A DNA stretch of 64,000 bases from Byssovorax sp. (GTDB lineage: Bacteria; Myxococcota_A; Polyangia; Polyangiales; Polyangiaceae): the NCBI GenBank assembly GCA_025362495.1, contig JANYGI010000079.1, forward strand, positions 19,138-83,137, written 5' to 3'. Below, in pieces: positions 1 through 64,000 of this stretch. The notes beneath the pieces were generated by a model that did not search any database, was not told the origin of the DNA, and worked only from the letters and a program-made list of their open reading frames with translations. A program made the position numbers and the translations under genes. The stretch's first letter is position 1. Each line of letters begins with the position of its first letter.

Positions 1-449
1 CGCCCGCGGACGGGGAGCCGCCGCTCGACCGCCTGCGCGGCGCGAGCGCGGCGATCGACGACGCCGTCATCGGCGCGGATCGGGTGCGAAAGATCGTGGC
101 CGAAGTCAGCCGCTTCGCGCACGCCAAGACCACGGATCGCGAGCCTGTCGATCTCTGGGACGCGCTGGAGTCGGCCATCCGGCTCAGCTCGCACCACACC
201 CAGCACCACGCGCTCATCGATCTGATCCTGTGCGATCTGATGATGCCGCGGATGAACGGGATGGAGCTCTACAAGAACGTCGTGGCGCTCGTGCCCGACC
301 AGGCGTCGGACTTCGTCTTCCTCTGTGGGGGCGCCGTCACCCAGCGCGCGGCCGACTTCCTCGAAGCGCACGCCGATCAGCGCTTCGACAAGCCGTTCCA
401 GCTCAACGAGCTCGAGGCGATGATCGCCGGGCGCCTGCTCCGCGCGTGA
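1..449 (+). pseudogene. Hybrid histidine kinase 3' remnant lacking its ATPase domain
   Basis: The reading frame is open to the left edge, so the gene starts outside the window. The first ~65 residues match the second helix of a histidine-kinase dimerisation domain (GADRVRKIVAEVSRFAHA, then a PVDLWDALESAIRL stretch). Within a few residues this runs straight into the middle of a receiver domain: LILCDLMMPRMNG with the phospho-acceptor Asp, then FVFLCGGA, then the DKPF Lys. The HATPase_c domain and the first half of the receiver, including the acidic pair, are therefore missing in frame. The usual Thr of the FLTGGA motif is Cys here. Such a protein could not autophosphorylate. It is most simply an internally deleted hybrid kinase. 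An adapter role cannot be excluded because no stop interrupts the frame. Confidence 0.7.
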
Positions 450-462
450 TCAGCCGCCGAGG

Positions 463-2250
463 TCAGGCGCGGATCACCACGACATCGCGCCCGCCGGCTG
501 TCTTCGCGGGCTCCCGGCTCGTCCGCTCCGCGATCGGCGGGCTCGCGCTGCGGCGATCGAAGATCACCAGCCACCCCGACGAGAGCCCCAGCCCCGTCAG
601 GTAGGTATCGAGCTGAACGAGCCCCTCGTCGAGAGGATCCTTCCGCCCGTCGCGCCACACCTTGAGCTCGATCCCGAGCGTCTCGCCGGCATAGCGCACG
701 CAAAGATCCATGCGGCCACGCCCGATCGCATACTCGCGCTCGACCGAGCCTCCGCCGTTCACCACCCGCCGCAGGAAGGCCATGAACACGAGCTGCGCGG
801 CGACCTCGTGATACGGCGCCGTGCCCAGGAGTGGCTGACCGTGTTGCCTCCAGAAGTCGAGAAAGGCCGAGAGCAGCCGATCGGGATCGAGGCGCCCCGC
901 GGGCGTGAGCCAGGTCGGCTGGATCGCGGGCAGCGCGGCGCGTGACGACAGCGTCAGCTGACGGACGATGATCTCGCGATAGATCGGGTTCGCCACATCG
1001 AGGCCGCCGCTCGTGGTCATCCGGACGAGGCCGAGATCGATGGCGAAGCGGATGTCGTCGGTCGGCAATTCATCCGGCGTGGTACCAGCGAGCATCGGCT
1101 CGATGATGGCGCGCACGCGCGGCTCGCGCAGCCGCTCGGCCAGGCTGTCGAGGTGGGTATCTTGCCGCTCGATGAGGATGTCCTTGGCGCGGTCGACGTC
1201 GGCGCGCGTGATCGGCGTCGACCGGTCTTTCACCAGGACCTCGACGAGCTGACGCGCGAGCGCGTTCACGAGCCAGGGCTGCCCCTGCGTGAGCGCAAAG
1301 GCCCGGTCCACGGCGTCGGGAAGGAATACCTGTCCCGTCTCGCCGGTGTGCTGCGCGTACAGCGCGGCGACCTCGTCGTGCGTGAAGTTCAGCAGCGTCA
1401 GCGACTCGGCCTTGATGTTGAACGGGCTCGCCGTGCCGAGTCGATCGCTGCCGCCCGCAGCGACCTTGTAGTCGCGCACGTCGCGCAGGCCGATGAGCGC
1501 GAGCGAGTGCGGGAACCGCCGAGGACGCGCCGTGAACCCGGAGCGGAGCTGACGGAGCACCGAGATCAACGTGTCATCGCGGAGCGCGTCGATCTCGTCG
1601 AGAAACACGACGAGCGGACGTATCGTCGCGTGCGACCAGGCCGCGAGCGCCGCGCCGAGGCGCCTGCCAGGAGGCGCATCAGGAAACGGCGGCGGCTGCA
1701 GCTCCGGCGGGAGCTGCCATGCGGCAGCGGTGCGAAGCTCGTCGAGGAGCACGAGCTCCGCGGCGCCGATGTCGTGGGGGAACGCGGCGCCGGCCTCCAT
1801 GGAGACGAGCAAGGCGGCATATTTGCCTGCCCTGGCGAGGTCTTGAGCGAGCGTGAGCAGGGTGGTCGTTTTGCCGATCTGCCGCGGCGCGTGGACGACG
1901 AAGTAGGCCTTCTGGTCCACGAGGTCGCCCACGATCGGGAGTCGCGTCGCGACCGGTACCATGTAGTGGTCGGCCGGATCGCACGGGCCTGCGGTGTTGA
2001 AGCGGCGCGGCATGCGGCGAGAGTCTACTCGCATCGGAGAGCGGGCAACCGACGACGCCGGCTTGGCGGGCACCGGTGGAGAGGGATCGGCCGGCGCATC
2101 CACGGCTCTCTTCCCTTTCGGGCTGCCATATAGCTTCGTCAGCTCGAACGCTGCCGCCATCGCCGGCTCGCCCAGCTCCTTTGCGGCCGCTCGCGCCGAC
2201 TTTCGCGCGTCGCGCGTGAGGCCAACGATGACTCCGTCAATCAGGTTCAA
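463..2250 (-). CDS. AAA-type ATPase fused to PD-(D/E)XK nuclease-like domain
   Basis: 595 aa. After a ~90-residue variable N-terminus comes a P-loop (APRQIGKTTTL, Lys about residue 127) and a Walker B (VVFLDEIDAL, about residue 215). A winged-helix-like stretch follows around residues 370-430. The C-terminal ~110 residues look like a PD-(D/E)XK fold: GRGRMDL supplies the Asp, GIELKVW the E-x-K near residue 528, and DEGLVQLDTYL a following helix. Proteins with this AAA plus ELKVW-type nuclease layout are common in myxobacteria and cyanobacteria without an assigned role. ATP-gated nucleic acid processing or defence is inference. An internal ATG (MPRRFNTAG, about 2013) is an alternative start. 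The gene lies 51 bp downstream of the macroglobulin-like gene on the same strand. Confidence 0.75.
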   Translation of the reverse strand: MNLIDGVIVGLTRDARKSARAAAKELGEPAMAAAFELTKLYGSPKGKRAVDAPADPSPPVPAKPASSVARSPMRVDSRRMPRRFNTAGPCDPADHYMVPVATRLPIVGDLVDQKAYFVVHAPRQIGKTTTLLTLAQDLARAGKYAALLVSMEAGAAFPHDIGAAELVLLDELRTAAAWQLPPELQPPPFPDAPPGRRLGAALAAWSHATIRPLVVFLDEIDALRDDTLISVLRQLRSGFTARPRRFPHSLALIGLRDVRDYKVAAGGSDRLGTASPFNIKAESLTLLNFTHDEVAALYAQHTGETGQVFLPDAVDRAFALTQGQPWLVNALARQLVEVLVKDRSTPITRADVDRAKDILIERQDTHLDSLAERLREPRVRAIIEPMLAGTTPDELPTDDIRFAIDLGLVRMTTSGGLDVANPIYREIIVRQLTLSSRAALPAIQPTWLTPAGRLDPDRLLSAFLDFWRQHGQPLLGTAPYHEVAAQLVFMAFLRRVVNGGGSVEREYAIGRGRMDLCVRYAGETLGIELKVWRDGRKDPLDEGLVQLDTYLTGLGLSSGWLVIFDRRSASPPIAERTSREPAKTAGGRDVVVIRA

Positions 2251-2301
2251 CTGCTCCGTCGCTTCCGGGGTGCCAGGGAGCCCGCAGCGCCCGCTCGGCC
2301 A

Positions 2302-5300
2302 CTACTTCGTCGCCGCCGTCACCGTCACCTCCATCAGCCCCGGGTTCCCTCCGCGCTCCTCCTCGAACATGTTGCGCACGCACACCGCGAAGCGCGCCGG
2401 CGCCTCGTGACCGTCGCGGCTCACGGTGATCCCCGTCGCCGCGAGCGGGATCCGGACCTCGTCTTTACCGCAGAAATCCACGGAGAATCGCTTCACTTGC
2501 CCGCCGCCGACGACGCGCGACAGGGCGTCCGGCAAGCACACCCAGCAGAGATCTCCCGGCACGTACCCGGTCTCGATCTTCACGACGAGGTCGACGGAGG
2601 CGAGAGCCGAGAGGCGCCGCGTCGGGCCGCCGTTCTTCTCGATCGCCACGCGCAGCGGGAGCCTGGCGTTGAACGCCTCCCAGTCCTCCTCGACCACGCG
2701 CGTCACCTCGACGGCGATCACGCCCTCGATCGCGCGCACCTCGCCGATCACGCCGACGTGATCGAGCGCCTCGCGCGTCGAAAGGCGCACGCCGTCGAGC
2801 TCGACGACGCCCGCACCGCCGACGATGTTCGCCGCGCCGAGCTCGACCATCAGCGCGATCGCCGCGACCGAGTCCACCGTCGAGTAGAGGCGCCCGTTCT
2901 CGCCGAGGCTCCCGATCACCGTGTTGGCGAGCGAAAGCGCGAGCGCGGTCGACGAGGCGCCGCCCGCGCGCAGCAGCGCCGCCGCGGCGTACGCGGCCTC
3001 GGCGCGCAGCCCGACCGCGCCGCCGCCCGTCGACCCCCGGCTGCCGCTCGCCAGGCGCTGCACCAGCGTGATCGCGCTCGCCCGCGCGCCCTCGGGGCCG
3101 TGGGCGATCGTGGCGTAGGCCTCCTCGCAGTTTCGTGGCGGGTTCGGCGGCCACGAAATTCCCTGCGCGCGCGTGGTGTCGTCGGCCATCCGCAGCGCCT
3201 CGTCGATCGCCTTCGCCAGCGCGCGCCCGGGCGCCGCGGGGCCGCGCAGATCGCGGAGCAGGCCGACGCTCCACAGGTGCCGCGACGCGAGCTTGCCCCA
3301 GTACTCGTTCGGCTCGGGCGACGACTCCGGGTACATCTTGAAGCCCCGCCCCGGGAGCCACATCGTCGCCTCGCGCCGCACGCCGGCCACGAGGATCGAC
3401 TCCGCGTGAGAGCGGGTCCACGGGTCGTCGGCCATCACGTACATCGCGGCGGCGGCGAGCATCTTCGCCGCGGTCTGCTCGCAGCACGCGTGGCCGTAGT
3501 CCGCGGTCGCGTCGACCAGCGCGCGGAACGGTTTGTCGAGGCCGGGGAGCACCCGCAGGCCGATCACGTCGGCGTCACGCGTCGCGCTCTCGCCCGGCTG
3601 GAGGAAGCGCACAGCACGCGCGATTTGCCTCATTTTACCGGGGATCTCGACGTCTTTCTCGGCGTGATCCCGCGCGCCCGACGCGTCATCGATCACGGCC
3701 TCCCAGCGGCCCGGCCCCGCGACGAACGTGAGCTCGGCGAGCCCACCCGCGAGCGGCGCGTCGCTCGCGAGCGCGCGGCCATCGAGGAAGAGCGGCACCG
3801 CGGCGCCGTCGCGCGTGACGCGGACGCGAGCGCCAGCGCCGCGCGCTCCGACGTGGACGCGCCCGACAGCGCCGTCGAGCGGGTGCACGAACGCCGGCAG
3901 ATCGAGCGAGACGAACACCTCTTTCTGAGCGCGAAAACGAGCCTCGATCGGCGCCCAGTCGACGCCGGCGATCACGAACGCCTCGACGAGGTACTCGGCG
4001 AAGTCGCCGCCGAGGTGCGCGGTGATCGTCGCGCGTCCGCCCTCGGTCGGCACGAGGCCCGCGAAGAGCACCTCGGGCTCGTCGACGGATGGCGGCGGCG
4101 GCGTGGCGGCCTCGCGGTACGGGCTCGCGGCGACGGGGCTCGGCGACGCCATCGGCGCGCCGATGCTGGGCCGTCGCGCGCCATCCACAGCGGGCGACCC
4201 CGGCATCGGCGGGCTCGGCGGAGGGCTCATCCCGGGAGGCGGGCCGTAGCTCGGAGGCGACGCGGGCGACGCGCTCAGCGGGTACGGTGCCGGAGGCGGC
4301 CCGCCGAACATGGGCATCGAGGGGATCGGGCCACCGTAGCTTCGCATCATCGGCGGCGGCGGCGCGGGGATCGCCTGCGCCAGCGTCCGCGTCGGCGCGC
4401 CCACGACGAGGACCTTTCCCGCGGCCTCCGCGAAGGCTTTGAGCCCACCCGCGAGGCGGCTCGTCGGGGTGTCCGGCGTCAGCAAGCGCGCGTCCTTGAT
4501 CACCACGTAGACCGACGCGTCGTCCGTCGCGCGCCCGGTCTCGATCACGATCACCGTGTCCCCGCCGGGCTCGATGCGCTCGGGGACGGTGAGGCGCGGC
4601 GTGATCGTCGCGCGCGTGATCACCGTCGCCCAGCCCTCCCACGCTTCGCCTTCGATCCACGCGCCGATCGCGATCAGCGCCATCGGCCCGGGCACGTCGA
4701 GCTCGATCACCTGCCCAGCGGCGACGTCGTCGAGCGCGATCTCGCGCGGCCCGTCGAACAGCGCCGCGAAGCGCGGGTGGCCACGCAGCGCCGCGAGATC
4801 CTCGTCGTTGCGCAGGAACGCGAGGTCGATCCAGCCGTCGCGGACCGCCGCTTCGAGCGACGCGAGGCCGCGCGCGACGTCGCCGCTCCGCGCGTGGCAG
4901 CACGCGAGGTAGTACGCGTAGTTCGGGTGCGGGTTCGCCTGCTCGGCGATCGCCGCCTCGAACGTCGATCGCGCCTCGGCGATCTTGCCCTCCAGGAACA
5001 GCGCCTCGCCGCGCCGGTAGCCCTCGTCGACGTACGACGGATGCGGCGCCGTCGCGGGATCCACGGCGCCCGGTCGCCGCAGCGGCCGCGTCGGATCGAC
5101 GATCACGATCCGCACCGTCTCCGCGGCGGTCATCGCGGTGACGCGCGCGCGATCGACGTCGACACGATCGAGGCGAAACGGCGTCGATCGCGTCGCGCCC
5201 TCGTCGAGGTAGATGCCTCGCACCGGCACGGATTGCTCGCCCGGCAGCAGCGATCCCGTCACCTCGGCGCCGAGCGGCGAGAACACCGTGCGCGATCGCT

Positions 5301-6177
5301 CCGCCGCGCGGCTCCCCACGATCGGCACGGTCGCGGTGCGCCCGGGATCGCTCACGAGCTGCACGTTGATCGCGTGCGGCCCGGCGCCGGTGAGCGTGAA
5401 GCTCGCCGTCACCACGCCCGCGCCCGCCTCCGCGATGACGCTCGCGAGGCGCGCCCCGCGATCGGCGAGCTCGAGCTGCACCTGACCGTCGATGGGCACG
5501 CCGAAGCTTTCGAGGCGCAGCGTCACGTGGAGCTGCGAGATGTCGAAGCGCCGATCGACGAGCGAGGCCACGAGCGGCGCGAGGCGGTACGCGGCGACGG
5601 TGAACGCGCACGCGGGCGAGCTCACGGGCGCGCCGCGGAGCCGCGCCTCGTAGTCCCCCGCCGGGAGATCGCGGAGCGTGATCGAGGCCGCCCCGCGGTC
5701 GTCGAGCCGCGCCGCGTGCTTCGCGAAATCAGCGCCATTCACCGTGATTTCAAGCACCGCCTCCGCGCCCGCGGCGAACGGATCGAGGGCGAGCAGGTTC
5801 ACTTCGTCGCGCCCTTCGCGATACAGGGCCTTGTCGCTCGTCACGGCCGCGAGCGAGAGCATCGGCAGCGCGGGCGGGCTCATCGTCGCGCCGGGGAGGA
5901 GCACCGGATCGCGATCGAAGAGCGAGATCACCTGCGGACGCGGCGCGCGGCCACCGCCGAGCAGCCGCTGGATCCAGCCCATCCCGGGCTTCTGAAACGC
6001 GCTCTTGCCGAGGAACGCGAACGCCTTCCCCAGGAGGATGTCCTCGCCGAGGCTGCGCGCGAGCGCGTCGTCGGTGACGGTCAGCGAGGGCGCCGCGCCC
6101 TCCGCGCGCGGGTTGAAGCCGCAGTTCGAGCAAGGCCTCGAGTCAGGGACAAAAGCGCCGCACCGAGGGCAAGACAT
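2302..6177 (-). CDS. Alpha-2-macroglobulin-like protein with N-terminal zinc ribbon
   Basis: 1291 aa from the ATG at 6177, which has AGAAGG upstream; an earlier in-frame ATG at 6213 adds only 12 residues. Residues 3-19 form a CPRC...CSNC zinc ribbon. Several beta-rich macroglobulin-type segments follow, then a TPR-like helical stretch (about 380-475) and a Pro/Gly/Met-rich linker (about 595-700). A helical thioester-type domain contains CCEQT at 898-902, which fits the C-x-E-Q thioester signature, followed by helical hairpins typical of the family. Known bacterial macroglobulins are secreted or lipid-anchored protease traps; this one shows no signal peptide or lipobox and starts with a zinc ribbon. 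It may be cytoplasmic or exported another way. Family call is good; location and target are unknown. Confidence 0.75.
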   Translation of the reverse strand: MSCPRCGAFVPDSRPCSNCGFNPRAEGAAPSLTVTDDALARSLGEDILLGKAFAFLGKSAFQKPGMGWIQRLLGGGRAPRPQVISLFDRDPVLLPGATMSPPALPMLSLAAVTSDKALYREGRDEVNLLALDPFAAGAEAVLEITVNGADFAKHAARLDDRGAASITLRDLPAGDYEARLRGAPVSSPACAFTVAAYRLAPLVASLVDRRFDISQLHVTLRLESFGVPIDGQVQLELADRGARLASVIAEAGAGVVTASFTLTGAGPHAINVQLVSDPGRTATVPIVGSRAAERSRTVFSPLGAEVTGSLLPGEQSVPVRGIYLDEGATRSTPFRLDRVDVDRARVTAMTAAETVRIVIVDPTRPLRRPGAVDPATAPHPSYVDEGYRRGEALFLEGKIAEARSTFEAAIAEQANPHPNYAYYLACCHARSGDVARGLASLEAAVRDGWIDLAFLRNDEDLAALRGHPRFAALFDGPREIALDDVAAGQVIELDVPGPMALIAIGAWIEGEAWEGWATVITRATITPRLTVPERIEPGGDTVIVIETGRATDDASVYVVIKDARLLTPDTPTSRLAGGLKAFAEAAGKVLVVGAPTRTLAQAIPAPPPPMMRSYGGPIPSMPMFGGPPPAPYPLSASPASPPSYGPPPGMSPPPSPPMPGSPAVDGARRPSIGAPMASPSPVAASPYREAATPPPPSVDEPEVLFAGLVPTEGGRATITAHLGGDFAEYLVEAFVIAGVDWAPIEARFRAQKEVFVSLDLPAFVHPLDGAVGRVHVGARGAGARVRVTRDGAAVPLFLDGRALASDAPLAGGLAELTFVAGPGRWEAVIDDASGARDHAEKDVEIPGKMRQIARAVRFLQPGESATRDADVIGLRVLPGLDKPFRALVDATADYGHACCEQTAAKMLAAAAMYVMADDPWTRSHAESILVAGVRREATMWLPGRGFKMYPESSPEPNEYWGKLASRHLWSVGLLRDLRGPAAPGRALAKAIDEALRMADDTTRAQGISWPPNPPRNCEEAYATIAHGPEGARASAITLVQRLASGSRGSTGGGAVGLRAEAAYAAAALLRAGGASSTALALSLANTVIGSLGENGRLYSTVDSVAAIALMVELGAANIVGGAGVVELDGVRLSTREALDHVGVIGEVRAIEGVIAVEVTRVVEEDWEAFNARLPLRVAIEKNGGPTRRLSALASVDLVVKIETGYVPGDLCWVCLPDALSRVVGGGQVKRFSVDFCGKDEVRIPLAATGITVSRDGHEAPARFAVCVRNMFEEERGGNPGLMEVTVTAATK

Positions 6178-6278
6178 GATCGCACCTTCTCGCCGGCAGC
6201 GCGACAGCGCCACCGACGAGAGAGCCTATCAGCCCGTGATGTGAAGGGAATCGCGAGGAGGGAGCGACGAGCCTGAGC

Positions 6279-8291
6279 TCAGGTGGCCGACTGCTCGGCC
6301 GGCGCGCTGCCGGGGGTACCCTGCGCGACCGGCACGCGGAGCTGCCCGCCGCTCTGCTGTGCGAGGATGCCGAGCGCCTTCTGGAAGAAGCCCGTGAGGA
6401 ACGGGATCTCGCGCGGCGGCGCGGTGATCAGGCCGGCCTCGCGGATCGCGCGGGCCACCGAGAGCACCTCGATCGCGCGGTCCTGGCCCTTGCGCGAGCG
6501 CACCGAGATCGCCGCGTCCGAGAGGCGACGCGACACGATGTCGCGCACCTCGGGGGAGAAGAAGCGATCGGTCGCGGCGTCGATCTCCTCGCGGAGCGCC
6601 TCGTTGACCTTGTCGGGATCGCTCACGCCCTCGGAGCCGAGGCGCTCGCCGACCTTGGCCAGCATCTCGTCGAGCGCCCCGCGATCGGGGAGCCACGCGC
6701 GCATCTCGGGCTCCTGGTGGAGCGCGCCCGAGACCAGCCCCGCTGCCGCCGCCTGCTCGACCGTGATCGCCGCGTCGAGCTCGGCGAGCGGGTGCGCGCA
6801 CTCGGTCGCCGTCGTCTCGATCAGCTCGCGGCAGGCTTCGAGCCCGAGCGGGAGCACCTGGCGCGAGGTCGCGTTGAGCTTGCGCGACTGGGCGATCCGG
6901 TGACGCGCCCACTCGACCGGCACGGCCACGGGAGCGACGCCGAGGCCCTCCATCGCGCGCGTGCGGCCTTCCTTGATCTGCGAGCCGCTGAGCCAGCCGC
7001 TGCCGGCCTGGATGATGCCGAGCGGCTCGCGGATGATCACCTCGGCGATGTGGTAGCGCCCCGAGGCGTCCTTGCTGGTGATCGACAGCGAGAAGGTGCC
7101 CGAGCCGTCGGGCGGGATCATCGTCGCTTCGATCGAGACCTCGGCGCGGTCGTCCATCTTCACGACGTGGCGGCGCTCCGGGATCGCGACGCCGCGCGAG
7201 CGCAGCACGTTGAGGGCGCGGCGAGCCGCCTTGCGGGCCGGGCCGGCGACGTCGTCGCTCTCGACGGCCTCGACGATCGCGCCGACGTTGGAGGCCGCGA
7301 GCCACGCGTCCACGAGTGCCGCGGCGCCTTCGCCCGCCGACACGAGCGCGGCCTTCGCGCCCGTCTGGTCGACGCTCACGAGCGCCGGATCGAACGTCGC
7401 GCCGCCCTCGGCCTTCGCGGCCGCCTTCGGCTTCGCGGCGGCGTCGGTCATCGCCTTGGTGCGAGCCGCGAGCGCCTCCTTCGGCGTGAGCGCGGGCTTC
7501 ACTTTCCCCTGGGCGGGGCGCTTGGGAACGAACACCGGGATCGGCGTCAGCGCCTTGGGGAGCTGCTTCGCGGGCGCCGCGGGAGCGACGGGCCTCGCCG
7601 GGGGAGCCGCCGGACGCGCCGCGGGCATCGCGGGCCGAGCGCCCATCGGGGCGCCGTCGGGACGCGGACCACGCGGGCGATCGTCGCGGCGCGGCGCTCC
7701 GCCTTCGGGGCGCGGACCACGCGGCCGGTCACCGTCGGCGTGCGAAGCGTGCGGCGCGGCGCCGTCGGGGCGCGGACCACGCGGGCGATCGCCGAAGTCA
7801 CGCGACGGCCCGCGCGGGCCGCCGGGGAGCGGCCGAGCGCCCATCGGACGCGCCGCGGGACCGCTGTAATCGCCGGGGGTTCCCCAGCCGTGCGGCCCAT
7901 CGACGGGGGCCTCGGGCGCCGGAGCGCGCGGGCCGCCGGGGAGCGGGCGAGCGCCCATCGGACGCGCTTGCGGAGCGCGGTAATCGCCCCCGCCGCGGTT
8001 CGATCGGTGATCGTTCGGGGCCGGCGTGCGGCGCGGCGCGCGCGCATCGAACGTCGCGCGCGGGCGAGCCGCGGGGGCATCGCTGCTGCCCTCGGTCGTG
8101 GCGCCGGCAGCGGCGGCGGCCGGAGCAGCCTCGGCGCCCTCGGCGGCCGGCGCGGCGGCGTTCTCTTCGCCGGGGGTGAACCCCGGCTGCTCACGCGTGC
8201 TCGCGGATCGGCGCACGATCTTGCGCGTCTTCGCGGCGGCGGGCGCCGTGGCGTCCGTGGGCTTGTCCGAGGTGTCGTCGTCCTTCGTCAT
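6279..8291 (-). CDS. Conserved unknown protein with Arg/Pro/Gly-rich disordered half
   Basis: 670 aa. Residues 1-250 are low complexity: an acidic/Ala start, a short basic patch (TRKIVRR), two copies of RPMGARPLPGGPR and three copies of DRPRGPRP, resembling RGG-type RNA-binding or phase-separating tails. Residues 290-650 are a mixed alpha/beta and helical region I do not recognise; they contain a regular beta patch (VEVSIEAT-like, then FSLSITSKDASGRYHIAEV) and long amphipathic helices. No signal peptide or membrane segment is visible. It is probably cytoplasmic. It sits between ridA and the macroglobulin-like gene, with gaps of 88 and 101 bp, so operon membership is uncertain. The start ATG has only a weak ribosome site. 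Confidence 0.65.
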   Translation of the reverse strand: MTKDDDTSDKPTDATAPAAAKTRKIVRRSASTREQPGFTPGEENAAAPAAEGAEAAPAAAAAGATTEGSSDAPAARPRATFDARAPRRTPAPNDHRSNRGGGDYRAPQARPMGARPLPGGPRAPAPEAPVDGPHGWGTPGDYSGPAARPMGARPLPGGPRGPSRDFGDRPRGPRPDGAAPHASHADGDRPRGPRPEGGAPRRDDRPRGPRPDGAPMGARPAMPAARPAAPPARPVAPAAPAKQLPKALTPIPVFVPKRPAQGKVKPALTPKEALAARTKAMTDAAAKPKAAAKAEGGATFDPALVSVDQTGAKAALVSAGEGAAALVDAWLAASNVGAIVEAVESDDVAGPARKAARRALNVLRSRGVAIPERRHVVKMDDRAEVSIEATMIPPDGSGTFSLSITSKDASGRYHIAEVIIREPLGIIQAGSGWLSGSQIKEGRTRAMEGLGVAPVAVPVEWARHRIAQSRKLNATSRQVLPLGLEACRELIETTATECAHPLAELDAAITVEQAAAAGLVSGALHQEPEMRAWLPDRGALDEMLAKVGERLGSEGVSDPDKVNEALREEIDAATDRFFSPEVRDIVSRRLSDAAISVRSRKGQDRAIEVLSVARAIREAGLITAPPREIPFLTGFFQKALGILAQQSGGQLRVPVAQGTPGSAPAEQSAT

Positions 8292-8379
8292 ATCGGGGCT
8301 CTCGAGGGGTGGAGAGAGACGTCCCTCTCGGGACGAATGATCCCGGCCGCTCGGCCGGGCGGGTGGTTGGTGGCGACCG

Positions 8380-8784
8380 TCAGGTCGCCGGAGCAGAAGT
8401 CTTTCCGAGGTAGGCGACGGCCTCGATCTCCACGCGCGCGCCCCGCGGCAACGCGGCGACTTGCACGGTGGAGCGAGCGGGCGCGGGCGTGACCGCGACC
8501 TCCCCGTAGAGCCGGTTCACGATGGTCACGTCCGCGAGATCGGCGAGAAAAATGGTCGTTTTGGCGACGTCGGCCCAGGTCGCGCCCCCGGCCGAGAGGA
8601 CCTCGGTCAGGTTCTTCAGCACGAGGCGCGTCTCGGCCTCGATGCCGCCCTTCACGAGCTCGCCGGTCGCGGGGCTGAGCGCGATCTGTCCGCTCGTGAA
8701 CAGGAAATCACCGACGCGGACGGCCTGCGAGTACGCGCCGATGGCGGCGGGAGCGTTGCTGCTGGAGATGGCGATCTTGGACAT
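8380..8784 (-). CDS. ridA: RidA family reactive imine/enamine deaminase
   Basis: 134 aa, the normal length of the RidA/YjgF/UK114 family. The family hydrolyses reactive 2-aminoacrylate and other imines released by PLP enzymes, as a cytosolic trimer. Visible signatures are the N-terminal APAAIGAYSQAV, the FTSGQIAL strand, and the C-terminal ARSTVQVAALPRGARVEIEA block whose first Arg binds the substrate carboxylate. The ATG at 8784 has GGAGG six bases upstream. Downstream genes on the same strand do not suggest a specific pathway. The family call is secure. Confidence 0.93.
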   Translation of the reverse strand: MSKIAISSSNAPAAIGAYSQAVRVGDFLFTSGQIALSPATGELVKGGIEAETRLVLKNLTEVLSAGGATWADVAKTTIFLADLADVTIVNRLYGEVAVTPAPARSTVQVAALPRGARVEIEAVAYLGKTSAPAT

Positions 8785-8895
8785 CGAGGCCTCCGCGCCC
8801 GGGCTCGCGGACGCGAACCTCGGAGAGCGGGCATCTATAATGGCTTTTTCCGCCCGGCGTGACTCAAAATCACGGCCGAACGGCCGGTCGTTGCG

Positions 8896-9567
8896 TCAGC
8901 CGAAGCTCTTCCGGCCCTCGATCGCCCGCCCCAGGGTCACTTGATCGGCGAACTCGAGGTCGCCTCCGTGGGGCACGCCGCTCGCGATTCGCGTCACGTT
9001 GACCCCCAGGGCGCCGAGCTCCCGGGCGATGAGCAGGGCCGTCGCTTCCCCGTCGACCGAGGGTGGCGTCGCGACCAGGACCTCGCGCACCGGGTACTCC
9101 GTGGCCTTCACACGGGCCTTCAGCGCGTCTATCGGCAGCTCGTCGGCCCCCACGCCTTCGAGCGGCGACAGCAGCTTGCCGAGCACGAAGTACCGCCCGC
9201 GCATCGCCCCGCTCCGCTCGATCGCCAGCAGATCCTGCACCCGCGCCACGATGCACAAAAGCGCCGGATCGCGCCGCGAATCCGAGCAGATCGAGCAGAT
9301 CGTCGCCACGCCCGGGCCGGCCTCGGCGATGTTGCCGCAGCGCTCGCACGGCCGCACGAAGTCGCGCAGCTCGGCCAGCTCGCGCCCGAGATCGCGCGAC
9401 GCCGTCTCGTCCCCGGTCACCAGGAAGAGCGCGTAGCGCAGCGCCGTCTTCTCGCCCACGCCGGGCAGCCGGCCGAGCATCTGCACCACGCGCGCGAGCC
9501 GCTCCGGCATCCCCGCCGGCGTGCGGGCCTGAAACCCTCGTCCCGGCGAAGGTCGCTGGATCCCCAT
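8896..9567 (-). CDS. recR: Recombination mediator protein RecR
   Basis: 223 aa from the ATG at 9567, whose A is also the last base of the ybaB stop (TGATG), indicating translational coupling. RecR acts with RecF/RecO to load RecA on gapped DNA. The sequence shows the N-terminal helix-hairpin-helix (LGRLPGVGEKTALR), the four-Cys zinc finger (CERC ... CSIC) and the Toprim region. An internal ATG at 9510 would give 204 aa, closer to the usual length, and starts PERLARVVQMLG; either could be used. A still longer open frame reaching 9930 reads the ybaB sequence out of frame and is not credible. Confidence 0.93.
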   Translation of the reverse strand: MGIQRPSPGRGFQARTPAGMPERLARVVQMLGRLPGVGEKTALRYALFLVTGDETASRDLGRELAELRDFVRPCERCGNIAEAGPGVATICSICSDSRRDPALLCIVARVQDLLAIERSGAMRGRYFVLGKLLSPLEGVGADELPIDALKARVKATEYPVREVLVATPPSVDGEATALLIARELGALGVNVTRIASGVPHGGDLEFADQVTLGRAIEGRKSFG

Positions 9568-9890
9568 CAGGTGTGCATTCCCGGGATCTTCATCCCCCCG
9601 GTGACCTTGGTGATCTCGGCTTCGACCTTCTTGTCCGCCAGCTCGAGCGCGCTGTTGGTGGCCGCGACGACGGCGTCGAGCGCCATCTCGGCCCCTTCGG
9701 CCGCGAGGAACTCCGGATCGATGTTGATCCGCCGCACGCGGCCCTCGCACGTCACCACGACGCTGATCTTGTCGCCCGCCGAGGTCGCCGTCACCTCGTG
9801 GTCCTTCAGGCCCTTCTTGACGTCGTCGATCTTGCGCTGCATCCGGGCTGCCTGGCGCACGAGCTCGTTCATTCCGCCGCGAAACTGCAT
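9567..9890 (-). CDS. ybaB: YbaB/EbfC family nucleoid-associated protein
   Basis: 107 aa, typical length. YbaB/EbfC proteins are small dimeric DNA-binding proteins that usually lie between dnaX and recR. Seen here: the MNELVRQAARMQRKIDDVKKGL helix (shown in part), the beta core ISVVVTCEGRVRRINIDPEF and the C-terminal helix NSALELADKKVEAEI. The first ATG (MQFRGG) is annotated; the second Met (MNELV), six residues later, is an equally plausible start, and neither has a strong ribosome site. The stop overlaps the recR start by one base. dnaX is not upstream but about 11.7 kb to the right on the opposite strand. Confidence 0.9.
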   Translation of the reverse strand: MQFRGGMNELVRQAARMQRKIDDVKKGLKDHEVTATSAGDKISVVVTCEGRVRRINIDPEFLAAEGAEMALDAVVAATNSALELADKKVEAEITKVTGGMKIPGMHT

Positions 9891-9994
9891 GGTGGGTCGG
9901 GCGTATGCCGCGAACTGGCGCGGGGCGCAACGTCGACCTGAAGGGCCCTCCGTGCCGTCACAAGCGTCGGCGCGAATCGAGCGGAGGACCGTCG

Positions 9995-10315
9995 TCAGGT
10001 CCCCGCCGCCGGCTCGGCGATCGGGGGCGTCGGCTCGACCTTGGCGAGCGCGGCGGCCCGCGGCTTTCGCCGCCAGCGCGTCGTGATCTTCACCAGGTAC
10101 ACGTTCGCGGCCCCGCTCGCCTTCAGCGCGTCGCGTCGCGCTCGCGCCGGGGCCCTTTCGGTCCATCCCTCGTCGACCAGGCCGTCGGCGTGGGCCTCGT
10201 CGGTGTAGCGGACGCCGAAGCGCACGCCGGTCGTCTCGGTGATCCACTCGTCCTCGTCGCCGAGGGTGCGGATGGTCGCGATGGCCTTGAGTGCCTTCTG
10301 GAGGATGCTGGTCAT
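9995..10315 (-). CDS. Small hypothetical protein
   Basis: 106 aa from the ATG at 10315, chosen because GGAAGAG lies just upstream; the frame is open further but without coding character. It begins with a helical stretch (SILQKALKAIATIRTLG), has an acidic patch (DEDEWITETTG), and ends basic then Pro/Ala-rich. No signal peptide, metal motif or known domain is recognised. It follows ybaB-recR divergently spaced on the same strand, about 100 bp upstream of ybaB, so it may be the first gene of that unit. Function unknown. Confidence 0.55.
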   Translation of the reverse strand: MTSILQKALKAIATIRTLGDEDEWITETTGVRFGVRYTDEAHADGLVDEGWTERAPARARRDALKASGAANVYLVKITTRWRRKPRAAALAKVEPTPPIAEPAAGT

Positions 10316-10469
10316 GAGGTCTCTTCCAAGCGGTGAATCGGCGCTGCGAGGTCGGCTGGTCGAGCGAGGATAGCGGCTCTCCGGGGCGCGACCGAACCGC
10401 AAAAGGGCGTCGGGCATGTGCTCAGAGCGTCTGAAGAATACCGTCTCGGGCGCCGCGATCCTGGCCGTT

Positions 10470-11276
10470 TCACTCCGACCAGCTCACCACGATCGGCCCG
10501 CGCGCGGCGAGCGCCGTGAGCTTCGCCGCCAGCGTGGGGCCCGCCGGCAGCGGGACCGTGTGACGCAGCTCGAGCGGACACGACTCGTCGCCGTCCTTCA
10601 GCCAGAGCCGGAGATCGAACACGATCTCTTCGGCTCCCACGCTCGGCGCCGTCCGCGCGAGAGGCACCCAGGCGGTACACGGCATCTTCGACAGGCTACG
10701 ACAGCTCTCCTCCATCGACTCGAAGGTACGCTGAGCGTGCCGGCTCTCGTCGACGCTGGGGTGGAGGCTGAGCAGGCTATCGGCGGCGGTACGCTCCTCG
10801 CCGCTCTCGGCCGGACGGGGCCGATCGCCGAACACCCGACCCAGCGTGTCGTGGAGCGTCCGGTGCCCGGCGATGCTCTCCCAGCGCGTGCCGTCCTCGC
10901 GCACCGAGAGTGCCAGTATCGTCATCTCGCTGTGAGGCCCCTCGGAGACGATGTGTACCGTGAGCGGGACCAGATCGCCGAAGAGCATCGGCGCCCCGAG
11001 CCGGGCGTTGGCCGCGTCGAGCGTCTCGACCGAGAGGGTCAGCGTGGCGTGGTAACGAGCGCCGACGAGCCTGGTGCCGGCGCGGCGCGCGCGGATCTCG
11101 GCCGGCGTCGCGTTGAAGCCACCGGCGTAGGCGAACTGCGCGCAGGCCTTCACCGCCTGGTCCGAAGCGATCAGCGACTCCAGCGCTGGTCTCTGCGGGG
11201 CGGCGCAGCCGAGCGCCGACGACAAGCACCCTGCCGCGGCGAGCGCGACAGCCCACCTCCTCGATCCCGTGCTCAT
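10470..11276 (-). CDS. Lipoprotein of unknown function (tandem paralogue 1)
   Basis: 268 aa. The ATG at 11276 overlaps the stop of the upstream gene as ATGA. A signal peptide (WAVALAAAGCLSSALGC) ends in a lipobox-like SALG-C, so it should be an outer- or inner-membrane lipoprotein. Its last ~35 residues (CPLELRHTVPLPAGPTLAAK, then LTALAARGPIVV) align by eye with the end of the neighbouring lipoprotein (CPLDYEVAVPLPDGASFAER, then VNKLFASGPVWL). The two are therefore tandem relatives. No enzymatic motif is seen; paired cysteines (ESCRS, MPC, DESCPL) could form disulphides. Confidence 0.7.
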   Translation of the reverse strand: MSTGSRRWAVALAAAGCLSSALGCAAPQRPALESLIASDQAVKACAQFAYAGGFNATPAEIRARRAGTRLVGARYHATLTLSVETLDAANARLGAPMLFGDLVPLTVHIVSEGPHSEMTILALSVREDGTRWESIAGHRTLHDTLGRVFGDRPRPAESGEERTAADSLLSLHPSVDESRHAQRTFESMEESCRSLSKMPCTAWVPLARTAPSVGAEEIVFDLRLWLKDGDESCPLELRHTVPLPAGPTLAAKLTALAARGPIVVSWSE

Positions 11277-12214
11277 CGGTCGGCGCCTCCCAGCCACACA
11301 GGGCCGCTCGCGAATAGCTTGTTCACCCGCTCGGCAAACGAGGCTCCGTCCGGGAGCGGCACGGCGACCTCGTAGTCGAGCGGGCACACGTATCCATCGC
11401 TCTGGTAACGCCGGTGCTCGAGCCGGACGATGAGCGCGTCGCCGTGGGGATCGGCGCCGCCCAGCGCAGGCGCTGCGATCTTTGCATTGCGCCGGAGGAC
11501 GGGCCGGCCGGCGGGCTCCGTCAGGCCCATCGCCATCATCCGTTCACAGGGCGCCTCGAGGGTCGCCTCGCAGGTGGCGCCGTCGAGCTTCTCCACCAGC
11601 GCCAGGACCTCGGTTTGAACGCGGGTGCCCGTGCCGTCGCTGCCCGGCGAGAGCTGCTTCGGTTGCCACTCGGGCGTGCCGCGAAACCGGGGGCTGAGGT
11701 CCTTCACGAAGCCTCCGGCGACGCCTCCGGTCGCGACCAGGACCAGCGCGTCGAGGAGGGCTCCGGGCCGGCTGAACTTCGGATCGTACGTGGGGTTTCG
11801 CGGCGCCTCGACGCCGGCGAGGCGCCACACCTGATCTTCGTGCCACGCGGCGATCGGCGCCTTGCCTATGTCGGCGCGCGGCTCGAATTTCACGGCGACG
11901 CCCGGGTACTCGACGGCTTCGAGCTTCCAGGTCACGAGCGCGGCGTCCGGCGGAAAGATCGGCTCACCCAGCGTCTTCACGAGCTGCGCCGGGGTCCGCG
12001 CGGTGGCGGTGAGCGAGACGCGCGTCCGGGCCAGCAGCGCCGCCCGCATCAGATCGCGATCCGCGGCGGTGAGCGGCGTCGTCGAGCCGCGCCCCAGGTG
12101 GCTGCACGTCGCGTCCCATGCGTCGTTGAACCGGCCTTCGCGCAGGCGATCCGGGATGGAGACGGCGCACCCCGCGCACAGCGTCGAGGCCAGAGCAAAG
12201 AAGAGCAAGCGCAT
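11273..12214 (-). CDS. Lipoprotein of unknown function (tandem paralogue 2)
   Basis: 313 aa with a short signal peptide and lipobox (FFALASTLCAGC). The mature part begins with a region on a small helical unit (RFNDAWDATCSHLG), then a beta-rich middle with W-x-L and FEPRADIG segments, and ends in the CPLDYEVAVPLPDG block shared with the next gene. It overlaps that gene by 4 bp (ATGA), so the two are translated from one mRNA and probably work together at the envelope. No known domain recognised. Start ATG has no clear ribosome site. Confidence 0.7.
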   Translation of the reverse strand: MRLLFFALASTLCAGCAVSIPDRLREGRFNDAWDATCSHLGRGSTTPLTAADRDLMRAALLARTRVSLTATARTPAQLVKTLGEPIFPPDAALVTWKLEAVEYPGVAVKFEPRADIGKAPIAAWHEDQVWRLAGVEAPRNPTYDPKFSRPGALLDALVLVATGGVAGGFVKDLSPRFRGTPEWQPKQLSPGSDGTGTRVQTEVLALVEKLDGATCEATLEAPCERMMAMGLTEPAGRPVLRRNAKIAAPALGGADPHGDALIVRLEHRRYQSDGYVCPLDYEVAVPLPDGASFAERVNKLFASGPVWLGGADR

Positions 12215-12383
12215 GGTCGGCGCACGCTACCAGCCGGCGAACGCGCGGCGCAATCGCCGGGCTCGGCGCGCCCCCGGCGCCGTCGTCGCGACGCAGCGGC
12301 GGCACTGGAGCGCGCGAAAAGGCTTGCATCGAAGGAGATATGACCCCAACCATGATCTCGATTTCCAGCCCGAGGAGACAGCG

Positions 12384-13079
12384 ATGCGCGTGAACACGTT
12401 TGCTTGGTTGACCTTGATCACCGCGGCCGCGGTCGGAGGCGTCGAGGCCTGCTCGAGCGATCCGGTCCTGCAGAACAGCAGCGGCACCACCGGCGCCGGA
12501 GGCGGCGCCACCGGCACGACCAGCGGCGAGACGGCGTCTGCGAGCGTCACGTCGACCAGCGCGGCCTCGACCACGTCGGTGAGCTCCAGCGTCGCGTCCT
12601 CGAGCTCCACCGGCGTGGTGGGGCTGATGTGCGGCGCGTCGTCCTGCGCGGACGCCGATCTGGCCGGCGTGATCACCCTTTCGGCCTGCTGCCCCGACAA
12701 GGCGCCGCCGGACAAGTGCGGCCTCGATCTGACGCCCGTCCAGAGCTTCATCGGCGTCGCACTCGGCTGCGTCGAGCTCAATCAACCCGGCGGTCCCGAC
12801 AAGGGCTGCCCCGACCAGATGATCGCGGCCATGGGCCAGATGGTCACTCTGCCGGGCTGCTGCCGTCCGGACATGCTCTGTGGCAACACGGTCGACTTCA
12901 CGATGTTCGCCCCGGGCCTCGACTTCGGCTGCGTCAACGGCGCCACGTTCATGGATGGCGGCGCGCCGTCGGCGTGCGGCGGCGGCACGAGCAGCAGCAG
13001 CGGTGGCAGCAGCAGCGCCAGCAGCGGCAGCAGCGGCAGCGGCAGCGCCAGCGGCAGCAGCAGCAGCACTGGGCCCTGA
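12384..13079 (+). CDS. Cys-rich lipoprotein with Ser/Gly-rich ends
   Basis: 231 aa. The ATG at 12384 has GAGGAG upstream. Signal peptide ends [10 protein letters not shown] Ser/Thr/Gly linker (to about residue 75) leads into a compact core of ~120 residues with about eleven cysteines in patterns such as [33 protein letters not shown]. The protein ends in ~45 residues of almost pure Ser/Gly. The core looks like a disulphide-stabilised extracellular module typical of myxobacterial lipoproteins; no named family recognised. It precedes the DUF5722-type gene by 103 bp on the same strand and may be co-expressed. Confidence 0.75.
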
Positions 13080-13182
13080 GCGAGATACGGAATCACGAGC
13101 GAGCGAGATCGGGAGTGAGCGCGCCGCCGCGGGAAGGTCCGCGGCGGCCGCGCGCGCAAACTGCTCTGGACAGGATGGCACC

Positions 13183-14949
13183 ATGATTCGTGGATCCCGA
13201 TCACGCGCGCTCTCAACGCTCCTCGGCGCTCCCTGGGCGCTCGCGCTCCTCGCCGGCTGCGGCGGCAACGCGCAACCCACGGCCGCCACCGGCTCCGGCG
13301 GCGCGCCGAGCACCGCTGGAAACGGCGGCGCGACCACCGGCGGACTCGGTGGCTCCGCGGCGACCACCACCGGAGCCGGAGGCGCCTCGACGACTGGCTC
13401 TGACGCTGCGAGCGCCTCGGCCTCGGGCGCTTCCTCGTCCTCCACGGGCGCGGGCGGCGGCCCGGATCTCCCGCTCCCCTACCCCACGCGAACGGCCTAT
13501 CGCATCAAGGGCCTCCAGCCGGACTTCTGGGCCAACAAGGACGAGGTCGCGGGCAACAACGCCGGCGGCGTCTCGATGAATCTCGTCTGGGCGAGCTGGG
13601 AGGGCACCGTCAAGGCCCCTCCCTGCGCTGCGACAGAAGAGGAATACTCCGGCCACTGCTACACGGTCGACGCCAACGTCGATGCGTCGATCGCCGAGTA
13701 CACGGCCAAGGGCGTCGTCGTCACCTCGGTGACGTACGGAGTCCCGGCCTGGTCCCGGATCGATAATTGCTCCCCGGTTTCCCCTGGATTCGAGATCTTC
13801 TGCGCCCCGAAAGACGCCGCCGATTACGGCCGCTTCGCCGGCATGCTGGCCCGCCGCTACGACGGCAAGCACGGCCACGGCCGCATCGCCGACTTCGTGA
13901 TTCACAACGAGGTCAACGCCAACGACTGGTTCGACATCGGCTGTGGCCAGGGCACCCCCTGCGACACCAACGCCTGGATCACCGCCTACGCGGCCAGCTA
14001 CTCGGCGGCCTACGACGCCATCGCCAAAGAGCAGTCCACGGCCAAGGTCCTGGTCTCGCTCGATCACCACTTCGGCGCCGTCTTCGACACGCCCGCCGCG
14101 CAGAACCCGCTCCTGTCGGGCTCCACGCTGCTCACCGGCTTCGCGGCGAAGATTGGCAATCGCGCCTGGCGCGTCGCCTACCACCCGTACCCGCCCAACC
14201 TGCTCGCCCCGCAGTTCTCGCCCGACGATCTCCCGAAGGTCACCTACGGCAACCTCGGCGTCCTCGCCGGCTGGCTTCGCAAGACGTTTCCGAACACCCC
14301 CTCGGCCTGGGAGATCCAGCTCACCGAGAGCGGCGTCAACTCCCTCGCTCCTGGATCCACGCCGGCCGGCCAGGTCACGGGCCTCTGCAACTCGTTCCAC
14401 AACGTGCTCGGAACGCCTGGAATCGAGAGCTACATCTACCATCGCATGAAGGATCACCCGGTCGAGACGGCGTCCGGCCTCGGCCTCGGCCTCCACGACG
14501 AGAACGGCATGCCCAAGCCCGCCTGGACTACGTGGGCCCTCGCGAACCGCAACGATCTCAACCCGCCGCAGCTCTCGTGCGGCTTCGAGGATCTGCCGTA
14601 CACGCGCCTGACGCGCAGCTACAAGGCCTCTCGCGGCCACTGGGCCTCTTCGCGCGTGCCGCCGCCGGGCTTCACGCTGGAGCAGTCGTGGAAGCTGCTC
14701 CGCGACCCGGCCGCGCAAACGGTGATGCTGTATGAGTGCGCCGTCGGGCAGCACAATTTCATCGCCAAGGATGTGAACTGCGAAGGCCAGCAGCCGATGG
14801 GGCCTGTGGGCTATGCGTACACCGCGGCGCAGCCCGGGAGCGTGGATCTGCACCGTTGCAGGATAGGCCCGGGCGTCGACCATTTCGTGGGGCCGGCGGG
14901 CTGCGAGGGGCAGATCGACGAAGGGTCGCTCGGGTATGTCGTGCCCTGA
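13183..14949 (+). CDS. DUF5722-type glycoside hydrolase-like lipoprotein
   Basis: 588 aa. Lipobox ALLAGC, then a Gly/Ser/Thr/Ala linker to about residue 95. The next ~370 residues read as a TIM-barrel hydrolase of the DUF5722 type: [17 protein letters not shown], then [14 protein letters not shown] with the N-E pair near residue 243, [21 protein letters not shown], and [12 protein letters not shown] with a second Glu near 382. The Asn-Glu and the later Glu fit an acid/base and nucleophile of a retaining clan-A glycosidase, which is inference. The last ~110 residues are a separate repeat-like module ([28 protein letters not shown]) resembling small DUF5648-like sugar-binding repeats. Probably acts on an extracellular polysaccharide. 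Confidence 0.75.
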
Positions 14950-14969
14950 ATGGGCAAATCAAGGCACGC

Positions 14970-16706
14970 TTACTCCTTGGATTTGGGCTCTCGGCTTTCT
15001 ACACGCCAGACACCGACGGCGAGGTTGGCGAGAGCCTCTTGACGGCTTCGAAGCGTTGCGGGGGTCCACTCTTTCGCGACGATGCGGCGAGTCAGTGAAT
15101 ACCTACTTTTTCGATAGACTGCTCGTTTTCGGTCGTAGCCCGCTGCCCCCAACCCGGCGTTCAAGGAATGCTCCATGGGCGTGAGGTTTCCCAGACGCGT
15201 CGTATCGCGCAGTCGATCTTCGGGGGAGAATGTTTCCCATTCCGGGCCAGGATTTTCCGGGAGAATGTGCTCCATGGTGACATCGCCAAGCTCGAAGTTG
15301 ATTGTCTGCCCACCCGCTGCCGCTTCGAGTTCGCCCATGAGATACCGGAGCCACCGCTTTCGCGAGCCCTTCGGGTCGATGCTCAGCACGGCGAACTGGG
15401 CACGGAACTCGTCGTCAGAGGGCGTGATGTCGGCGAGAGCACGGGCGATCGAGTGTGGACTCTTGAGCTCGCCGTTCGCGATACGAATTGCGGTCGACTG
15501 ATTGGCGCGTTGCACGTCTCCCGTGTTGACTCGAACGACAGTGGCCCGAACGGAGATCATCACCAGGTTCCCGAGCAAGCGCGAGAGCTTTTCGGGCCGA
15601 TCCGCAAGCTGCTGGTAAGCTGCGAGAATCACCGGACGATACTGGTGAGCACCCAGGATATCGAGTACAAAAACGCTCTTTCGGGCTTCTGGGAAGTCGA
15701 CCCAGAACTCGTCATTCGGATCGTCGAGCGCGGAGTAGACGTCCGCAGCGGCGCGCAGCTCGCGAAGGAAGTCGAATACGGACTGCTCGTGAGGAACCAA
15801 GCGTTTCACTTCGGAGAAAACACGCTTTTCACGCAGTTCGGGGACTGTTGCCGCGAGTTTGTGAAAGAGCAAGGAAGCAACCTGGGGCATCGGGACCAAG
15901 CGGAGGATCTGCTCCCACAACAAGCGAGCCTGGTCGAGATCGCTGCTCCCTCCCTTTGCGGCCATCGCGAAGACGAAGTTCTTCAGCAAATCCGCGGTGC
16001 CAAGCGCGACCCCACGCGCATTGAGAGTCTCGAAGACTGCGAACGCGGTTTCGTCGTCTTGAACGGTGATCGAGATGAATCGGAGGCGGGGAGCGATGAC
16101 CTCTTCCAGAAAGCGAGCAAGCTCGGGGCCGTCAGCGTTCTCCCCTAGATGCTTACGCACGGCATTGTCGAAGAAGACAAACGCGCGATAAAGGCGTTTT
16201 TCGGACCCCTTCAGTGCCGCGGGGCGCGGGGGAGAAACACCTTGAACGAGGTAGGTTTGGTAGAACGCGTTATCCGTCGCGTTCAGCTCGAGGCGGCTCC
16301 GGTGCTGGAGCGAGGCTGAGTCCTTCGTGCTGACAAATCTCTCTCGGAGCAACCTGGCTCGCTCGAGGTTGTCTTTGGCGTCGACAGCGCCGGTCTTCGC
16401 CAACTGCTCGACTCGAATGATGATCGCGAGCGACAGCAGGCTGAGGGTGACGAGCCTCTGCTGTCCATCAATGATGTTCATCAACCCCCGTTCGCGAGTC
16501 GGCTGCAGCACGAGCGCTCCGAGGTAATGGTTGCCCGGCTCTCCGCTCGACGTTCCGAGCTCGCGAATGTCGGCCCACAACTCGGACCATTCGGTCTCGT
16601 CCCATGCGTAGTCGCGCTGGAACATCGGGACGGTGTAGCGCTTGCCGTTGCTCAGTATGTCGGCCAGCGTGGCGGGGTTGGCGGTCAGTTCTTCGCGGAT
16701 CGGCAT
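14970..16706 (-). CDS. Single-chain GmrSD-type DUF262/DUF1524 protein (type IV restriction-like)
   Basis: 578 aa. N-terminal DUF262 signatures: RYTVPMFQRDYAW (residues 22-34), HYLGALVL and IIDGQQRLVTLSLL (near residue 80); this domain binds and hydrolyses nucleotide in GmrS. The C-terminal DUF1524 half has the His-Me nuclease motif DVTMEHILPENPG (near 477), followed by LGNLTPMEHSLNAGLG and a final Asn/Lys region, as in GmrD. GmrSD enzymes cut glucosylated or otherwise modified phage DNA. All key residues seem present, so it may be active. GC content is visibly lower than in its neighbours, suggesting transfer. No partner gene is adjacent; it faces the DUF5722-type gene with 20 bp between stops. 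Confidence 0.88.
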   Translation of the reverse strand: MPIREELTANPATLADILSNGKRYTVPMFQRDYAWDETEWSELWADIRELGTSSGEPGNHYLGALVLQPTRERGLMNIIDGQQRLVTLSLLSLAIIIRVEQLAKTGAVDAKDNLERARLLRERFVSTKDSASLQHRSRLELNATDNAFYQTYLVQGVSPPRPAALKGSEKRLYRAFVFFDNAVRKHLGENADGPELARFLEEVIAPRLRFISITVQDDETAFAVFETLNARGVALGTADLLKNFVFAMAAKGGSSDLDQARLLWEQILRLVPMPQVASLLFHKLAATVPELREKRVFSEVKRLVPHEQSVFDFLRELRAAADVYSALDDPNDEFWVDFPEARKSVFVLDILGAHQYRPVILAAYQQLADRPEKLSRLLGNLVMISVRATVVRVNTGDVQRANQSTAIRIANGELKSPHSIARALADITPSDDEFRAQFAVLSIDPKGSRKRWLRYLMGELEAAAGGQTINFELGDVTMEHILPENPGPEWETFSPEDRLRDTTRLGNLTPMEHSLNAGLGAAGYDRKRAVYRKSRYSLTRRIVAKEWTPATLRSRQEALANLAVGVWRVESREPKSKE

Positions 16707-16925
16707 CGGGAACGACTACCACATGGCGGTCCCAGAGGAAACCGCAGCAGGACCGCGCATCCCACAACTGGCGAGTGGAGACGAAGCGGTCGCTCTCGGG
16801 CGCATTCATGTCGACGACGTGCCCATTGGATGATTGCGCTTGGCGTTCGCCCTGCCGACGCCGGTCGCGCAACCCCGGACGCTTCGCGCCGACCTGCGAG
16901 CAGCCGGCGATCCTCGACGTTGATC

Positions 16926-17206
16926 TCAAGATCCCCGGGGCGCCTCGACGAAGCCTTCCTCCGCCGTCGCGGGCGCTTCCATAAGCTCCGCGAAGCCTTC
17001 CGTCGCCTCCGTGAACCTTCCGCCGCCGCCGCCGAGGCGCCAGCGCCTTCAAATCAAGCCTCCCGCGCGCGCCCTCAAACGTCGCGCGCTCCAAATGAAG
17101 CGATTTTCCGACAAATGAGGCCTTCAAGACGGCGACGGAAGCTCCCGGCAGGCCACGGAAGCTCCCCGGCTCGCGGAAATCACCGCGGCCAGCCGCCGCG
17201 CAGCCT
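16926..17206 (-). pseudogene. Decayed low-complexity repeat gene; rest of 16707-17206 empty
   Basis: On the minus strand a coding-like stretch reads SFRGLPGASVAVLKASF, then SLHLERATFEGARGRLDLKA, and runs into a CGG run (plus-strand 17021-17033). Beyond it the frame looks random. In the neighbouring frame the same repeat style resumes (FTEATEGFAELMEAPATAEE) and ends in TGA at 16926. This looks like a gene with repeated A-T-x-G-F units broken by a frameshift in a triplet run. It has no recognisable start. From 16707 to 16925, the region upstream of the GmrSD-type gene, I see no gene; it must hold that gene's promoter. Confidence 0.35.
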
Positions 17207-17944
17207 CTACTTCGGGCTCTTCGGATCCTCGCCGTTGCCCGTGGCCTTCTTCACGGGCGACTTGCGGTTCGCGAGCCCGAGCCGGATCCGGTAGCTCTTC
17301 TTCTTCACCACCGCGCGCGCCGCGGCCGCCCACTCGTCATACCAGTCGCGCAGCTTGGTCAGCGCCTGGACTCGCTCCTCGTGCGTTTGGGTCGCGGGTT
17401 GCTCCGGAAGCGTCTCCGTCGGGCCCAGCGCCACCTCGACGAGCTTCTGCAACCGCGCCCGCTCCGCCTTGTCGAGCCCCCGCGTGGCGAGCAGCTCGAC
17501 GGCCTTCTTGTCGTCCTTCTTGGTGCCGCTCCGATCGGGATCGGTACCGCCTTCGAGCGCGTCGATGCGCGTCAAGAACGTGGCGACCCCGTGCACTGCG
17601 GCATCCCCGGTGGAGGGTGATAGGTCGTTGAAGACGTACATCCCGGCCCCAGGGTGGTGGCGCTTGAGCGTGGCGCCGAACCGGCCAAAGGCCGGCTCGT
17701 CCCACTGGTCGAGCTCGGCCTTTGCGGCGCGCTGCGCCCTCGCGTCACCCGTGTCTTGCGCAGCGGTGAGCCCTCTCGGCGCAGCCAGACAGGCAAAGAG
17801 AAGGGTGCGACCTTCGACGATGGCTTGATCGGTCATCCCTGCGTCGGAGAGCAAGGTACGGATGGTGGCGACCGCGCCGATGCCGCTCAGGAGCCGGGTT
17901 GCCCGGTCGGGAGTTGCCTCGAGTATCTGGGGAGAATATGCCAT
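17207..17944 (-). CDS. Hypothetical protein
   Basis: 245 aa from the ATG at 17944, preceded by GAGAGGA. No signal peptide. The first ~70 residues (LEATPDRATRLLSGIGAVAT...) look helical, with a short hydrophobic stretch. The middle has HHPGAGMYVFNDL, then a helical charged region, and the C-terminus is highly basic (VVKKKSYRIRLGLANRKSPVK, in part). Nothing identifies a family. It starts about 70 bp from the broken end of the RCC1 pseudogene, so its 5' neighbourhood has been rearranged. A role in DNA binding is possible from the basic tail but is speculation. Confidence 0.6.
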   Translation of the reverse strand: MAYSPQILEATPDRATRLLSGIGAVATIRTLLSDAGMTDQAIVEGRTLLFACLAAPRGLTAAQDTGDARAQRAAKAELDQWDEPAFGRFGATLKRHHPGAGMYVFNDLSPSTGDAAVHGVATFLTRIDALEGGTDPDRSGTKKDDKKAVELLATRGLDKAERARLQKLVEVALGPTETLPEQPATQTHEERVQALTKLRDWYDEWAAAARAVVKKKSYRIRLGLANRKSPVKKATGNGEDPKSPK

Positions 17945-18015
17945 GGGGGATCCTCTCGCGGTGTGCAATGTGCCCGCTCTTTCGTGCCGGGCGGAGGTGA
18001 GAATAAACGCCGCCC

Positions 18016-18713
18016 ATGACGGTCTGTTGTCGTGCCGTCTCCGATCTGCCCGGAAGAATTGTTACCCCAGGTCCAGACGGTACCATCCGACTTCAACGCC
18101 GCGCAGCCTAACGATCCAGCCGCCACAGCGGTGACGCCGCCAAGGCCGCTCACTTGCGCCGGCGCGCTGTGATCGATGATCGTGCCGTCCCCGAGCTGAC
18201 CATAGGAGTTGTCCCCCCAGGCCCACACGGTGCCGTCCGACTTCAAGGCAATGCTGTGGGCGTCGCCCACCGCGACGGCCAGGCCAGCAGGGTCCCATCG
18301 GACTTCAAGGCGACCGTGTGAAGAAACCCCGCCGACACCGCGGTGACGCCGCCGAGGCCACCAACGAACACCGGCGTGTGGCGATCGACCATCGTGGCGC
18401 CGTCCCCGATCTGGCCATGGTCGTCGTCGCCCACGCCCTCGACCGTGCCATCGAGCCTCACCGCCATGGTGTGGAAGGTGCCCGCCGAGAGGTTCCCGGC
18501 CACGCAGCGCGCAGGGTTCCCGTTGCAGTCACCCACGCTGCCCGCTCCCACCGTCAACGCCGCTCGCGCCTCGCCCGTCACCTCCGACGACGGGCTCGCA
18601 ACCCGCCCTCCCCCGTCGCCGCGAGCGCCAGTCCCCGACGAGTCGAGTCCGCAGCCTCCGGCGAGCACGACCAGCGAAGCCAGCCAGAGCGGCAGAGAGG
18701 ATCGAGAGTTCAT
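18016..18713 (-). pseudogene. Broken RCC1-repeat lipoprotein gene
   Basis: The ATG at 18713 gives a signal peptide with lipobox (SLVVLAGGC), a linker, then RCC1-type propeller blades: GTFHTMAVRLDGTVEGVG, GGLGGVTAVSAGFLHTVALK. At about 18270-18279 the frame breaks after SDGTLLAW. In the next frame the blade resumes as AVAVGDAHSIALKSDGTVWA and continues to about 18016, where homology stops mid-blade at GQIGDGTTTDRH. An out-of-frame recombination between near-identical blades, removing most of one blade, would explain the break. Fewer blades remain than the seven of a closed propeller. Non-functional as it stands. Confidence 0.75.
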
Positions 18714-18849
18714 CGTGGCAGTTCCTTCCGGCGAGCGGAGCGCAAGTTGCACCTGAAACCCCCCTGGAGAAGGGCGACCTTACCAGGCCAATTGGGCTGG
18801 ACGAGATCCGGTACTCAGACGCGAGCGCGCGAGGCGAGTCAAGCCTCCC

Positions 18850-19443
18850 GTGGCGCATCGACGGAGGTCACGCGCCGGCGACACACCGGCGCGCAGCGGC
18901 TGGGCCGAGATCCTCGCGCTGAGCGAGCGCCTCGGCGGGTCGACATCGCTCCTCCCGGAGGCCATCGCCGATCGCGCCATGGTCCTCGGCCTCTCCCACG
19001 AAATCCTCGGCGAATCCGGCCTCGTCTGGTGCGGCCGACTCCTGCTCATCCACGCCGGGCTCACCACCGAAGGCCGCACCGGCTTCGCGCTGCCGGTCGC
19101 GCAGTACCTCGCCCCGAAGTACGGTTACGCCCCCGAGCGGACGACGCTCGCGCGGCAACGCGTGCTCGCCATCCTCACCCACCTCTCCCGCCTCGCCCGC
19201 GCCGCGCGCGAAGCCGGTCATCGCTACCTCGCCTTCGACAGGCTCACCGCGCTCGATATCTACATCGCCGCCGCGCTCAACACCTTCGCTCCGCTCCCCC
19301 ACGATCTCTGCCCCATGCGCCCCGCCCTGCGCGCCGCGTTCGAGAGCGTCGAGCCCGATCTGCGCGCCGCCGTCACGCCGGAGCTGCTGGAGCACCGCGA
19401 CTTCATCTATCGCGAGCACCTCGGCCTGCCGATGGAGCTCTAG
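18850..19443 (+). pseudogene. GST-like C-terminal domain, 5'-truncated
   Basis: A 197-codon frame from a GTG at 18850. From about residue 17 it reads like the all-helical C-terminal half of a glutathione S-transferase-like protein: GWAEILALSERLGG, LIHAGL, RYLAFDRLTALDIYIAAALN (the N-capping/hydrophobic-staple region), and HRDFIYREHLGLPMEL at the end. The thioredoxin-like N-terminal domain that binds glutathione is absent, and the preceding in-frame residues are Arg-rich without character. The gene probably lost its 5' end where it meets the broken RCC1 gene. A stand-alone helical protein is the less likely alternative. Confidence 0.5.
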
Positions 19444-19534
19444 CCCCGTTGGCGTCGGTCAGCTCCTGCGGCCGCGGTCCAGCGCCGGAGCTCCTGGCCG
19501 CTGCACAGCGCGGAGCGGGCGACGACGTGCGGGC

Positions 19535-20275
19535 TCATGCCGCTGCATAGTCCCCGTACCGTCGGCGGTTGATGTGCTGAAACGCGAGGACGATATGGTC
19601 CTTCGGAATTCCGGCCGCTTCGAGGTCGCGCGCCACGCCTCGCTCCGTGCCGTCGTGTTGAATCCAGATCTTGCCATCGAGGATGTCGACGTGGAGGAGC
19701 GGCGCGTGAACACGCTTGTGCCCGTCCCACCCCACCGCCATGAGCAGATAATGATCCTGCGCGCGGTCGAACACGGTGTAGAGCGCGACTTCCCCGTACG
19801 ACACGGGCACGCGGGTCTCCTCGGTCAGAATGCCTTCGATCAGGTCTCGCCACTCAGCGGGGGTGTCCACAGGATGATCCTTTCTTCTGCGGGGTCGAAG
19901 CAGAATCACGCGGTCCAGCGCGTGCGCGAGCGCCGTCTCTCCGATCGGCTCCTGAAACAGCGTATTCCACACGTCGTCGGGCACGGCCAGGAAGAGCAGG
20001 CGGCCGGGATCCTGACCGGCGAGCAGCGCGCGGTAGAGCACGTGCTGGCCCATGGCCTGCTCCAGGGCGTCGACGTCGGACGGACCGCTGAACGTCTTCA
20101 CTTCCACCGCGATGCGCAGCGACCCCTTTTCTGCGGCGAGCAGCCGCTCTGCGCCGAGATCGACGTAGAGGCTGCGGCGGCCCGAGGTCAGCCGGAGGGG
20201 ATCGTGCGTGATCGTCCACCCATCACGAACCAGCGCGTTCCTCGCGGCGTTGTGGAGGCGATCTCGTGCAGGCAT
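19535..20275 (-). CDS. xisHI: XisH-XisI fusion (fdxN element excision controlling factors)
   Basis: 246 aa. Residues 1-~130 match XisH: MPARDRLHNAARNALVRDGW, SLYVDLGAERLLAAEKG, IAVEVKTFSGPSD (Asp, Glu and Lys of a PD-(D/E)XK-like fold), and LLFLAVPDDVWNTLF. Residues 136-246 match full-length XisI: SYGEVALYTVFD, MAVGWDGHKRVHAPLLHVDI, GKIWIQHDGTERGVA, IPKDHIVLAF. In cyanobacteria these are adjacent separate genes needed with a recombinase to excise the fdxN element. Here the join lies at a CCCC run (19891-19894): removing one C gives XisH its conserved tail AEERIILW and a TGA at 19840, with XisI starting at the GTG at 19870. Either a recent frameshift fusion or a base-call error. No recombinase gene is nearby. 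Confidence 0.85.
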   Translation of the reverse strand: MPARDRLHNAARNALVRDGWTITHDPLRLTSGRRSLYVDLGAERLLAAEKGSLRIAVEVKTFSGPSDVDALEQAMGQHVLYRALLAGQDPGRLLFLAVPDDVWNTLFQEPIGETALAHALDRVILLRPRRRKDHPVDTPAEWRDLIEGILTEETRVPVSYGEVALYTVFDRAQDHYLLMAVGWDGHKRVHAPLLHVDILDGKIWIQHDGTERGVARDLEAAGIPKDHIVLAFQHINRRRYGDYAAA

Positions 20276-20433
20276 GACGTGCGATTGTCCTACGTCCGGC
20301 GGAGGGGGGAGGCAAGCGTCGCGGGGTGATCGGCCGAGCGCGCTCGAGGTCGCCCAGCAACGTCCTGCGATCGCAGGCACCACCCGGCCACCGCCGGCGC
20401 CGTCCTGCTCAGCGCGCTCCACCGGAAACGACA

Positions 20434-20473
20434 GAACCCCTCGCCGCTCCTTGTCCGGAGCCACGAGGGGTTC
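20434..20473 (-). terminator. Long hairpin terminator after the M15 peptidase gene
   Basis: GAACCCCTCG (20434-20443) pairs perfectly with CGAGGGGTTC (20464-20473), and the interior GCTCC/GGAGC extends the stem. On the minus strand it is followed by a T-rich but not pure stretch (TGTCGTTT). It lies 36 bp after the stop of the minus-strand peptidase and separates it from the xisHI gene. Confidence 0.75.
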
Positions 20474-20508
20474 GTCAAAGGCCCCTGAAAGACCCTCTCT
20501 TCACTCGA

Positions 20509-21351
20509 TCACGAGGGGTCGTCGTCGCCTTCGGTCATCTCGATCATCGCCGAGCCACCGCAGCTCGGGCCGTTGGCGAAGCCGCCGGCGGGCGAGGCCT
20601 TCATGCGCGCCTCGGTGTTCGGGCCCCACTCACCGTCGGTCGCGATCTTGTCGCCGGGGTGATTGGCGTTCCAGAGGTGCTGGAAGGCCTTCACGTCGAG
20701 GCCCTTGTGGTTGACGGAGCCCGAGCCCGTGAAGTCGTAGTGCATCGAGTCGGAGCTGCCGAACCACTTGAATCCATGGTTCGAGAGCGAGCTGCGCCAG
20801 GTCGCCGTCTCGCCGATATCCATCGCCAGGCCGGTCTCGTGGTTGCTGTTGCCGGGCTTCGCCACCACGTTGATGCCGCAGCGGCCGGCCGCGCCCCACT
20901 TGTACAGCAGGTACTGCTGCGCGATGGTGCGAAGGGCCGAGTTGATCGTCATGTGCGTGCCCTTGTGCGCGTCGAGCGAGGCCACCAGCTGATCGCGAGC
21001 GGGCTTCTCCAGGAAGGGGAACACCGCGCTACCGAGGCTGAGGTTGCCGCGCGAGGGGATCTTGGCGTAGGCGCCGGCAGAGAGGCAGTTGCCCTCGGCG
21101 ATGATCTGCTCGCTCAAGCCCCTCACGCTCGTCGTGCTGCAGCTATTGGAGACCGCCTGAGCGACCGTGCCGCCGGTGACGGCGTCGCTGCCTTGCGCGG
21201 TCGCCTCGTCGGGCTCGGGACCGTCGGTCTCGGGCGTGGCGGCGCTCTCGAGCTCGTCGGGAGCCGTCGGCGCGCAGCCGACCGAACCGAGAGCCGCGAT
21301 CGAGGACAGTGCAACCAAGGAGGTGAGGGAGAGGAAGGCCTGGACTCGCAT
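20509..21351 (-). CDS. VanY/M15-type peptidase lipoprotein with peptidoglycan-binding domain
   Basis: 280 aa. Signal peptide and lipobox (ALGSVGC), an acidic Pro/Thr linker, then a LAS-fold metallopeptidase: ALRTIAQQYLLY, SNHETGLAMDIG (S-x-H-x-x-G-x-A-x-D, about 168-177) and SMHYDFTG (the H-x-D of the active site). These are the zinc ligands of D-Ala-D-Ala carboxypeptidases or endopeptidases of the M15B type. The C-terminus (GLDVKAFQHLWNANHPGDK, DGEWGPNTEARM) is a PG_binding_1-like helical module. It probably trims or remodels peptidoglycan from the periplasmic face of a membrane. ATG at 21351 chosen as the start of the signal peptide. Confidence 0.85.
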   Translation of the reverse strand: MRVQAFLSLTSLVALSSIAALGSVGCAPTAPDELESAATPETDGPEPDEATAQGSDAVTGGTVAQAVSNSCSTTSVRGLSEQIIAEGNCLSAGAYAKIPSRGNLSLGSAVFPFLEKPARDQLVASLDAHKGTHMTINSALRTIAQQYLLYKWGAAGRCGINVVAKPGNSNHETGLAMDIGETATWRSSLSNHGFKWFGSSDSMHYDFTGSGSVNHKGLDVKAFQHLWNANHPGDKIATDGEWGPNTEARMKASPAGGFANGPSCGGSAMIEMTEGDDDPS

Positions 21352-21541
21352 GGCGTCCCTCTGAGCAGGCGGCGTGCCACCCGGGATCCACTGGATAGCC
21401 AGACAATTCGCCGACGAGGGCCCCTGGTTCACGGACCGTCCAGGGGGATCCCCGGTCCATCAGCGACGAGGTAGGACATCGGTTCCAGCCCGCCGGCCGC
21501 GGACCCAGACGCCCCCTCGTGGATCTGCTAGGTCCACGCCC

Positions 21542-23641
21542 GTGAGCTACGTCGTTCTCGCGCGCAAGTGGCGTCCGCAATCGTTCCAGGACCTGATCGG
21601 GCAGGAGCACGTCTCCACCACGATCGGCAACGCGATCGCCCAGAACCGGGTGGCTCATGCCTTCCTGTTCACCGGCGTCCGCGGCGTCGGCAAGACGACG
21701 AGCGCGCGCATCCTGGCCAAAGCGCTCAACTGCGCGAACGGCCCCACGGCCACGCCCTGCCAGGTGTGCCCGCAGTGCACCGAGATCACCATCGGCGCCG
21801 ACGTCGACGTCCAGGAGATCGACGGCGCCAGCTACAACGGCATCGACCAGGTGCGCGATCTCCAGTCGAGCTTGCCGTACCGGCCCGCGCGCGATCGCTT
21901 CAAGATCTACATCGTGGACGAGGTCCACATGCTCTCCGTGCCGGCCTGGAACGCCTTCCTGAAGACGCTGGAAGAGCCCCCGCCGCACGTGAAATTCATC
22001 TTCGCGACGACCGAGGTCCACAAGGTCCCGGTCACGATCTTGAGCCGCTGCCAGCGCTACGACTTCAAGATGATCACCGCGCAGATGATCGCGGGGCGCC
22101 TGCGTTACGTGCTCGATCAAGAGGGCGTCGGCGCCGAGGATCCCGCCATCGCCGCCATCGCGCGCGAGGCGGCGGGCAGCATGCGCGACGCGATGAGCTT
22201 GCTCGATCAAGTCATCGCCTGGGTCGGCCCGGGCGGCGAGAAGCTCACGGCCGAAGGGGTCGCGCGGGTGCTCGGCGTGGCCGATCGCGTCGTGCTCCAC
22301 CGCCTCGCCGAGGCCGTGCTCGACGGCAACGCGGGCGAGGCCGTGCGCATCGTCGGCGACCTGGCGCGCGAGGGCTACGATCTGCCCCACGTGGCGCGCG
22401 ATTTCCTCTCGCACCTGCGCGATCTGGTGATCGCCAAGGTCTCCGACAACCCGGCGCCGCTGCTCGATCTGGCCGACGAAGAGATCGGCGACGTGAAGGC
22501 CCTCGCGGCGCGATCGAGCGTCGATGATCTCACGCGGCTCCACCAGGGCTTCTCGAAGTCGTTCGACGACGTCGTGCGCAGCGGACAGCCCCGCGCCGCG
22601 CTCGAGATGACGCTGGTGCGTCTCGCGCGGCGCCCGCCGCTGCTCCCCGTCGACGAGCTCTTGCGGCGCCTCGGCGATCTCGAGCGACGGCTCGGCGGCA
22701 GCGGCGGTGGTGGTCCGCCCGGCGGCGCAGGCGCTCCGCAGAACCGCGGCCCCGCGCCCGGTGGCGGAGGTGGTCAGTCGCCGGGCGGCGGCGGTGGTCC
22801 GGCCCCCGGCGGTCAACGACGTCAGTACGGCGGCGCGGGCGCGACCAACGAGGCGGCTCCTTCGGCGCCAATCGAACCTCCACCTGCGCCGGTAACCCCA
22901 CCACCGGCTCCGGCGCCCATCACCGCGAAAGCGGCGGTGTTCGTGGCGCCCACGCCCGCTCCAGCTCCTGCCCCTGCGGTCTTCACGGCACCTGCCGCTC
23001 CCGCAAACGCACCTGCGTTTGCGGCGCCGCCCTCGGCGCGCCCGGCCACACCGCTCGCTCAACCGACCTCGACGGCGCCGGCGGGGCGACCCAACGTGAG
23101 CGGCGGTATCCCCGCATCGCAGTTCATCGCGCCGACCAACCAGCAGGCGCCCCGGCGCCCCTCGGCGCCTCCGCCGCCGGCCTTCATGACGAAGCCGGAC
23201 GCCGCGCCCCCACCGTCGCTGCGACCGAGCTTCAACTTCAACGTGGAAGCCTGGCGCGGCGTCCTCGACCGTGTCCGCCCCCTCAACGGGAACCTCGCCG
23301 TGACGCTCGAGCTCGTCGGCGTGCTTCATTTCACGGCCGATCGCGTCGAGCTGACCTACGAAGCCCACGAGTTCCACGTCATCGATCTCGTCACCGAGGC
23401 CTCCGCGAGAGACACCCTCGGCGCGGCCCTCCGCGCCCACTTCGGCCGCGCGCCGGAGCTGGTCTTCAGCACGACGACCGCCAAGAGCGGCACCATCTCT
23501 CAGGTGCTGAGCGCCGAGAAGAAGGCCAAGCTCGACGCGCAGCGCCGCGGCGTGGCCGAGCATCCGCTGGTGGCGGCGGCGATAGAGCTCCTCGGCGCCG
23601 AGCTGCGCGACGTCAAGCTCTCTGCGGACGCCGAGGGCTGA
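21542..23641 (+). CDS. dnaX: DNA polymerase III subunits gamma/tau
   Basis: 699 aa from the GTG at 21542 (VSYVVLARKWRPQ is the canonical N-terminus). DnaX is the clamp-loader ATPase. Seen: Walker A GVRGVGKTT (residues 45-53), the zinc module with Cys at about 64, 73, 76 and 79, Walker B region YIVDEVHMLS, and LSRCQRYDF of sensor 1. The middle is the clamp-loader collar. Residues ~380-575 are a long Gly/Pro/Ala linker, and a folded C-terminal ~110 residues (FNVEAWRGVLDRVRPLNGN) resemble a tau C-terminal domain. I see no A-rich slippery heptamer, so a programmed frameshift for gamma is not supported. It stands alone, without ybaB-recR. Confidence 0.95.
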   Translation: MSYVVLARKWRPQSFQDLIGQEHVSTTIGNAIAQNRVAHAFLFTGVRGVGKTTSARILAKALNCANGPTATPCQVCPQCTEITIGADVDVQEIDGASYNGIDQVRDLQSSLPYRPARDRFKIYIVDEVHMLSVPAWNAFLKTLEEPPPHVKFIFATTEVHKVPVTILSRCQRYDFKMITAQMIAGRLRYVLDQEGVGAEDPAIAAIAREAAGSMRDAMSLLDQVIAWVGPGGEKLTAEGVARVLGVADRVVLHRLAEAVLDGNAGEAVRIVGDLAREGYDLPHVARDFLSHLRDLVIAKVSDNPAPLLDLADEEIGDVKALAARSSVDDLTRLHQGFSKSFDDVVRSGQPRAALEMTLVRLARRPPLLPVDELLRRLGDLERRLGGSGGGGPPGGAGAPQNRGPAPGGGGGQSPGGGGGPAPGGQRRQYGGAGATNEAAPSAPIEPPPAPVTPPPAPAPITAKAAVFVAPTPAPAPAPAVFTAPAAPANAPAFAAPPSARPATPLAQPTSTAPAGRPNVSGGIPASQFIAPTNQQAPRRPSAPPPPAFMTKPDAAPPPSLRPSFNFNVEAWRGVLDRVRPLNGNLAVTLELVGVLHFTADRVELTYEAHEFHVIDLVTEASARDTLGAALRAHFGRAPELVFSTTTAKSGTISQVLSAEKKAKLDAQRRGVAEHPLVAAAIELLGAELRDVKLSADAEG

Positions 23642-23668
23642 GCGAGCCCGGCCTTTCAGCTCACTGCG

Positions 23669-25285
23669 TCACTGCGCCGTCTCCGCCGTCATAGGCCCGC
23701 TCCCACCGTACTTGTTCCGCTGCTCGGCCGTGAGGCTGTGGGCGCCGGCGATCTGGCCGAGCACCGTCGCCCCCTCCGTCGCGGTGCGCGCGTAGGTCTT
23801 GAAATCCACGCTGTAGAGGCCGAATCGCGGCGTGTAGCCCGACGCCCACTCGAAGTTGTCGTAGGTGCTCCAGTGGTAATAGCCGCGCACGTCGACGCCC
23901 TCCTGACGGGCCTTGTCGATCGACTCCAGCGCTCGCACGATCGCCTCGGCGCGGCGCGTGCCCACCGTCGTGGCGATACCGGCCTCGGTCACCGCCAGCG
24001 GGAGATCGGGCCAGCGCTTCCCGAAGTCGGCGAGCACCGTGTAGAGGCCCTCGGGGTGATACTCGTAGTTCATCGCCGGGACGCGGAACGTGGGATCGAT
24101 TGGCGGGACGCAGGCGCCGAAATCGAAGATGTCGTAACAGGGCGTCAGGTTCAACACCGGGATGAGCGGCGTCGCCGCCGTCACGCCGGCGCGGAAATAG
24201 TACTGCACGCCGAGCCAGTCGAGCGTGCCTTTCCACTCCGGGTGCGGCTCGTCGAGCTTGCCGTCGAGATCGCTGTCGAAGGAGCCCTGACGGAGGGCCT
24301 CCACGAACAGGTACTCGTACACCCAGAGCAGCCGATCGCGCGCGGCGACATCGACCTTGACCTCGCTGACCTTGCCGCTGCGGGCGGGGACCCACTCCTG
24401 CGCTCCGTGGGTGAAGCCGACGCTCGCCGCCACGCCGTCGCCGTCGGCGTCGATGGTGTCGGCCTCCTTGATGGCCTTGTACATCGCCGCATGAGCCGCG
24501 ATGTAGTTCTTCATCGCCAGGCCGAGGTGCTCCTGCACCTTGTCGTCGATGATCGCCGATTTCCCGGGCGGGCTCGATCCGACACCGTACGACGCGAGCA
24601 GGTAGTTCACCGGCTCGTTCACGGTGCACCACTCGTCGACCCGGTCGCCGAAGCGCGCAGCCAGCAGCCGCGCGTGATCGGCCAGCTCCTTCACCACGAG
24701 CGGGCCGCCCACCGCGTTGTCGAGGCCGCAGAGGTTCTTGTCGCCGGGGCCGCCGGCGCAGGCGCGGTCGCGCGGATCGTCGATCCACACCGGGTTGGAG
24801 AAGTGATGAATGGTGACCATCGGCCGGATGTGGTGGGCCACGAGGGCGTCGAGGAGCTTGCTGTAATGGTCGAGCGCCGCCTCGTCGATCTGGTCGCGCA
24901 CCGGCTCGATCCGGGCCCATTCCATGCTGAAGCGGTACGAGTCGAGGTGCATCTCGGCCAGCAGATCGATGTCGGCGATCGAGAGCGAGTAGCCCTTCGA
25001 GGCGTCGCCGACAAAGGTGCCTTTGCCGAGCCCCTGAGGCGCAGGCGCCGTCCACAGGTACCAGTCCGTCGCGGGGTTACTGTCCTCGATCTGGGTCGCC
25101 GCCGTCGACGCCCCGAAGCGGAAGCTGCCTTTGCCCGACATCGCCGAGGTGCTGCCCATCGCGGGCCAGGCGATGGTGCTGGGCCCCGCGTCGACGGGCG
25201 GCGCGGTCGTCTCGCCGCTCGAGCACCCGAACGTGAGCGAGGCGACCGCCGGGAGGACCAACCGAGCGAAGGAGGAACGACGCAT
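23669..25285 (-). CDS. GH1 family beta-glycosidase lipoprotein
   Basis: 538 aa; the ATG at 25285 has AAAGGGGAG upstream. Lipobox SLTFGC. GH1 signatures in order: FRFGASTAATQIED, SYRFSMEWARIEP, WCTVNEPVNY with the acid/base Glu near 223, PLAVTEAGIA with the nucleophile Glu near 434 (ITENG-type motif, here VTEAG), and YHWSTYDNFEWASGYTPRFG, the aglycone-site loop. It should hydrolyse beta-glycosides at the cell surface or in the periplasm. Most bacterial GH1 enzymes are cytoplasmic, so lipid anchoring is notable. Convergent with dnaX, 27 bp between stops. Confidence 0.9.
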   Translation of the reverse strand: MRRSSFARLVLPAVASLTFGCSSGETTAPPVDAGPSTIAWPAMGSTSAMSGKGSFRFGASTAATQIEDSNPATDWYLWTAPAPQGLGKGTFVGDASKGYSLSIADIDLLAEMHLDSYRFSMEWARIEPVRDQIDEAALDHYSKLLDALVAHHIRPMVTIHHFSNPVWIDDPRDRACAGGPGDKNLCGLDNAVGGPLVVKELADHARLLAARFGDRVDEWCTVNEPVNYLLASYGVGSSPPGKSAIIDDKVQEHLGLAMKNYIAAHAAMYKAIKEADTIDADGDGVAASVGFTHGAQEWVPARSGKVSEVKVDVAARDRLLWVYEYLFVEALRQGSFDSDLDGKLDEPHPEWKGTLDWLGVQYYFRAGVTAATPLIPVLNLTPCYDIFDFGACVPPIDPTFRVPAMNYEYHPEGLYTVLADFGKRWPDLPLAVTEAGIATTVGTRRAEAIVRALESIDKARQEGVDVRGYYHWSTYDNFEWASGYTPRFGLYSVDFKTYARTATEGATVLGQIAGAHSLTAEQRNKYGGSGPMTAETAQ

Positions 25286-25391
25286 CTCCCCTTTGTATCA
25301 CCGGAACGCCCGACGGTAGTAAGGTCCTCGCTTCTGATCCGTTCCAGGGGGCCCAATGGATATGTCGTTCCTTCATCCACGATCACCCGCC

Positions 25392-26384
25392 ATGCGCCGC
25401 TTCGCCGCGGCGCTGGCGCACCTGGCCGCGCTCCAGCTCGTCACGGGCTGCGGCGCGGCGACCATGCCGGCGGAGGCGCCGTCGATGCCTCAGGCGTCCA
25501 TGGGCGCCCCCACGCAGCCGTCGATGCCGGCGCCCGCCGCGATGGCCCCGCCGCCGATGGCCCCGTCGCCGAACGCCGAGGCCATGTACGACATGGCGCC
25601 CTCCGCGCCGAGCCCCGGCCGGCCCGCGTCGAGAGCGCCCTCCAGCGCCGGGGCCACCGCGAAGAGGGGGCCCGCGCCCGCGCGCCCGCCGCCGCCCCCC
25701 GCAAAGGGATCTTCGCCCGCAAAGGCCCCTCCGCCGGCAAAGACGGCCGGAGCGCCGGGCGCCGGCGACAAGGCCGCTGCCGACGCCGAGAGGGCCGCCG
25801 GCCCCGCGGCCCCGCTCCTCATCTACGTGGGCGATCTCTCGATGATGGTCGCCGACGAGATCGTCTTGCCGAAGACGATTGACACCATCATCGACACCGC
25901 CGAGTCGCTCGGCGGCTACCTCGCCGGTCGCAAAGACACCAGCGTCCAGGTGCGCGTACCCTCGTCCCGCTTCCGCGAGAGCCTCCAGCTGCTCGAGAAG
26001 ATCGGCGAGGTCACCCATCGATCGGTGACCGCGGACGACGTCTCCGAGCAGTACAGCGATCTCGAAGTGCGCTTGACCAACCTCAAGGCCACCCAGAAGC
26101 GATTGCACGAGTTCCTGGCCAAGTCGGGCACCATCGCCGACATGCTCACCATCGGGAACGAGCTCGAGCGCGTCTCCGGCGAGATCGAGGCGATCGAGGG
26201 GAAAATGCGCTTCCTCCGCTCGCGCGCGGCGTTCTCCGTGGTCACGGTCAACCTGGCTGTCCGGCCCAAGCAGGCCGTCGTGGTCGCGAAGACCGATCTG
26301 CCGCCCCCGCCTCCGCGCGAGCTCGCGCTCCCGATCGACTGGCTCTCTCGCGTGGGCCTCGACTCGCTCCTCAACCTGCGCTGA
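25392..26384 (+). CDS. DUF4349 lipoprotein
   Basis: 330 aa from the ATG at 25392; an ATG at 25356 gives 12 more residues and has a better G-rich upstream, so the start is unsure. Lipobox LQLVTGC. Residues ~20-140 are a Pro/Ala/Met-rich disordered linker. The folded part reads as DUF4349: LLIYVGDLSMMV, ESLGGYLAGRKD, VQVRVPSSRFRESLQLLEKI, DVSEQYSDLEVRLTNLKAT, a coiled-coil-like GNELERVSGEIEAIEGKM, then FSVVTVNLAV. A weak C-terminal hydrophobic stretch follows. Family function is unknown. Followed after 11 bp by another lipoprotein gene, so they form an operon. Confidence 0.8.
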   Translation: MRRFAAALAHLAALQLVTGCGAATMPAEAPSMPQASMGAPTQPSMPAPAAMAPPPMAPSPNAEAMYDMAPSAPSPGRPASRAPSSAGATAKRGPAPARPPPPPAKGSSPAKAPPPAKTAGAPGAGDKAAADAERAAGPAAPLLIYVGDLSMMVADEIVLPKTIDTIIDTAESLGGYLAGRKDTSVQVRVPSSRFRESLQLLEKIGEVTHRSVTADDVSEQYSDLEVRLTNLKATQKRLHEFLAKSGTIADMLTIGNELERVSGEIEAIEGKMRFLRSRAAFSVVTVNLAVRPKQAVVVAKTDLPPPPPRELALPIDWLSRVGLDSLLNLR

Positions 26385-26395
26385 ACGAGGCCATC

Positions 26396-26869
26396 ATGAA
26401 GCTCGGAACACCGCTCTCGATCGTCATCCTCGCCGCGTCCCTGCTCGCCACGGCCTGCGGGCCCAGCGTCGCCCTGCAGGCGCCGCCCGGCTTCGCCGTG
26501 CTGCCGAAGCAGACAGAGTATCTCTACCGCGCCGCCAGCGCCAACGGCGTGGTGCTCGCCGTCCGCGTCGCGGACAACAAGCCGACAGGCAACCTCGACT
26601 TCTGGGCCGACGTGCTCGATCGCCAGCTCCAGCAGGTGGCCTACAAGCCCGATGGCAAGCCCGAAGACGTGAAGTCGGCGTCCGGCGTCCCCGGCCGCCG
26701 GATGAAGTACACGCGGGAAAACCAGGGCCGCACGTTCCGTTACTGGATCACGGTGTTCGTCACCGAGAGCCGGGTGTTCTTCGTCGAGGCCGGCGGCGAT
26801 CAGGACCGCTTCAAGGGCAAGGCCCTCGAGACGATCCAGAAGGCCAGCGACTCGGCGACGTTCGGCTGA
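26396..26869 (+). CDS. Small lipoprotein of unknown function
   Basis: 157 aa; ATG preceded by GAGG. Signal peptide with lipobox LLATAC. The mature domain (~135 aa) alternates strands and one helix: FAVLPKQTEYLYRAASANGV, RVADNKPTGNLDFWADVLDR, RTFRYWITVFVTESRVFFVEA. This resembles small alpha/beta lipoprotein domains (PsbP/Mog1-like) but I cannot assign it. Co-transcribed with the DUF4349 lipoprotein and followed by a strong terminator. Both may serve one envelope function. Confidence 0.75.
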   Translation: MKLGTPLSIVILAASLLATACGPSVALQAPPGFAVLPKQTEYLYRAASANGVVLAVRVADNKPTGNLDFWADVLDRQLQQVAYKPDGKPEDVKSASGVPGRRMKYTRENQGRTFRYWITVFVTESRVFFVEAGGDQDRFKGKALETIQKASDSATFG

Positions 26870-26892
26870 TCACGTCACCCTGCAAAAAGGAG

Positions 26893-26930
26893 CGGGCAAC
26901 GCGGGGTGGTAATCCACACCCGGTTGCCCG
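26893..26930. terminator. Bidirectional terminator between convergent lipoprotein genes
   Basis: CGGGCAAC (26893-26900) pairs with GTTGCCCG (26923-26930), with an inner GGGTG/CACCC stem. Read on the minus strand, the hairpin is followed by CTCCTTTTTG; on the plus strand by TTTGACG. It can serve both the plus-strand operon ending at 26869 and the minus-strand cytochrome gene ending at 27026. Confidence 0.75.
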
Positions 26931-27025
26931 TTTGACGTCGACTGACATCCTCCAGGGAGCTGTCGGTGATTTCGTCGAGGTGGGTGGCGCCCGGCGCGCC
27001 CGCATCGGCGAAAAGCACCAGTCTG

Positions 27026-27562
27026 CTACTTGTCCATCATGTGGCACTCGAAGCAGCCGAAGCCCTTCTGCGTGGCCGGATCGTAGGGCGCCTCGCCCTG
27101 CAGCTTCGCCATCTCGGGGACGACCTTCTCCATCATGAACTTGGTCGCGGCGGCCGTCTTGCCCATGTGCTTGGCGAAGTGATCCGCCGGGTTGAGCTTG
27201 ACGATCGAGTCGCTCGGCATGGCGAACTTGCCCTGCTTCGCGCCCGGACCGTGGCAGGTGCCACAGTTCATGTCCTTGTACTGCTCGGCGCTGAACGACT
27301 GGAAGAGGGCCGACATCTTCGGCTGGATGACCGTCTTCATGTGAGTCATCTTCTGCTCGTGACTCATCTTTTCCCAGCCGACGGTGTCGGCCGCGGGCGC
27401 CTTGTCGGCGCCGGCCGCCGGAGCGCCGCTCGCCGCGGGGGCGCCGGTGTCCGCCGGGGGCGCGGCCTTGACGTCCGGCGTCGCCGGACCACACCCGAGG
27501 CTCGCGCTCAGCGCGAAAAATGCAACGATACTGAAACCACCAAGTCGACCGAGAACGTTCAT
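27026..27562 (-). CDS. Diheme c-type cytochrome lipoprotein
   Basis: 178 aa from the ATG at 27562. Lipobox ASLGC, then an Ala/Pro linker. Two haem c attachment motifs are present: CGTCH (about residue 98) and CFECH near the C-terminus. Met and His residues between them (KFAMPSD, HFAKHMG, KFMMEKV) could be distal ligands. The protein should be exported, lipid-anchored and carry two covalent haems, so it likely moves electrons at the envelope. The downstream motif is only five residues from the end, which is unusual but seen in small cytochromes. No oxidase or dehydrogenase gene adjoins it. Confidence 0.85.
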   Translation of the reverse strand: MNVLGRLGGFSIVAFFALSASLGCGPATPDVKAAPPADTGAPAASGAPAAGADKAPAADTVGWEKMSHEQKMTHMKTVIQPKMSALFQSFSAEQYKDMNCGTCHGPGAKQGKFAMPSDSIVKLNPADHFAKHMGKTAAATKFMMEKVVPEMAKLQGEAPYDPATQKGFGCFECHMMDK

Positions 27563-27715
27563 GCGCACGATGATGCCTTGAAATCCGTCCTGGCGTCCAA
27601 TCGATAAGTTCGATGCCGCCGTTCGGATTGCTGGATACCCCCGATGCGGGTTCCGCGACGGCACCCATCCGACTCACCGCCGCTGCGCTTCCGCGGCGCC
27701 GTGGCCTGCCTGGCG

Positions 27716-28142
27716 ATGCGCCTCTCTCCTCGCCTTCGATGCGCACTTCCCCTTGGTTTCTCGGCATTTGCGCTCGCTGCGTCCGGCGGGTGCGTGCTCG
27801 ATCTCACCGGCGATCCGAGCGGTCTCGGCGAGCACCGGCGCGACCGCGAGATCGAGCTCCGGCGGCGGCGAGGGCCGCGGCCCCGCTGAACCGCGCTGCG
27901 GCGACGGCGCGATCACCGCGGGGGAAGCCTGCGCCGACGGCAATGTCAAGGAGGGAGATGGCGGCGACGCGGCCTGTGCGATCGAGTCTGGATACGCGTG
28001 CTCCGGCTCTCCCGGCCTCTGCGGCGACACCCAGGTGCGCGGCTTCGACGTCTGCGACGATGGGAACACCAGAGGCGGGGGACGGCAAAGCGCCGTATCA
28101 TCAAATCGAGATCACCGAGGCGCCCCGAGCGAAAACCGGTGA
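27716..28142 (+). pseudogene. Frameshifted DUF4215 (Cys-rich repeat) lipoprotein remnant
   Basis: The ATG at 27716 opens a signal peptide with lipobox (FALAASGGC) followed by VLDLTGDPSG; this frame stops at 27889. In the next frame the protein continues as a Ser/Gly linker and a degenerate DUF4215 unit: RCGDGAITAGEACADGN, SGYACSGSPGLC, then FDVCDDGNTRGG, after which it decays. The C-G-D-G/C-D-D-G-N/G-Y-x-C pattern matches the intact 12-repeat lipoprotein at 50314. At least one frameshift (about 27820-27850) and loss of several cysteines make it non-functional. Confidence 0.65.
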
Positions 28143-28255
28143 CGGGCGTCACCGCGCGAGCAAGGAAGCGACGCCGGTCGCGAGCGCGCGCCTTGACGTT
28201 TGCCCTGTGAACCGGTCACTCTGGGCCCGGCTCATTTCGGCTGGAGAACAACCTC

Positions 28256-29968
28256 ATGACCACCGCGCTCCGTCGGACAGCTCTCCTCGGCGCCCTCTGC
28301 GCGGCCTCCGCCGGGGCCGGGATTTCGTGTGGATCCGGGGGCTCGACGGCCTCGACGACGACCGGCGCCACCGGCCCGACCGGGACGGGCGGGGCGCCGG
28401 CGACGAGCAGCGCCACCACCGGTCAGGGCGGCTCGGGTGGCACCCTGTTCACCTCGGGGACAGGCTCCAACACCGGTCCTTTCAACGATTTTCCCAAGGA
28501 TCCCGTGGTCGATCTCTCGGCCCCCGCGGGCGCCGCCGGGCTCTTCGGCCCCGCCGGCTCGGGTGATCCGATGGGCGGACCGTGCCTGTTCGAGCCCGAG
28601 CCCGGCACGCTCTTCCCGAGCAACTGGCTCCGTCCGCGCTTCCGCTTCAACGCCGGTCCGAACGAGAACCTCTTCGAGATCCGGCTCCACACTCCAGACG
28701 AGATCGACGATCTCGTGGTCTACACGGCCGGCACCTCGTGGACGATGCCCAAGCCCATGTGGCTCTCCCTGGCGCAGCACGCGACGGGCGGGCCAATCAC
28801 CATGACGGTCCGCGGCGCGCACTACAACGGCACGACGCTCGACGGGGCGCCCGCCGTCGGCACGAGCGGCCCGATGACAATCGCCCCGGCCGAGGCCTCG
28901 GGCGCCATCGTGTACTGGACGACGTCGGGTGGATCGGCGCTGAAAGGCTTCCAGATCGGGGACGAGTCGGTCGGTCCGACGCTGACACCGCAGCAGGCGA
29001 AGATGCCGACGGTCGGCGGCACGGTCACCTGCATTGGTTGTCACACCTCGACGCCGGACGGCCTCTATGCGGCCTTCACGGCGCAGGCCCCGTGGGGCAA
29101 CGCGCTGGCCTCGATCGAGCAAGGCACGGTGGGCGCGCAACCCCCGTTCCTGAGCGTGGGCGCCCTCTCGGCGCTGACGACCTTCGGTGAGCTCGGCATC
29201 CAGACGTACTCCAAGGCCCACTGGAAGAACGGCGATTACACGATGGTGACGCCGTTCGACAAGGGCACCAGCGCCAAGCTGGCCTGGTTCGATCTCCAGG
29301 GCCAGAGCAGCGCCGAGGGCCAGGCCTATGGCTTCCTGAAGCGCGACGGTGACCCGCGCGGCGTAGGCGCGCCGACCTGGAGCCACGATGGCAAGACGGT
29401 GGTTTACGTCTCCACCAACGCCGAGACGACAGGCCGCCTCGACAACGGCGACGCCGATCTCTACGCCGTCCCCTACAACGATCGCGCGGGCGGCACCGCC
29501 GTCCCCGTGCCCGGCGCGTCGGATCCCAACCTGGAAGAGTACTATCCGGCCTTCTCGCCCGACGACGCCATGCTCGCCTTCAACCGGATCCCGAGCAAAA
29601 CCAACATGTACAACGCCGTGAAGGCCGAGGTCTTCGTGATCCCGGCCGCCGGCGGGACGGCGACGCGCATCGCCGCCAACGATCCTGCAGAGTGCGTCGG
29701 CGCGAAGAGCCCTGGCGTCACCAACAGCTGGCCGAAGTGGGCCCCCGAGGGCACTACCGTCAACGGGAAGACGTATTACTGGCTGATTTTTTCCTCGACC
29801 CGAGGCCCGATGGGCAATCCGCAGCTCTACGTGACGGGCGTGGTGACCGAGGCCGGCAAGGTGTCGACGTACTCGGCCCTCTACCTGTGGAATCAGCCCG
29901 AAATGGAGAATAACCACACTCCGGCGTGGGACATCTTCAAGATCCCGGCGGCTCCGCCTCCGCAATAG
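28256..29968 (+). CDS. Propeller lipoprotein with single haem c motif
   Basis: 570 aa; GGAGAACAACCTC precedes the ATG. Signal peptide ends AGAGISC-GS (lipobox-like), then a Gly/Thr/Ser linker to about residue 70. A beta-rich domain follows (LRPRFRFNAGPNENLFEIRL). One CIGCH haem motif sits near residue 260 in VTCIGCHTSTPDGLYAAF. The second half carries PD40/TolB-like blades (APTWSHDGKTVVYVST, YYPAFSPDDAMLAFNRIP, PKWAPEG). A single covalent haem beside a propeller suggests a redox or sensing role outside the cell. Family known to me only as recurring in myxobacteria; function unknown. Confidence 0.75.
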   Translation: MTTALRRTALLGALCAASAGAGISCGSGGSTASTTTGATGPTGTGGAPATSSATTGQGGSGGTLFTSGTGSNTGPFNDFPKDPVVDLSAPAGAAGLFGPAGSGDPMGGPCLFEPEPGTLFPSNWLRPRFRFNAGPNENLFEIRLHTPDEIDDLVVYTAGTSWTMPKPMWLSLAQHATGGPITMTVRGAHYNGTTLDGAPAVGTSGPMTIAPAEASGAIVYWTTSGGSALKGFQIGDESVGPTLTPQQAKMPTVGGTVTCIGCHTSTPDGLYAAFTAQAPWGNALASIEQGTVGAQPPFLSVGALSALTTFGELGIQTYSKAHWKNGDYTMVTPFDKGTSAKLAWFDLQGQSSAEGQAYGFLKRDGDPRGVGAPTWSHDGKTVVYVSTNAETTGRLDNGDADLYAVPYNDRAGGTAVPVPGASDPNLEEYYPAFSPDDAMLAFNRIPSKTNMYNAVKAEVFVIPAAGGTATRIAANDPAECVGAKSPGVTNSWPKWAPEGTTVNGKTYYWLIFSSTRGPMGNPQLYVTGVVTEAGKVSTYSALYLWNQPEMENNHTPAWDIFKIPAAPPPQ

Positions 29969-29981
29969 GTGGCCAGATAGC

Positions 29982-32900
29982 GTGATCACGGGCGGTCGAT
30001 CTCCCGTATCCTCCCCGCCCCCCGTGCCTCCCGTGCCTCGCCTGCTTCTCACCTCGCCCATCGCTTCGGAGCGCCTCGCGCGGGCCGAGGCGTGGCTCGC
30101 GGCGCGGCCCCGGGGCGAAGAGGTATTGATCCTCGGGGCGTCGCAGGAATCCGCGACGGATCTCACGCGGCGCGTGGCGAAGCAGCACGGGCCTTCGTTC
30201 GGGTGGTATCGCGCGACGCTGGGGCGCGCGGCGGCGGCGCTCGCGGCGCCCGAGCTGGCGGCGCGCGGGATCGCGGCGGCAGGGGCGCTCGCGCTCGAGG
30301 CGATCTGCGCGCGCGTGGTCGACAGGTTGAGCCGCAGCGGCGAGCTCGGGCGGCTCGCGGCGGCGGCTGATTTCCCCAACTTGCCACGCGCGCTGGCGCG
30401 GACGATCGGCGAGATACGCCTCGCCGGGCTCGATCCAGCGCGCCTGCGCGGCGAGGGAACAGAAGGGCTCGCGCGCATCCACGCGGCGTACGAGGCCGAG
30501 CTCGGGCTCGCGAAGATCGCCGATCGCGCCTTGATTTTGCGGCTCGCGACCGACGTGGTCAACGGCGTCAACGGTGTTGACGATAGGACACGAACGCTCG
30601 GCGCGGCCTCGGGGCTGGGGCCGATCGTGGGGCATCCGCTCCTGATCGTCGACGTGGCGGTGACGACGGCGCTGGAGCGCGAGCTCGTGGCGGCGCTGTC
30701 GCGGCGCGCGCCCGACGTGCTCGCGACGGTGCCCGCCGGCGACGAGCAATCGCTGCGGTACCTGCGCGAGGCGCTGGGCGTGGCGGCGGAGGCGGCGTCG
30801 ATTACCATCGACGATCCGGCGCGCGCGCCGTCGCTGCGGCGCCTGCAAACGTACCTGTTCGCCGAGGGGCCGGCGCCGATTGGCACGCTCGATCGCGAGG
30901 TCACGTTCCTCTCGGCGCCGGGCGAGAGCCGCGAGTGCGTGGAGCTTTCGCGCCTGGCGCAGCAGGAGGCCGCGCGCGGCGTGCCGTTCGATCGGATGGC
31001 CATCCTGCTGCGCGCGCCGCAGCCCTACCGCGCGCACCTGGAAGAATCGCTGCGCCGCGCGGGGATTCCGGCCCATTTCGCGCGAGGGAGCGTGCGGCCC
31101 GACGCCGGCGGTCGGGCCTTCGTGGCGCTGCTCGCGTGCGGCGCGGAGAAGCTCTCGGCGCGGCGCTTCGCCGAGTATCTCTCGCTCGGCCAGCTCCCCG
31201 ATCCGACGATCGAAGGCGCGCCTCCGCAGGCGATCCCCGAGGTCGACAGGTGGGTGCCGCCCGACGACGAGATCGTCCGCACGGCCGTGGTGCGCGGCGC
31301 CTCGTTCGACGCGCTCGACGGGCCGATCGCCGAGGAAGAGCGCTTCGTCGCCGCGGGGCCGCCGTCGCTCGCGCCGGTGACGATGACGGGCAGCGTGGCC
31401 GCGCCGCGCCGCTGGGAGCAGCTCTTGATCGAGTCGGCGGTGCTCGGCGGGCTCGACCGCTGGAGCGCGCGCCTCGACGGCCTGCACCGGAAGCTGACGA
31501 AAGAGCTCGAGGGCCTCGACGGCAACGAGCCGCTGCAAGATCGGGTGCGCAAGAGCCTCGTCGATCTCGGGGCGCTGCGTCGCTTCGCGCTGCCGCTGCT
31601 GCAGGAGCTCGCGCTCTTGCCCGCGCGCGCGACGTGGGGCGAGTGGACGACGCGGCTCACGGGGCTGGCGACGCGGGCGCTGCGCAAGCCCGATCGCGTG
31701 CTCGCCGCGCTGGCCGAGCTCGGCCCGATGGCCGCGGTGGGGCCGGTGACGCTCGACGAGATCAGGCGTGTTTTAGGCCGCAGGTTGACCGATCTCGTGG
31801 TGCTGCCAGAGGCGCGCGCGGCGGGCCACATCTTCGTCGCGCCCGTCGACGCGGCGCGCGGCCTGACGTTCGACGTGGTGTTCGTGCCCGGCCTCGCGGA
31901 GAAGATCTTCCCGCAGAAGGTCAGCGAGGATCCGATCCTGCTCGATCGCGCGCGCCGCGCGCTCGGGCTCGCCACCAACGAGCAGCGCGTCGAGCAAGAG
32001 CGCCTTTCGCTGCGCCTCGCGGTCGGCGCGGCGCGCGAGCGGATCGTGCTCTCGTACCCGCGCGTCGACATGGATCAGTCGCGCCCGCGCGTGCCGTCGT
32101 TCTACGGGCTCGAGGTGATCCGCGCGGCCGAGGGGAAGCTCCCCGGCTTCGACGAGCTGGCGCGTCGCGCCGAGCTCCACGGCGGCGCGGCGCGCATCGG
32201 CTGGCCCGCGCCGGCGCGGCTGCATGACGCGATCGATGATGCCGAGTACGATCTGGCGCTCCTGGAGACGCTGTTTCACCGCCCCGAGGCCGAGACGGTG
32301 GGGAGCGCTCATTATCTCCTCGGCGCCAATCCGCACCTGGCGCGCGCTCTCCGCTTCCGGGCGCGCCGCTGGAACGTGAAGAAGTGGATGAGCTCCGATG
32401 GCCTGATTGATCCGGGCGCGGCGGCCAGAGCCGCGCTGAGCCGGCATTCGCTCGCGAACAGGGCTTATTCGGCGACTGCCCTCCAGACGTTCTCGACGTG
32501 TCCTTACAAATTCCTGCTCTACGCCGTTCACCGGCTGACGCCGCGCGAGGCGCCGGAGCCGATCGAAGAGCTGGGGCCGCGCGAGAGGGGCGCTCTCGTC
32601 CACGAGGTGCTCCACGAGGTGCTCGACGCGCTCCGCGCCGAGGGGGCGCTCCCGATCACGCGGGAGAACCTCGACGTGGCGAGGCGCCGCCTCGATACGG
32701 TGCTGGCGCGAACCGCAGAACGCTACAGGGACGAGCTGGCGCCGGCGATCGAGCGCGTCTGGAAGGACGGTATCGACTCGGTGCTCGCTGATCTGCGCGA
32801 GTGGCTGCGTCGCGCCGCGGACGACGGCGCCTGGACGCCGCGCCGATTCGAGCTCTCGTTCGGCCTGCGCGACCGTGAATCGCGGGATCCGTCGAGCACG

Positions 32901-33380
32901 GAGGCCTCGGTCGACCTCGACTGCGGTATCCGCCTGCGCGGCTCGATTGACCTCGTCGAGGAGGACGCGAGCGGGGCGCTCCGCGCGACCGACTACAGGA
33001 CCGGCCCCGCCCAGGTGAGCGGCGGCGCCGCCATCGTGAATGGGGGGCGAACACTGCAGCCGGTGCTGTACGCGCTGGCGCTGGAGAAGCTGTTCCCCGA
33101 GGCGCGAGTCGAGGCCGGGAGGCTCTATTACTGCACGTCGGCCGGCGGCTTCGAGGCCACGCCGATAACGCTGGACGAGCCGGCGCGGCGAGCGGCGGAT
33201 ACGGTGGCCAAGGTGATCGGCAAGGCGCTCTCGGAGGGCTTCTTGCCCGCGGCGCCCGACGCGGGAGCCTGCGAGTACTGCGAATACCGGAGCGTGTGCG
33301 GGCCGTACGAGGAGCTGCGGACCGGGAGGAAGAGCCCGGAGCGGCTCCACGATCTGAGAGCGCTGCGGAAGCTGGTTTGA
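29982..33380 (+). CDS. addB: AddB-like helicase/nuclease subunit with 4Fe-4S-type cysteines
   Basis: 1132 aa from GTG at 29982; GTGs at 30024 and 30033 are also possible. Layout matches AddB/RexB-type proteins: an N-terminal inactivated helicase part, and a C-terminal RecB-like nuclease. Nuclease motifs: YSATALQTFSTCPYKF with the first cluster Cys (840), GALVHEVLHEVLD (GxxxH), LRGSIDLVEED, ATDYRTG (Asp 1004), LQPVLYALALE, and CEYCEYRSVC (Cys 1097, 1100, 1106) completing the iron-sulphur set. The catalytic Lys of DYKTG is Arg 1006 (AGG). With AddA it would process double-strand ends for RecA. The AddA-like gene is 4.9 kb downstream, not adjacent. Confidence 0.8.
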   Translation: MITGGRSPVSSPPPVPPVPRLLLTSPIASERLARAEAWLAARPRGEEVLILGASQESATDLTRRVAKQHGPSFGWYRATLGRAAAALAAPELAARGIAAAGALALEAICARVVDRLSRSGELGRLAAAADFPNLPRALARTIGEIRLAGLDPARLRGEGTEGLARIHAAYEAELGLAKIADRALILRLATDVVNGVNGVDDRTRTLGAASGLGPIVGHPLLIVDVAVTTALERELVAALSRRAPDVLATVPAGDEQSLRYLREALGVAAEAASITIDDPARAPSLRRLQTYLFAEGPAPIGTLDREVTFLSAPGESRECVELSRLAQQEAARGVPFDRMAILLRAPQPYRAHLEESLRRAGIPAHFARGSVRPDAGGRAFVALLACGAEKLSARRFAEYLSLGQLPDPTIEGAPPQAIPEVDRWVPPDDEIVRTAVVRGASFDALDGPIAEEERFVAAGPPSLAPVTMTGSVAAPRRWEQLLIESAVLGGLDRWSARLDGLHRKLTKELEGLDGNEPLQDRVRKSLVDLGALRRFALPLLQELALLPARATWGEWTTRLTGLATRALRKPDRVLAALAELGPMAAVGPVTLDEIRRVLGRRLTDLVVLPEARAAGHIFVAPVDAARGLTFDVVFVPGLAEKIFPQKVSEDPILLDRARRALGLATNEQRVEQERLSLRLAVGAARERIVLSYPRVDMDQSRPRVPSFYGLEVIRAAEGKLPGFDELARRAELHGGAARIGWPAPARLHDAIDDAEYDLALLETLFHRPEAETVGSAHYLLGANPHLARALRFRARRWNVKKWMSSDGLIDPGAAARAALSRHSLANRAYSATALQTFSTCPYKFLLYAVHRLTPREAPEPIEELGPRERGALVHEVLHEVLDALRAEGALPITRENLDVARRRLDTVLARTAERYRDELAPAIERVWKDGIDSVLADLREWLRRAADDGAWTPRRFELSFGLRDRESRDPSSTEASVDLDCGIRLRGSIDLVEEDASGALRATDYRTGPAQVSGGAAIVNGGRTLQPVLYALALEKLFPEARVEAGRLYYCTSAGGFEATPITLDEPARRAADTVAKVIGKALSEGFLPAAPDAGACEYCEYRSVCGPYEELRTGRKSPERLHDLRALRKLV

Positions 33381-33396
33381 ACGGGCGACCGGCGAT

Positions 33397-34164
33397 TCAG
33401 CCGGGCGGCAGCCGGATCCGCGCCAGGACGCCGGCGTGATCCGATCCGGCAAAGGGCGCTCGTATGGCCTCCACGATCTGCCACCCTTCGCCGAGCTGCA
33501 CGAAGACATAGTCAATCCGCGTCACCGGCGCGACCGAGGGCCAGGTTGCGCCGGCCTCACCTGGATGAAGGGCGCTCCACGCGTCGGTCCAGGTGGCCTG
33601 GATGGCGCGGATCGGCTCCTCGCGCGGCGTGGCGTTGAAGTCGCCGAGGAGCACCGCGCCGGCGCTTCCAGAGGCTTTGCGGCCCTCTTCGGCGAAGGTG
33701 AGCACCTCGTGGACGGTGCGCGCGCGGGCTCGCTTCGAGATGGGGAGATGGGTCACGAAGACGTCGATCACCGCGCCCCGGAACCGGACTTGCGTCCTCG
33801 CGACCAAGCGCTGCGTGACGCGGTCGAGGGCGTCGTCGGGATCGAGCGAGAGCCGCTCGGTGGCGTGATCGATCACCTCGAGATCGTCGCGGCAGAGGAG
33901 CGCCACGCCTTCACAAGCGCCGTCCGCGCCGACGTGCGATGGCCAGAAGAAGGGCTGGTAGCCGCCTGCGCGCCGGGCGAGCGAGTGCGCCTGGCCTTCG
34001 AGGCCAGAGGGCGAGGCCGCGCGGATCTCCTGCATGCCGAGGACCGCGGGCGCGCGCTCGGCGAGGAGGCGGGCGAGGCGCTCTTCGCGACGGCGCCACA
34101 GCGGCGCGCCACCCCACGCGTTCTGCGTCATCGCGAGGAAGTCGGAGGCGGACGGGACGATCAT
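33397..34164 (-). CDS. Endonuclease/exonuclease/phosphatase (EEP) family protein
   Basis: 255 aa from the ATG at 34164. The EEP fold (DNase I/ExoIII/sphingomyelinase) is shown by TQNAWGG, VLGMQEIRA (metal-binding Glu), VDVFVTHLPI-like strand, AVLLGDFNATP (Asp/Asn pair), TRIDYVFV and the terminal SDHAGVLARI His. No signal peptide. Substrate cannot be told: DNA, phosphoinositide-like or other phosphodiester. It ends 16 bp from the addB stop on the opposite strand. Position next to a repair nuclease is suggestive only. Confidence 0.85.
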   Translation of the reverse strand: MIVPSASDFLAMTQNAWGGAPLWRRREERLARLLAERAPAVLGMQEIRAASPSGLEGQAHSLARRAGGYQPFFWPSHVGADGACEGVALLCRDDLEVIDHATERLSLDPDDALDRVTQRLVARTQVRFRGAVIDVFVTHLPISKRARARTVHEVLTFAEEGRKASGSAGAVLLGDFNATPREEPIRAIQATWTDAWSALHPGEAGATWPSVAPVTRIDYVFVQLGEGWQIVEAIRAPFAGSDHAGVLARIRLPPG

Positions 34165-34219
34165 CGGCCGCAGCGTAGCAGCGTCGATCGCGGGCGTACG
34201 CGGGCGACGCCGCGGTCGC

Positions 34220-34723
34220 TCAATCCCAGCGGCGCGCGAGGATCTCGCGCATCCGCTCGACGCGGAGAGCGCGCTCGAGGCGCTTGTCGCCCCAGCCATG
34301 GAGGAGCGCGGGCAAGGCCTGGCGCGTGAGCGCGAGCAGGGCGCGGCGGCGCACCTCGGACTCGACCCTTCCCTCGACGAAGATCTGCGCGAAGGCCAGC
34401 GCGAGGATGGCCTCGTCGCGCGTGAGCAGGCTGAACTCGTCGTCCTCGCCGATGGCCTGGACCTCGGCCTCGCTCACCACGTCCCAGCTGTCGTTGGCGA
34501 CCTCCCAGCGGGCGAGGATCTCGTCGAGCACGGCGACGACGCGGCCGCGCGGATCGACCTCGCGCGCGTCGCGGAGCGCCTCGAGGATGTCGCGACCGGT
34601 GTCGCCGCCGAGCGGGGAACCGAGGTCGCCCGCGTCCCAGAAGAAGGCGTCGGTGAGGGCCTCGATGGCCCTGGCGTGGGCGTCGTCGCGGGTGAGCTCG
34701 TGCGGTTCGTGTTCCTCGACCAT
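34220..34723 (-). CDS. Hypothetical helical protein
   Basis: 167 aa, soluble and acidic, almost entirely predicted helical by eye (DDAHARAIEALTDAFF, RVVAVLDEILARW, AILALAFAQIFVEG, RRRALLALTRQALP). No cofactor, metal or nucleotide motif. It lies 55 bp upstream of the EEP gene on the same strand and may be its operon partner. I recognise no family. Confidence 0.6.
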   Translation of the reverse strand: MVEEHEPHELTRDDAHARAIEALTDAFFWDAGDLGSPLGGDTGRDILEALRDAREVDPRGRVVAVLDEILARWEVANDSWDVVSEAEVQAIGEDDEFSLLTRDEAILALAFAQIFVEGRVESEVRRRALLALTRQALPALLHGWGDKRLERALRVERMREILARRWD

Positions 34724-34875
34724 GCTCTCGATCCTCGGTGCGCTCCGGGCGGGGGCGCCGTTGCTCCTCGGAGATGCACTATCGACTTCTCGCGCTTTGT
34801 AAAGCTCGGAAACGCGGCCCGCACGCGCCCAGCTGCCGCCGCGACGCGTCGCGGAAATGCGCTATGCTCGGGCGC

Positions 34876-35370
34876 ATGTATCGCGACGAAGGCGAGGCAG
34901 CGCGGCTCCGGATTGCCACTCTCGAAGCCAAGCTCGCCGAGCGCGACGCGGCCCTCGAGGCGCGGGACGCCGAGCTTCGCGAGCTCGGCGCGCAGGTCGG
35001 GCGCTTGCAGCCGGAGGGGCCCGCGCCGCGGCGCTTGTGGCCAATCCTGGCGGGGGCGATGGCGCTCCTCGTCGGCGCGAACGCCCTCGTGTTCCGCGGG
35101 ATGCGGCCGCGCGCGGAGGGGGGCTCCGGGCGTCACGCGATCGAGCCGCGGACGACGACCGGCGTGGTGGCCTGCGACGAGTACCTGTTCCGCGTCGAGC
35201 TCTGCCTGAGCCGCCTCGAGCCAGGCGTGCGCGACTCGCTGTCGAGCTCGCTCCACGCGACGCGCGACGGCTGGTGGGCCGCCGGCGCGACGGTGGGCGG
35301 GCGCGAGAAGCTCGCGGTCACCTGCGAGCAGGCGCTCGACGCGCTGGCGCAGAACCCGCTCTGCGACTGA
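34876..35370 (+). CDS. Coiled-coil, single-pass membrane protein with four-Cys domain
   Basis: 164 aa from the ATG at 34876; an ATG nine bases earlier is also possible. Residues 1-45 are a charged coiled coil (ARLRIATLEAKLAERDAALE). A transmembrane helix follows (LWPILAGAMALLVGANAL). The C-terminal ~75 residues contain four cysteines in a spaced helical pattern (VACDEYLFRVELCLSR, TCEQALDALAQNPLCD), a small domain seen at the ends of many myxobacterial membrane proteins. Probably membrane-anchored with the Cys domain in the periplasm. Function unknown. Confidence 0.65.
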   Translation: MYRDEGEAARLRIATLEAKLAERDAALEARDAELRELGAQVGRLQPEGPAPRRLWPILAGAMALLVGANALVFRGMRPRAEGGSGRHAIEPRTTTGVVACDEYLFRVELCLSRLEPGVRDSLSSSLHATRDGWWAAGATVGGREKLAVTCEQALDALAQNPLCD

Positions 35371-35410
35371 ATTTCGCGGGGAAGTGATCGAGCGCGGGCG
35401 AGCCCGCGGA

Positions 35411-35443
35411 GGCGCCGCGACGAAGAATTCGCTTCGCGGCGCC
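35411..35443. terminator. GC-rich hairpin, terminator-like without U-tract
   Basis: GGCGCCGCGA (35411-35420) pairs with TCGCGGCGCC (35434-35443) around a 13-base loop that adds AAG/CTT pairs. It lies between the stop at 35370 and the kinase start at 35522. No T-run follows on either strand, so it could be a Rho-assisted terminator or an mRNA structure. Confidence 0.4.
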
Positions 35444-35521
35444 GACTGATCCAGGATCGCCGGGTTGTGACCATGGCTTGACGGGTCGCCCGCGCTCGCG
35501 TTCCATTCGGAGCGGGCTGCG

Positions 35522-37168
35522 GTGGCGCGGCTCGGCGGAAAGGATCGCGTTGAACCGATGGAGATGACCTGGGGACCCGGCCGCGTGATCGCCGGACGTT
35601 ACCGCCTGGTCTCGCAGCTCGGGCAAGGCGGGATGGGCTCCGTGTGGCGCGCGGACCACATGTCGCTGTCGTCGCCGGTCGCGATCAAGCTCATCGATCC
35701 CGAGATCGCCCGCCGCCCCGAGATGCTCGAGCGCTTCCAGCGCGAAGCGCAGTCGTCGGCGGCGCTGCGCAGCCCGCACGTGGTGCAGATCCTCGACTAC
35801 GGCGTCGACGATGGCGTGCCCTTCATCGCGATGGAAATGCTCGAGGGCGAGAGCCTCGCGGGGCGCATCGCGCGCGTCGGCAAGCTCCCGTTCGGCGACA
35901 CGGTCCGCATCGTCGCGCACATCGGCCGCGCGCTCGCCAAGGCCCACGAGGGCAACGTGATCCACCGGGATCTCAAGCCCGATAACGTCTTCCTGGTGAA
36001 GAACGACGACAAGGAGATCGCCAAGGTCCTCGACTTCGGCATCGCCAAGATCACCGGCAACGGGCCGGGCAGCGCCAAGGGCAGCAACGCCACGCGCACG
36101 GGATCGATCCTCGGGACGCCGAGCTACATGAGCCCCGAGCAAGCGCAGGGCACGAAGACCATCGACGGCCGCAGCGATCTCTGGTCGCTCGCGGTGATCG
36201 CGTTCGAGTGCGTCGTCGGCCAGGTCCCGTTCCAGAGCGAGGCGCTCGGCGATCTGCTGATCAAGATCTGCATCCACCCGATCCCCGTCCCCTCGCAGAT
36301 GGCGATGGTGCCGCCGGGCTTCGACGCATGGTGGGCGAGGGCCTCGAACCGCGATCCCAACCTGCGCTTCCAGAGCGGAAAAGACCTGGCCGAAGCGCTC
36401 CGCCAGGTGCTGACGCCCGACGTCGGCAACGCCAACAGCTCGGGGCCGATGTCGCCCGCCGTCGCCGTGATGGGCGGGTCCACCGTCGGCGCGACGCCGC
36501 TCCACGTGTCGGCCTTCACGCCGTCGGGACCGTACACGCCGGGGGGCGCGTTCACGCCGCCGCCGGGGCAGTACGGGCCCGCGGGCGGGTACACGCCGAC
36601 GCCGCCGCCGGGCGCCTACGGGCAGCAACCTGCGACGATGCAGTCGGCGCAGTCGCACCCGTCACATCAGTCGCATCAGTCGCATCAGTCGCACCCGAGC
36701 CACCACCCCTCGCAGCCATCGGGACAGCACTACCCGTCGCAGCCGCCAGGGCCGCACTACACGACCGCGCCGGGCGCCGCGGTCAACGTCCTCCAGCCGC
36801 AGCAGCCCTCGCGCGTGCCGCTGATCGCCGTCGGCGTGGTCGTCGCCACGGTGCTGAGCGGCGTCGGCGTGTGGCTCGTGCTCGGACGCGACGGCGGCGG
36901 GCACAACGGTCATCACGCGCAGGGCACCGCGCAGACCGCGACCGCCACCGCGACCGCGACGCCGCTCACGGTGATCCCCACGCCGCCCCCGCCCGACGTC
37001 TCCCCGGTGCCGACGCCCCTCGTGACGGCCACCGCCGCGCCGACGCACCCGACGGTGCCCGTGAAGGGCCACCCGACGACGGTCGTCACGACGCCGCCGC
37101 CGCCCCCGCCCCCGCCGCCTCCCCCGCCTCCGACGACCGTGACGAAGCCGGATCGCGTGGGTTTCTAG
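35522..37168 (+). CDS. Membrane-anchored Ser/Thr protein kinase (PknB-like)
   Basis: 548 aa from GTG 35522; the ATG at 35558 (MEMTWGPGR) is an alternative. A complete Hanks-type kinase domain spans ~15-290: QLGQGGMGSVW, VAIKLID (Lys about 56), VIHRDLKPDNVF, LDFGIAK, GTPSYMSPEQ and DLWSLAVIAFE. Next is a Pro/Gly/Gln/His-rich linker with a run of SHQ units, a transmembrane helix at ~437-457 (VPLIAVGVVVATVLSGVGVW), and a Thr/Pro-rich outer tail ending in a long polyproline run. It should phosphorylate cytosolic Ser/Thr targets in response to an envelope cue. The gene 71 bp downstream is probably co-transcribed. Confidence 0.93.
   Translation: MARLGGKDRVEPMEMTWGPGRVIAGRYRLVSQLGQGGMGSVWRADHMSLSSPVAIKLIDPEIARRPEMLERFQREAQSSAALRSPHVVQILDYGVDDGVPFIAMEMLEGESLAGRIARVGKLPFGDTVRIVAHIGRALAKAHEGNVIHRDLKPDNVFLVKNDDKEIAKVLDFGIAKITGNGPGSAKGSNATRTGSILGTPSYMSPEQAQGTKTIDGRSDLWSLAVIAFECVVGQVPFQSEALGDLLIKICIHPIPVPSQMAMVPPGFDAWWARASNRDPNLRFQSGKDLAEALRQVLTPDVGNANSSGPMSPAVAVMGGSTVGATPLHVSAFTPSGPYTPGGAFTPPPGQYGPAGGYTPTPPPGAYGQQPATMQSAQSHPSHQSHQSHQSHPSHHPSQPSGQHYPSQPPGPHYTTAPGAAVNVLQPQQPSRVPLIAVGVVVATVLSGVGVWLVLGRDGGGHNGHHAQGTAQTATATATATPLTVIPTPPPPDVSPVPTPLVTATAAPTHPTVPVKGHPTTVVTTPPPPPPPPPPPPPTTVTKPDRVGF
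36660..36702 (+). repeat. Short tandem repeat in kinase linker (SHQ units)
   Basis: A 9-base unit close to CAGTCGCAT is repeated about four times and encodes His-Gln-Ser steps within the juxtamembrane linker of the kinase. Such repeats vary in copy number between strains. Confidence 0.6.
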
Positions 37169-37239
37169 CGACGAGGCAGCCTCGCGCCCGTTCGCGCGCC
37201 GTTTCTGGTACAAGGCTCGAATCCTCGATCGGGGGCCCG

Positions 37240-38280
37240 ATGCGCACTTCTTCCCTCATTGCACTCACGTTTCCCTTCGCTCTCCTCCTCGCCGCGCCCT
37301 CGAGCGCGAGCGCTCAACCCGTCGACGCGGCGACCAAGTCGGCCGCGCGCGGCGTCGCCGAGGAGGCGCTGAAGCTCTACGACAAGGGCGACTACGCGGG
37401 CGCCTACGAGAAGGCCAACCGCGCCAACGAGCTCGTGCATGCGCCGACGATGGCGCTGCTCACGGCGCGTTGCCTCGAGAAGCTCGGGCGCCTCGTCGAG
37501 GCCTCGGAGAAGTACCTCGAGGCCTCGCGCGCCCCGCTCGAGCCCGGCGCTTCGGCCGCGCAGAAGTCCGCGCAAACCGAGGCCGACAAGGCCCGCACCG
37601 CGCTGATGCCGCGCATCCCGTCGGTCGAGCTCGCCCTCGATCCGCCGGCGCCCGACGCGCAGGTGATGCTCGACGGCAAAGAAGTCCCCGCGGCGATGGT
37701 CGGCATCAAGCGCCCCATCGATCCGGGCAAGCACAGCGTCGCCGTCTCGCGCGGCGGCGCGAGCGCGAACCAGGACTTCACGCTCCACGAGTCCGACTCG
37801 GTGCGCGTCGTCCTCAAGGCGCCCCTCGGCAGGCCCAACGCGGCGTACTACGCGCCGCCTCCCGGCGCCGGCCAGCAGCCCGTCGTGATGATGTACCCGC
37901 CGGGCAGCGTCCCGCCGCCCCCCGCGATGAAGCGCCGGAGCACGGGCCTCTTCGTCACCGGCATCATCCTCATCCCCATCGGCGCGATCACCGCGATCGC
38001 CGGCGGCATCATTCTCGCGAGCAGCTCGGCGACGAGCAGCTTCACCGATAGCTCGGGCTTCACCACCGACACGGGCAGCGCCAGCGGCACCGGCGCGGGC
38101 GTCCTCGCCGTCGGCAGCCTGATGCTCGTCGGCGGGATCGTGATGACGGTCATCGGCGGCAAGAAGGTCCCCGTCGAGCAAGACGCCGCGCTCCTCGATC
38201 CGCGGCACTCGCCGCCCGCGCCGAAGGCCTCGATCACGCCGCTCTTCGGGCCGATGTCGGGCGTCCGCGTCCAGTTCTGA
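37240..38280 (+). CDS. Secreted/inner-membrane TPR-like protein downstream of kinase
   Basis: 346 aa. Type I signal peptide (LTFPFALLLAAPSSASA, cut before QPVD). Residues ~30-110 form TPR-like helical pairs (EEALKLYDKGDYAGAYEKAN, LLTARCLEKLGRLVEASEKY). Residues ~125-190 look like a PEGA-type beta domain (VMLDGKEVPAAMVG, PGKHSVAVSRGG). A Pro-rich stretch leads to two hydrophobic segments (LFVTGIILIPIGAITAIAGG and VLAVGSLMLVGGIVMTVIGG) and a short tail. This TPR-PEGA-membrane layout often accompanies myxobacterial kinases. Likely one operon with the kinase, giving a periplasmic partner or target. Confidence 0.75.
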   Translation: MRTSSLIALTFPFALLLAAPSSASAQPVDAATKSAARGVAEEALKLYDKGDYAGAYEKANRANELVHAPTMALLTARCLEKLGRLVEASEKYLEASRAPLEPGASAAQKSAQTEADKARTALMPRIPSVELALDPPAPDAQVMLDGKEVPAAMVGIKRPIDPGKHSVAVSRGGASANQDFTLHESDSVRVVLKAPLGRPNAAYYAPPPGAGQQPVVMMYPPGSVPPPPAMKRRSTGLFVTGIILIPIGAITAIAGGIILASSSATSSFTDSSGFTTDTGSASGTGAGVLAVGSLMLVGGIVMTVIGGKKVPVEQDAALLDPRHSPPAPKASITPLFGPMSGVRVQF

Positions 38281-38301
38281 TCTCACGCCTGATCCCGCGA
38301 C

Positions 38302-38306
38302 GGAGG
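38302..38306 (+). promoter_or_regulatory. Strong Shine-Dalgarno site (GGAGG) before an ATC codon
   Basis: GGAGG is followed after five bases by ATC at 38312, in frame with the AddA-like protein. It lies 21 bp after the previous stop. No ATG, GTG or TTG occurs in this frame between the previous gene and the Walker A motif, so this site decides the start choice. Confidence 0.55.
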
Positions 38307-38311
38307 CCGCC

Positions 38312-41300
38312 ATCTCGAGCGAAAGCGAAGAGGCTCCTCCGTCGTCGGGTGTCTTCCCCGCGAGCGGCGGAGTACCTCGCGCGCTCGTCGACGCCGCGGC
38401 CCGCCGCTCCATCGCCGAGCGCCTCGACGCGACGCTGATCGTCGAGGCCGCCGCCGGCACCGGCAAGACGACCGAGCTCGTCGGCCGGATCGTGGCAGTC
38501 CTCCGTGACACGAAAGATCCCGCGCGCGACACGCTCGATCGCGTCGTCTCCGTGACCTTCACCGAGAAGGCCGCCGGCGAGATGAAGCTCCGCCTGCGCT
38601 CCGGCATCGAGAAGGCCCGCATCGATCCCGGGGCGACGCCCGCCCAGCGCGAGCGCCTCGATCGCGCCCTCGCCCACCTCGAGGTCGCGCGCATCGGCAC
38701 GATCCACTCGCTCTGCTCCGACCTCCTGCGCGAGCGCCCCGTCGAGGCCGGCGTCGATCCGCTCTTCGAAGTCTGCGCCGAGGACGAGGCCGAGCGGCTC
38801 TTCGATCAGGCCTTCGAGGGCTGGTTCCAGGAGGCGCTGCGCGACCCTCCCGAGGGCGTGCGCCGCGTGCTCCGTCGTCGCCGCGGCGGCGATCGCGGCG
38901 GCCCGCGCGAGGCGCTGCGCGAGGCCGCGTGGAAGCTCGTCGGCCACCGCGACTTCGACGCCCCGTGGAAGAAGCCGCCGCGCTTCGATCGTCGCGCGGC
39001 GATGGATCAGGTCCTCGCCGAGCTCCGCGCCGTCGCGCCCCTCGCCGCGCGCGCCGAGCGCAAGGGCGACTTCCTCGCGCAGAACCTCGATCACATCGGC
39101 CGCTTCCTCGCCGATCTCGATCGCAAGAGCCTCGTCCGCGGGCGCGACGACGACGGCCTCGAGGCCGAGCTCGCCGAGATGGCCCGCTGGAAGGACTGGA
39201 AGTGGAAGGGCGGCGGCTACAGCTACGCGCGCGGCCTCCTCCGCGCCGACGTCGTCGCCCTGCGCGACGGCGCCAAGGCCACGCTCGACGCGCTCCTCGA
39301 GAGCGCCAACGCCGACCTCGCCGCCTGCCTCCACGACGAGCTGCGCCCGCCCGCCGCGCGCTACCTCGCGCTGAAAACCCGCGCCGGCAAGCTCGATTTC
39401 CTCGATCTGCTGCTGTCCGCGCGCGACCTCGTCGCCAAGAGCACCGAGGTCCGCCGCGAGCTCCAGGCGCGCTTCGATCGGATCTTCGTCGACGAGTTCC
39501 AGGACACCGATCCGCTCCAGGCCGAGATCCTCCTGCTGCTCGCGGCCGACGACGCCGCCGTCACCGACTGGACGCTCGCGCGACCCGTGCCCGGCAAGCT
39601 CTTCCTCGTCGGCGATCCGAAGCAGTCGATCTACCGCTTCCGCCGCGCCGACGTCGCCCTCTACGAGACGGTGAAAGAGCGCCTCCTCGGCCAGGGCGCC
39701 GAGCTGCTCTACCTGACGACGAGCTTCCGCGGCGCCCCCGCGATCCAGGACGCCGTCAACGCCGCGTTCTCGGTCGCGATGACGGGGACCCACAAAAACA
39801 GGCCGTCAACGTCGTCAACGCAGGCGCGCTACGTCGCCCTCGAGCACTTCCGCGACGAGGTCGTCGAGCAGCCCGCCATCGTCGCGCTCTCGGTCCCGCG
39901 GCCGTACAGCGAGTGGGGCAAGGTCACCGCGTACGCCGTCCAGCGCTCGCTCCCCGACACCGTGGGCGCCTTCGTCGACTGGCTGATTCACGAGAGCGGG
40001 TGGACGGTGAGCGAGCGCGGAGCCGGCCCCGACGGCCAGCGCGTCCCCCTCGAAGCACGCCACATTTGCCTTCTTTTCAAGCGCTTTCAAAGCTACGGCG
40101 ACGATCTCACCCGCAGCTACGTCCGCGCCCTCGAAGCGCGGCGCGTCCCCCACGTGCTCGTCGGCGGGCGCAGCTTTCACGATCGCGAAGAGGTGCAGGC
40201 CGTGCTCCGCGCGCTCACGGCGATCGAGTGGCCCGACGACGAGCTCAGCGTCTACGCCACGCTGCGCGGCCCGTTCTTCGCGCTCTCCGACGAGGCCTTG
40301 CTCGCCTACCGCGCCGCCGCCGGCGACGGCGAGCACCTCGGCTTGCTCCATCCACTGCGAGCGGGCGCCGAGGCGTTCATCGGCTCACCGCGCGAGACCG
40401 ACGAGACGCGCGAGGTCACCGTGGCGCTCACCGTGCTGCGCGAGCTCCACGTAGAGCGCAACCGCCGCCCGATCGCCGACTCTGTCGCGCGCCTCCTCGA
40501 GGCCACGCGCGCCCACGCTGGCATCGCCATCTGGCCCACGGGCGAGCAGGCCCTCGCCAACGTGCTCCGCGTCATGGACCACGCCCGCCGCTTCGAGGCC
40601 GGCTCGGCCACCTCGTTCCGCGCCTTCGTCGAGCGCCTCGAAGCCGAGGCGATCTCCGGCCAGGCCGGCGAGGCGCCCGTTGTCGAAGAGGGCACCGAGG
40701 GCGTGCGGATCATGACCGTTCACCGCGCGAAAGGCCTCGAATTTCCCGTGGTGATCCTCGCCGATCCCACCGCGCCCGCCACGTTCACCACGCCGACGCG
40801 CCACGTCGATCAGGCCGCGCGCCTCTGGGCCGAGCCGCTCGCGGGCTGCATGCCGGTCGAGCTCCTCGAGCAGCGCGACGACGTGCTCCGCCGCGACGAC
40901 GAAGAGAACGTCCGCCTCGCCTACGTCGCGGCCACGCGCGCGCGCGATCTGCTGGTGATCCCCGCGGTCGGCGACGGCCCGCTCGAAGGCTGGCTCGACG
41001 TGCTCCACCCCGCGCTCTACCCGGAGCCGAACCGCAAGCGCCAGGCCGACGTCGCCGCGGGCTGCCCGCGCTTCGGGAAAGACAGCGTCCTCGAGCGCCC
41101 GCTCCGCGCCGAGCGCGAGCCGCGCGACTCGGTGATGCCCGGCTCGCACGCGCCGCGCGCCGGAAAGCACCGCGTCGTCTGGTGGGATCCGTTCGTGCTC
41201 CGCCTCGACAAGCAGGCCGAGGGCGGCCTCCGCCAGCAGCGCATCCTCCAGGCCGACGAGAGCGGCGTCGTCTCCGAGAAGGGCGTCGTCGATCACCGCG

Positions 41301-41920
41301 AGTGGAAGCGCGACCGCGATGAAACCCTGCGAAAAGGCGCGTTGCCGACGTTGCCCGTCGTCACCGCGACGGCCGTCGCCGAGGGCCAGCTCGCCGGGTT
41401 CGAGGGCGTGCCGCGCGCGCCCGTCGGCGTCGAGCGCACCGAGACGAGCCGCGTCGATCGCCCGCGTGGCAAGCGCTTCGGCACCCTCGTCCACGCCATC
41501 CTCGCCGAGGTCGAGCTCGACGCCGACGCCGCCGCCGTGTCCCTCGTCGCCGCCGCGCAGGGCCGCGTCGTCGGCGCCACGACAGCCGAGATCGACGCCG
41601 GCATCACCGCCGCGAACGCCGCCCTCCTGCACCCGATCATGCGCCGCGCCGCCGCGAGCATGAAGCGCGGCGAGTGCCGCCGCGAGGCCCCGATCCTGCT
41701 GCCGCTCGCCGACGGCACGGTGATCGAGGGCGTGATCGATCTCGCCTTCCGCGAGCCCTCCGCTATGGGCGTGGGCTCGGCGTGGACGGTCGTGGACTTC
41801 AAGACCGACGTCGAGCTCTCGGAGCGCAAGGACAAGTACGAGACGCAGATCCTGCTCTACGTGAAGGCCATCGTCGCCGCGACCGGCGAGCCCGCGCAGG
41901 CGGTCTTGCTCTCGGTGTGA
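38312..41920 (+). CDS. addA: AddA-like UvrD-family helicase/nuclease with apparent ATC start
   Basis: 1202 aa if translation begins at ATC 38312. Motifs in order: Walker A EAAAGTGKTTEL (Lys 52), FTEKAAGEMKLRLR, GTIHSLCSDLL, FVDEFQDTDPLQAEI (Asp 394), LFLVGDPKQSIYRFRRAD, TTSFRG, MTVHRAKGLEFPVVIL, and NVRLAYVAATRARD. The C-terminal nuclease has GTLVHAILAEV, EGVIDLAFRE, VVDFKTD (Asp 1162, Lys 1164) and YETQILLYVKAI, so it looks fully active. AddA unwinds and resects double-strand ends together with AddB. The first standard start codon, GTG 38492, falls after Walker A and cannot be right. Confidence 0.88.
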   Translation: MSSESEEAPPSSGVFPASGGVPRALVDAAARRSIAERLDATLIVEAAAGTGKTTELVGRIVAVLRDTKDPARDTLDRVVSVTFTEKAAGEMKLRLRSGIEKARIDPGATPAQRERLDRALAHLEVARIGTIHSLCSDLLRERPVEAGVDPLFEVCAEDEAERLFDQAFEGWFQEALRDPPEGVRRVLRRRRGGDRGGPREALREAAWKLVGHRDFDAPWKKPPRFDRRAAMDQVLAELRAVAPLAARAERKGDFLAQNLDHIGRFLADLDRKSLVRGRDDDGLEAELAEMARWKDWKWKGGGYSYARGLLRADVVALRDGAKATLDALLESANADLAACLHDELRPPAARYLALKTRAGKLDFLDLLLSARDLVAKSTEVRRELQARFDRIFVDEFQDTDPLQAEILLLLAADDAAVTDWTLARPVPGKLFLVGDPKQSIYRFRRADVALYETVKERLLGQGAELLYLTTSFRGAPAIQDAVNAAFSVAMTGTHKNRPSTSSTQARYVALEHFRDEVVEQPAIVALSVPRPYSEWGKVTAYAVQRSLPDTVGAFVDWLIHESGWTVSERGAGPDGQRVPLEARHICLLFKRFQSYGDDLTRSYVRALEARRVPHVLVGGRSFHDREEVQAVLRALTAIEWPDDELSVYATLRGPFFALSDEALLAYRAAAGDGEHLGLLHPLRAGAEAFIGSPRETDETREVTVALTVLRELHVERNRRPIADSVARLLEATRAHAGIAIWPTGEQALANVLRVMDHARRFEAGSATSFRAFVERLEAEAISGQAGEAPVVEEGTEGVRIMTVHRAKGLEFPVVILADPTAPATFTTPTRHVDQAARLWAEPLAGCMPVELLEQRDDVLRRDDEENVRLAYVAATRARDLLVIPAVGDGPLEGWLDVLHPALYPEPNRKRQADVAAGCPRFGKDSVLERPLRAEREPRDSVMPGSHAPRAGKHRVVWWDPFVLRLDKQAEGGLRQQRILQADESGVVSEKGVVDHREWKRDRDETLRKGALPTLPVVTATAVAEGQLAGFEGVPRAPVGVERTETSRVDRPRGKRFGTLVHAILAEVELDADAAAVSLVAAAQGRVVGATTAEIDAGITAANAALLHPIMRRAAASMKRGECRREAPILLPLADGTVIEGVIDLAFREPSAMGVGSAWTVVDFKTDVELSERKDKYETQILLYVKAIVAATGEPAQAVLLSV

Positions 41921-42002
41921 GCGTCGGCGGCGATCTGCGCGGGCCCCGCTTCCGCTAGGGCGCCGATCAGCTTGAAATGCCAAAAAAAACACCGGAAATT
42001 TA

Positions 42003-42086
42003 ACAGGGAGGCGAGGAGACGGGGAGGTGAGAGGAAGAGTGGGAAGGATTTCCCCTCGGGTCTCCCAGTCCTCCTCGCCTCCCTGT
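42003..42086. repeat. Perfect 16-bp inverted repeat around a purine-rich loop
   Basis: ACAGGGAGGCGAGGAG (42003-42018) is the exact reverse complement of CTCCTCGCCTCCCTGT (42071-42086). The 52-base interior is strongly purine-rich on the left and pyrimidine-rich on the right (GGGGAGGTGAGAGGAAGAG ... TCCCCTCGGGTCTCCCAGTC), so more pairing is possible. It lies between the AddA-like gene and the next lipoprotein gene. It could terminate the repair gene or be a small mobile repeat; no U-tract follows. Confidence 0.7.
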
Positions 42087-42132
42087 GAATTCTCCGACTC
42101 TTCAACCTGTTCGGTGCTCTAGGCTGCGGCGC

Positions 42133-43896
42133 ATGAAGGCTCTCGCCCTGCTGCCCTTTGCCAGCCTGTTCCTCGCGGCGTGTGGATCGACCCCGGTCAC
42201 GTCGAGCAGCGGCGGCGCGGGCGGCACGGCGGCGACCTCGACGGCGAGCGCCGGAGGCGCGGGCGGCAACGGCGGCGCCGCGGCGACCACATCGTCAACG
42301 TCGTCGTCCAGCTCGGGCTCCGGCACCGGAGGCGCGCCGCCGGCGCCCCCTCCTCCCACGCTCGACGACTACTGGAACGGCACGGCGCGGTGGGAGCTCG
42401 CGCGCACCTATTCGCTCGCGGGCACGGGGTGGCCTTATGGCTACGGCGCGGGCACGCACGTCGAGATCGCCGGGAACACCTGGTATCTGTTCTCGCGCAA
42501 GCAACACGATGTCACGCCCGGGTGCGCCGCCCTCGGCGCCACGATGGGGACCGAGGTCCGCGCCTCGACCGATCAAGGCGCTACCTGGAGCCTGCCATTC
42601 GAGATCATCCCGCCCACGCCGGGGACCCCGTGGGAGTGCGCCGCGACCGACGGTGACGCCTACCACGACACCGCGACTGGCACGTGGCATTACCTCTTTC
42701 AATGCCTCTCGCCGGGCAGCGCCTGGCAAGGGTGCCACGCCACCCGCGTCGCCGCCGATCCGAGGGGGCCCTTCGTGGCCGGCGCCGTCAACCCGGTGAT
42801 CACCCCGGGCTCGCTCTGGTCGAAGATCTGCGACAAACCCACGGACGAGTGCGTGTCCATGGCCTCGCCGGGCTCCGTCGCCGACGAGGGCACATTCGAT
42901 ATCTTCCACAGCGATCCGCCGTGGATCTACGTGGGTTTTCACGGGTACGACGGCAAGCACGGGTATCGCGGGATCGCGAAGACGACGGACTTCGTCACCT
43001 GGGTCGCGGGGGACCCGGCGCAGGGCGTGCCCTCCGACGCGATGCTCGACAGCAAGGATGCCGACGGCTGGCGCGAGGCCTGGCAGGGCGGAAACATCGG
43101 TATCGGCGCCGGCAGCATCGTTCGCGAGGGGGCCAATTACTACTCGCTCAACGAGGCGGGGGACATCAGCCTGGGCTGCATTCCGGGGCAGAACTGGGAT
43201 CTCGGGCTCTTCCGCTCGACCTCGCTCACGGCCACGCACTGGAATCCGCTCCCGGCCGGGAATCCCATCCTGTACTCGGGCAAGGCGCCCGAGCTCAACG
43301 GGCAGTCGCAGCCGTGCAACCCTGCTTATGGCAAGCTCTTCAAGGATCCTGCCAGCGGGACGACGTACCTCCATTACACGCGGCTGAGCACCGATCCGGC
43401 GCACGACGGGATCTTCCTGCTCCGCCTCGTGCCGCGGGACAACCTGCTCGACAACGGCGATCTCTGGAAGTGCAGCCCCGAGAGCTGGAAGGCGTTTCCG
43501 GGCGGGCCGACCAACCTCGTCGTCTATCGGTTGCCGAACAATGCGTCGGACGCGAACTGCTATCTCGCCACCAACTGCGGGGCGGCGTCGTGCGCGCCCG
43601 GGCAGAGCGTCTATCAGGACGTGCCCGTCAGCGGCCTCGGCGGTACGAAGGTGGCCTATGGAGGCAAGTTCGCGGTCGAGGCCACCTCGGGATCGATCGA
43701 GATCGCCCTCTTCGAGCTCGGCGCGGACAGCGCCGTCGTGGCCCAGCACTCGTTCCCGGTGACGCCGACCAGCGCCTACGCGACCGCCAGCGGCGAGGCC
43801 ACGCTCGACGCGAAGACTGCCACTCTCCGCTTCCAGATCTACCTGAAGAGCCCGGAGACGTTCCGCGCTGACGAGATGTTCATCTCCCCCGAGTGA
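42133..43896 (+). CDS. Lipoprotein with GH43/GH32-like beta-propeller and C-terminal beta domain
   Basis: 587 aa. Lipobox LFLAAC at the end of a short signal peptide; Gly/Ala/Ser/Thr linker to about residue 75. The next ~350 residues alternate Trp/Tyr-rich strands with loops in the style of five-bladed glycosidase propellers (DDYWNGTARWELAR, TWYLFSRKQHD, TGTWHYLFQCLS, WIYVGFHGYDGKHGYRG, NYYSLNEAGD, TTYLHYTRLS). Catalytic residues cannot be assigned confidently. The last ~125 residues look like a jelly-roll carbohydrate-binding domain (VYQDVPVSGLGGTKVAYGGK, in part; ATLRFQIYLKSP). Probably acts on or binds extracellular glycans. Confidence 0.65.
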   Translation: MKALALLPFASLFLAACGSTPVTSSSGGAGGTAATSTASAGGAGGNGGAAATTSSTSSSSSGSGTGGAPPAPPPPTLDDYWNGTARWELARTYSLAGTGWPYGYGAGTHVEIAGNTWYLFSRKQHDVTPGCAALGATMGTEVRASTDQGATWSLPFEIIPPTPGTPWECAATDGDAYHDTATGTWHYLFQCLSPGSAWQGCHATRVAADPRGPFVAGAVNPVITPGSLWSKICDKPTDECVSMASPGSVADEGTFDIFHSDPPWIYVGFHGYDGKHGYRGIAKTTDFVTWVAGDPAQGVPSDAMLDSKDADGWREAWQGGNIGIGAGSIVREGANYYSLNEAGDISLGCIPGQNWDLGLFRSTSLTATHWNPLPAGNPILYSGKAPELNGQSQPCNPAYGKLFKDPASGTTYLHYTRLSTDPAHDGIFLLRLVPRDNLLDNGDLWKCSPESWKAFPGGPTNLVVYRLPNNASDANCYLATNCGAASCAPGQSVYQDVPVSGLGGTKVAYGGKFAVEATSGSIEIALFELGADSAVVAQHSFPVTPTSAYATASGEATLDAKTATLRFQIYLKSPETFRADEMFISPE

Positions 43897-43905
43897 CGCC
43901 CGGGA

Positions 43906-44118
43906 TCACTTCACGCCGCGACCCTTCACCGCGGTTGGCGCCTTCAGCCCCGCGGGGAGCGGGGAGCGGAGCTGCTTGCTCAGGTATTTCTTCTGCACCG
44001 GATCCCACTTCCAGGTGACTTCCAGGCTGATCATCGCCGGCTCTCCGTTGCGCCGACCGACCACCGACGCTGACGAGCGCTGCGGCGTGGCGCGCGACCC
44101 CGCACGCCAGATCGCCCA
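43906..44118 (-). pseudogene. Possible C-terminal gene remnant directly after the HEAT-like gene
   Basis: Immediately after the TGA of the upstream gene, in the same frame, 70 codons run without a stop and read like the end of a real protein (RSSASVVGRRNGEPAMISLE, VTWKWDPVQKKYLSKQLRSP) before a TGA at 43906. There is no ribosome site and no good start except an internal ATG giving 42 residues. It may be the tail of a lost gene, or of a longer ancestral protein. Coding by chance in high-GC DNA is a real alternative. Confidence 0.3.
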
Positions 44119-46650
44119 TCACTCGTCGCTCTCCGAGTCCTGCCAGTAGGCGGACTCGTCCTTCAGCGCGTCGAGGTAGCGCCGGAACGTCTCCTTCAGC
44201 TCCGGATCGACGAGGCGCGGGTACAGCGCGAGCAAGCGCTTCTGGTGGCCGCGCCACGGGAGCTGGGAGGCGTCGTCGCGCAGCGTCGCCAGCGCCACGG
44301 GATCGGTGGTGGTGAACAGCTCCTCGATCGCTGGCCACGCGCGGCCGAGCGGCACCTCGCGAAAGAGAAACTCGCCGAAGAGCGTGGCCCGGGCGGCGTG
44401 CGGCGCCCGCGCGAAGACCGCGAACAGGCGCGGGTTGCGCACGCCGATCGCCTTCGCTTTGAGCAACGCCAGCGCGGCCTCCGCCGCGGCGACGCCGTCG
44501 CGAGCGTCCGAGTCGAGCGCGCGCAGGAGGCGTGGTTTCGCTTCCGGCGGCGCCTTCTTCAAGGCTAGCTCGTGGGGCATCAGCATCGCGGCGACGGTGA
44601 ACCGGCTCGTCTCCGGCGCGGCGAGCGCTTCGTAGAGCCAGCCGGCCTCGAGGCCGCCGGCCGCGACCATCTCCTGCGAGCGGAAGCAGAGCGCGTCGGC
44701 GAGCGCTTCATCGAGATGGGTCCGCATCGTGAGCTCGTCGAACACCCGTCGGACGAGCGGGACCGCGGGGGCGATCGGCCCTTCGAGGGCAACCTCGGCC
44801 ACCTTCAACGCCTTTTCGTGATCGCCCGCGGCGAGCCCGGCAAGCAGCGCCCCGAGCACGTCGGCCTCCAGCCGCGCCGGATCAGCCCAGCGCGCCAGTG
44901 CCTTGGACGCTGCGCTGGGGACAATCCAGCTCTCGTCCGTGCCCCACACGAGCTCCCAGAGTCGATCGTGGAGCTCGGGTGGAAAGCCCGTCTTCGTCAG
45001 GATGACGAGCGCCGCGTAGCTCGCTCCGAACGCGCGCGAGGCGACGCGAGCGGCAGCGACGGCGCGGAGCTTCGCGAGATCGTTCTCCGGCAGAGCATGC
45101 TTGTCGATCATGTCCGCGAGATCCTGGAACCAGCCGAATGAAACCTCGCTCTCGTTGCGTGCGGCGAGGGCGCAGAGCCCGTCGATCCCCCGGCTACCGA
45201 AGCGGGCGATCAGCGCCGTGAGCCACTCTTTGCAATTGCTCGGCACCCCCGCGAGCTTGATCGAGGTGAACGCCTCGCGATCGGAGAGCGCGATCAGGAT
45301 CGCGACCAGCGCTTCGGGATCCGGCGCCTCGGCGAGCAGGACCGAAGCGAGCTTTTGCCTCGCCTCCAGAGGGCCACGCAGGCCGAGCACGCGCGCGAGG
45401 AGCCGGTCGCTGGGCGGGCCGTCGAGGAGATGGGCAAAAGGAGTGAGCTCGTTGTCCGGGCAGCTCACGCCAAAAAGTCGCATCCAGTGCTCGCGCGCCG
45501 GCTCGCTCACGCTGGGCGCGCCGTCGGTGGCGGCGCGCTGGAGCCTTGGCCGCGCGCTCTCGACAGGCAAGCTCCCGGCAGCGCCCGCCGCCGCCGCGCG
45601 GGTCCTGGTGTACGGGTCCGTCAGGCGCTGATCGATCAGCACCTCGGCGCGATCCGGGTACGCACAGGCCAGGACCTCGAGCGCCCAGCTCGCGTCGAGC
45701 GACCAGCGATACCCCTGCTCGACGCAGTCGTACGTGATGATCCGCTCGAGCGGTCGCGCTCCGCCGCTCGGCCTCACCCGCGCCGCGGCCGCCTTGACGA
45801 GATCGGGGTAGTAGCAGAGCGCTCGACTGACATCCTCGATGCCGCCCCACTCGGTCGGCAGCGGGTGCAGCACCGCGTCCTCGAGCAAGAAGAGCGCGTC
45901 TTCTTCGCGCATGGCCTCGGGGAAGCTCTCCTCGAGCGTGGTGAGGGCGATCCACCGCAAGGCGGCGTGCGGGGCGCGAATGGCGCGCAGCAGCGCCGGA
46001 ATGAACGCCGTGCCCTCCGCGTAGCGAACGGCGCGGACCGCGGCGGCGCGCGCCTTCCAGGTGGCTCCATGGTCGATGATCTCACCGAGATCAGTGCCAA
46101 ACGTCGGCGGCTGCGGCATCGCCTCGCGCTCTTCGCCGAAGCCGAACGCGAGCATCATGCTGATCTCCATCGAGCGATCGCCTGCGCGCGCCTGATCGAG
46201 CACGAGCTCGGCCACCTCGGGGTGCGAGAAATCGAGCCACGGCGCCGCGGCTCGCGAGGCCTCGATCGCGTCGGGCGGCAGGCGCTCGCGATGGCGCGCG
46301 ACGAGGCGCAGCAAGCGGATGCTCGCCTCGGGGTGGTTTTGCATCCCGACGGCGCCGAGGCTGAGCTCCGCGGCGCGCCGGGCCAGCTCCGCGGTCCCCG
46401 CCGCCTGCTTCGCGAGATCGGTCATCGCCCAGACGCGCGCGACCCCGTCGGCGAGGAGGCCGCACGCCTCCCGCGCCTTCGAGCGCCAGTCGTCGAGCCC
46501 GTCTCCCCTGGCCGCGTCGTCGTCCGCGGCTTGATCGGCGCCGTCCGGGGGCGCTTCGCTCTCCGCGACCTCCTCAACAGGCTCGGGCGGAGTCGCCCCC
46601 CAGGCAAACTGTCGCGCGCGCGCCTGATCCAGCTCGTCGTTCTTCGCCAT
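44119..46650 (-). CDS. Large alpha-solenoid (HEAT-like) protein
   Basis: 843 aa; the ATG at 46650 has GGAGG five bases upstream. After an acidic Ala/Asp/Glu N-terminus (about 1-55), the protein is nearly all helical with HEAT-like pairs such as WKARAAAVRAVRYAEGTAFI and HAALRWIALTTLEESFPEAM. The C-terminus is acidic (YWQDSESDE). No signal peptide, membrane segment or catalytic motif. HEAT-type solenoids are protein-binding scaffolds. I do not recognise a specific family. Codon pattern matches the host. Confidence 0.7.
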   Translation of the reverse strand: MAKNDELDQARARQFAWGATPPEPVEEVAESEAPPDGADQAADDDAARGDGLDDWRSKAREACGLLADGVARVWAMTDLAKQAAGTAELARRAAELSLGAVGMQNHPEASIRLLRLVARHRERLPPDAIEASRAAAPWLDFSHPEVAELVLDQARAGDRSMEISMMLAFGFGEEREAMPQPPTFGTDLGEIIDHGATWKARAAAVRAVRYAEGTAFIPALLRAIRAPHAALRWIALTTLEESFPEAMREEDALFLLEDAVLHPLPTEWGGIEDVSRALCYYPDLVKAAAARVRPSGGARPLERIITYDCVEQGYRWSLDASWALEVLACAYPDRAEVLIDQRLTDPYTRTRAAAAGAAGSLPVESARPRLQRAATDGAPSVSEPAREHWMRLFGVSCPDNELTPFAHLLDGPPSDRLLARVLGLRGPLEARQKLASVLLAEAPDPEALVAILIALSDREAFTSIKLAGVPSNCKEWLTALIARFGSRGIDGLCALAARNESEVSFGWFQDLADMIDKHALPENDLAKLRAVAAARVASRAFGASYAALVILTKTGFPPELHDRLWELVWGTDESWIVPSAASKALARWADPARLEADVLGALLAGLAAGDHEKALKVAEVALEGPIAPAVPLVRRVFDELTMRTHLDEALADALCFRSQEMVAAGGLEAGWLYEALAAPETSRFTVAAMLMPHELALKKAPPEAKPRLLRALDSDARDGVAAAEAALALLKAKAIGVRNPRLFAVFARAPHAARATLFGEFLFREVPLGRAWPAIEELFTTTDPVALATLRDDASQLPWRGHQKRLLALYPRLVDPELKETFRRYLDALKDESAYWQDSESDE

Positions 46651-46731
46651 GTGCCTCCCCTGGACATCCCTCGATCGACAGCGTAGCTTCGCAGACTCGG
46701 ACTCTCGCTAACTGGCAGTCTCCGGCCAGGC

Positions 46732-47490
46732 TCAGGCAGCGACGGCGACGGGCAAAGGCCGCTGCTCGGGCGACAGCGCCGCGGCCATCACCGCATGAAC
46801 CTCCTCGGCGTGGCGCGAGGCCGTCTCGGCCTTCCACGCGCCGGTGGCGATGGGCGCGAGCACCTCGATCTTGATCGGGCCGCCCGTGACGCGGAGGCCG
46901 CCGAGGGGCCACACGTGATGCACGTTGTGCAAGATCACCGGCACCACCGGGAGCCCCGTGGCGATGGCCATGTGCACGAACCCCGATTTGAGCGGCAAAA
47001 GGCGGCCGGTGAGGCTCCGCGTGCCCTCGGGCATGATCCAGATACCGAGGCCGTGCTTCTTCACCACGCGGGCCATGTCCGCCATCCCCGCCACGGCCTT
47101 GGCGTGCTTGCTCCGATCGATGCGCAGGTGACCGGAGAGCAGGTAGGCCCAGCCGAAGAAGGGGATCTTCACGATCTCTTTCTTCATCACGCCACAGCCG
47201 CCGACGGGGCAGAGCCAGATCGACAGGAAGGCGTCGAGCGACGAGGCGTGGTTGGCGATGTAGATGGCCGGAAAGCTCCCGTTCAGGCGCTCTGAATGGA
47301 TGATCTCGGGCTTCGCGCCGGAGAGCCAGACCACCGTGCCGCCGATGAATTTCCCGTAGTAGTTACCGAGCTTGATCCGCGCGAGGCGCGACGGGAGCAG
47401 CAGGAGCGCGAGCGTGAAGCAGACGGTGGCCGACGTCGCGAGGACCAGTAGCCCGAAGAGGACGCGGAGGAACGACGGGATCTGGGCCAT
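46732..47490 (-). CDS. plsC: 1-acyl-sn-glycerol-3-phosphate acyltransferase (PlsC family)
   Basis: 252 aa. N-terminal membrane helix (VLFGLLVLATSATVCFTLAL). PlsC signatures: IANHASSLDAF with the H-x4-D motif near residue 78, HLRIDRSK, MPEGTRSL with the EGTR substrate-binding motif near 154, and LPVVPVILHN. The enzyme acylates lysophosphatidate to phosphatidate at the inner membrane, supplying phospholipid synthesis. Length and motif spacing are normal. It is flanked by the HEAT-like gene, 81 bp downstream, and diverges from the next kinase gene. Confidence 0.93.
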   Translation of the reverse strand: MAQIPSFLRVLFGLLVLATSATVCFTLALLLLPSRLARIKLGNYYGKFIGGTVVWLSGAKPEIIHSERLNGSFPAIYIANHASSLDAFLSIWLCPVGGCGVMKKEIVKIPFFGWAYLLSGHLRIDRSKHAKAVAGMADMARVVKKHGLGIWIMPEGTRSLTGRLLPLKSGFVHMAIATGLPVVPVILHNVHHVWPLGGLRVTGGPIKIEVLAPIATGAWKAETASRHAEEVHAVMAAALSPEQRPLPVAVAA

Positions 47491-47675
47491 CGCGCGACGG
47501 TAGGTGGCGTGCTGCTACCGTGCAAGCCCGAGATCGGGCCGCGCCGGGGGCTTTTCGGTCATCTTTCCGACACGACGGCGGCCGCTGCGCCGCGATTTCG
47601 GTGAGCCGCCCGGCCACGGCTCACCGCGATGCTGCTCGCGGCGCGCGACGCGCCCGCTTTTGATAGAGTGCCCGC

Positions 47676-49025
47676 GTGAGCGATTCGAGTCAGGCAGGGC
47701 AGCTCGTTGGCGCGATCCTCAACGGGCGCTGGCGCCTCCTGCGCTTGCTCGGCGAAGGCGGAATGGGCGCCGTCTACGAGGCCGATAGCACCCAGGGCGA
47801 AGGCAAGCGCGCGATCAAGCTCCTGCACCAGGAGTTCGTGAAAGAGGACCAGATCCTCCAGCGCTTCTACGCCGAGGCCCAGGCCACGCGCGCGCTGATC
47901 CACCCCAACATCGCCCAGGTGCTCGACTCGGCCACGGCCGAGGACGGGACGCCCTACCTGGTGATGGAGCTGCTCGTGGGCACGCCGCTCGCGAATTACA
48001 TGGAGTCGGGCAACCCCATCCCACCATCGCACGCGATCCCGATCATCTACGGCGTGCTCCAGGCCCTCACGGTCGCGCACAACCAGCGGCTCGTTCACCG
48101 CGATCTCAAGCCCGACAACCTCTTCCTGGTGCGCGACGCGCGCAACGCGATGGTGGTGAAGGTGCTCGATTTCGGCATCGCCAAGGTGATGGATGTCGCG
48201 GGCGGCATGGGCCAGAAGACGCGCACCGGCGTGCTCCTCGGCACGCCGGGGTACATGAGCCCCGAGCAGATCAAGAACTCCAAGGGCGTCGATCCGCGCA
48301 CCGATCTGTGGTCGGTCGGCATCATCCTTTACGAGATGCTCACGGCGAAGCAGCCGTTCCCCGCCGACAACGAGTTCGCGCGGCTGACCAGCGTGCTGAC
48401 GGAAGACGTGGTGCCGATCGAGAAGGTCGCGCCGCAGCTCGCCGCGTGGGCGCCGTTCTTCACGCGCGCCCTCGCGAAGGAGCCGTCGCAGCGCTTCCAG
48501 ACGGCCGACGAGATGGCGCAGGCGCTCTCGACGATGGCCCACACCGGCGCGTACACGCCGCCGGGCGCGCAGCAGGCCGCGCCGCCCACCGCGGCGCCCG
48601 GCAACCAGCAGCGCGCCGGCCAGTTCGGCACCGCGGTCGCGATGCAGGCGCACCCGGGCCCGCAGTCGCAGGCGCCGCAGCAGCAGCAGTACACGCCGGC
48701 CCCGCCGCAGCAGCATCAGGCGCCGCAGCATCAGCAGGCCGGCGGGCACAACCGGACGATCGCGTCGCAGCCGCCGCCGCCGATGTCGATGCAGATGCAG
48801 CCCATGCCGATGAGCGGCCCCGCCGGCAGCGCGAACCCCACGCACGTGAGCGCGCTCAAGCCCGCCGGAGCGCCGACGTACGTGGCCGCTCCGGCGCCGA
48901 ACGTCGAGATCATCCAGCCGCCTCCCGTGGCTGCGCGGGCGACGGGCGCCGCGTGGTGGATCGTCGGCGTCGTGGGCGTCGTGGCCTTCGGGCTGGGCCT
49001 CACGCTCGGCCTGATCCTGAACTGA
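47676..49025 (+). CDS. Tail-anchored Ser/Thr protein kinase
   Basis: 449 aa from the GTG at 47676; no clear Shine-Dalgarno. Full kinase domain (~18-290): RLLGEGGMGAVYEAD, AIKLLHQEF, LVHRDLKPDNLFL (about residue 140), LDFGIAKVM, GTPGYMSPEQ, TDLWSVGIILYEML. A Gln/Pro/Met-rich linker of ~130 residues precedes a single transmembrane helix at the extreme C-terminus (WWIVGVVGVVAFGLGLTLGL), leaving only a few residues outside. There is thus no periplasmic sensor, unlike PknB. The M19 dipeptidase gene starts 3 bp after its stop, so the two share an mRNA. Confidence 0.93.
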   Translation: MSDSSQAGQLVGAILNGRWRLLRLLGEGGMGAVYEADSTQGEGKRAIKLLHQEFVKEDQILQRFYAEAQATRALIHPNIAQVLDSATAEDGTPYLVMELLVGTPLANYMESGNPIPPSHAIPIIYGVLQALTVAHNQRLVHRDLKPDNLFLVRDARNAMVVKVLDFGIAKVMDVAGGMGQKTRTGVLLGTPGYMSPEQIKNSKGVDPRTDLWSVGIILYEMLTAKQPFPADNEFARLTSVLTEDVVPIEKVAPQLAAWAPFFTRALAKEPSQRFQTADEMAQALSTMAHTGAYTPPGAQQAAPPTAAPGNQQRAGQFGTAVAMQAHPGPQSQAPQQQQYTPAPPQQHQAPQHQQAGGHNRTIASQPPPPMSMQMQPMPMSGPAGSANPTHVSALKPAGAPTYVAAPAPNVEIIQPPPVAARATGAAWWIVGVVGVVAFGLGLTLGLILN

Positions 49026-49028
49026 TCG

Positions 49029-50117
49029 ATGATCCCTTCGCCGCGCCCGCCGCTCGGTCGCCTCCGCGCCGCCGCGCTCGCGGCCGGCTTCTTCGCGCTC
49101 ACGCTCCTCGGCGCCCCGCACGCCTCGCTCGGCGGGGACGCCCGGATCGAGCCGCCGATCATGGTGGTCGATCTCCACGTCGATCTGCCGTGGCAGGTTC
49201 ATTTCAAGGGGCGCTCGCCCGACCTGACCGAGGGCCACGCCCGCCTCGCGGCGCTGAAAGACGGCGGCTACGGCGGCATCGTCTTCCCGATCTACCTGCC
49301 CGACAAGACGCACAAAGACGGCGCCCACATCGAGGACGCCGACGCCGTGCTCGCGACGATCGAGAAGATCATCGCCCACAATCCAGCCTTTTTACCGCTC
49401 GGATCGGCCTTCGCGGAGCCGGGGCGCATCTCGACGTTCCTGGCGATCGAGGGCGCCGGCGCCTTCGCCGCCGACGTCAGCCAGATCGATCGCTTCATCG
49501 ATCACGGCCTCCGCCTCGTCAGCCCGGCCCACGGGAAGAACAGCCCGCTCTCGTCGTCGGCGACGGGCGAGCGCGTCGACTTCGGCCTCACCGCGGTGGG
49601 CAAAGAGTTCTGCGAGCGCGTGTACGCGAAGGGCGCGCTCGTCGACGTGTCGCACGTGTCGGACGCCGCGTTCGCCGACATCGTGATCATCGCGGCGAGG
49701 CACGGGGCGCCCATCGTCGCGACGCACTCCAACGCGCGCGCCGTGGCGAAGATGCCGCGCAACCTCACCGACGATCAGCTGCGGATCATCGCCGCGACGG
49801 GGGGCGTGGCCGGGGTGAATTTCCACGCGCCCTTCGTCACCGGCGGCGCCGACGCGACGCTCGACGACGTGGTGAAGCAGGTCGAGCACCTCGTGAAGAT
49901 CGCCGGGATCGAGCACGTGGCCGTCGGCTCCGATTTCGACGGCGGGATCACGCCGCCCGTCGGCCTCGAGGACGCGTCGACGTTCCCCGCCCTCGCCGCA
50001 GCCTTGATCCGCAGGGGAATGAGCCACGACGACGTGCTCCGGATCTTCTCGCAGAACGCGCTCCGCGTGCTCGGCTGGCGGCCCATCGCGCCCGCGGCGC
50101 CCGTCGAAACGCGCTGA
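49029..50117 (+). CDS. Exported membrane dipeptidase (peptidase M19)
   Basis: 362 aa. A signal peptide (LRAAALAAGFFALTLLGAPH) suggests export. M19 metal-site motifs: MVVDLHVDLPW (the D-x-H-x-D of renal dipeptidase), FLAIEGAGAF (bridging Glu), LVDVSHVSDAAF, IVATHSNARAV (His) and VAVGSDFDGGI (Asp). M19 enzymes hydrolyse dipeptides including D-amino acid and L-Ala-D-Glu type substrates. It follows the kinase gene with a 3-bp gap. This pairing could link peptidoglycan-peptide recycling with the kinase, which is inference. Confidence 0.88.
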   Translation: MIPSPRPPLGRLRAAALAAGFFALTLLGAPHASLGGDARIEPPIMVVDLHVDLPWQVHFKGRSPDLTEGHARLAALKDGGYGGIVFPIYLPDKTHKDGAHIEDADAVLATIEKIIAHNPAFLPLGSAFAEPGRISTFLAIEGAGAFAADVSQIDRFIDHGLRLVSPAHGKNSPLSSSATGERVDFGLTAVGKEFCERVYAKGALVDVSHVSDAAFADIVIIAARHGAPIVATHSNARAVAKMPRNLTDDQLRIIAATGGVAGVNFHAPFVTGGADATLDDVVKQVEHLVKIAGIEHVAVGSDFDGGITPPVGLEDASTFPALAAALIRRGMSHDDVLRIFSQNALRVLGWRPIAPAAPVETR

Positions 50118-50313
50118 CCTCGACGCGCGAACGCGGGCCGCACTCGACGCCCGGCGCCCCGCGCCCCGTCATGCGCGCGCTTGCAGTCCACCAGGATTGC
50201 CGCGGCACGTCGGGAACGGTATGCGTAAATGTCGGGTGAGCAGCGGTTCTTCGACGAGCGCGTGGACGGCGCACGATCGGCGCAGCTTCAGCCGGATCCT
50301 TAACGGAGGCATC

Positions 50314-53244
50314 ATGGTCGTGAGAAAAGCGTGGATGGCGATGGCCACGCTCCTGGCGTTTGCAGCTCTTCCAGCTTGCGCCACGAGCAACGAGCCGACG
50401 ACGGCGACGTCCGGCAGCGGGACCGCGGCAGGCGGAGGCGACGCCGGCGGCGGCAGCGGCACGAGCACCGCGGCGACGGGAACCGGCGGCTCGGGAGGCA
50501 AGGCGGTCGTCTGCGGAGACGGCATCATCGACACCTCCGAGATCTGCGACGACGGCAACAAGGCCGACGGCGACGGCTGCAGCGCGGCCTGCGAGTTCGA
50601 AAAGGGCTGGGATTGCTCCGGCGCCCCCACGGTCTGCGTCGCGAAGTGCGGCGACGGGTTCCTGGTCGGCAAAGAGGCCTGCGACGACGGCAACAGCACG
50701 AAGTCGGACGGCTGCAGCGACACCTGCACGGTCGACAACGGCTACGCCTGCACCGGCGCCCCGAGCGCGTGCGCGACCGTCTGCGGCGACGGGATCCTCG
50801 CGGGCAAAGAACAGTGTGACGACAGCAACGTCACGACGGCCGACGGCTGCTCGGACGTGTGCAAGGTCGAGAAGGGCTGGACCTGCGTCGGCCAGCCGAG
50901 CACCTGCATGACGAGCTGCGGCGATGGCATCCTGGCCGGCGCCGAGGTCTGCGACGACCACAACTTCATGCCCGGCGACGGCTGCGACGACACCTGCCAG
51001 GTCGAGCTGCACTGGATGTGCACCGGCGAGCCGAGCGTCTGCACGACCCCGTGCGGCGACGGCTTCCTCTCGGGCACCGAGGTCTGCGACGACGGCAACA
51101 CGGCGAGCGGCGACGGCTGCAACACCGCGTGCAAGCCCGAGCCCGGCTACACCTGCACCGGCATGCCGAGCAAGTGCGTCACGACCTGCGGCGACGGCGT
51201 CGCGATCGCGGGCGTCGAGGCCTGCGACGACGGCAACACGGCCAACGGCGACGGCTGCAACGCCGTGTGCAAGGTGGAGCCCGGCTTCACGTGCACGGGC
51301 TCCGCGCCCACGACCTGCAAGACGGTCTGCGGCGACGGCTACGCGGCCGGCACCGAGACGTGCGACGTCGGCCCGCCCAAGCCCAACGACGGCTGCGACG
51401 ACTTCTGCCAGGCCGAGCACGGCTACGTCTGCAACAACTTCCCCAGCGTCTGCGCGACGGTGTGCGGCGACGGCATCGTCGGCGGCGCCGAGCAGTGCGA
51501 CAACGGCGGCGTCGGCCCGGGCTGCAGCCCGAGCTGCACGATCATCCCCGGCTACACCTGCACGGGCGAGCCGAGCATGTGCATCACCACCTGCGGCGAC
51601 GGCATCCTCGCCGGTAGCGAGCAGTGCGACGACGGCAACCTCGTGAACGGCGACTGCTGCTCGAACGCTTGCGGCGCCGAGAACGGCTGCGAGGTGGAGG
51701 CGAACGACGCCATCCCGACCGCCAACAACTTCACCACCCTGGCGATCGGCACGACGATCAAGGGCACGATCAAGCCCGTCGGCGACCTCGACTACTACGT
51801 CATCACCATCCCCGCCGGCCAGACCGCGGTCCTCAACGCGGCGACGCTCGACGGCTTCAACTCCTCGTGCGTCAACTTGACGCAAGACAGTTACCTGACG
51901 GTCTACGACGTCAACGGTGTGTCACTCGGCACCGACGACAACAGCGGCCCGGGCAACTGCGCCCAGGTCCAGGTCGTCGGCCTCACGGCGGGCGACTACT
52001 TCGTCGAGGTCAAGTCGGGCTCGAACACCCAGTTCAGCTACGCCCTCACGCTCCAGATCCAGATCGTCATCTGCGGCAACGGCACCAAGGAGCCGGGCGA
52101 GCAGTGCGACGACGGCAACACGGCCAACGGCGACGGCTGCAGCTCGACGTGCAACTTCGAGGTCGTGACGGAGATCGAGCCGAACAACACCGCGGCGCAG
52201 GCCCTGGCGAACCCGATCTTTCCGGCGAACCAGCTCTGGGCGGGCGCGATCACCCCGATCGGCGACAACGACTACTACCGCATCCACCTCAACGCGACGT
52301 CGGACCTGCGGATCCAGACGTTCGACGGCAACGGCCCGGGTAGCTGCGTCGGTATCGACACCGTCCTCTACCTCTACGCGCCCAACGGCACGACCCAGCT
52401 CGCGACGAACGATGAGGGCGGCATCGCCTCTTGCTCGCTCATCGACTCGAACGTGGTCGCCTCGTTCCCGGGCGCGCGTCACCTCGCTCCGGGCGACTAC
52501 TACGTGCGCGTCCAGCGGTGGTTCGACAGCGCCGTCATCGGCGCCTACGACGTGGTCGTCACGTACAACGCGGTCTGCGGCAACGGCATCCTCGAGGGCG
52601 CCGAGCAGTGCGACGGCGGCGCCAACTGCAGCGCGAACTGCGACATCCTCCCGACCTGCGGCGACAACTTCATCAGCGTCGGCGAGCAGTGCGAGGACGG
52701 CAACACGGTGAGCGGCGATGGCTGCTCGTCCACCTGTCAGTTCGAGCCGGGCTACAGCTGCACGACGACGCTGCCCAACGTGTGCACGGCGATCATCAAC
52801 TGCCCGATGCCCGGTCAGCTCTTCACGTACAACGCGACGGGCCTGCCACTGGCGATCAACGACAACCTCACCACGACGAGCACCATCAACGTGACGGCGG
52901 TCGGGACGGTCGTGCAGGCCATCGTCCAGGTCAACATCAACCACACGTGGGACGGGGACCTCAGCCTCACGCTGAAGTCGCCGACGGTGCCGGCCGGGAT
53001 CGACCTCAGCTCGGGCAACGGGTCGAGCGGTGACAACTACACGAACACGCTCTTCAGCAACAACTGCGCGCCGCTGATCACGTCGGGCACGGCGCCGTTC
53101 AGCGGCTGTTACCACCCCGAAGGCACGCTCGCATCGTTCAGCGGTCAGCCCGCGAACGGCACCTGGACGTTCACCGCGGCCGACGGCGCGACGGGCGACA
53201 CCGGCACGCTGAACTCGGTGCAGCTCACGCTCTGCGTGCAGTGA
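50314..53244 (+). CDS. Large DUF4215-repeat/PPC/P-domain lipoprotein
   Basis: 976 aa; ATG at 50314 with GGAGG upstream. Lipobox AALPAC (Cys 22) and Gly/Ser/Thr linker. From ~67 there are 12 DUF4215 units in all, each CGDG...E.CDDGN...GDGC...C....GY.C.G.PS.C: nine in tandem to ~455, one at ~586, two at ~760-825. Two PPC-type beta domains (VEANDAIPTANNFTTLAIGT, and EIEPNNTAAQALANP) lie between them. The end (~845-976) is a proprotein-convertase P-like domain (VQVNINHTWDGDLSLTLKSP, NGTWTFTAADGATGDTG). No protease domain is present. Likely a surface adhesive or scaffold protein held together by about 70 disulphide-capable cysteines. Confidence 0.88.
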   Translation: MVVRKAWMAMATLLAFAALPACATSNEPTTATSGSGTAAGGGDAGGGSGTSTAATGTGGSGGKAVVCGDGIIDTSEICDDGNKADGDGCSAACEFEKGWDCSGAPTVCVAKCGDGFLVGKEACDDGNSTKSDGCSDTCTVDNGYACTGAPSACATVCGDGILAGKEQCDDSNVTTADGCSDVCKVEKGWTCVGQPSTCMTSCGDGILAGAEVCDDHNFMPGDGCDDTCQVELHWMCTGEPSVCTTPCGDGFLSGTEVCDDGNTASGDGCNTACKPEPGYTCTGMPSKCVTTCGDGVAIAGVEACDDGNTANGDGCNAVCKVEPGFTCTGSAPTTCKTVCGDGYAAGTETCDVGPPKPNDGCDDFCQAEHGYVCNNFPSVCATVCGDGIVGGAEQCDNGGVGPGCSPSCTIIPGYTCTGEPSMCITTCGDGILAGSEQCDDGNLVNGDCCSNACGAENGCEVEANDAIPTANNFTTLAIGTTIKGTIKPVGDLDYYVITIPAGQTAVLNAATLDGFNSSCVNLTQDSYLTVYDVNGVSLGTDDNSGPGNCAQVQVVGLTAGDYFVEVKSGSNTQFSYALTLQIQIVICGNGTKEPGEQCDDGNTANGDGCSSTCNFEVVTEIEPNNTAAQALANPIFPANQLWAGAITPIGDNDYYRIHLNATSDLRIQTFDGNGPGSCVGIDTVLYLYAPNGTTQLATNDEGGIASCSLIDSNVVASFPGARHLAPGDYYVRVQRWFDSAVIGAYDVVVTYNAVCGNGILEGAEQCDGGANCSANCDILPTCGDNFISVGEQCEDGNTVSGDGCSSTCQFEPGYSCTTTLPNVCTAIINCPMPGQLFTYNATGLPLAINDNLTTTSTINVTAVGTVVQAIVQVNINHTWDGDLSLTLKSPTVPAGIDLSSGNGSSGDNYTNTLFSNNCAPLITSGTAPFSGCYHPEGTLASFSGQPANGTWTFTAADGATGDTGTLNSVQLTLCVQ

Positions 53245-53255
53245 CCTGCTGACTG

Positions 53256-53301
53256 CCCCGCGGCGCGCCTCGCCTCACCTGGCTTCGAGGCGCGCCCGGG
53301 G
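53256..53301 (+). terminator. Hairpin terminator after the DUF4215 lipoprotein gene
   Basis: GCGCGCCTCG (53263-53272) pairs with CGAGGCGCGC (53286-53295), and outer CCCC/GGGG pairs extend it. It lies 12 bp after the stop and is followed by a pyrimidine-rich stretch (CCCTCCCCTTTCTCGTT) rather than a pure T-run. Confidence 0.55.
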
Positions 53302-53422
53302 ATCCCCTCCCCTTTCTCGTTCCCCGCGGCACCGCAGTTCGGCATGGACGAGGGCAATGCCCTCGGACTACCCTCGCGCGCGCGCAACGCGCACCGCGGT
53401 GATCCACTCCGGGAGTACGACC

Positions 53423-53968
53423 ATGACCGAGCTTCAGAATCGTTGCCTCGATACCTTCCCCGAGTGGCTGCGCACGCTCGCCACCGACGCCGCCGAGCTG
53501 GCGGAGATCCTCGCGCGCCCCACCGCTCCCGAGTCGGCGCGTCGCTACGTGACGGGCGGCCTCAACTACCTCTTCAAGTCGCTCGACCTCATCCCCGACG
53601 GGATTGAAGACCTCGGCTTCCTCGACGACGCGTTCGTCCTTCGCGTCGCGGCCGATCTCGCGATCCAGGAGTCGCCCGCCATCCGCGAAGAGGCCCCCGT
53701 CCTCGCGCGCCTCGCCGGCGACGCCAAGCTCGTGGCCGAGCTCCTGGGCAAGGACTACGCGCGCCTCGAGAGCTACGTGAAGGGCCTGACGAAGGGCGCC
53801 GCGCGCGGCCGCTCGGTCGACGACATCCTCGAGAACGACGAGGTCCGCCAGGGCTTCCTCACCGAGGTCGCCGGCTGGGCGTCGAGCTACGCCACGCCGA
53901 CGTTCACGCGCGACGAGAAGAACCTCGTCAAGCTCCAGTCGTTCCTCAGCGCCAAGCTCCCCAACTGA
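53423..53968 (+). CDS. DUF1232 (YkvA-like) protein
   Basis: 181 aa; the ATG at 53423 has GGGAG upstream. The DUF1232 core is the stretch YLFKSLDLIPDGIEDLGFLD followed by DAFVLRVAADLA (about residues 50-80). The rest is helical and soluble, with RSVDDILENDEVRQGFLTEV towards the end. DUF1232 proteins are widespread and of unknown function, often membrane-associated, but here the segment is not strongly hydrophobic. Confidence 0.75.
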   Translation: MTELQNRCLDTFPEWLRTLATDAAELAEILARPTAPESARRYVTGGLNYLFKSLDLIPDGIEDLGFLDDAFVLRVAADLAIQESPAIREEAPVLARLAGDAKLVAELLGKDYARLESYVKGLTKGAARGRSVDDILENDEVRQGFLTEVAGWASSYATPTFTRDEKNLVKLQSFLSAKLPN

Positions 53969-53978
53969 CCACCACGCG

Positions 53979-54491
53979 CTAGCCCGGGCCCGCGTCCTCT
54001 TCGGGCGCGGGCGCGAGCTCGATGGCGATCGCCGTGGGGATCGCCGCCTTGCAGTGGTCGTTGAACATCGACGCGTACGTCATCTCGAACGACGTGTAGC
54101 CCTTGGCCATCACGATCACGTTGGTCGCCCCCGTCGTCCACAGGTGACAGACCAGCTTCGGCAAGTGCTCCGGCGGCGGCTTTTTCGGATCGACGTCGCA
54201 GATCACGTTCGCCTGATCGATCGTCTTCCATGTCGACGGCTGATCGAGGCTGAACGTCGGCTCCTGGCCCGCCGACCACGACACCGCGACCGTCGTGGTC
54301 GGCGGGACGTCGCCGTCCTGGGCCGTGATCGTGAGATTGAACATGGCCTGTGGGCCCATCGGGCAGGCGCCACCTTCGCCGCCCCCGCCGCCGCCCGTCC
54401 CGGTCGACGACGTGGTGCCCACCGGAGCACGCGCCGTGCAAGCAGCCATCACGGCCAGAGCGGCGGCAAACACGGTGAACGGAGCGCGCAC
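53979..54491 (-). CDS. Small lipoprotein of unknown function
   Basis: 170 aa from the GTG at 54491, which begins a proper signal peptide (FTVFAAALAVMAAC). A Gly/Thr linker leads to ~125 residues with strands such as FNLTITAQDGDVPPTTTVAV and SWSAGQEPTFSL, and two cysteines (VICDVDP, LVCHLWTT) likely bonded. The fold looks Ig/beta-sandwich-like. No family recognised. It converges with the DUF1232 gene and is separate from the operon ending at 54604. Confidence 0.65.
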   Translation of the reverse strand: MRAPFTVFAAALAVMAACTARAPVGTTSSTGTGGGGGGEGGACPMGPQAMFNLTITAQDGDVPPTTTVAVSWSAGQEPTFSLDQPSTWKTIDQANVICDVDPKKPPPEHLPKLVCHLWTTGATNVIVMAKGYTSFEMTYASMFNDHCKAAIPTAIAIELAPAPEEDAGPG

Positions 54492-54603
54492 ACCGTCAGC
54501 ATAGAATTCGGATCCCCAGGAATCCAGCCTCCAGCATGGCGCTGGTGCACCAACGGCCAAAAGAGTGCGTGAGCTGTCCCCCCAGACCAGCCCCGGCGTC
54601 ACC

Positions 54604-56013
54604 TCAGGGCGCGGCGGCGAGCCCGCTGACGCTCGCGCCGGACGCGTCGCTGGCGACGAACACGATCTCGACCTGGCCCCCGGCCGGCACGCGCACCGCG
54701 GCCTCGCGTTCGCCCAGATAGGCGCGCAGGTTGGCGACGCGGGCGAGCACCGGACCGCCGAGGTGCGCGTCGAAATGCACCAGATCCCGCGTCGAAACGA
54801 GGCCGATCGAGTCGTTGGCCTCGGCCGGGAGCGACGCGTCGCCGGCGGTCGCGTCGAGCCCCTCGATCCCGCGGGCCGTGAAGTACACCCGCACCGCGTC
54901 GTCGGCGACGACGGCGTACGGCGCCCCCACCTCGGTGATGCCGCGCCAGAACCGCGGATCCTCGACGTCGGCCGCGGAAATCACCGGGTGATCGAAGGCG
55001 CGCACCGCGTGGCCGCTCGCGTCGACGCGCGCCAGACCGACGCCGGCGCGCGGGCCGCCCTCGTAGAAGAGCAGCGTCGCGCCGTCGCGATCGATCACGG
55101 CGGCCGGCGATCCGATCACGCCTTTTTCCCAGCCCGGCAACGCGGTGAGCGCCGGCGCCGCGTCGCGCGCGAACGTGCGGCCGCCGTCGGTGGAGACGGC
55201 CCGGGCGATCGCCGCGCCGCCCGTCGCGAAGTAGAGCTCGACCCGCCCCGCGCGCACGACGGCCGACGGCGCGCCCAGCGACTCGCCGCTCCCCGATCCG
55301 AGCACCGGCGTCGGCGGATCCGCCGTCCATCGCCGCCCCTCGACCCGCGCGCGGTACACCGCCGACGTCGGGCTCGCCCCGCCGCTGCGGATCTCGACGA
55401 AGGCCACGCTCGCGGCGTCGATCGTCGCCACCTCGGGCTCGTGCAGCTCGCCCAGCACCTGCTCGGCCTCGCACGAATCGTTTGAGCTGCAATGAATTTG
55501 CTCGCCGCAGATCTGCGTCACGCAGGTGCCGTCGAGGTCGTCGCAGCGCTCGCCGAAGTGGCATGCGGCGTCGCTGGTGCAGGCCCGCGCGCAGCCGCCG
55601 GACGCGCAGCGCTCGCCGGCCGCGCAGTCGGCGTCGGCCGCGCAGATCGTCGTGCAGCGCTTGTCGCGGCAGACGCGCCCCTCGCCGCAGGCCGTGCCGC
55701 CCGCGCAGGCCTCGACGATGCAGCGACCGCACACGCAGCGCTCGATCCCGGCGCAGCCCGCGTCGCCCACGCACGCCCGGGCGATCGCGTCGTGGCCCAC
55801 GCAGACCGCGCCCGCGCCGGTGCTGGCCGACGGCGAGACCACCCGCGCCGAGCCGAGGCAGAGCTCGATCGGCGCCGAGCTCCCGAAATTGCCCACGCCG
55901 TCCGACGGCACCGCGCGCTGCTCGCCGCCCGGTCCGCCGAGGCCGCACGCCGCGACGGCCACGGCGATCATCGGCGCCGCCCGCGCCAGGCGCTCGCGCC
56001 CCGTCAGCGCCAC
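54604..56013 (-). CDS. Cys-rich plus beta-propeller lipoprotein, last gene of the LysR/FadL operon
   Basis: 469 aa from the GTG at 56013, which overlaps the stop of the upstream porin gene by 10 bp and gives a good signal peptide (MIAVAVAAC lipobox); an internal ATG at 55971 is less likely. Residues ~45-150 are a run of small EGF/antistasin-like Cys units (GCAGIERCVCGRC, DADCAAGERCASGGC, DAACHFGERCDD). Residues ~165-469 read as propeller blades (TSAVYRARVEGRRWTAD, VELYFATGGAAIARAVSTDG, ATLLFYEGGPRAG, VRVYFTARGIEG) like GH32/43-type folds, without assignable catalytic residues. Probably a surface partner of the two porins. Confidence 0.75.
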   Translation of the reverse strand: MALTGRERLARAAPMIAVAVAACGLGGPGGEQRAVPSDGVGNFGSSAPIELCLGSARVVSPSASTGAGAVCVGHDAIARACVGDAGCAGIERCVCGRCIVEACAGGTACGEGRVCRDKRCTTICAADADCAAGERCASGGCARACTSDAACHFGERCDDLDGTCVTQICGEQIHCSSNDSCEAEQVLGELHEPEVATIDAASVAFVEIRSGGASPTSAVYRARVEGRRWTADPPTPVLGSGSGESLGAPSAVVRAGRVELYFATGGAAIARAVSTDGGRTFARDAAPALTALPGWEKGVIGSPAAVIDRDGATLLFYEGGPRAGVGLARVDASGHAVRAFDHPVISAADVEDPRFWRGITEVGAPYAVVADDAVRVYFTARGIEGLDATAGDASLPAEANDSIGLVSTRDLVHFDAHLGGPVLARVANLRAYLGEREAAVRVPAGGQVEIVFVASDASGASVSGLAAAP

Positions 56014-57296
56014 GCGGCCTCCAGCGTCGCCGCGCCGTGGACGATCGTCCCGCTCGATTCGAAGCGCGCGTACGGCAAGCTCGCGCTCGGCTTCTCCTCC
56101 GCGCGCGCCGTCAGCACGTGGAGCTGCGCCGCGATCTCGACGGCCAGATCGACCCCGGCGACGCGCCCCAGGTGATAGCCCCCGCCGACCGCCACCTCGT
56201 GCCGGGTCGAGTCCAGAAATGTCGTGAATCCAAGCTGATCTGGCACGGGCGACGGCACGCGCGCGTAGCCGGCGCGCACCGCCCAGCGCCACGCGGCGTC
56301 GTCGGGGCTCGGCCGCCGCAGCTCCGCACCGACGCGCGGCGAAACCGTGTCATGAAAGCCTGGCGCGAAAACGAAGGCCGGCCGGAGGCCCGGCGTCGTG
56401 CCGAGGTGAACGTCGATCCCCACGTCGGCGCTGGGCGGCGGCGCGGCGCTGTAGACCGCGTACTCGATCGCGCCGAGCAGGCTCAGGCCGCCGCCCACCG
56501 CCACGCGCGCGCCGATGTCGATCGTCGTCGGATCGTGGCCAGCCGATCCGCGCACGCGCACCTCGGTCGTCCCGTTGAGCGGGTTGTCGTTGAGCCGGAT
56601 CGCCACGGCGTTGTCGAGGCGCAGATCGATCGCCGTCGACCCGCGCACCGACGCCGCGAGCACCGCGCGCCCCAGCGCCACGCGCAGACCGAACAGCGGC
56701 GCGAAGCGGTACGGGAGCGCCACGTCGAGCCCCGCGTCGGCGAACGTCCCGCCGCCGTCTTGCCCCAGCGTGAACGCCGTCCCCGCGCCGCCGACGCCGA
56801 GGCCCGCCGCGACGCCGCCGTCGATCGCCACCGGGCCGACGCGGGCGGCCGCGACGAAGTCGATCGTGGTGCGCCTGAGCGGCGCCTCGTAGAGCACGAA
56901 CTGCGGCTCGGTCGCGGGGCGAAAGGCGATCGCCGCGAGGTACGGATCGGGCAGGTGCACCGCGAGCGCGGCCCCGATCGTCACGTCGCGGCTCACGCGC
57001 CCACCGCCCTGCAGCGCGAGATCGACGCCCGACACGTGGGCGACGCCGAGATCGCGCCCGTTGAAGTCGAGGCCGAGCGCGGCGTAGGCGTAGCCGATCC
57101 GCACGCGCGTCCCGGGCTCGGCCGCGAGCGCCGCGTTGACGCGAGGCGCGTCGGCCGCCCCGCCTCCTGCGGTGTCCGCGCGCGCCACCCCGGCGCTGCG
57201 CGCGCCCTGACCGAACACCGCCGCGGCGTCGGCGCGCGCCCCCGACACCGCGAAAATCATCGCGAAAAAGCCTGCGACCCCGGCGTGGCTCTTCAC
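56004..57296 (-). CDS. FadL/OmpP1-like outer-membrane protein (second porin)
   Basis: 430 aa from the GTG at 57296, overlapping the upstream stop as GTGA. Type I signal peptide (AGVAGFFAMIFAVSGARADA). The rest alternates amphipathic beta strands with Gly-rich turns (VRIGYAYAALGLDFNGRDLG, VTIGAALAVHLPDPYL, FGLRVALGRAVLAASVRGST) and ends in an aromatic-bearing strand (ATLEAAWR). It lacks the clear NPA/NPG N-terminal plug motif of its neighbour, so it is a more divergent relative. It likely forms an outer-membrane channel for hydrophobic molecules alongside the next gene's product. Confidence 0.7.
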   Translation of the reverse strand: MKSHAGVAGFFAMIFAVSGARADAAAVFGQGARSAGVARADTAGGGAADAPRVNAALAAEPGTRVRIGYAYAALGLDFNGRDLGVAHVSGVDLALQGGGRVSRDVTIGAALAVHLPDPYLAAIAFRPATEPQFVLYEAPLRRTTIDFVAAARVGPVAIDGGVAAGLGVGGAGTAFTLGQDGGGTFADAGLDVALPYRFAPLFGLRVALGRAVLAASVRGSTAIDLRLDNAVAIRLNDNPLNGTTEVRVRGSAGHDPTTIDIGARVAVGGGLSLLGAIEYAVYSAAPPPSADVGIDVHLGTTPGLRPAFVFAPGFHDTVSPRVGAELRRPSPDDAAWRWAVRAGYARVPSPVPDQLGFTTFLDSTRHEVAVGGGYHLGRVAGVDLAVEIAAQLHVLTARAEEKPSASLPYARFESSGTIVHGAATLEAAWR

Positions 57297-58630
57297 AGAT
57301 CCACCTCGAGGCCGAGCGACCCCGCCCAGAACGCGCCGCCGCCCTCGAGCCGCGGAAAGCCCGGGTTGGCAATCCCCACCGACGGGTTGGTCGCGTCGGG
57401 CCCCGCCACGGTGTCCGCGGGGCACGGCAGCGCCGCGCACGCGCTCTTGGCCTGCGATGTCGCGAGCACCACCTGCGTCCCGAGGCCCGCGCCGACGCGG
57501 ATCGCCCGCACCGAGAGCACATCGTGGAGCGCGAGCGACGCGCCGACGCCGCCGAGGATCTTGTCACCGTCGACCAGGTTGGTGCGGCCCTGCGTCGCGC
57601 CCTTCAGCATCGACGGCTCGGCCCCCGCGCCCGCGCGCAGCACGACCTCGGCGCTCGCGCCGATCGCCACGCGGTACGATCCCGCGGCCCGCACGCTCAC
57701 CACGTCGCGAGCGAACCCCGCAGGCAAATTCGAGGCGATGTCGAGCCCGGGGAGCGACGCGCGCACGCCCGCGAACGGCCCCTCGTACGCCGACCACATC
57801 GACCACGTCGCGTCGATCTCGAACGCGGCCGCGCCGAGCTCGAAGCTCGATCCGAGCACCAGCGCCGCCGGATCGAAGAGCGCGCTCTCGGTCCCCACGC
57901 TCACGGCGAGCGGGATCCCGGCGATCTCCGCCGTCGTCGTCACCTTCGCGGGCACGGCGAACCGCTGCCGGAACGCGAAGGCGACGCGCGCCTGCTTCGC
58001 CAGATCAAAGCGCACCCCCGCGTGGACCGACGCTCGCGTCGTGGCCTCGAGATCCAGGCGCGACTCGGTGGCCCCCGAGGCCCCCGGCTGCACCGACGCC
58101 GGCCCGCTCACCCCGCCGAGAACGTTCACGCCGACCCCGATTCCGAGGCGATCGGTGATCTTCACGGCCAGCGCCGGCACCACGGTGAGCCGCTGCGTGC
58201 GGTTGTCGTAGTACGGAAAGAGCGGCGCAGCCCCCGGCCGCGCGACCAGGTGCAACAGCCCGCCCGGCAGCAGATACCCGCCAAAACCAAGGCGAATTCG
58301 ATCCTTGAGCGGCCCTTCCAAAGGCACCGTCACGGCGATAGCGACGGCGATGCCGAAGGGATCGTCGAGGCCGATCGTCTTTCCCTGCGCGGCGAGCGCC
58401 GAGATCCCCAGGGTCGGCGCGATCGCGAGCTGCGCGCCGCGCCCGAAGGCCAAGGACCCGGGGTTGTAGAACGCGGCGGTCCCGTCGTCGGCGCGGGCCG
58501 CGCGCGCGTTGACCTCGGCCACGCCGGTCGGCCCGAAGCCGAGCACCTCGAACGCGCTCGCCTGCGCCGCGCGCGGGGCGGCGGCGAACACTGCCAGCGC
58601 CGCCGCGATTGGCACCCACCGGGCTCTCAT
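57293..58630 (-). CDS. FadL/OmpP1 family outer-membrane transport protein
   Basis: 445 aa; its ATG overlaps the LysR stop as ATGA. Signal peptide AAALAVFAAAPRAAQASA. Immediately after it, FEVLGFGPTGVAEVNARAAR and DGTAAFYNPGSLAF reproduce the FadL N-terminal hatch, where the NPG/NPA segment plugs the barrel. Remaining strands are typical of the 14-stranded barrel. FadL proteins take up long-chain fatty acids, aromatic hydrocarbons and other hydrophobic compounds across the outer membrane. The operon setting with a LysR regulator suggests induction by the substrate. Confidence 0.88.
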   Translation of the reverse strand: MRARWVPIAAALAVFAAAPRAAQASAFEVLGFGPTGVAEVNARAARADDGTAAFYNPGSLAFGRGAQLAIAPTLGISALAAQGKTIGLDDPFGIAVAIAVTVPLEGPLKDRIRLGFGGYLLPGGLLHLVARPGAAPLFPYYDNRTQRLTVVPALAVKITDRLGIGVGVNVLGGVSGPASVQPGASGATESRLDLEATTRASVHAGVRFDLAKQARVAFAFRQRFAVPAKVTTTAEIAGIPLAVSVGTESALFDPAALVLGSSFELGAAAFEIDATWSMWSAYEGPFAGVRASLPGLDIASNLPAGFARDVVSVRAAGSYRVAIGASAEVVLRAGAGAEPSMLKGATQGRTNLVDGDKILGGVGASLALHDVLSVRAIRVGAGLGTQVVLATSQAKSACAALPCPADTVAGPDATNPSVGIANPGFPRLEGGGAFWAGSLGLEVDL

Positions 58631-59538
58631 GGAGCGAAGTCGGCGCCGAGGCCGCGCCCGTGGGCGATCATCGCGTCTTTGAGGCGGATCGCCGCGCGCG
58701 TGCGGTGGAGATCAGCGTGGTACAGCAGGCTGATCGTGTCAGGGATGAACGGCAGCGCCGCGTGCAGCCGCGTCAGCTTCCCCTTCTGCCCGTAGGCCGC
58801 GACGCGCCGGGGCAACAGCGACACGCCGATCCCCTCCAGCGTCAGGCTCTTCACGAGCTCGAGATCACCGCACGAGAGCAGCCGCATCGGCAGCAGGCCG
58901 AAGGACGCGAGGCGGGCGATCAGATCGTCGCACTGCGGCACGCGCCCCGCGTACACCAGCGGCCCGGCGCGGAGCCGCGCGTGCGCCGCGTCGAGCTCGA
59001 ACGGCTCGCCGCCGGGCAGCGCCGAGCTCGCGACGAAGACATCCATCGCGTCCTTGAACAGCTCGACCAGCACCAGATCCGGGTGCGGCATCGGGTTCAC
59101 CACCAGGCCGAAATCCACCTGGCGAGAGATCACCGCCTCGCGCACGGCGGCCGAGGTCGCGTTCCAGAGCGCGAGATCGATCTTCGGCGCGACCTCGAGG
59201 AAGCTGCTCATGAACGCCGGGAGAAAATAAGCGCCGAGCGACTCGTGGCAACCGATGGTGAAGCTCCCGACCTCGTCGGTCTCGAGGCCGAGGATCCGCT
59301 CCTCGGCGCGCTCGATCAGCGAGAATATCTCGGCCGCGTGGCGCAGCAGCTCGCGCCCGGTGCTCGTCAGCGTCACCCCGCTGCGACCGCGCAGGAGGAG
59401 CTTGGTGCCGAGCTGCTCTTCCAGGTGCTGCACGGCGACCGTGAGCGTGGGCTGGCTGATCTTGAGCACGCGCGCCGCGGCCGTGAGGCTCCCGCTCTGC
59501 GCGATCGTCTGGAAGTAGCGGAGATGCGAGAGTTCCAC
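58627..59538 (-). CDS. LysR family transcriptional regulator
   Basis: 303 aa from a GTG at 59538. Winged HTH at 1-60 (HLRYFQTIAQSGSLTAAARV, LKISQPTLTVAVQHLEEQLG), then the linker helix and two periplasmic-binding-like lobes (VGSFTIGCHESLGAYFLP, GLVVNPMPHPDLVLVELF, GIGVSLLPRRVAAYG). It regulates transcription on binding a small effector. Unlike most LysR genes, it is the first gene of the unit it presumably controls, overlapping the next start by 4 bp. A perfect inverted repeat lies 14-32 bp upstream of its start codon. Confidence 0.93.
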   Translation of the reverse strand: MELSHLRYFQTIAQSGSLTAAARVLKISQPTLTVAVQHLEEQLGTKLLLRGRSGVTLTSTGRELLRHAAEIFSLIERAEERILGLETDEVGSFTIGCHESLGAYFLPAFMSSFLEVAPKIDLALWNATSAAVREAVISRQVDFGLVVNPMPHPDLVLVELFKDAMDVFVASSALPGGEPFELDAAHARLRAGPLVYAGRVPQCDDLIARLASFGLLPMRLLSCGDLELVKSLTLEGIGVSLLPRRVAAYGQKGKLTRLHAALPFIPDTISLLYHADLHRTRAAIRLKDAMIAHGRGLGADFAP

Positions 59539-59551
59539 GTGACCTGCTCGG

Positions 59552-59570
59552 CCATAGTCTCGGTCTATGG
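59552..59570 (-). promoter_or_regulatory. Candidate LysR operator (inverted repeat with T-N11-A)
   Basis: CCATAG (59552-59557), seven bases, CTATGG (59565-59570): a perfect dyad. It contains T-N11-A (59555-59567), the LysR-type recognition pattern. It sits 14 bp upstream of the regulator's GTG, in the 249-bp gap before the divergent cytochrome gene, where it could control both directions. Confidence 0.6.
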
Positions 59571-59787
59571 GGTCGATAAGTCCACCGGCGGTTTTCAGGC
59601 CGGGTGCGGCGCCGTAGCTTGAAGGTTCGAGCAGCGTCGCCGGCCACGAAGGCGGCCCACGGCACCGGCGGGGTGTCGACGACGCGGAGAGAGGCCCCGG
59701 GAAAGAGGCCTCGAACGGGCGAGCGCGCGCCTCGCAGGGGCGCGTTCGAACGGCGCTGGAAGCGCTTCATTGCCAGGGAGACCATTC

Positions 59788-62778
<2,991 letters not shown>

Positions 62779-62850
62779 GGTGAGCTGCTCTGGACAGGGG
62801 TCAGGCTGGACGCGCTCGCCAGGCACTCTCGCGGGCAGGACAGCGTGATG

Positions 62851-62883
62851 ACGGGGCGGCGCCAGGCTGGGCGCTCGCCCCGT
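62851..62883 (+). terminator. Hairpin terminator after the diheme lipoprotein gene
   Basis: ACGGGGCG (62851-62858) pairs with CGCCCCGT (62876-62883), with an inner GCGCC/GGCGC stem and one bulge, followed by TTCT on the plus strand. It lies 72 bp after the stop, between converging genes. Confidence 0.6.
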
Positions 62884-62946
62884 TTCTACCCAGGGCCTCG
62901 GGGATCTTGGCCTCTCGAGTCCCGCTCTCGGGGGTATACGAGCCCC

Positions 62947-63780
62947 TCAGTCGGCACACTCCCTCCCGGAGTTGATCCACTGCGTCGAGGAAGGCGGCTC
63001 GCGGGAGGCGCCGACCGGGATCCATTCGTGACATCCCGAGCGGTCGGTCGAGGTGTTACAGTGACCAACACGGCGCTTGACACCCATGGTGATGTAGCGC
63101 CCCCCGTTCGCGTTACGTGTGTCGGTCGGCCTCTCGACCCATTCCAAGGCGTCGGCGAGGCAGCCACTCTGGCACTCGTCACCGTCGTGGCAGACCTTGC
63201 CGCCGTCCTTCGTCCGACAGGCGCACCTCTCGTGATCGTTCATGCCATAGCGGCCCCAGTGGCCATCGCACTCCGCGCACGCGGCGCGCTCTCTTCGATT
63301 GTCGATATCGACTGTCATCGTGGGGAGTCGATCCGTGTAATTCTCCGCGATTGTGCCAAGGACGATCTCGTAGACTCCGGAGAACTGGACGGTCAGCTCG
63401 TCCACGCGCGAGCTCCGCGGGGTAACCGGCGGTCTTGGCGCATACCGAACGGGCTTTTCCGCGATTGCGTCGACACGGTGAAGGGTGAGCGGCTCGAACA
63501 CCACGCTCTCGTTCGTGCAGTTCACCAGCTCGATGGCGATCGTCGCGCGGCAATCACGATGCGCGAGATGACACTTGAGCTCCCCTCCCGCGGCGCGCGC
63601 GAACACTCCGGTCGGGTAGCCGTCACAAGGCGCCGAGCTGGAGGAGGGAGCGAGCTCCCGTCGCACGCCCGGTGCTTCAGGCGGAGCCGGCGCGGAGGTG
63701 ACGCGAACGATGGTTTGCGCCCGGAGGCAGGCAGCGGGGACGCCTCGCGCGCGCTCGGGCCGCTTCGTCGCACGGAACAA
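62947..63780 (-). CDS. Cys-rich protein of unknown function
   Basis: 277 aa as the open frame from 63780; the true start is unsure. The N-terminus (RGVPAAC) mimics a lipobox but lacks a hydrophobic core, so export is unproven. Residues ~85-165 look like an Ig-like beta domain (TIAIELVNCTNESVVFEPLT, VQFSGVYEIVLGTI). The C-terminal ~110 residues hold a Cys pattern (CAECDGHWGRYG, CACRTKDGGKVCHDGDECQS, GHCNTSTDRSGC) that I have seen at the ends of myxobacterial secreted proteins. It begins just beyond the rRNA terminator. Confidence 0.6.
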   Translation of the reverse strand: MFRATKRPERARGVPAACLRAQTIVRVTSAPAPPEAPGVRRELAPSSSSAPCDGYPTGVFARAAGGELKCHLAHRDCRATIAIELVNCTNESVVFEPLTLHRVDAIAEKPVRYAPRPPVTPRSSRVDELTVQFSGVYEIVLGTIAENYTDRLPTMTVDIDNRRERAACAECDGHWGRYGMNDHERCACRTKDGGKVCHDGDECQSGCLADALEWVERPTDTRNANGGRYITMGVKRRVGHCNTSTDRSGCHEWIPVGASREPPSSTQWINSGRECAD

Positions 63781-63785
63781 AACGC

Positions 63786-63814
63786 AAAAAGCCCAGACGA
63801 ATTAACGTCCGGGC
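63786..63814 (-). terminator. Intrinsic terminator of the rRNA operon
   Basis: On the minus strand GCCCGGACG (63814-63806), loop TTAATT, CGTCTGGGC (63799-63791), then TTTTT (63790-63786). It is a textbook Rho-independent terminator about 50 bp after the 5S rRNA end. One G-T type mismatch in the stem is tolerated. Confidence 0.9.
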
Positions 63815-63865
63815 TTCGTGCGCGGGATCCAGCCTGCAAGCAGGCGGGGTTCTTCCATAAGAAAA

Positions 63866-63983
<118 letters not shown>

Positions 63984-64000
63984 ACTTGTAGAGTGCCTCG

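Follow-up and report, generated by a model that had tools for sequence, protein, structure and literature searches.

XisH and XisI are both reported to be required in the XisF–XisH–XisI system that excises the fdxN element of Nostoc PCC 7120 (PMC4874684), and the view of the two proteins as helpers of a serine recombinase in this process is based on Nostoc (PMC4874684, PMC4853749). Their role has also been called unclear or still to be disclosed. For Lyngbya majuscula, cotranscription of xisH and xisI and putative LexA sites before xisH are reported (PMC2674450).

Here we analyze an XisH–XisI locus in a 64,000-nt stretch of a Byssovorax sp. contig, referred to below as the window. Its two proteins are homologous to those of the fdxN system, but the setting differs: large serine recombinases of the XisF type (PF07508) gave five matches in the genome (contigs C102, C10, C61, C194 and C27), none of them on the contig of the window or on that of a second XisH–XisI pair in the same genome (C128 and C218). 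The preliminary description was therefore right in that no large serine recombinase lies beside xisHI, and a recombinase partner was rejected on this ground. Compared with the solved XisH–XisI pair (PF08814/PF08869), the window has like domains, gene order and overlap; it differs from the ordinary pair in that the genes are fused by one extra base and the XisH tail is missing. As to the presence of the pair outside cyanobacteria, which had been remarked upon, the pair is widespread there; it occurs in records titled Chloroflexi, KSB1, Poribacteria, Planctomycetales, Acidobacteria and others.

The fused reading frame

On the minus strand, the assembly contains an open frame of 246 aa between an ATG at 20275 and a stop at 19535, as had been described. 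The frame extends upstream to a GTG at 20464; the relatives that were read begin at the ATG. Residues 1–119 of the fused protein match XisH (PF08814; E 3.2e-41, 141 bits against a cut-off of 25) over positions 1–119 of the 134 in the Pfam family, and residues 137–244 match XisI (PF08869; E 6.4e-35). The XisI part alone gives an E-value of 1.1e-36 and 126 bits (cut-off 25) over positions 1–109 of 110 and matches structure 3d7q_B with a TM score of 0.90 by target length over 107 columns. Solved structures of XisH (2inb and 2okf) and of XisI (3d7q, 2nlv, 2nwv and 2nvm) were found both by sequence and by fold search. With both Pfam matches well above their cut-offs and solved structures matched, the proposed homology of the two halves is supported. 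Beyond XisH itself, Foldseek gave weak matches, among them nucleases of the nicking, restriction and Cas4 types. A filing as a defence system was rejected: PADLOC gave no match for the fusion, the intact relative P0002 or the XisI part, and NCBIfam gave none for the fusion or P0002. Carriage by viruses was rejected as well, as none of 47 pattern stretches in viral contigs is a relative.

The alternative-frame stop at 19840, the GTG at 19870 and the 31-nt overlap between the two frames, all previously noted, are likewise found in the sequence. The features of the locus are collected in Table 1.

Table 1. Features of the xisH–xisI locus, in window coordinates
Feature	Position	Strand	Basis
xisH in its own frame, residues 1–123 and first base of codon 124, from ATG 20275	19906..20275	-	PF08814 match; up to 91% identity to separate XisH
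XisH D39, E58 and K60 (PD-(D/E)XK-like)	20096..20161	-	Conservation in 36 intact relatives
Extra base, within ATTCTG	19903..19905	-	ICFDP of relatives; XisI start at +405, not +404
Frame-shifted stretch LLRPRRRKDHP, replacing the XisH tail and serving as linker	19871..19902	-	Sequence; coil in the fusion model
AAAGGA, likely Shine–Dalgarno sequence of xisI, 7 nt before GTG	19878..19883	-	Sequence; AAAGG in the second pair
TGA that would end xisH in the ancestral frame	19840..19842	-	Sequence; P0002 search
xisI, GTG start 19870–19868, 111 aa, intact	19535..19870	-	PF08869 match; separate 111-aa relatives

The window also holds, at 14970–16706 on the minus strand, an open 578-aa GmrSD-type gene with the Pfam domains GmrSD_N and GmrSD_C, whose best PADLOC match is HEC-06 (E 3e-161). 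The gene is real, but 2.8 kb and other open frames separate it from xisHI, and nothing in the analysis links the two. An inverted repeat (aacccctcg / cgaggggtt) found by eye at 20430–20490, downstream of a VanY-type gene, looks like a terminator.

Ancestral arrangement of the locus

Among the 120 listed matches to the whole fused protein, 108 are XisH alone and 12 contain both domains. All 14 listed matches at 84–91% identity over the XisH part are XisH alone, with lengths of 142–149 aa; tails and starts were read directly in five of these. The seven best XisI matches, 84–89% identical, are separate 111-aa proteins, and in the four that were read the start residue is the one coded by the GTG at 19870. 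Because XisH and XisI are separate in the nearest relatives, the ancestor of the locus had two overlapping genes. The ancestral lengths given earlier, about 144 and 111 aa with one extra base, fit these relatives.

The spacing of the two starts was compared in a set of 80 loci from named genomes, 79 of which have both parts within reach. In 53 of these other loci, the start of XisI lies in a different frame, shifted by one, at a distance of exactly 404 nt from that of XisH. The same +404 spacing is seen on contig C218, in this genome's second pair, where XisH is intact with 138 aa and XisI begins with ATG. The window departs from this overlap, with the XisI start at +405. The spacing of +404 elsewhere and in the second pair against +405 here is more than chance. 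A spacing of +405 occurs in five of the 79 loci as well, and the XisH frame is cut at 70–99 aa in all five.

Position of the extra base

The preliminary description placed an extra C in the CCCC run at 19891–19894 and considered that deliberate slippage at this site might yield the fusion plus the two separate proteins. CCC-C is known to slip, which speaks for such a mechanism. To locate the base, each of 35 positions was left out in turn and the resulting tail was compared with those of relatives. Omitting a base in the CCCC run gives ILLRPAEERIILW, which contains ILLRP, a motif found in none of the separate relatives of the alignment. Only 19903–19905 (ATTCTG on the minus strand), of the positions tried, give ICFDPAEERIILW. 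The tails of P0002–P0005 and P0010 (88–91% identical) read [IV]CF[DN]P[AV]EERI[IV]QW, followed by a few residues. Because the relatives read ICFDP, the extra base is assigned to 19903–19905, 9–14 bases from the CCCC site, and its position is fixed to within three letters; our guess is that the new letter is a doubled T. With intact P0002 as the query, the alternative frame also yields a match to the XisH tail (P0002 residues 122–143, 82% identical, E 8e-6). DNA of close kin was sought in 377 genomes of the phylum; three matched, this genome among them, and none was close.

With the extra base outside the CCCC run, slippage there is unsupported. A slip at CCCC would give ILLRP instead of the conserved [IV]CF[DN]P, and the plain overlap at +404 is used by the second pair and by the 53 loci above. 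We therefore rejected the CCCC run as the source of the fusion and regard a deliberate slippage site as very improbable.

Consequences for XisH and XisI

In a hand-chosen alignment of 36 intact XisH relatives, the tail residue W136 is invariant (36/36), and conservation at F126 and E131 is 90% or higher. W136 is absent from the fused frame, and the C-terminal strand expected of XisH is lacking. E58 and K60 are also invariant, and D39 is at least 90% conserved, in the same relatives; these three residues, which we take to be a PD-(D/E)XK-like motif, are all present in the fusion. The earlier statement that both domains are kept is thus correct for the XisH core residues and for the whole of XisI, but the last XisH strand, with its invariant Trp, is gone. 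Structural models agree: the tail of intact P0002 (pLDDT 87.5) forms strands at residues 123–127 and 132–137, and in the fusion model (pLDDT 87.2, pTM 0.69) the first of these strands has lost one residue, the second is gone and XisH passes through a coil into a complete XisI. The fusion model retains a confident XisH core, which could leave room for some remaining activity. Because the conserved tail Trp is lost, the gene is filed here as a damaged XisH and not as a working one, and we infer that XisH does not work without its last strand.

The xisI frame, its start and a Shine–Dalgarno-like site are intact in the window. AAAGG is present at the equivalent place in the second pair of this genome, and AGG or GGA occurs 5–16 nt upstream of XisI in 55 of 59 intact pairs elsewhere, a count made without a chance control. 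Given AAAGGA 7 bases before the GTG and AAAGG in the second pair, a separate XisI is likely still translated from its own GTG start.

Our preferred reading, to which we assign a probability of about 0.65, is that an extra base close to the 3′ terminus of xisH joins it to xisI and likely inactivates XisH, while XisI is still made. The inserted base swaps the XisH tail for a linker and leads in frame into the overlapping xisI; the XisH nuclease would be disabled, and XisI would be made as part of the fusion and also separately, starting at its GTG. The fusion itself would be an accidental by-product of the overlapping layout. A single inserted base would give the fusion over ~87% of this gene, almost anywhere after xisH codon 17; the same fusion-prone share in 59 intact pairs elsewhere has a median of 5% and a range of 0.7–100%. 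Because one inserted base nearly anywhere in the gene runs into xisI here, a fusion is expected as a by-product. The loss of XisH would be tolerated if XisI restrains a nuclease that is harmful to its own cell.

Sequencing error or mutation

The extra base could instead be a sequencing or assembly error, in which case xisH and xisI are distinct, overlapping genes in the living cell. In favor of an error, the assembly is a draft in 240 contigs, the remainder of both reading frames is intact and no fusion occurs among the 14 listed relatives at 84–91% identity. The site, however, is not in a long single-letter run, and a damaged XisH with an intact XisI recurs in many other assemblies (see below). 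We also scanned 403 kb of this genome for frameshifts by codon usage, with strict and looser settings. The strict scan, which picked up 73 of the 100 insertions that we simulated on this contig, shows no frameshift at a distance from natural stops: its three frame switches each lie 58–89 nt from a natural stop and are therefore likely gene overlaps. The looser scan flagged five, including three unexplained switches on this contig that speak for error; one of these three is 85 nt and two are >500 nt from a stop. The switches seen with the looser setting only are at window positions 7632, 8010 and 60065, of which 8010 and 60065 are those >500 nt from a natural stop. Frameshift errors in this assembly look uncommon. 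The base-call error raised in the preliminary description keeps a small but real chance, reduced by the strict scan, and we infer that the base is a true mutation.

Other damaged or fused loci

Six of the 317 genomes of the class have a match, this genome included. Besides the window, the class has seven XisI loci, and XisI is intact in six of them. Two of these seven loci have an intact XisH (G041 and this genome's second pair) and two a partial one (G285, with a frame change near residue 28, and G148, with residues 56–138 only); at the other three no XisH was found. At loci L012, L011 and L007, which belong to G285 and G286 (same family), the G285 XisH is frame-shifted, and G286 has two intact XisI with no XisH match beside either.

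Proteins with both domains bear on a further possibility, that the fusion is a working single-chain nuclease–antidote protein kept by selection. The XisH core residues and all of XisI are retained, the model folds both halves and both domains occur together in 12 of the 120 listed matches. In addition, an independent 248-aa in-frame XisH–XisI fusion is present in Plectonema cf. radiosum LEGE 06105 (L020, 6001–6744), and this protein and P0001 (66% identical) interrupt XisH almost exactly where the window does. The shared break point may be due to chance, a weak spot or a hint of a useful fusion. However, P0001 is altered at both ends too, and inspection by eye of the 12 two-domain proteins shows that nine (P0007, P0009, P0022, P0025, P0026, P0028, P0030, P0035 and P0036) consist of a shortened or frame-shifted XisH with a whole XisI and that in the other three (P0001, P0033 and P0034) XisI is damaged as well. 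In P0009, 81% identical, most of XisH is deleted and XisI is whole. In the window, the linker is a frameshift by-product, the conserved tail Trp is lost and the nearest relatives are separate proteins. We give a selected, working fusion only a slim chance.

Loss of XisH beside a retained XisI

The fused gene is in itself an ordinary frameshift. Less ordinary, and the part worth following, is that partner loss runs mostly one way. In 20 cyanobacterial genomes, hand-picked from loci holding XisH, there are 309 matches to XisI and 241 to XisH, fragments counting as matches. Each genome has 5–27 XisH and 9–36 XisI matches; XisI is in excess in 16 of the 20, the opposite is true of three and one is a tie. 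An excess in the same direction is reported for Thiomargarita, with four xisH and seven xisI (PMC4853749).

For a closer comparison, about every fourth row was taken from the best part of the 309 and 241 matches, giving 40 XisI and 40 XisH anchors with six loci common to both samples. XisI is intact at all 40 XisI anchors, and XisH beside it is intact at 19, partial at 14 and absent within ~700 nt at seven, so that 21 of the 40 lack an intact XisH. XisH is intact at 32 of the XisH anchors, and an intact XisI lies beside every one of these (32/32 versus 19/40; Fisher 1.8e-7). At the eight XisH anchors that are not intact, XisI is intact in five and partial in two, and the contig ends in one. 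After clustering at 70% identity, a locus that lacks an intact XisH is present in 16 of the 24 XisI clusters, and the 32 intact XisH are spread over 26. The in-frame stops recorded for XisH were set aside, since nearly all of those rows keep a full-length open frame.

In the 80-locus set, both genes are intact at 62 loci, a partial XisH accompanies an intact XisI at 11, both are partial at three, an intact XisH accompanies a partial XisI at three (L026 and L070, which run off the contig, and L019, which is real) and an intact XisH has no XisI at one (L085); the 85% cut-off used for this set scores L020 and the window as intact. Because the fused query favors same-frame loci, the set was left out of the test of one-way loss. 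The exceptions among 64 intact XisH clear of contig ends are L019, where XisI is in two frames, and L085, where no XisI was found. The latter (5055–5432) is an intact XisH without a nearby XisI match in an Armatimonadetes MAG. Across the sampled genomes, XisI frequently lacks an intact XisH partner, and an intact XisH is almost never found without XisI. An XisI that stands alone could act for an XisH encoded elsewhere in that cell.

A possible nuclease–antidote pair

The pattern expected of an enzyme that is rarely without its antidote, and an antidote that is often alone, is what the anchored samples show, with L019 and L085 as exceptions. It suggests a restraining role of XisI on XisH: if XisH is harmful to its own cell unless bound by XisI, then XisI would rarely be the first to be lost. 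Toxin–antitoxin and restriction-type pairs offer a parallel, as XisH–XisI likewise has an overlapping two-gene layout, a nuclease fold and many copies, and shares plasmid carriage (46 records) and a mostly one-way loss of partners. We put forward, tentatively and as a reading that may well be wrong, that XisH–XisI is a self-harming nuclease with its antidote, carried on chromosomes and plasmids of many phyla, that fdxN excision is a side use and that XisH is repeatedly disarmed, freshly so in the window. Toxicity of XisH and protection by XisI are predictions from the pattern of partner loss, which is not proof.

We did not find XisI proposed as an antidote of XisH in the accessible passages of the literature that treats XisH or XisI together with toxin–antitoxin or antitoxin. 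For Moorena, XisH and XisI are named among the domains of machine-predicted toxins of contractile injection systems (PMC11297309), and a link of these domains to toxins has thus been raised in another setting. The putative LexA sites reported before xisH in Lyngbya majuscula would fit a link to DNA damage. Structures have been solved, copies are many in the 20 cyanobacterial genomes, and one-way loss turns the question of what XisH and XisI do into a test of toxicity and rescue.
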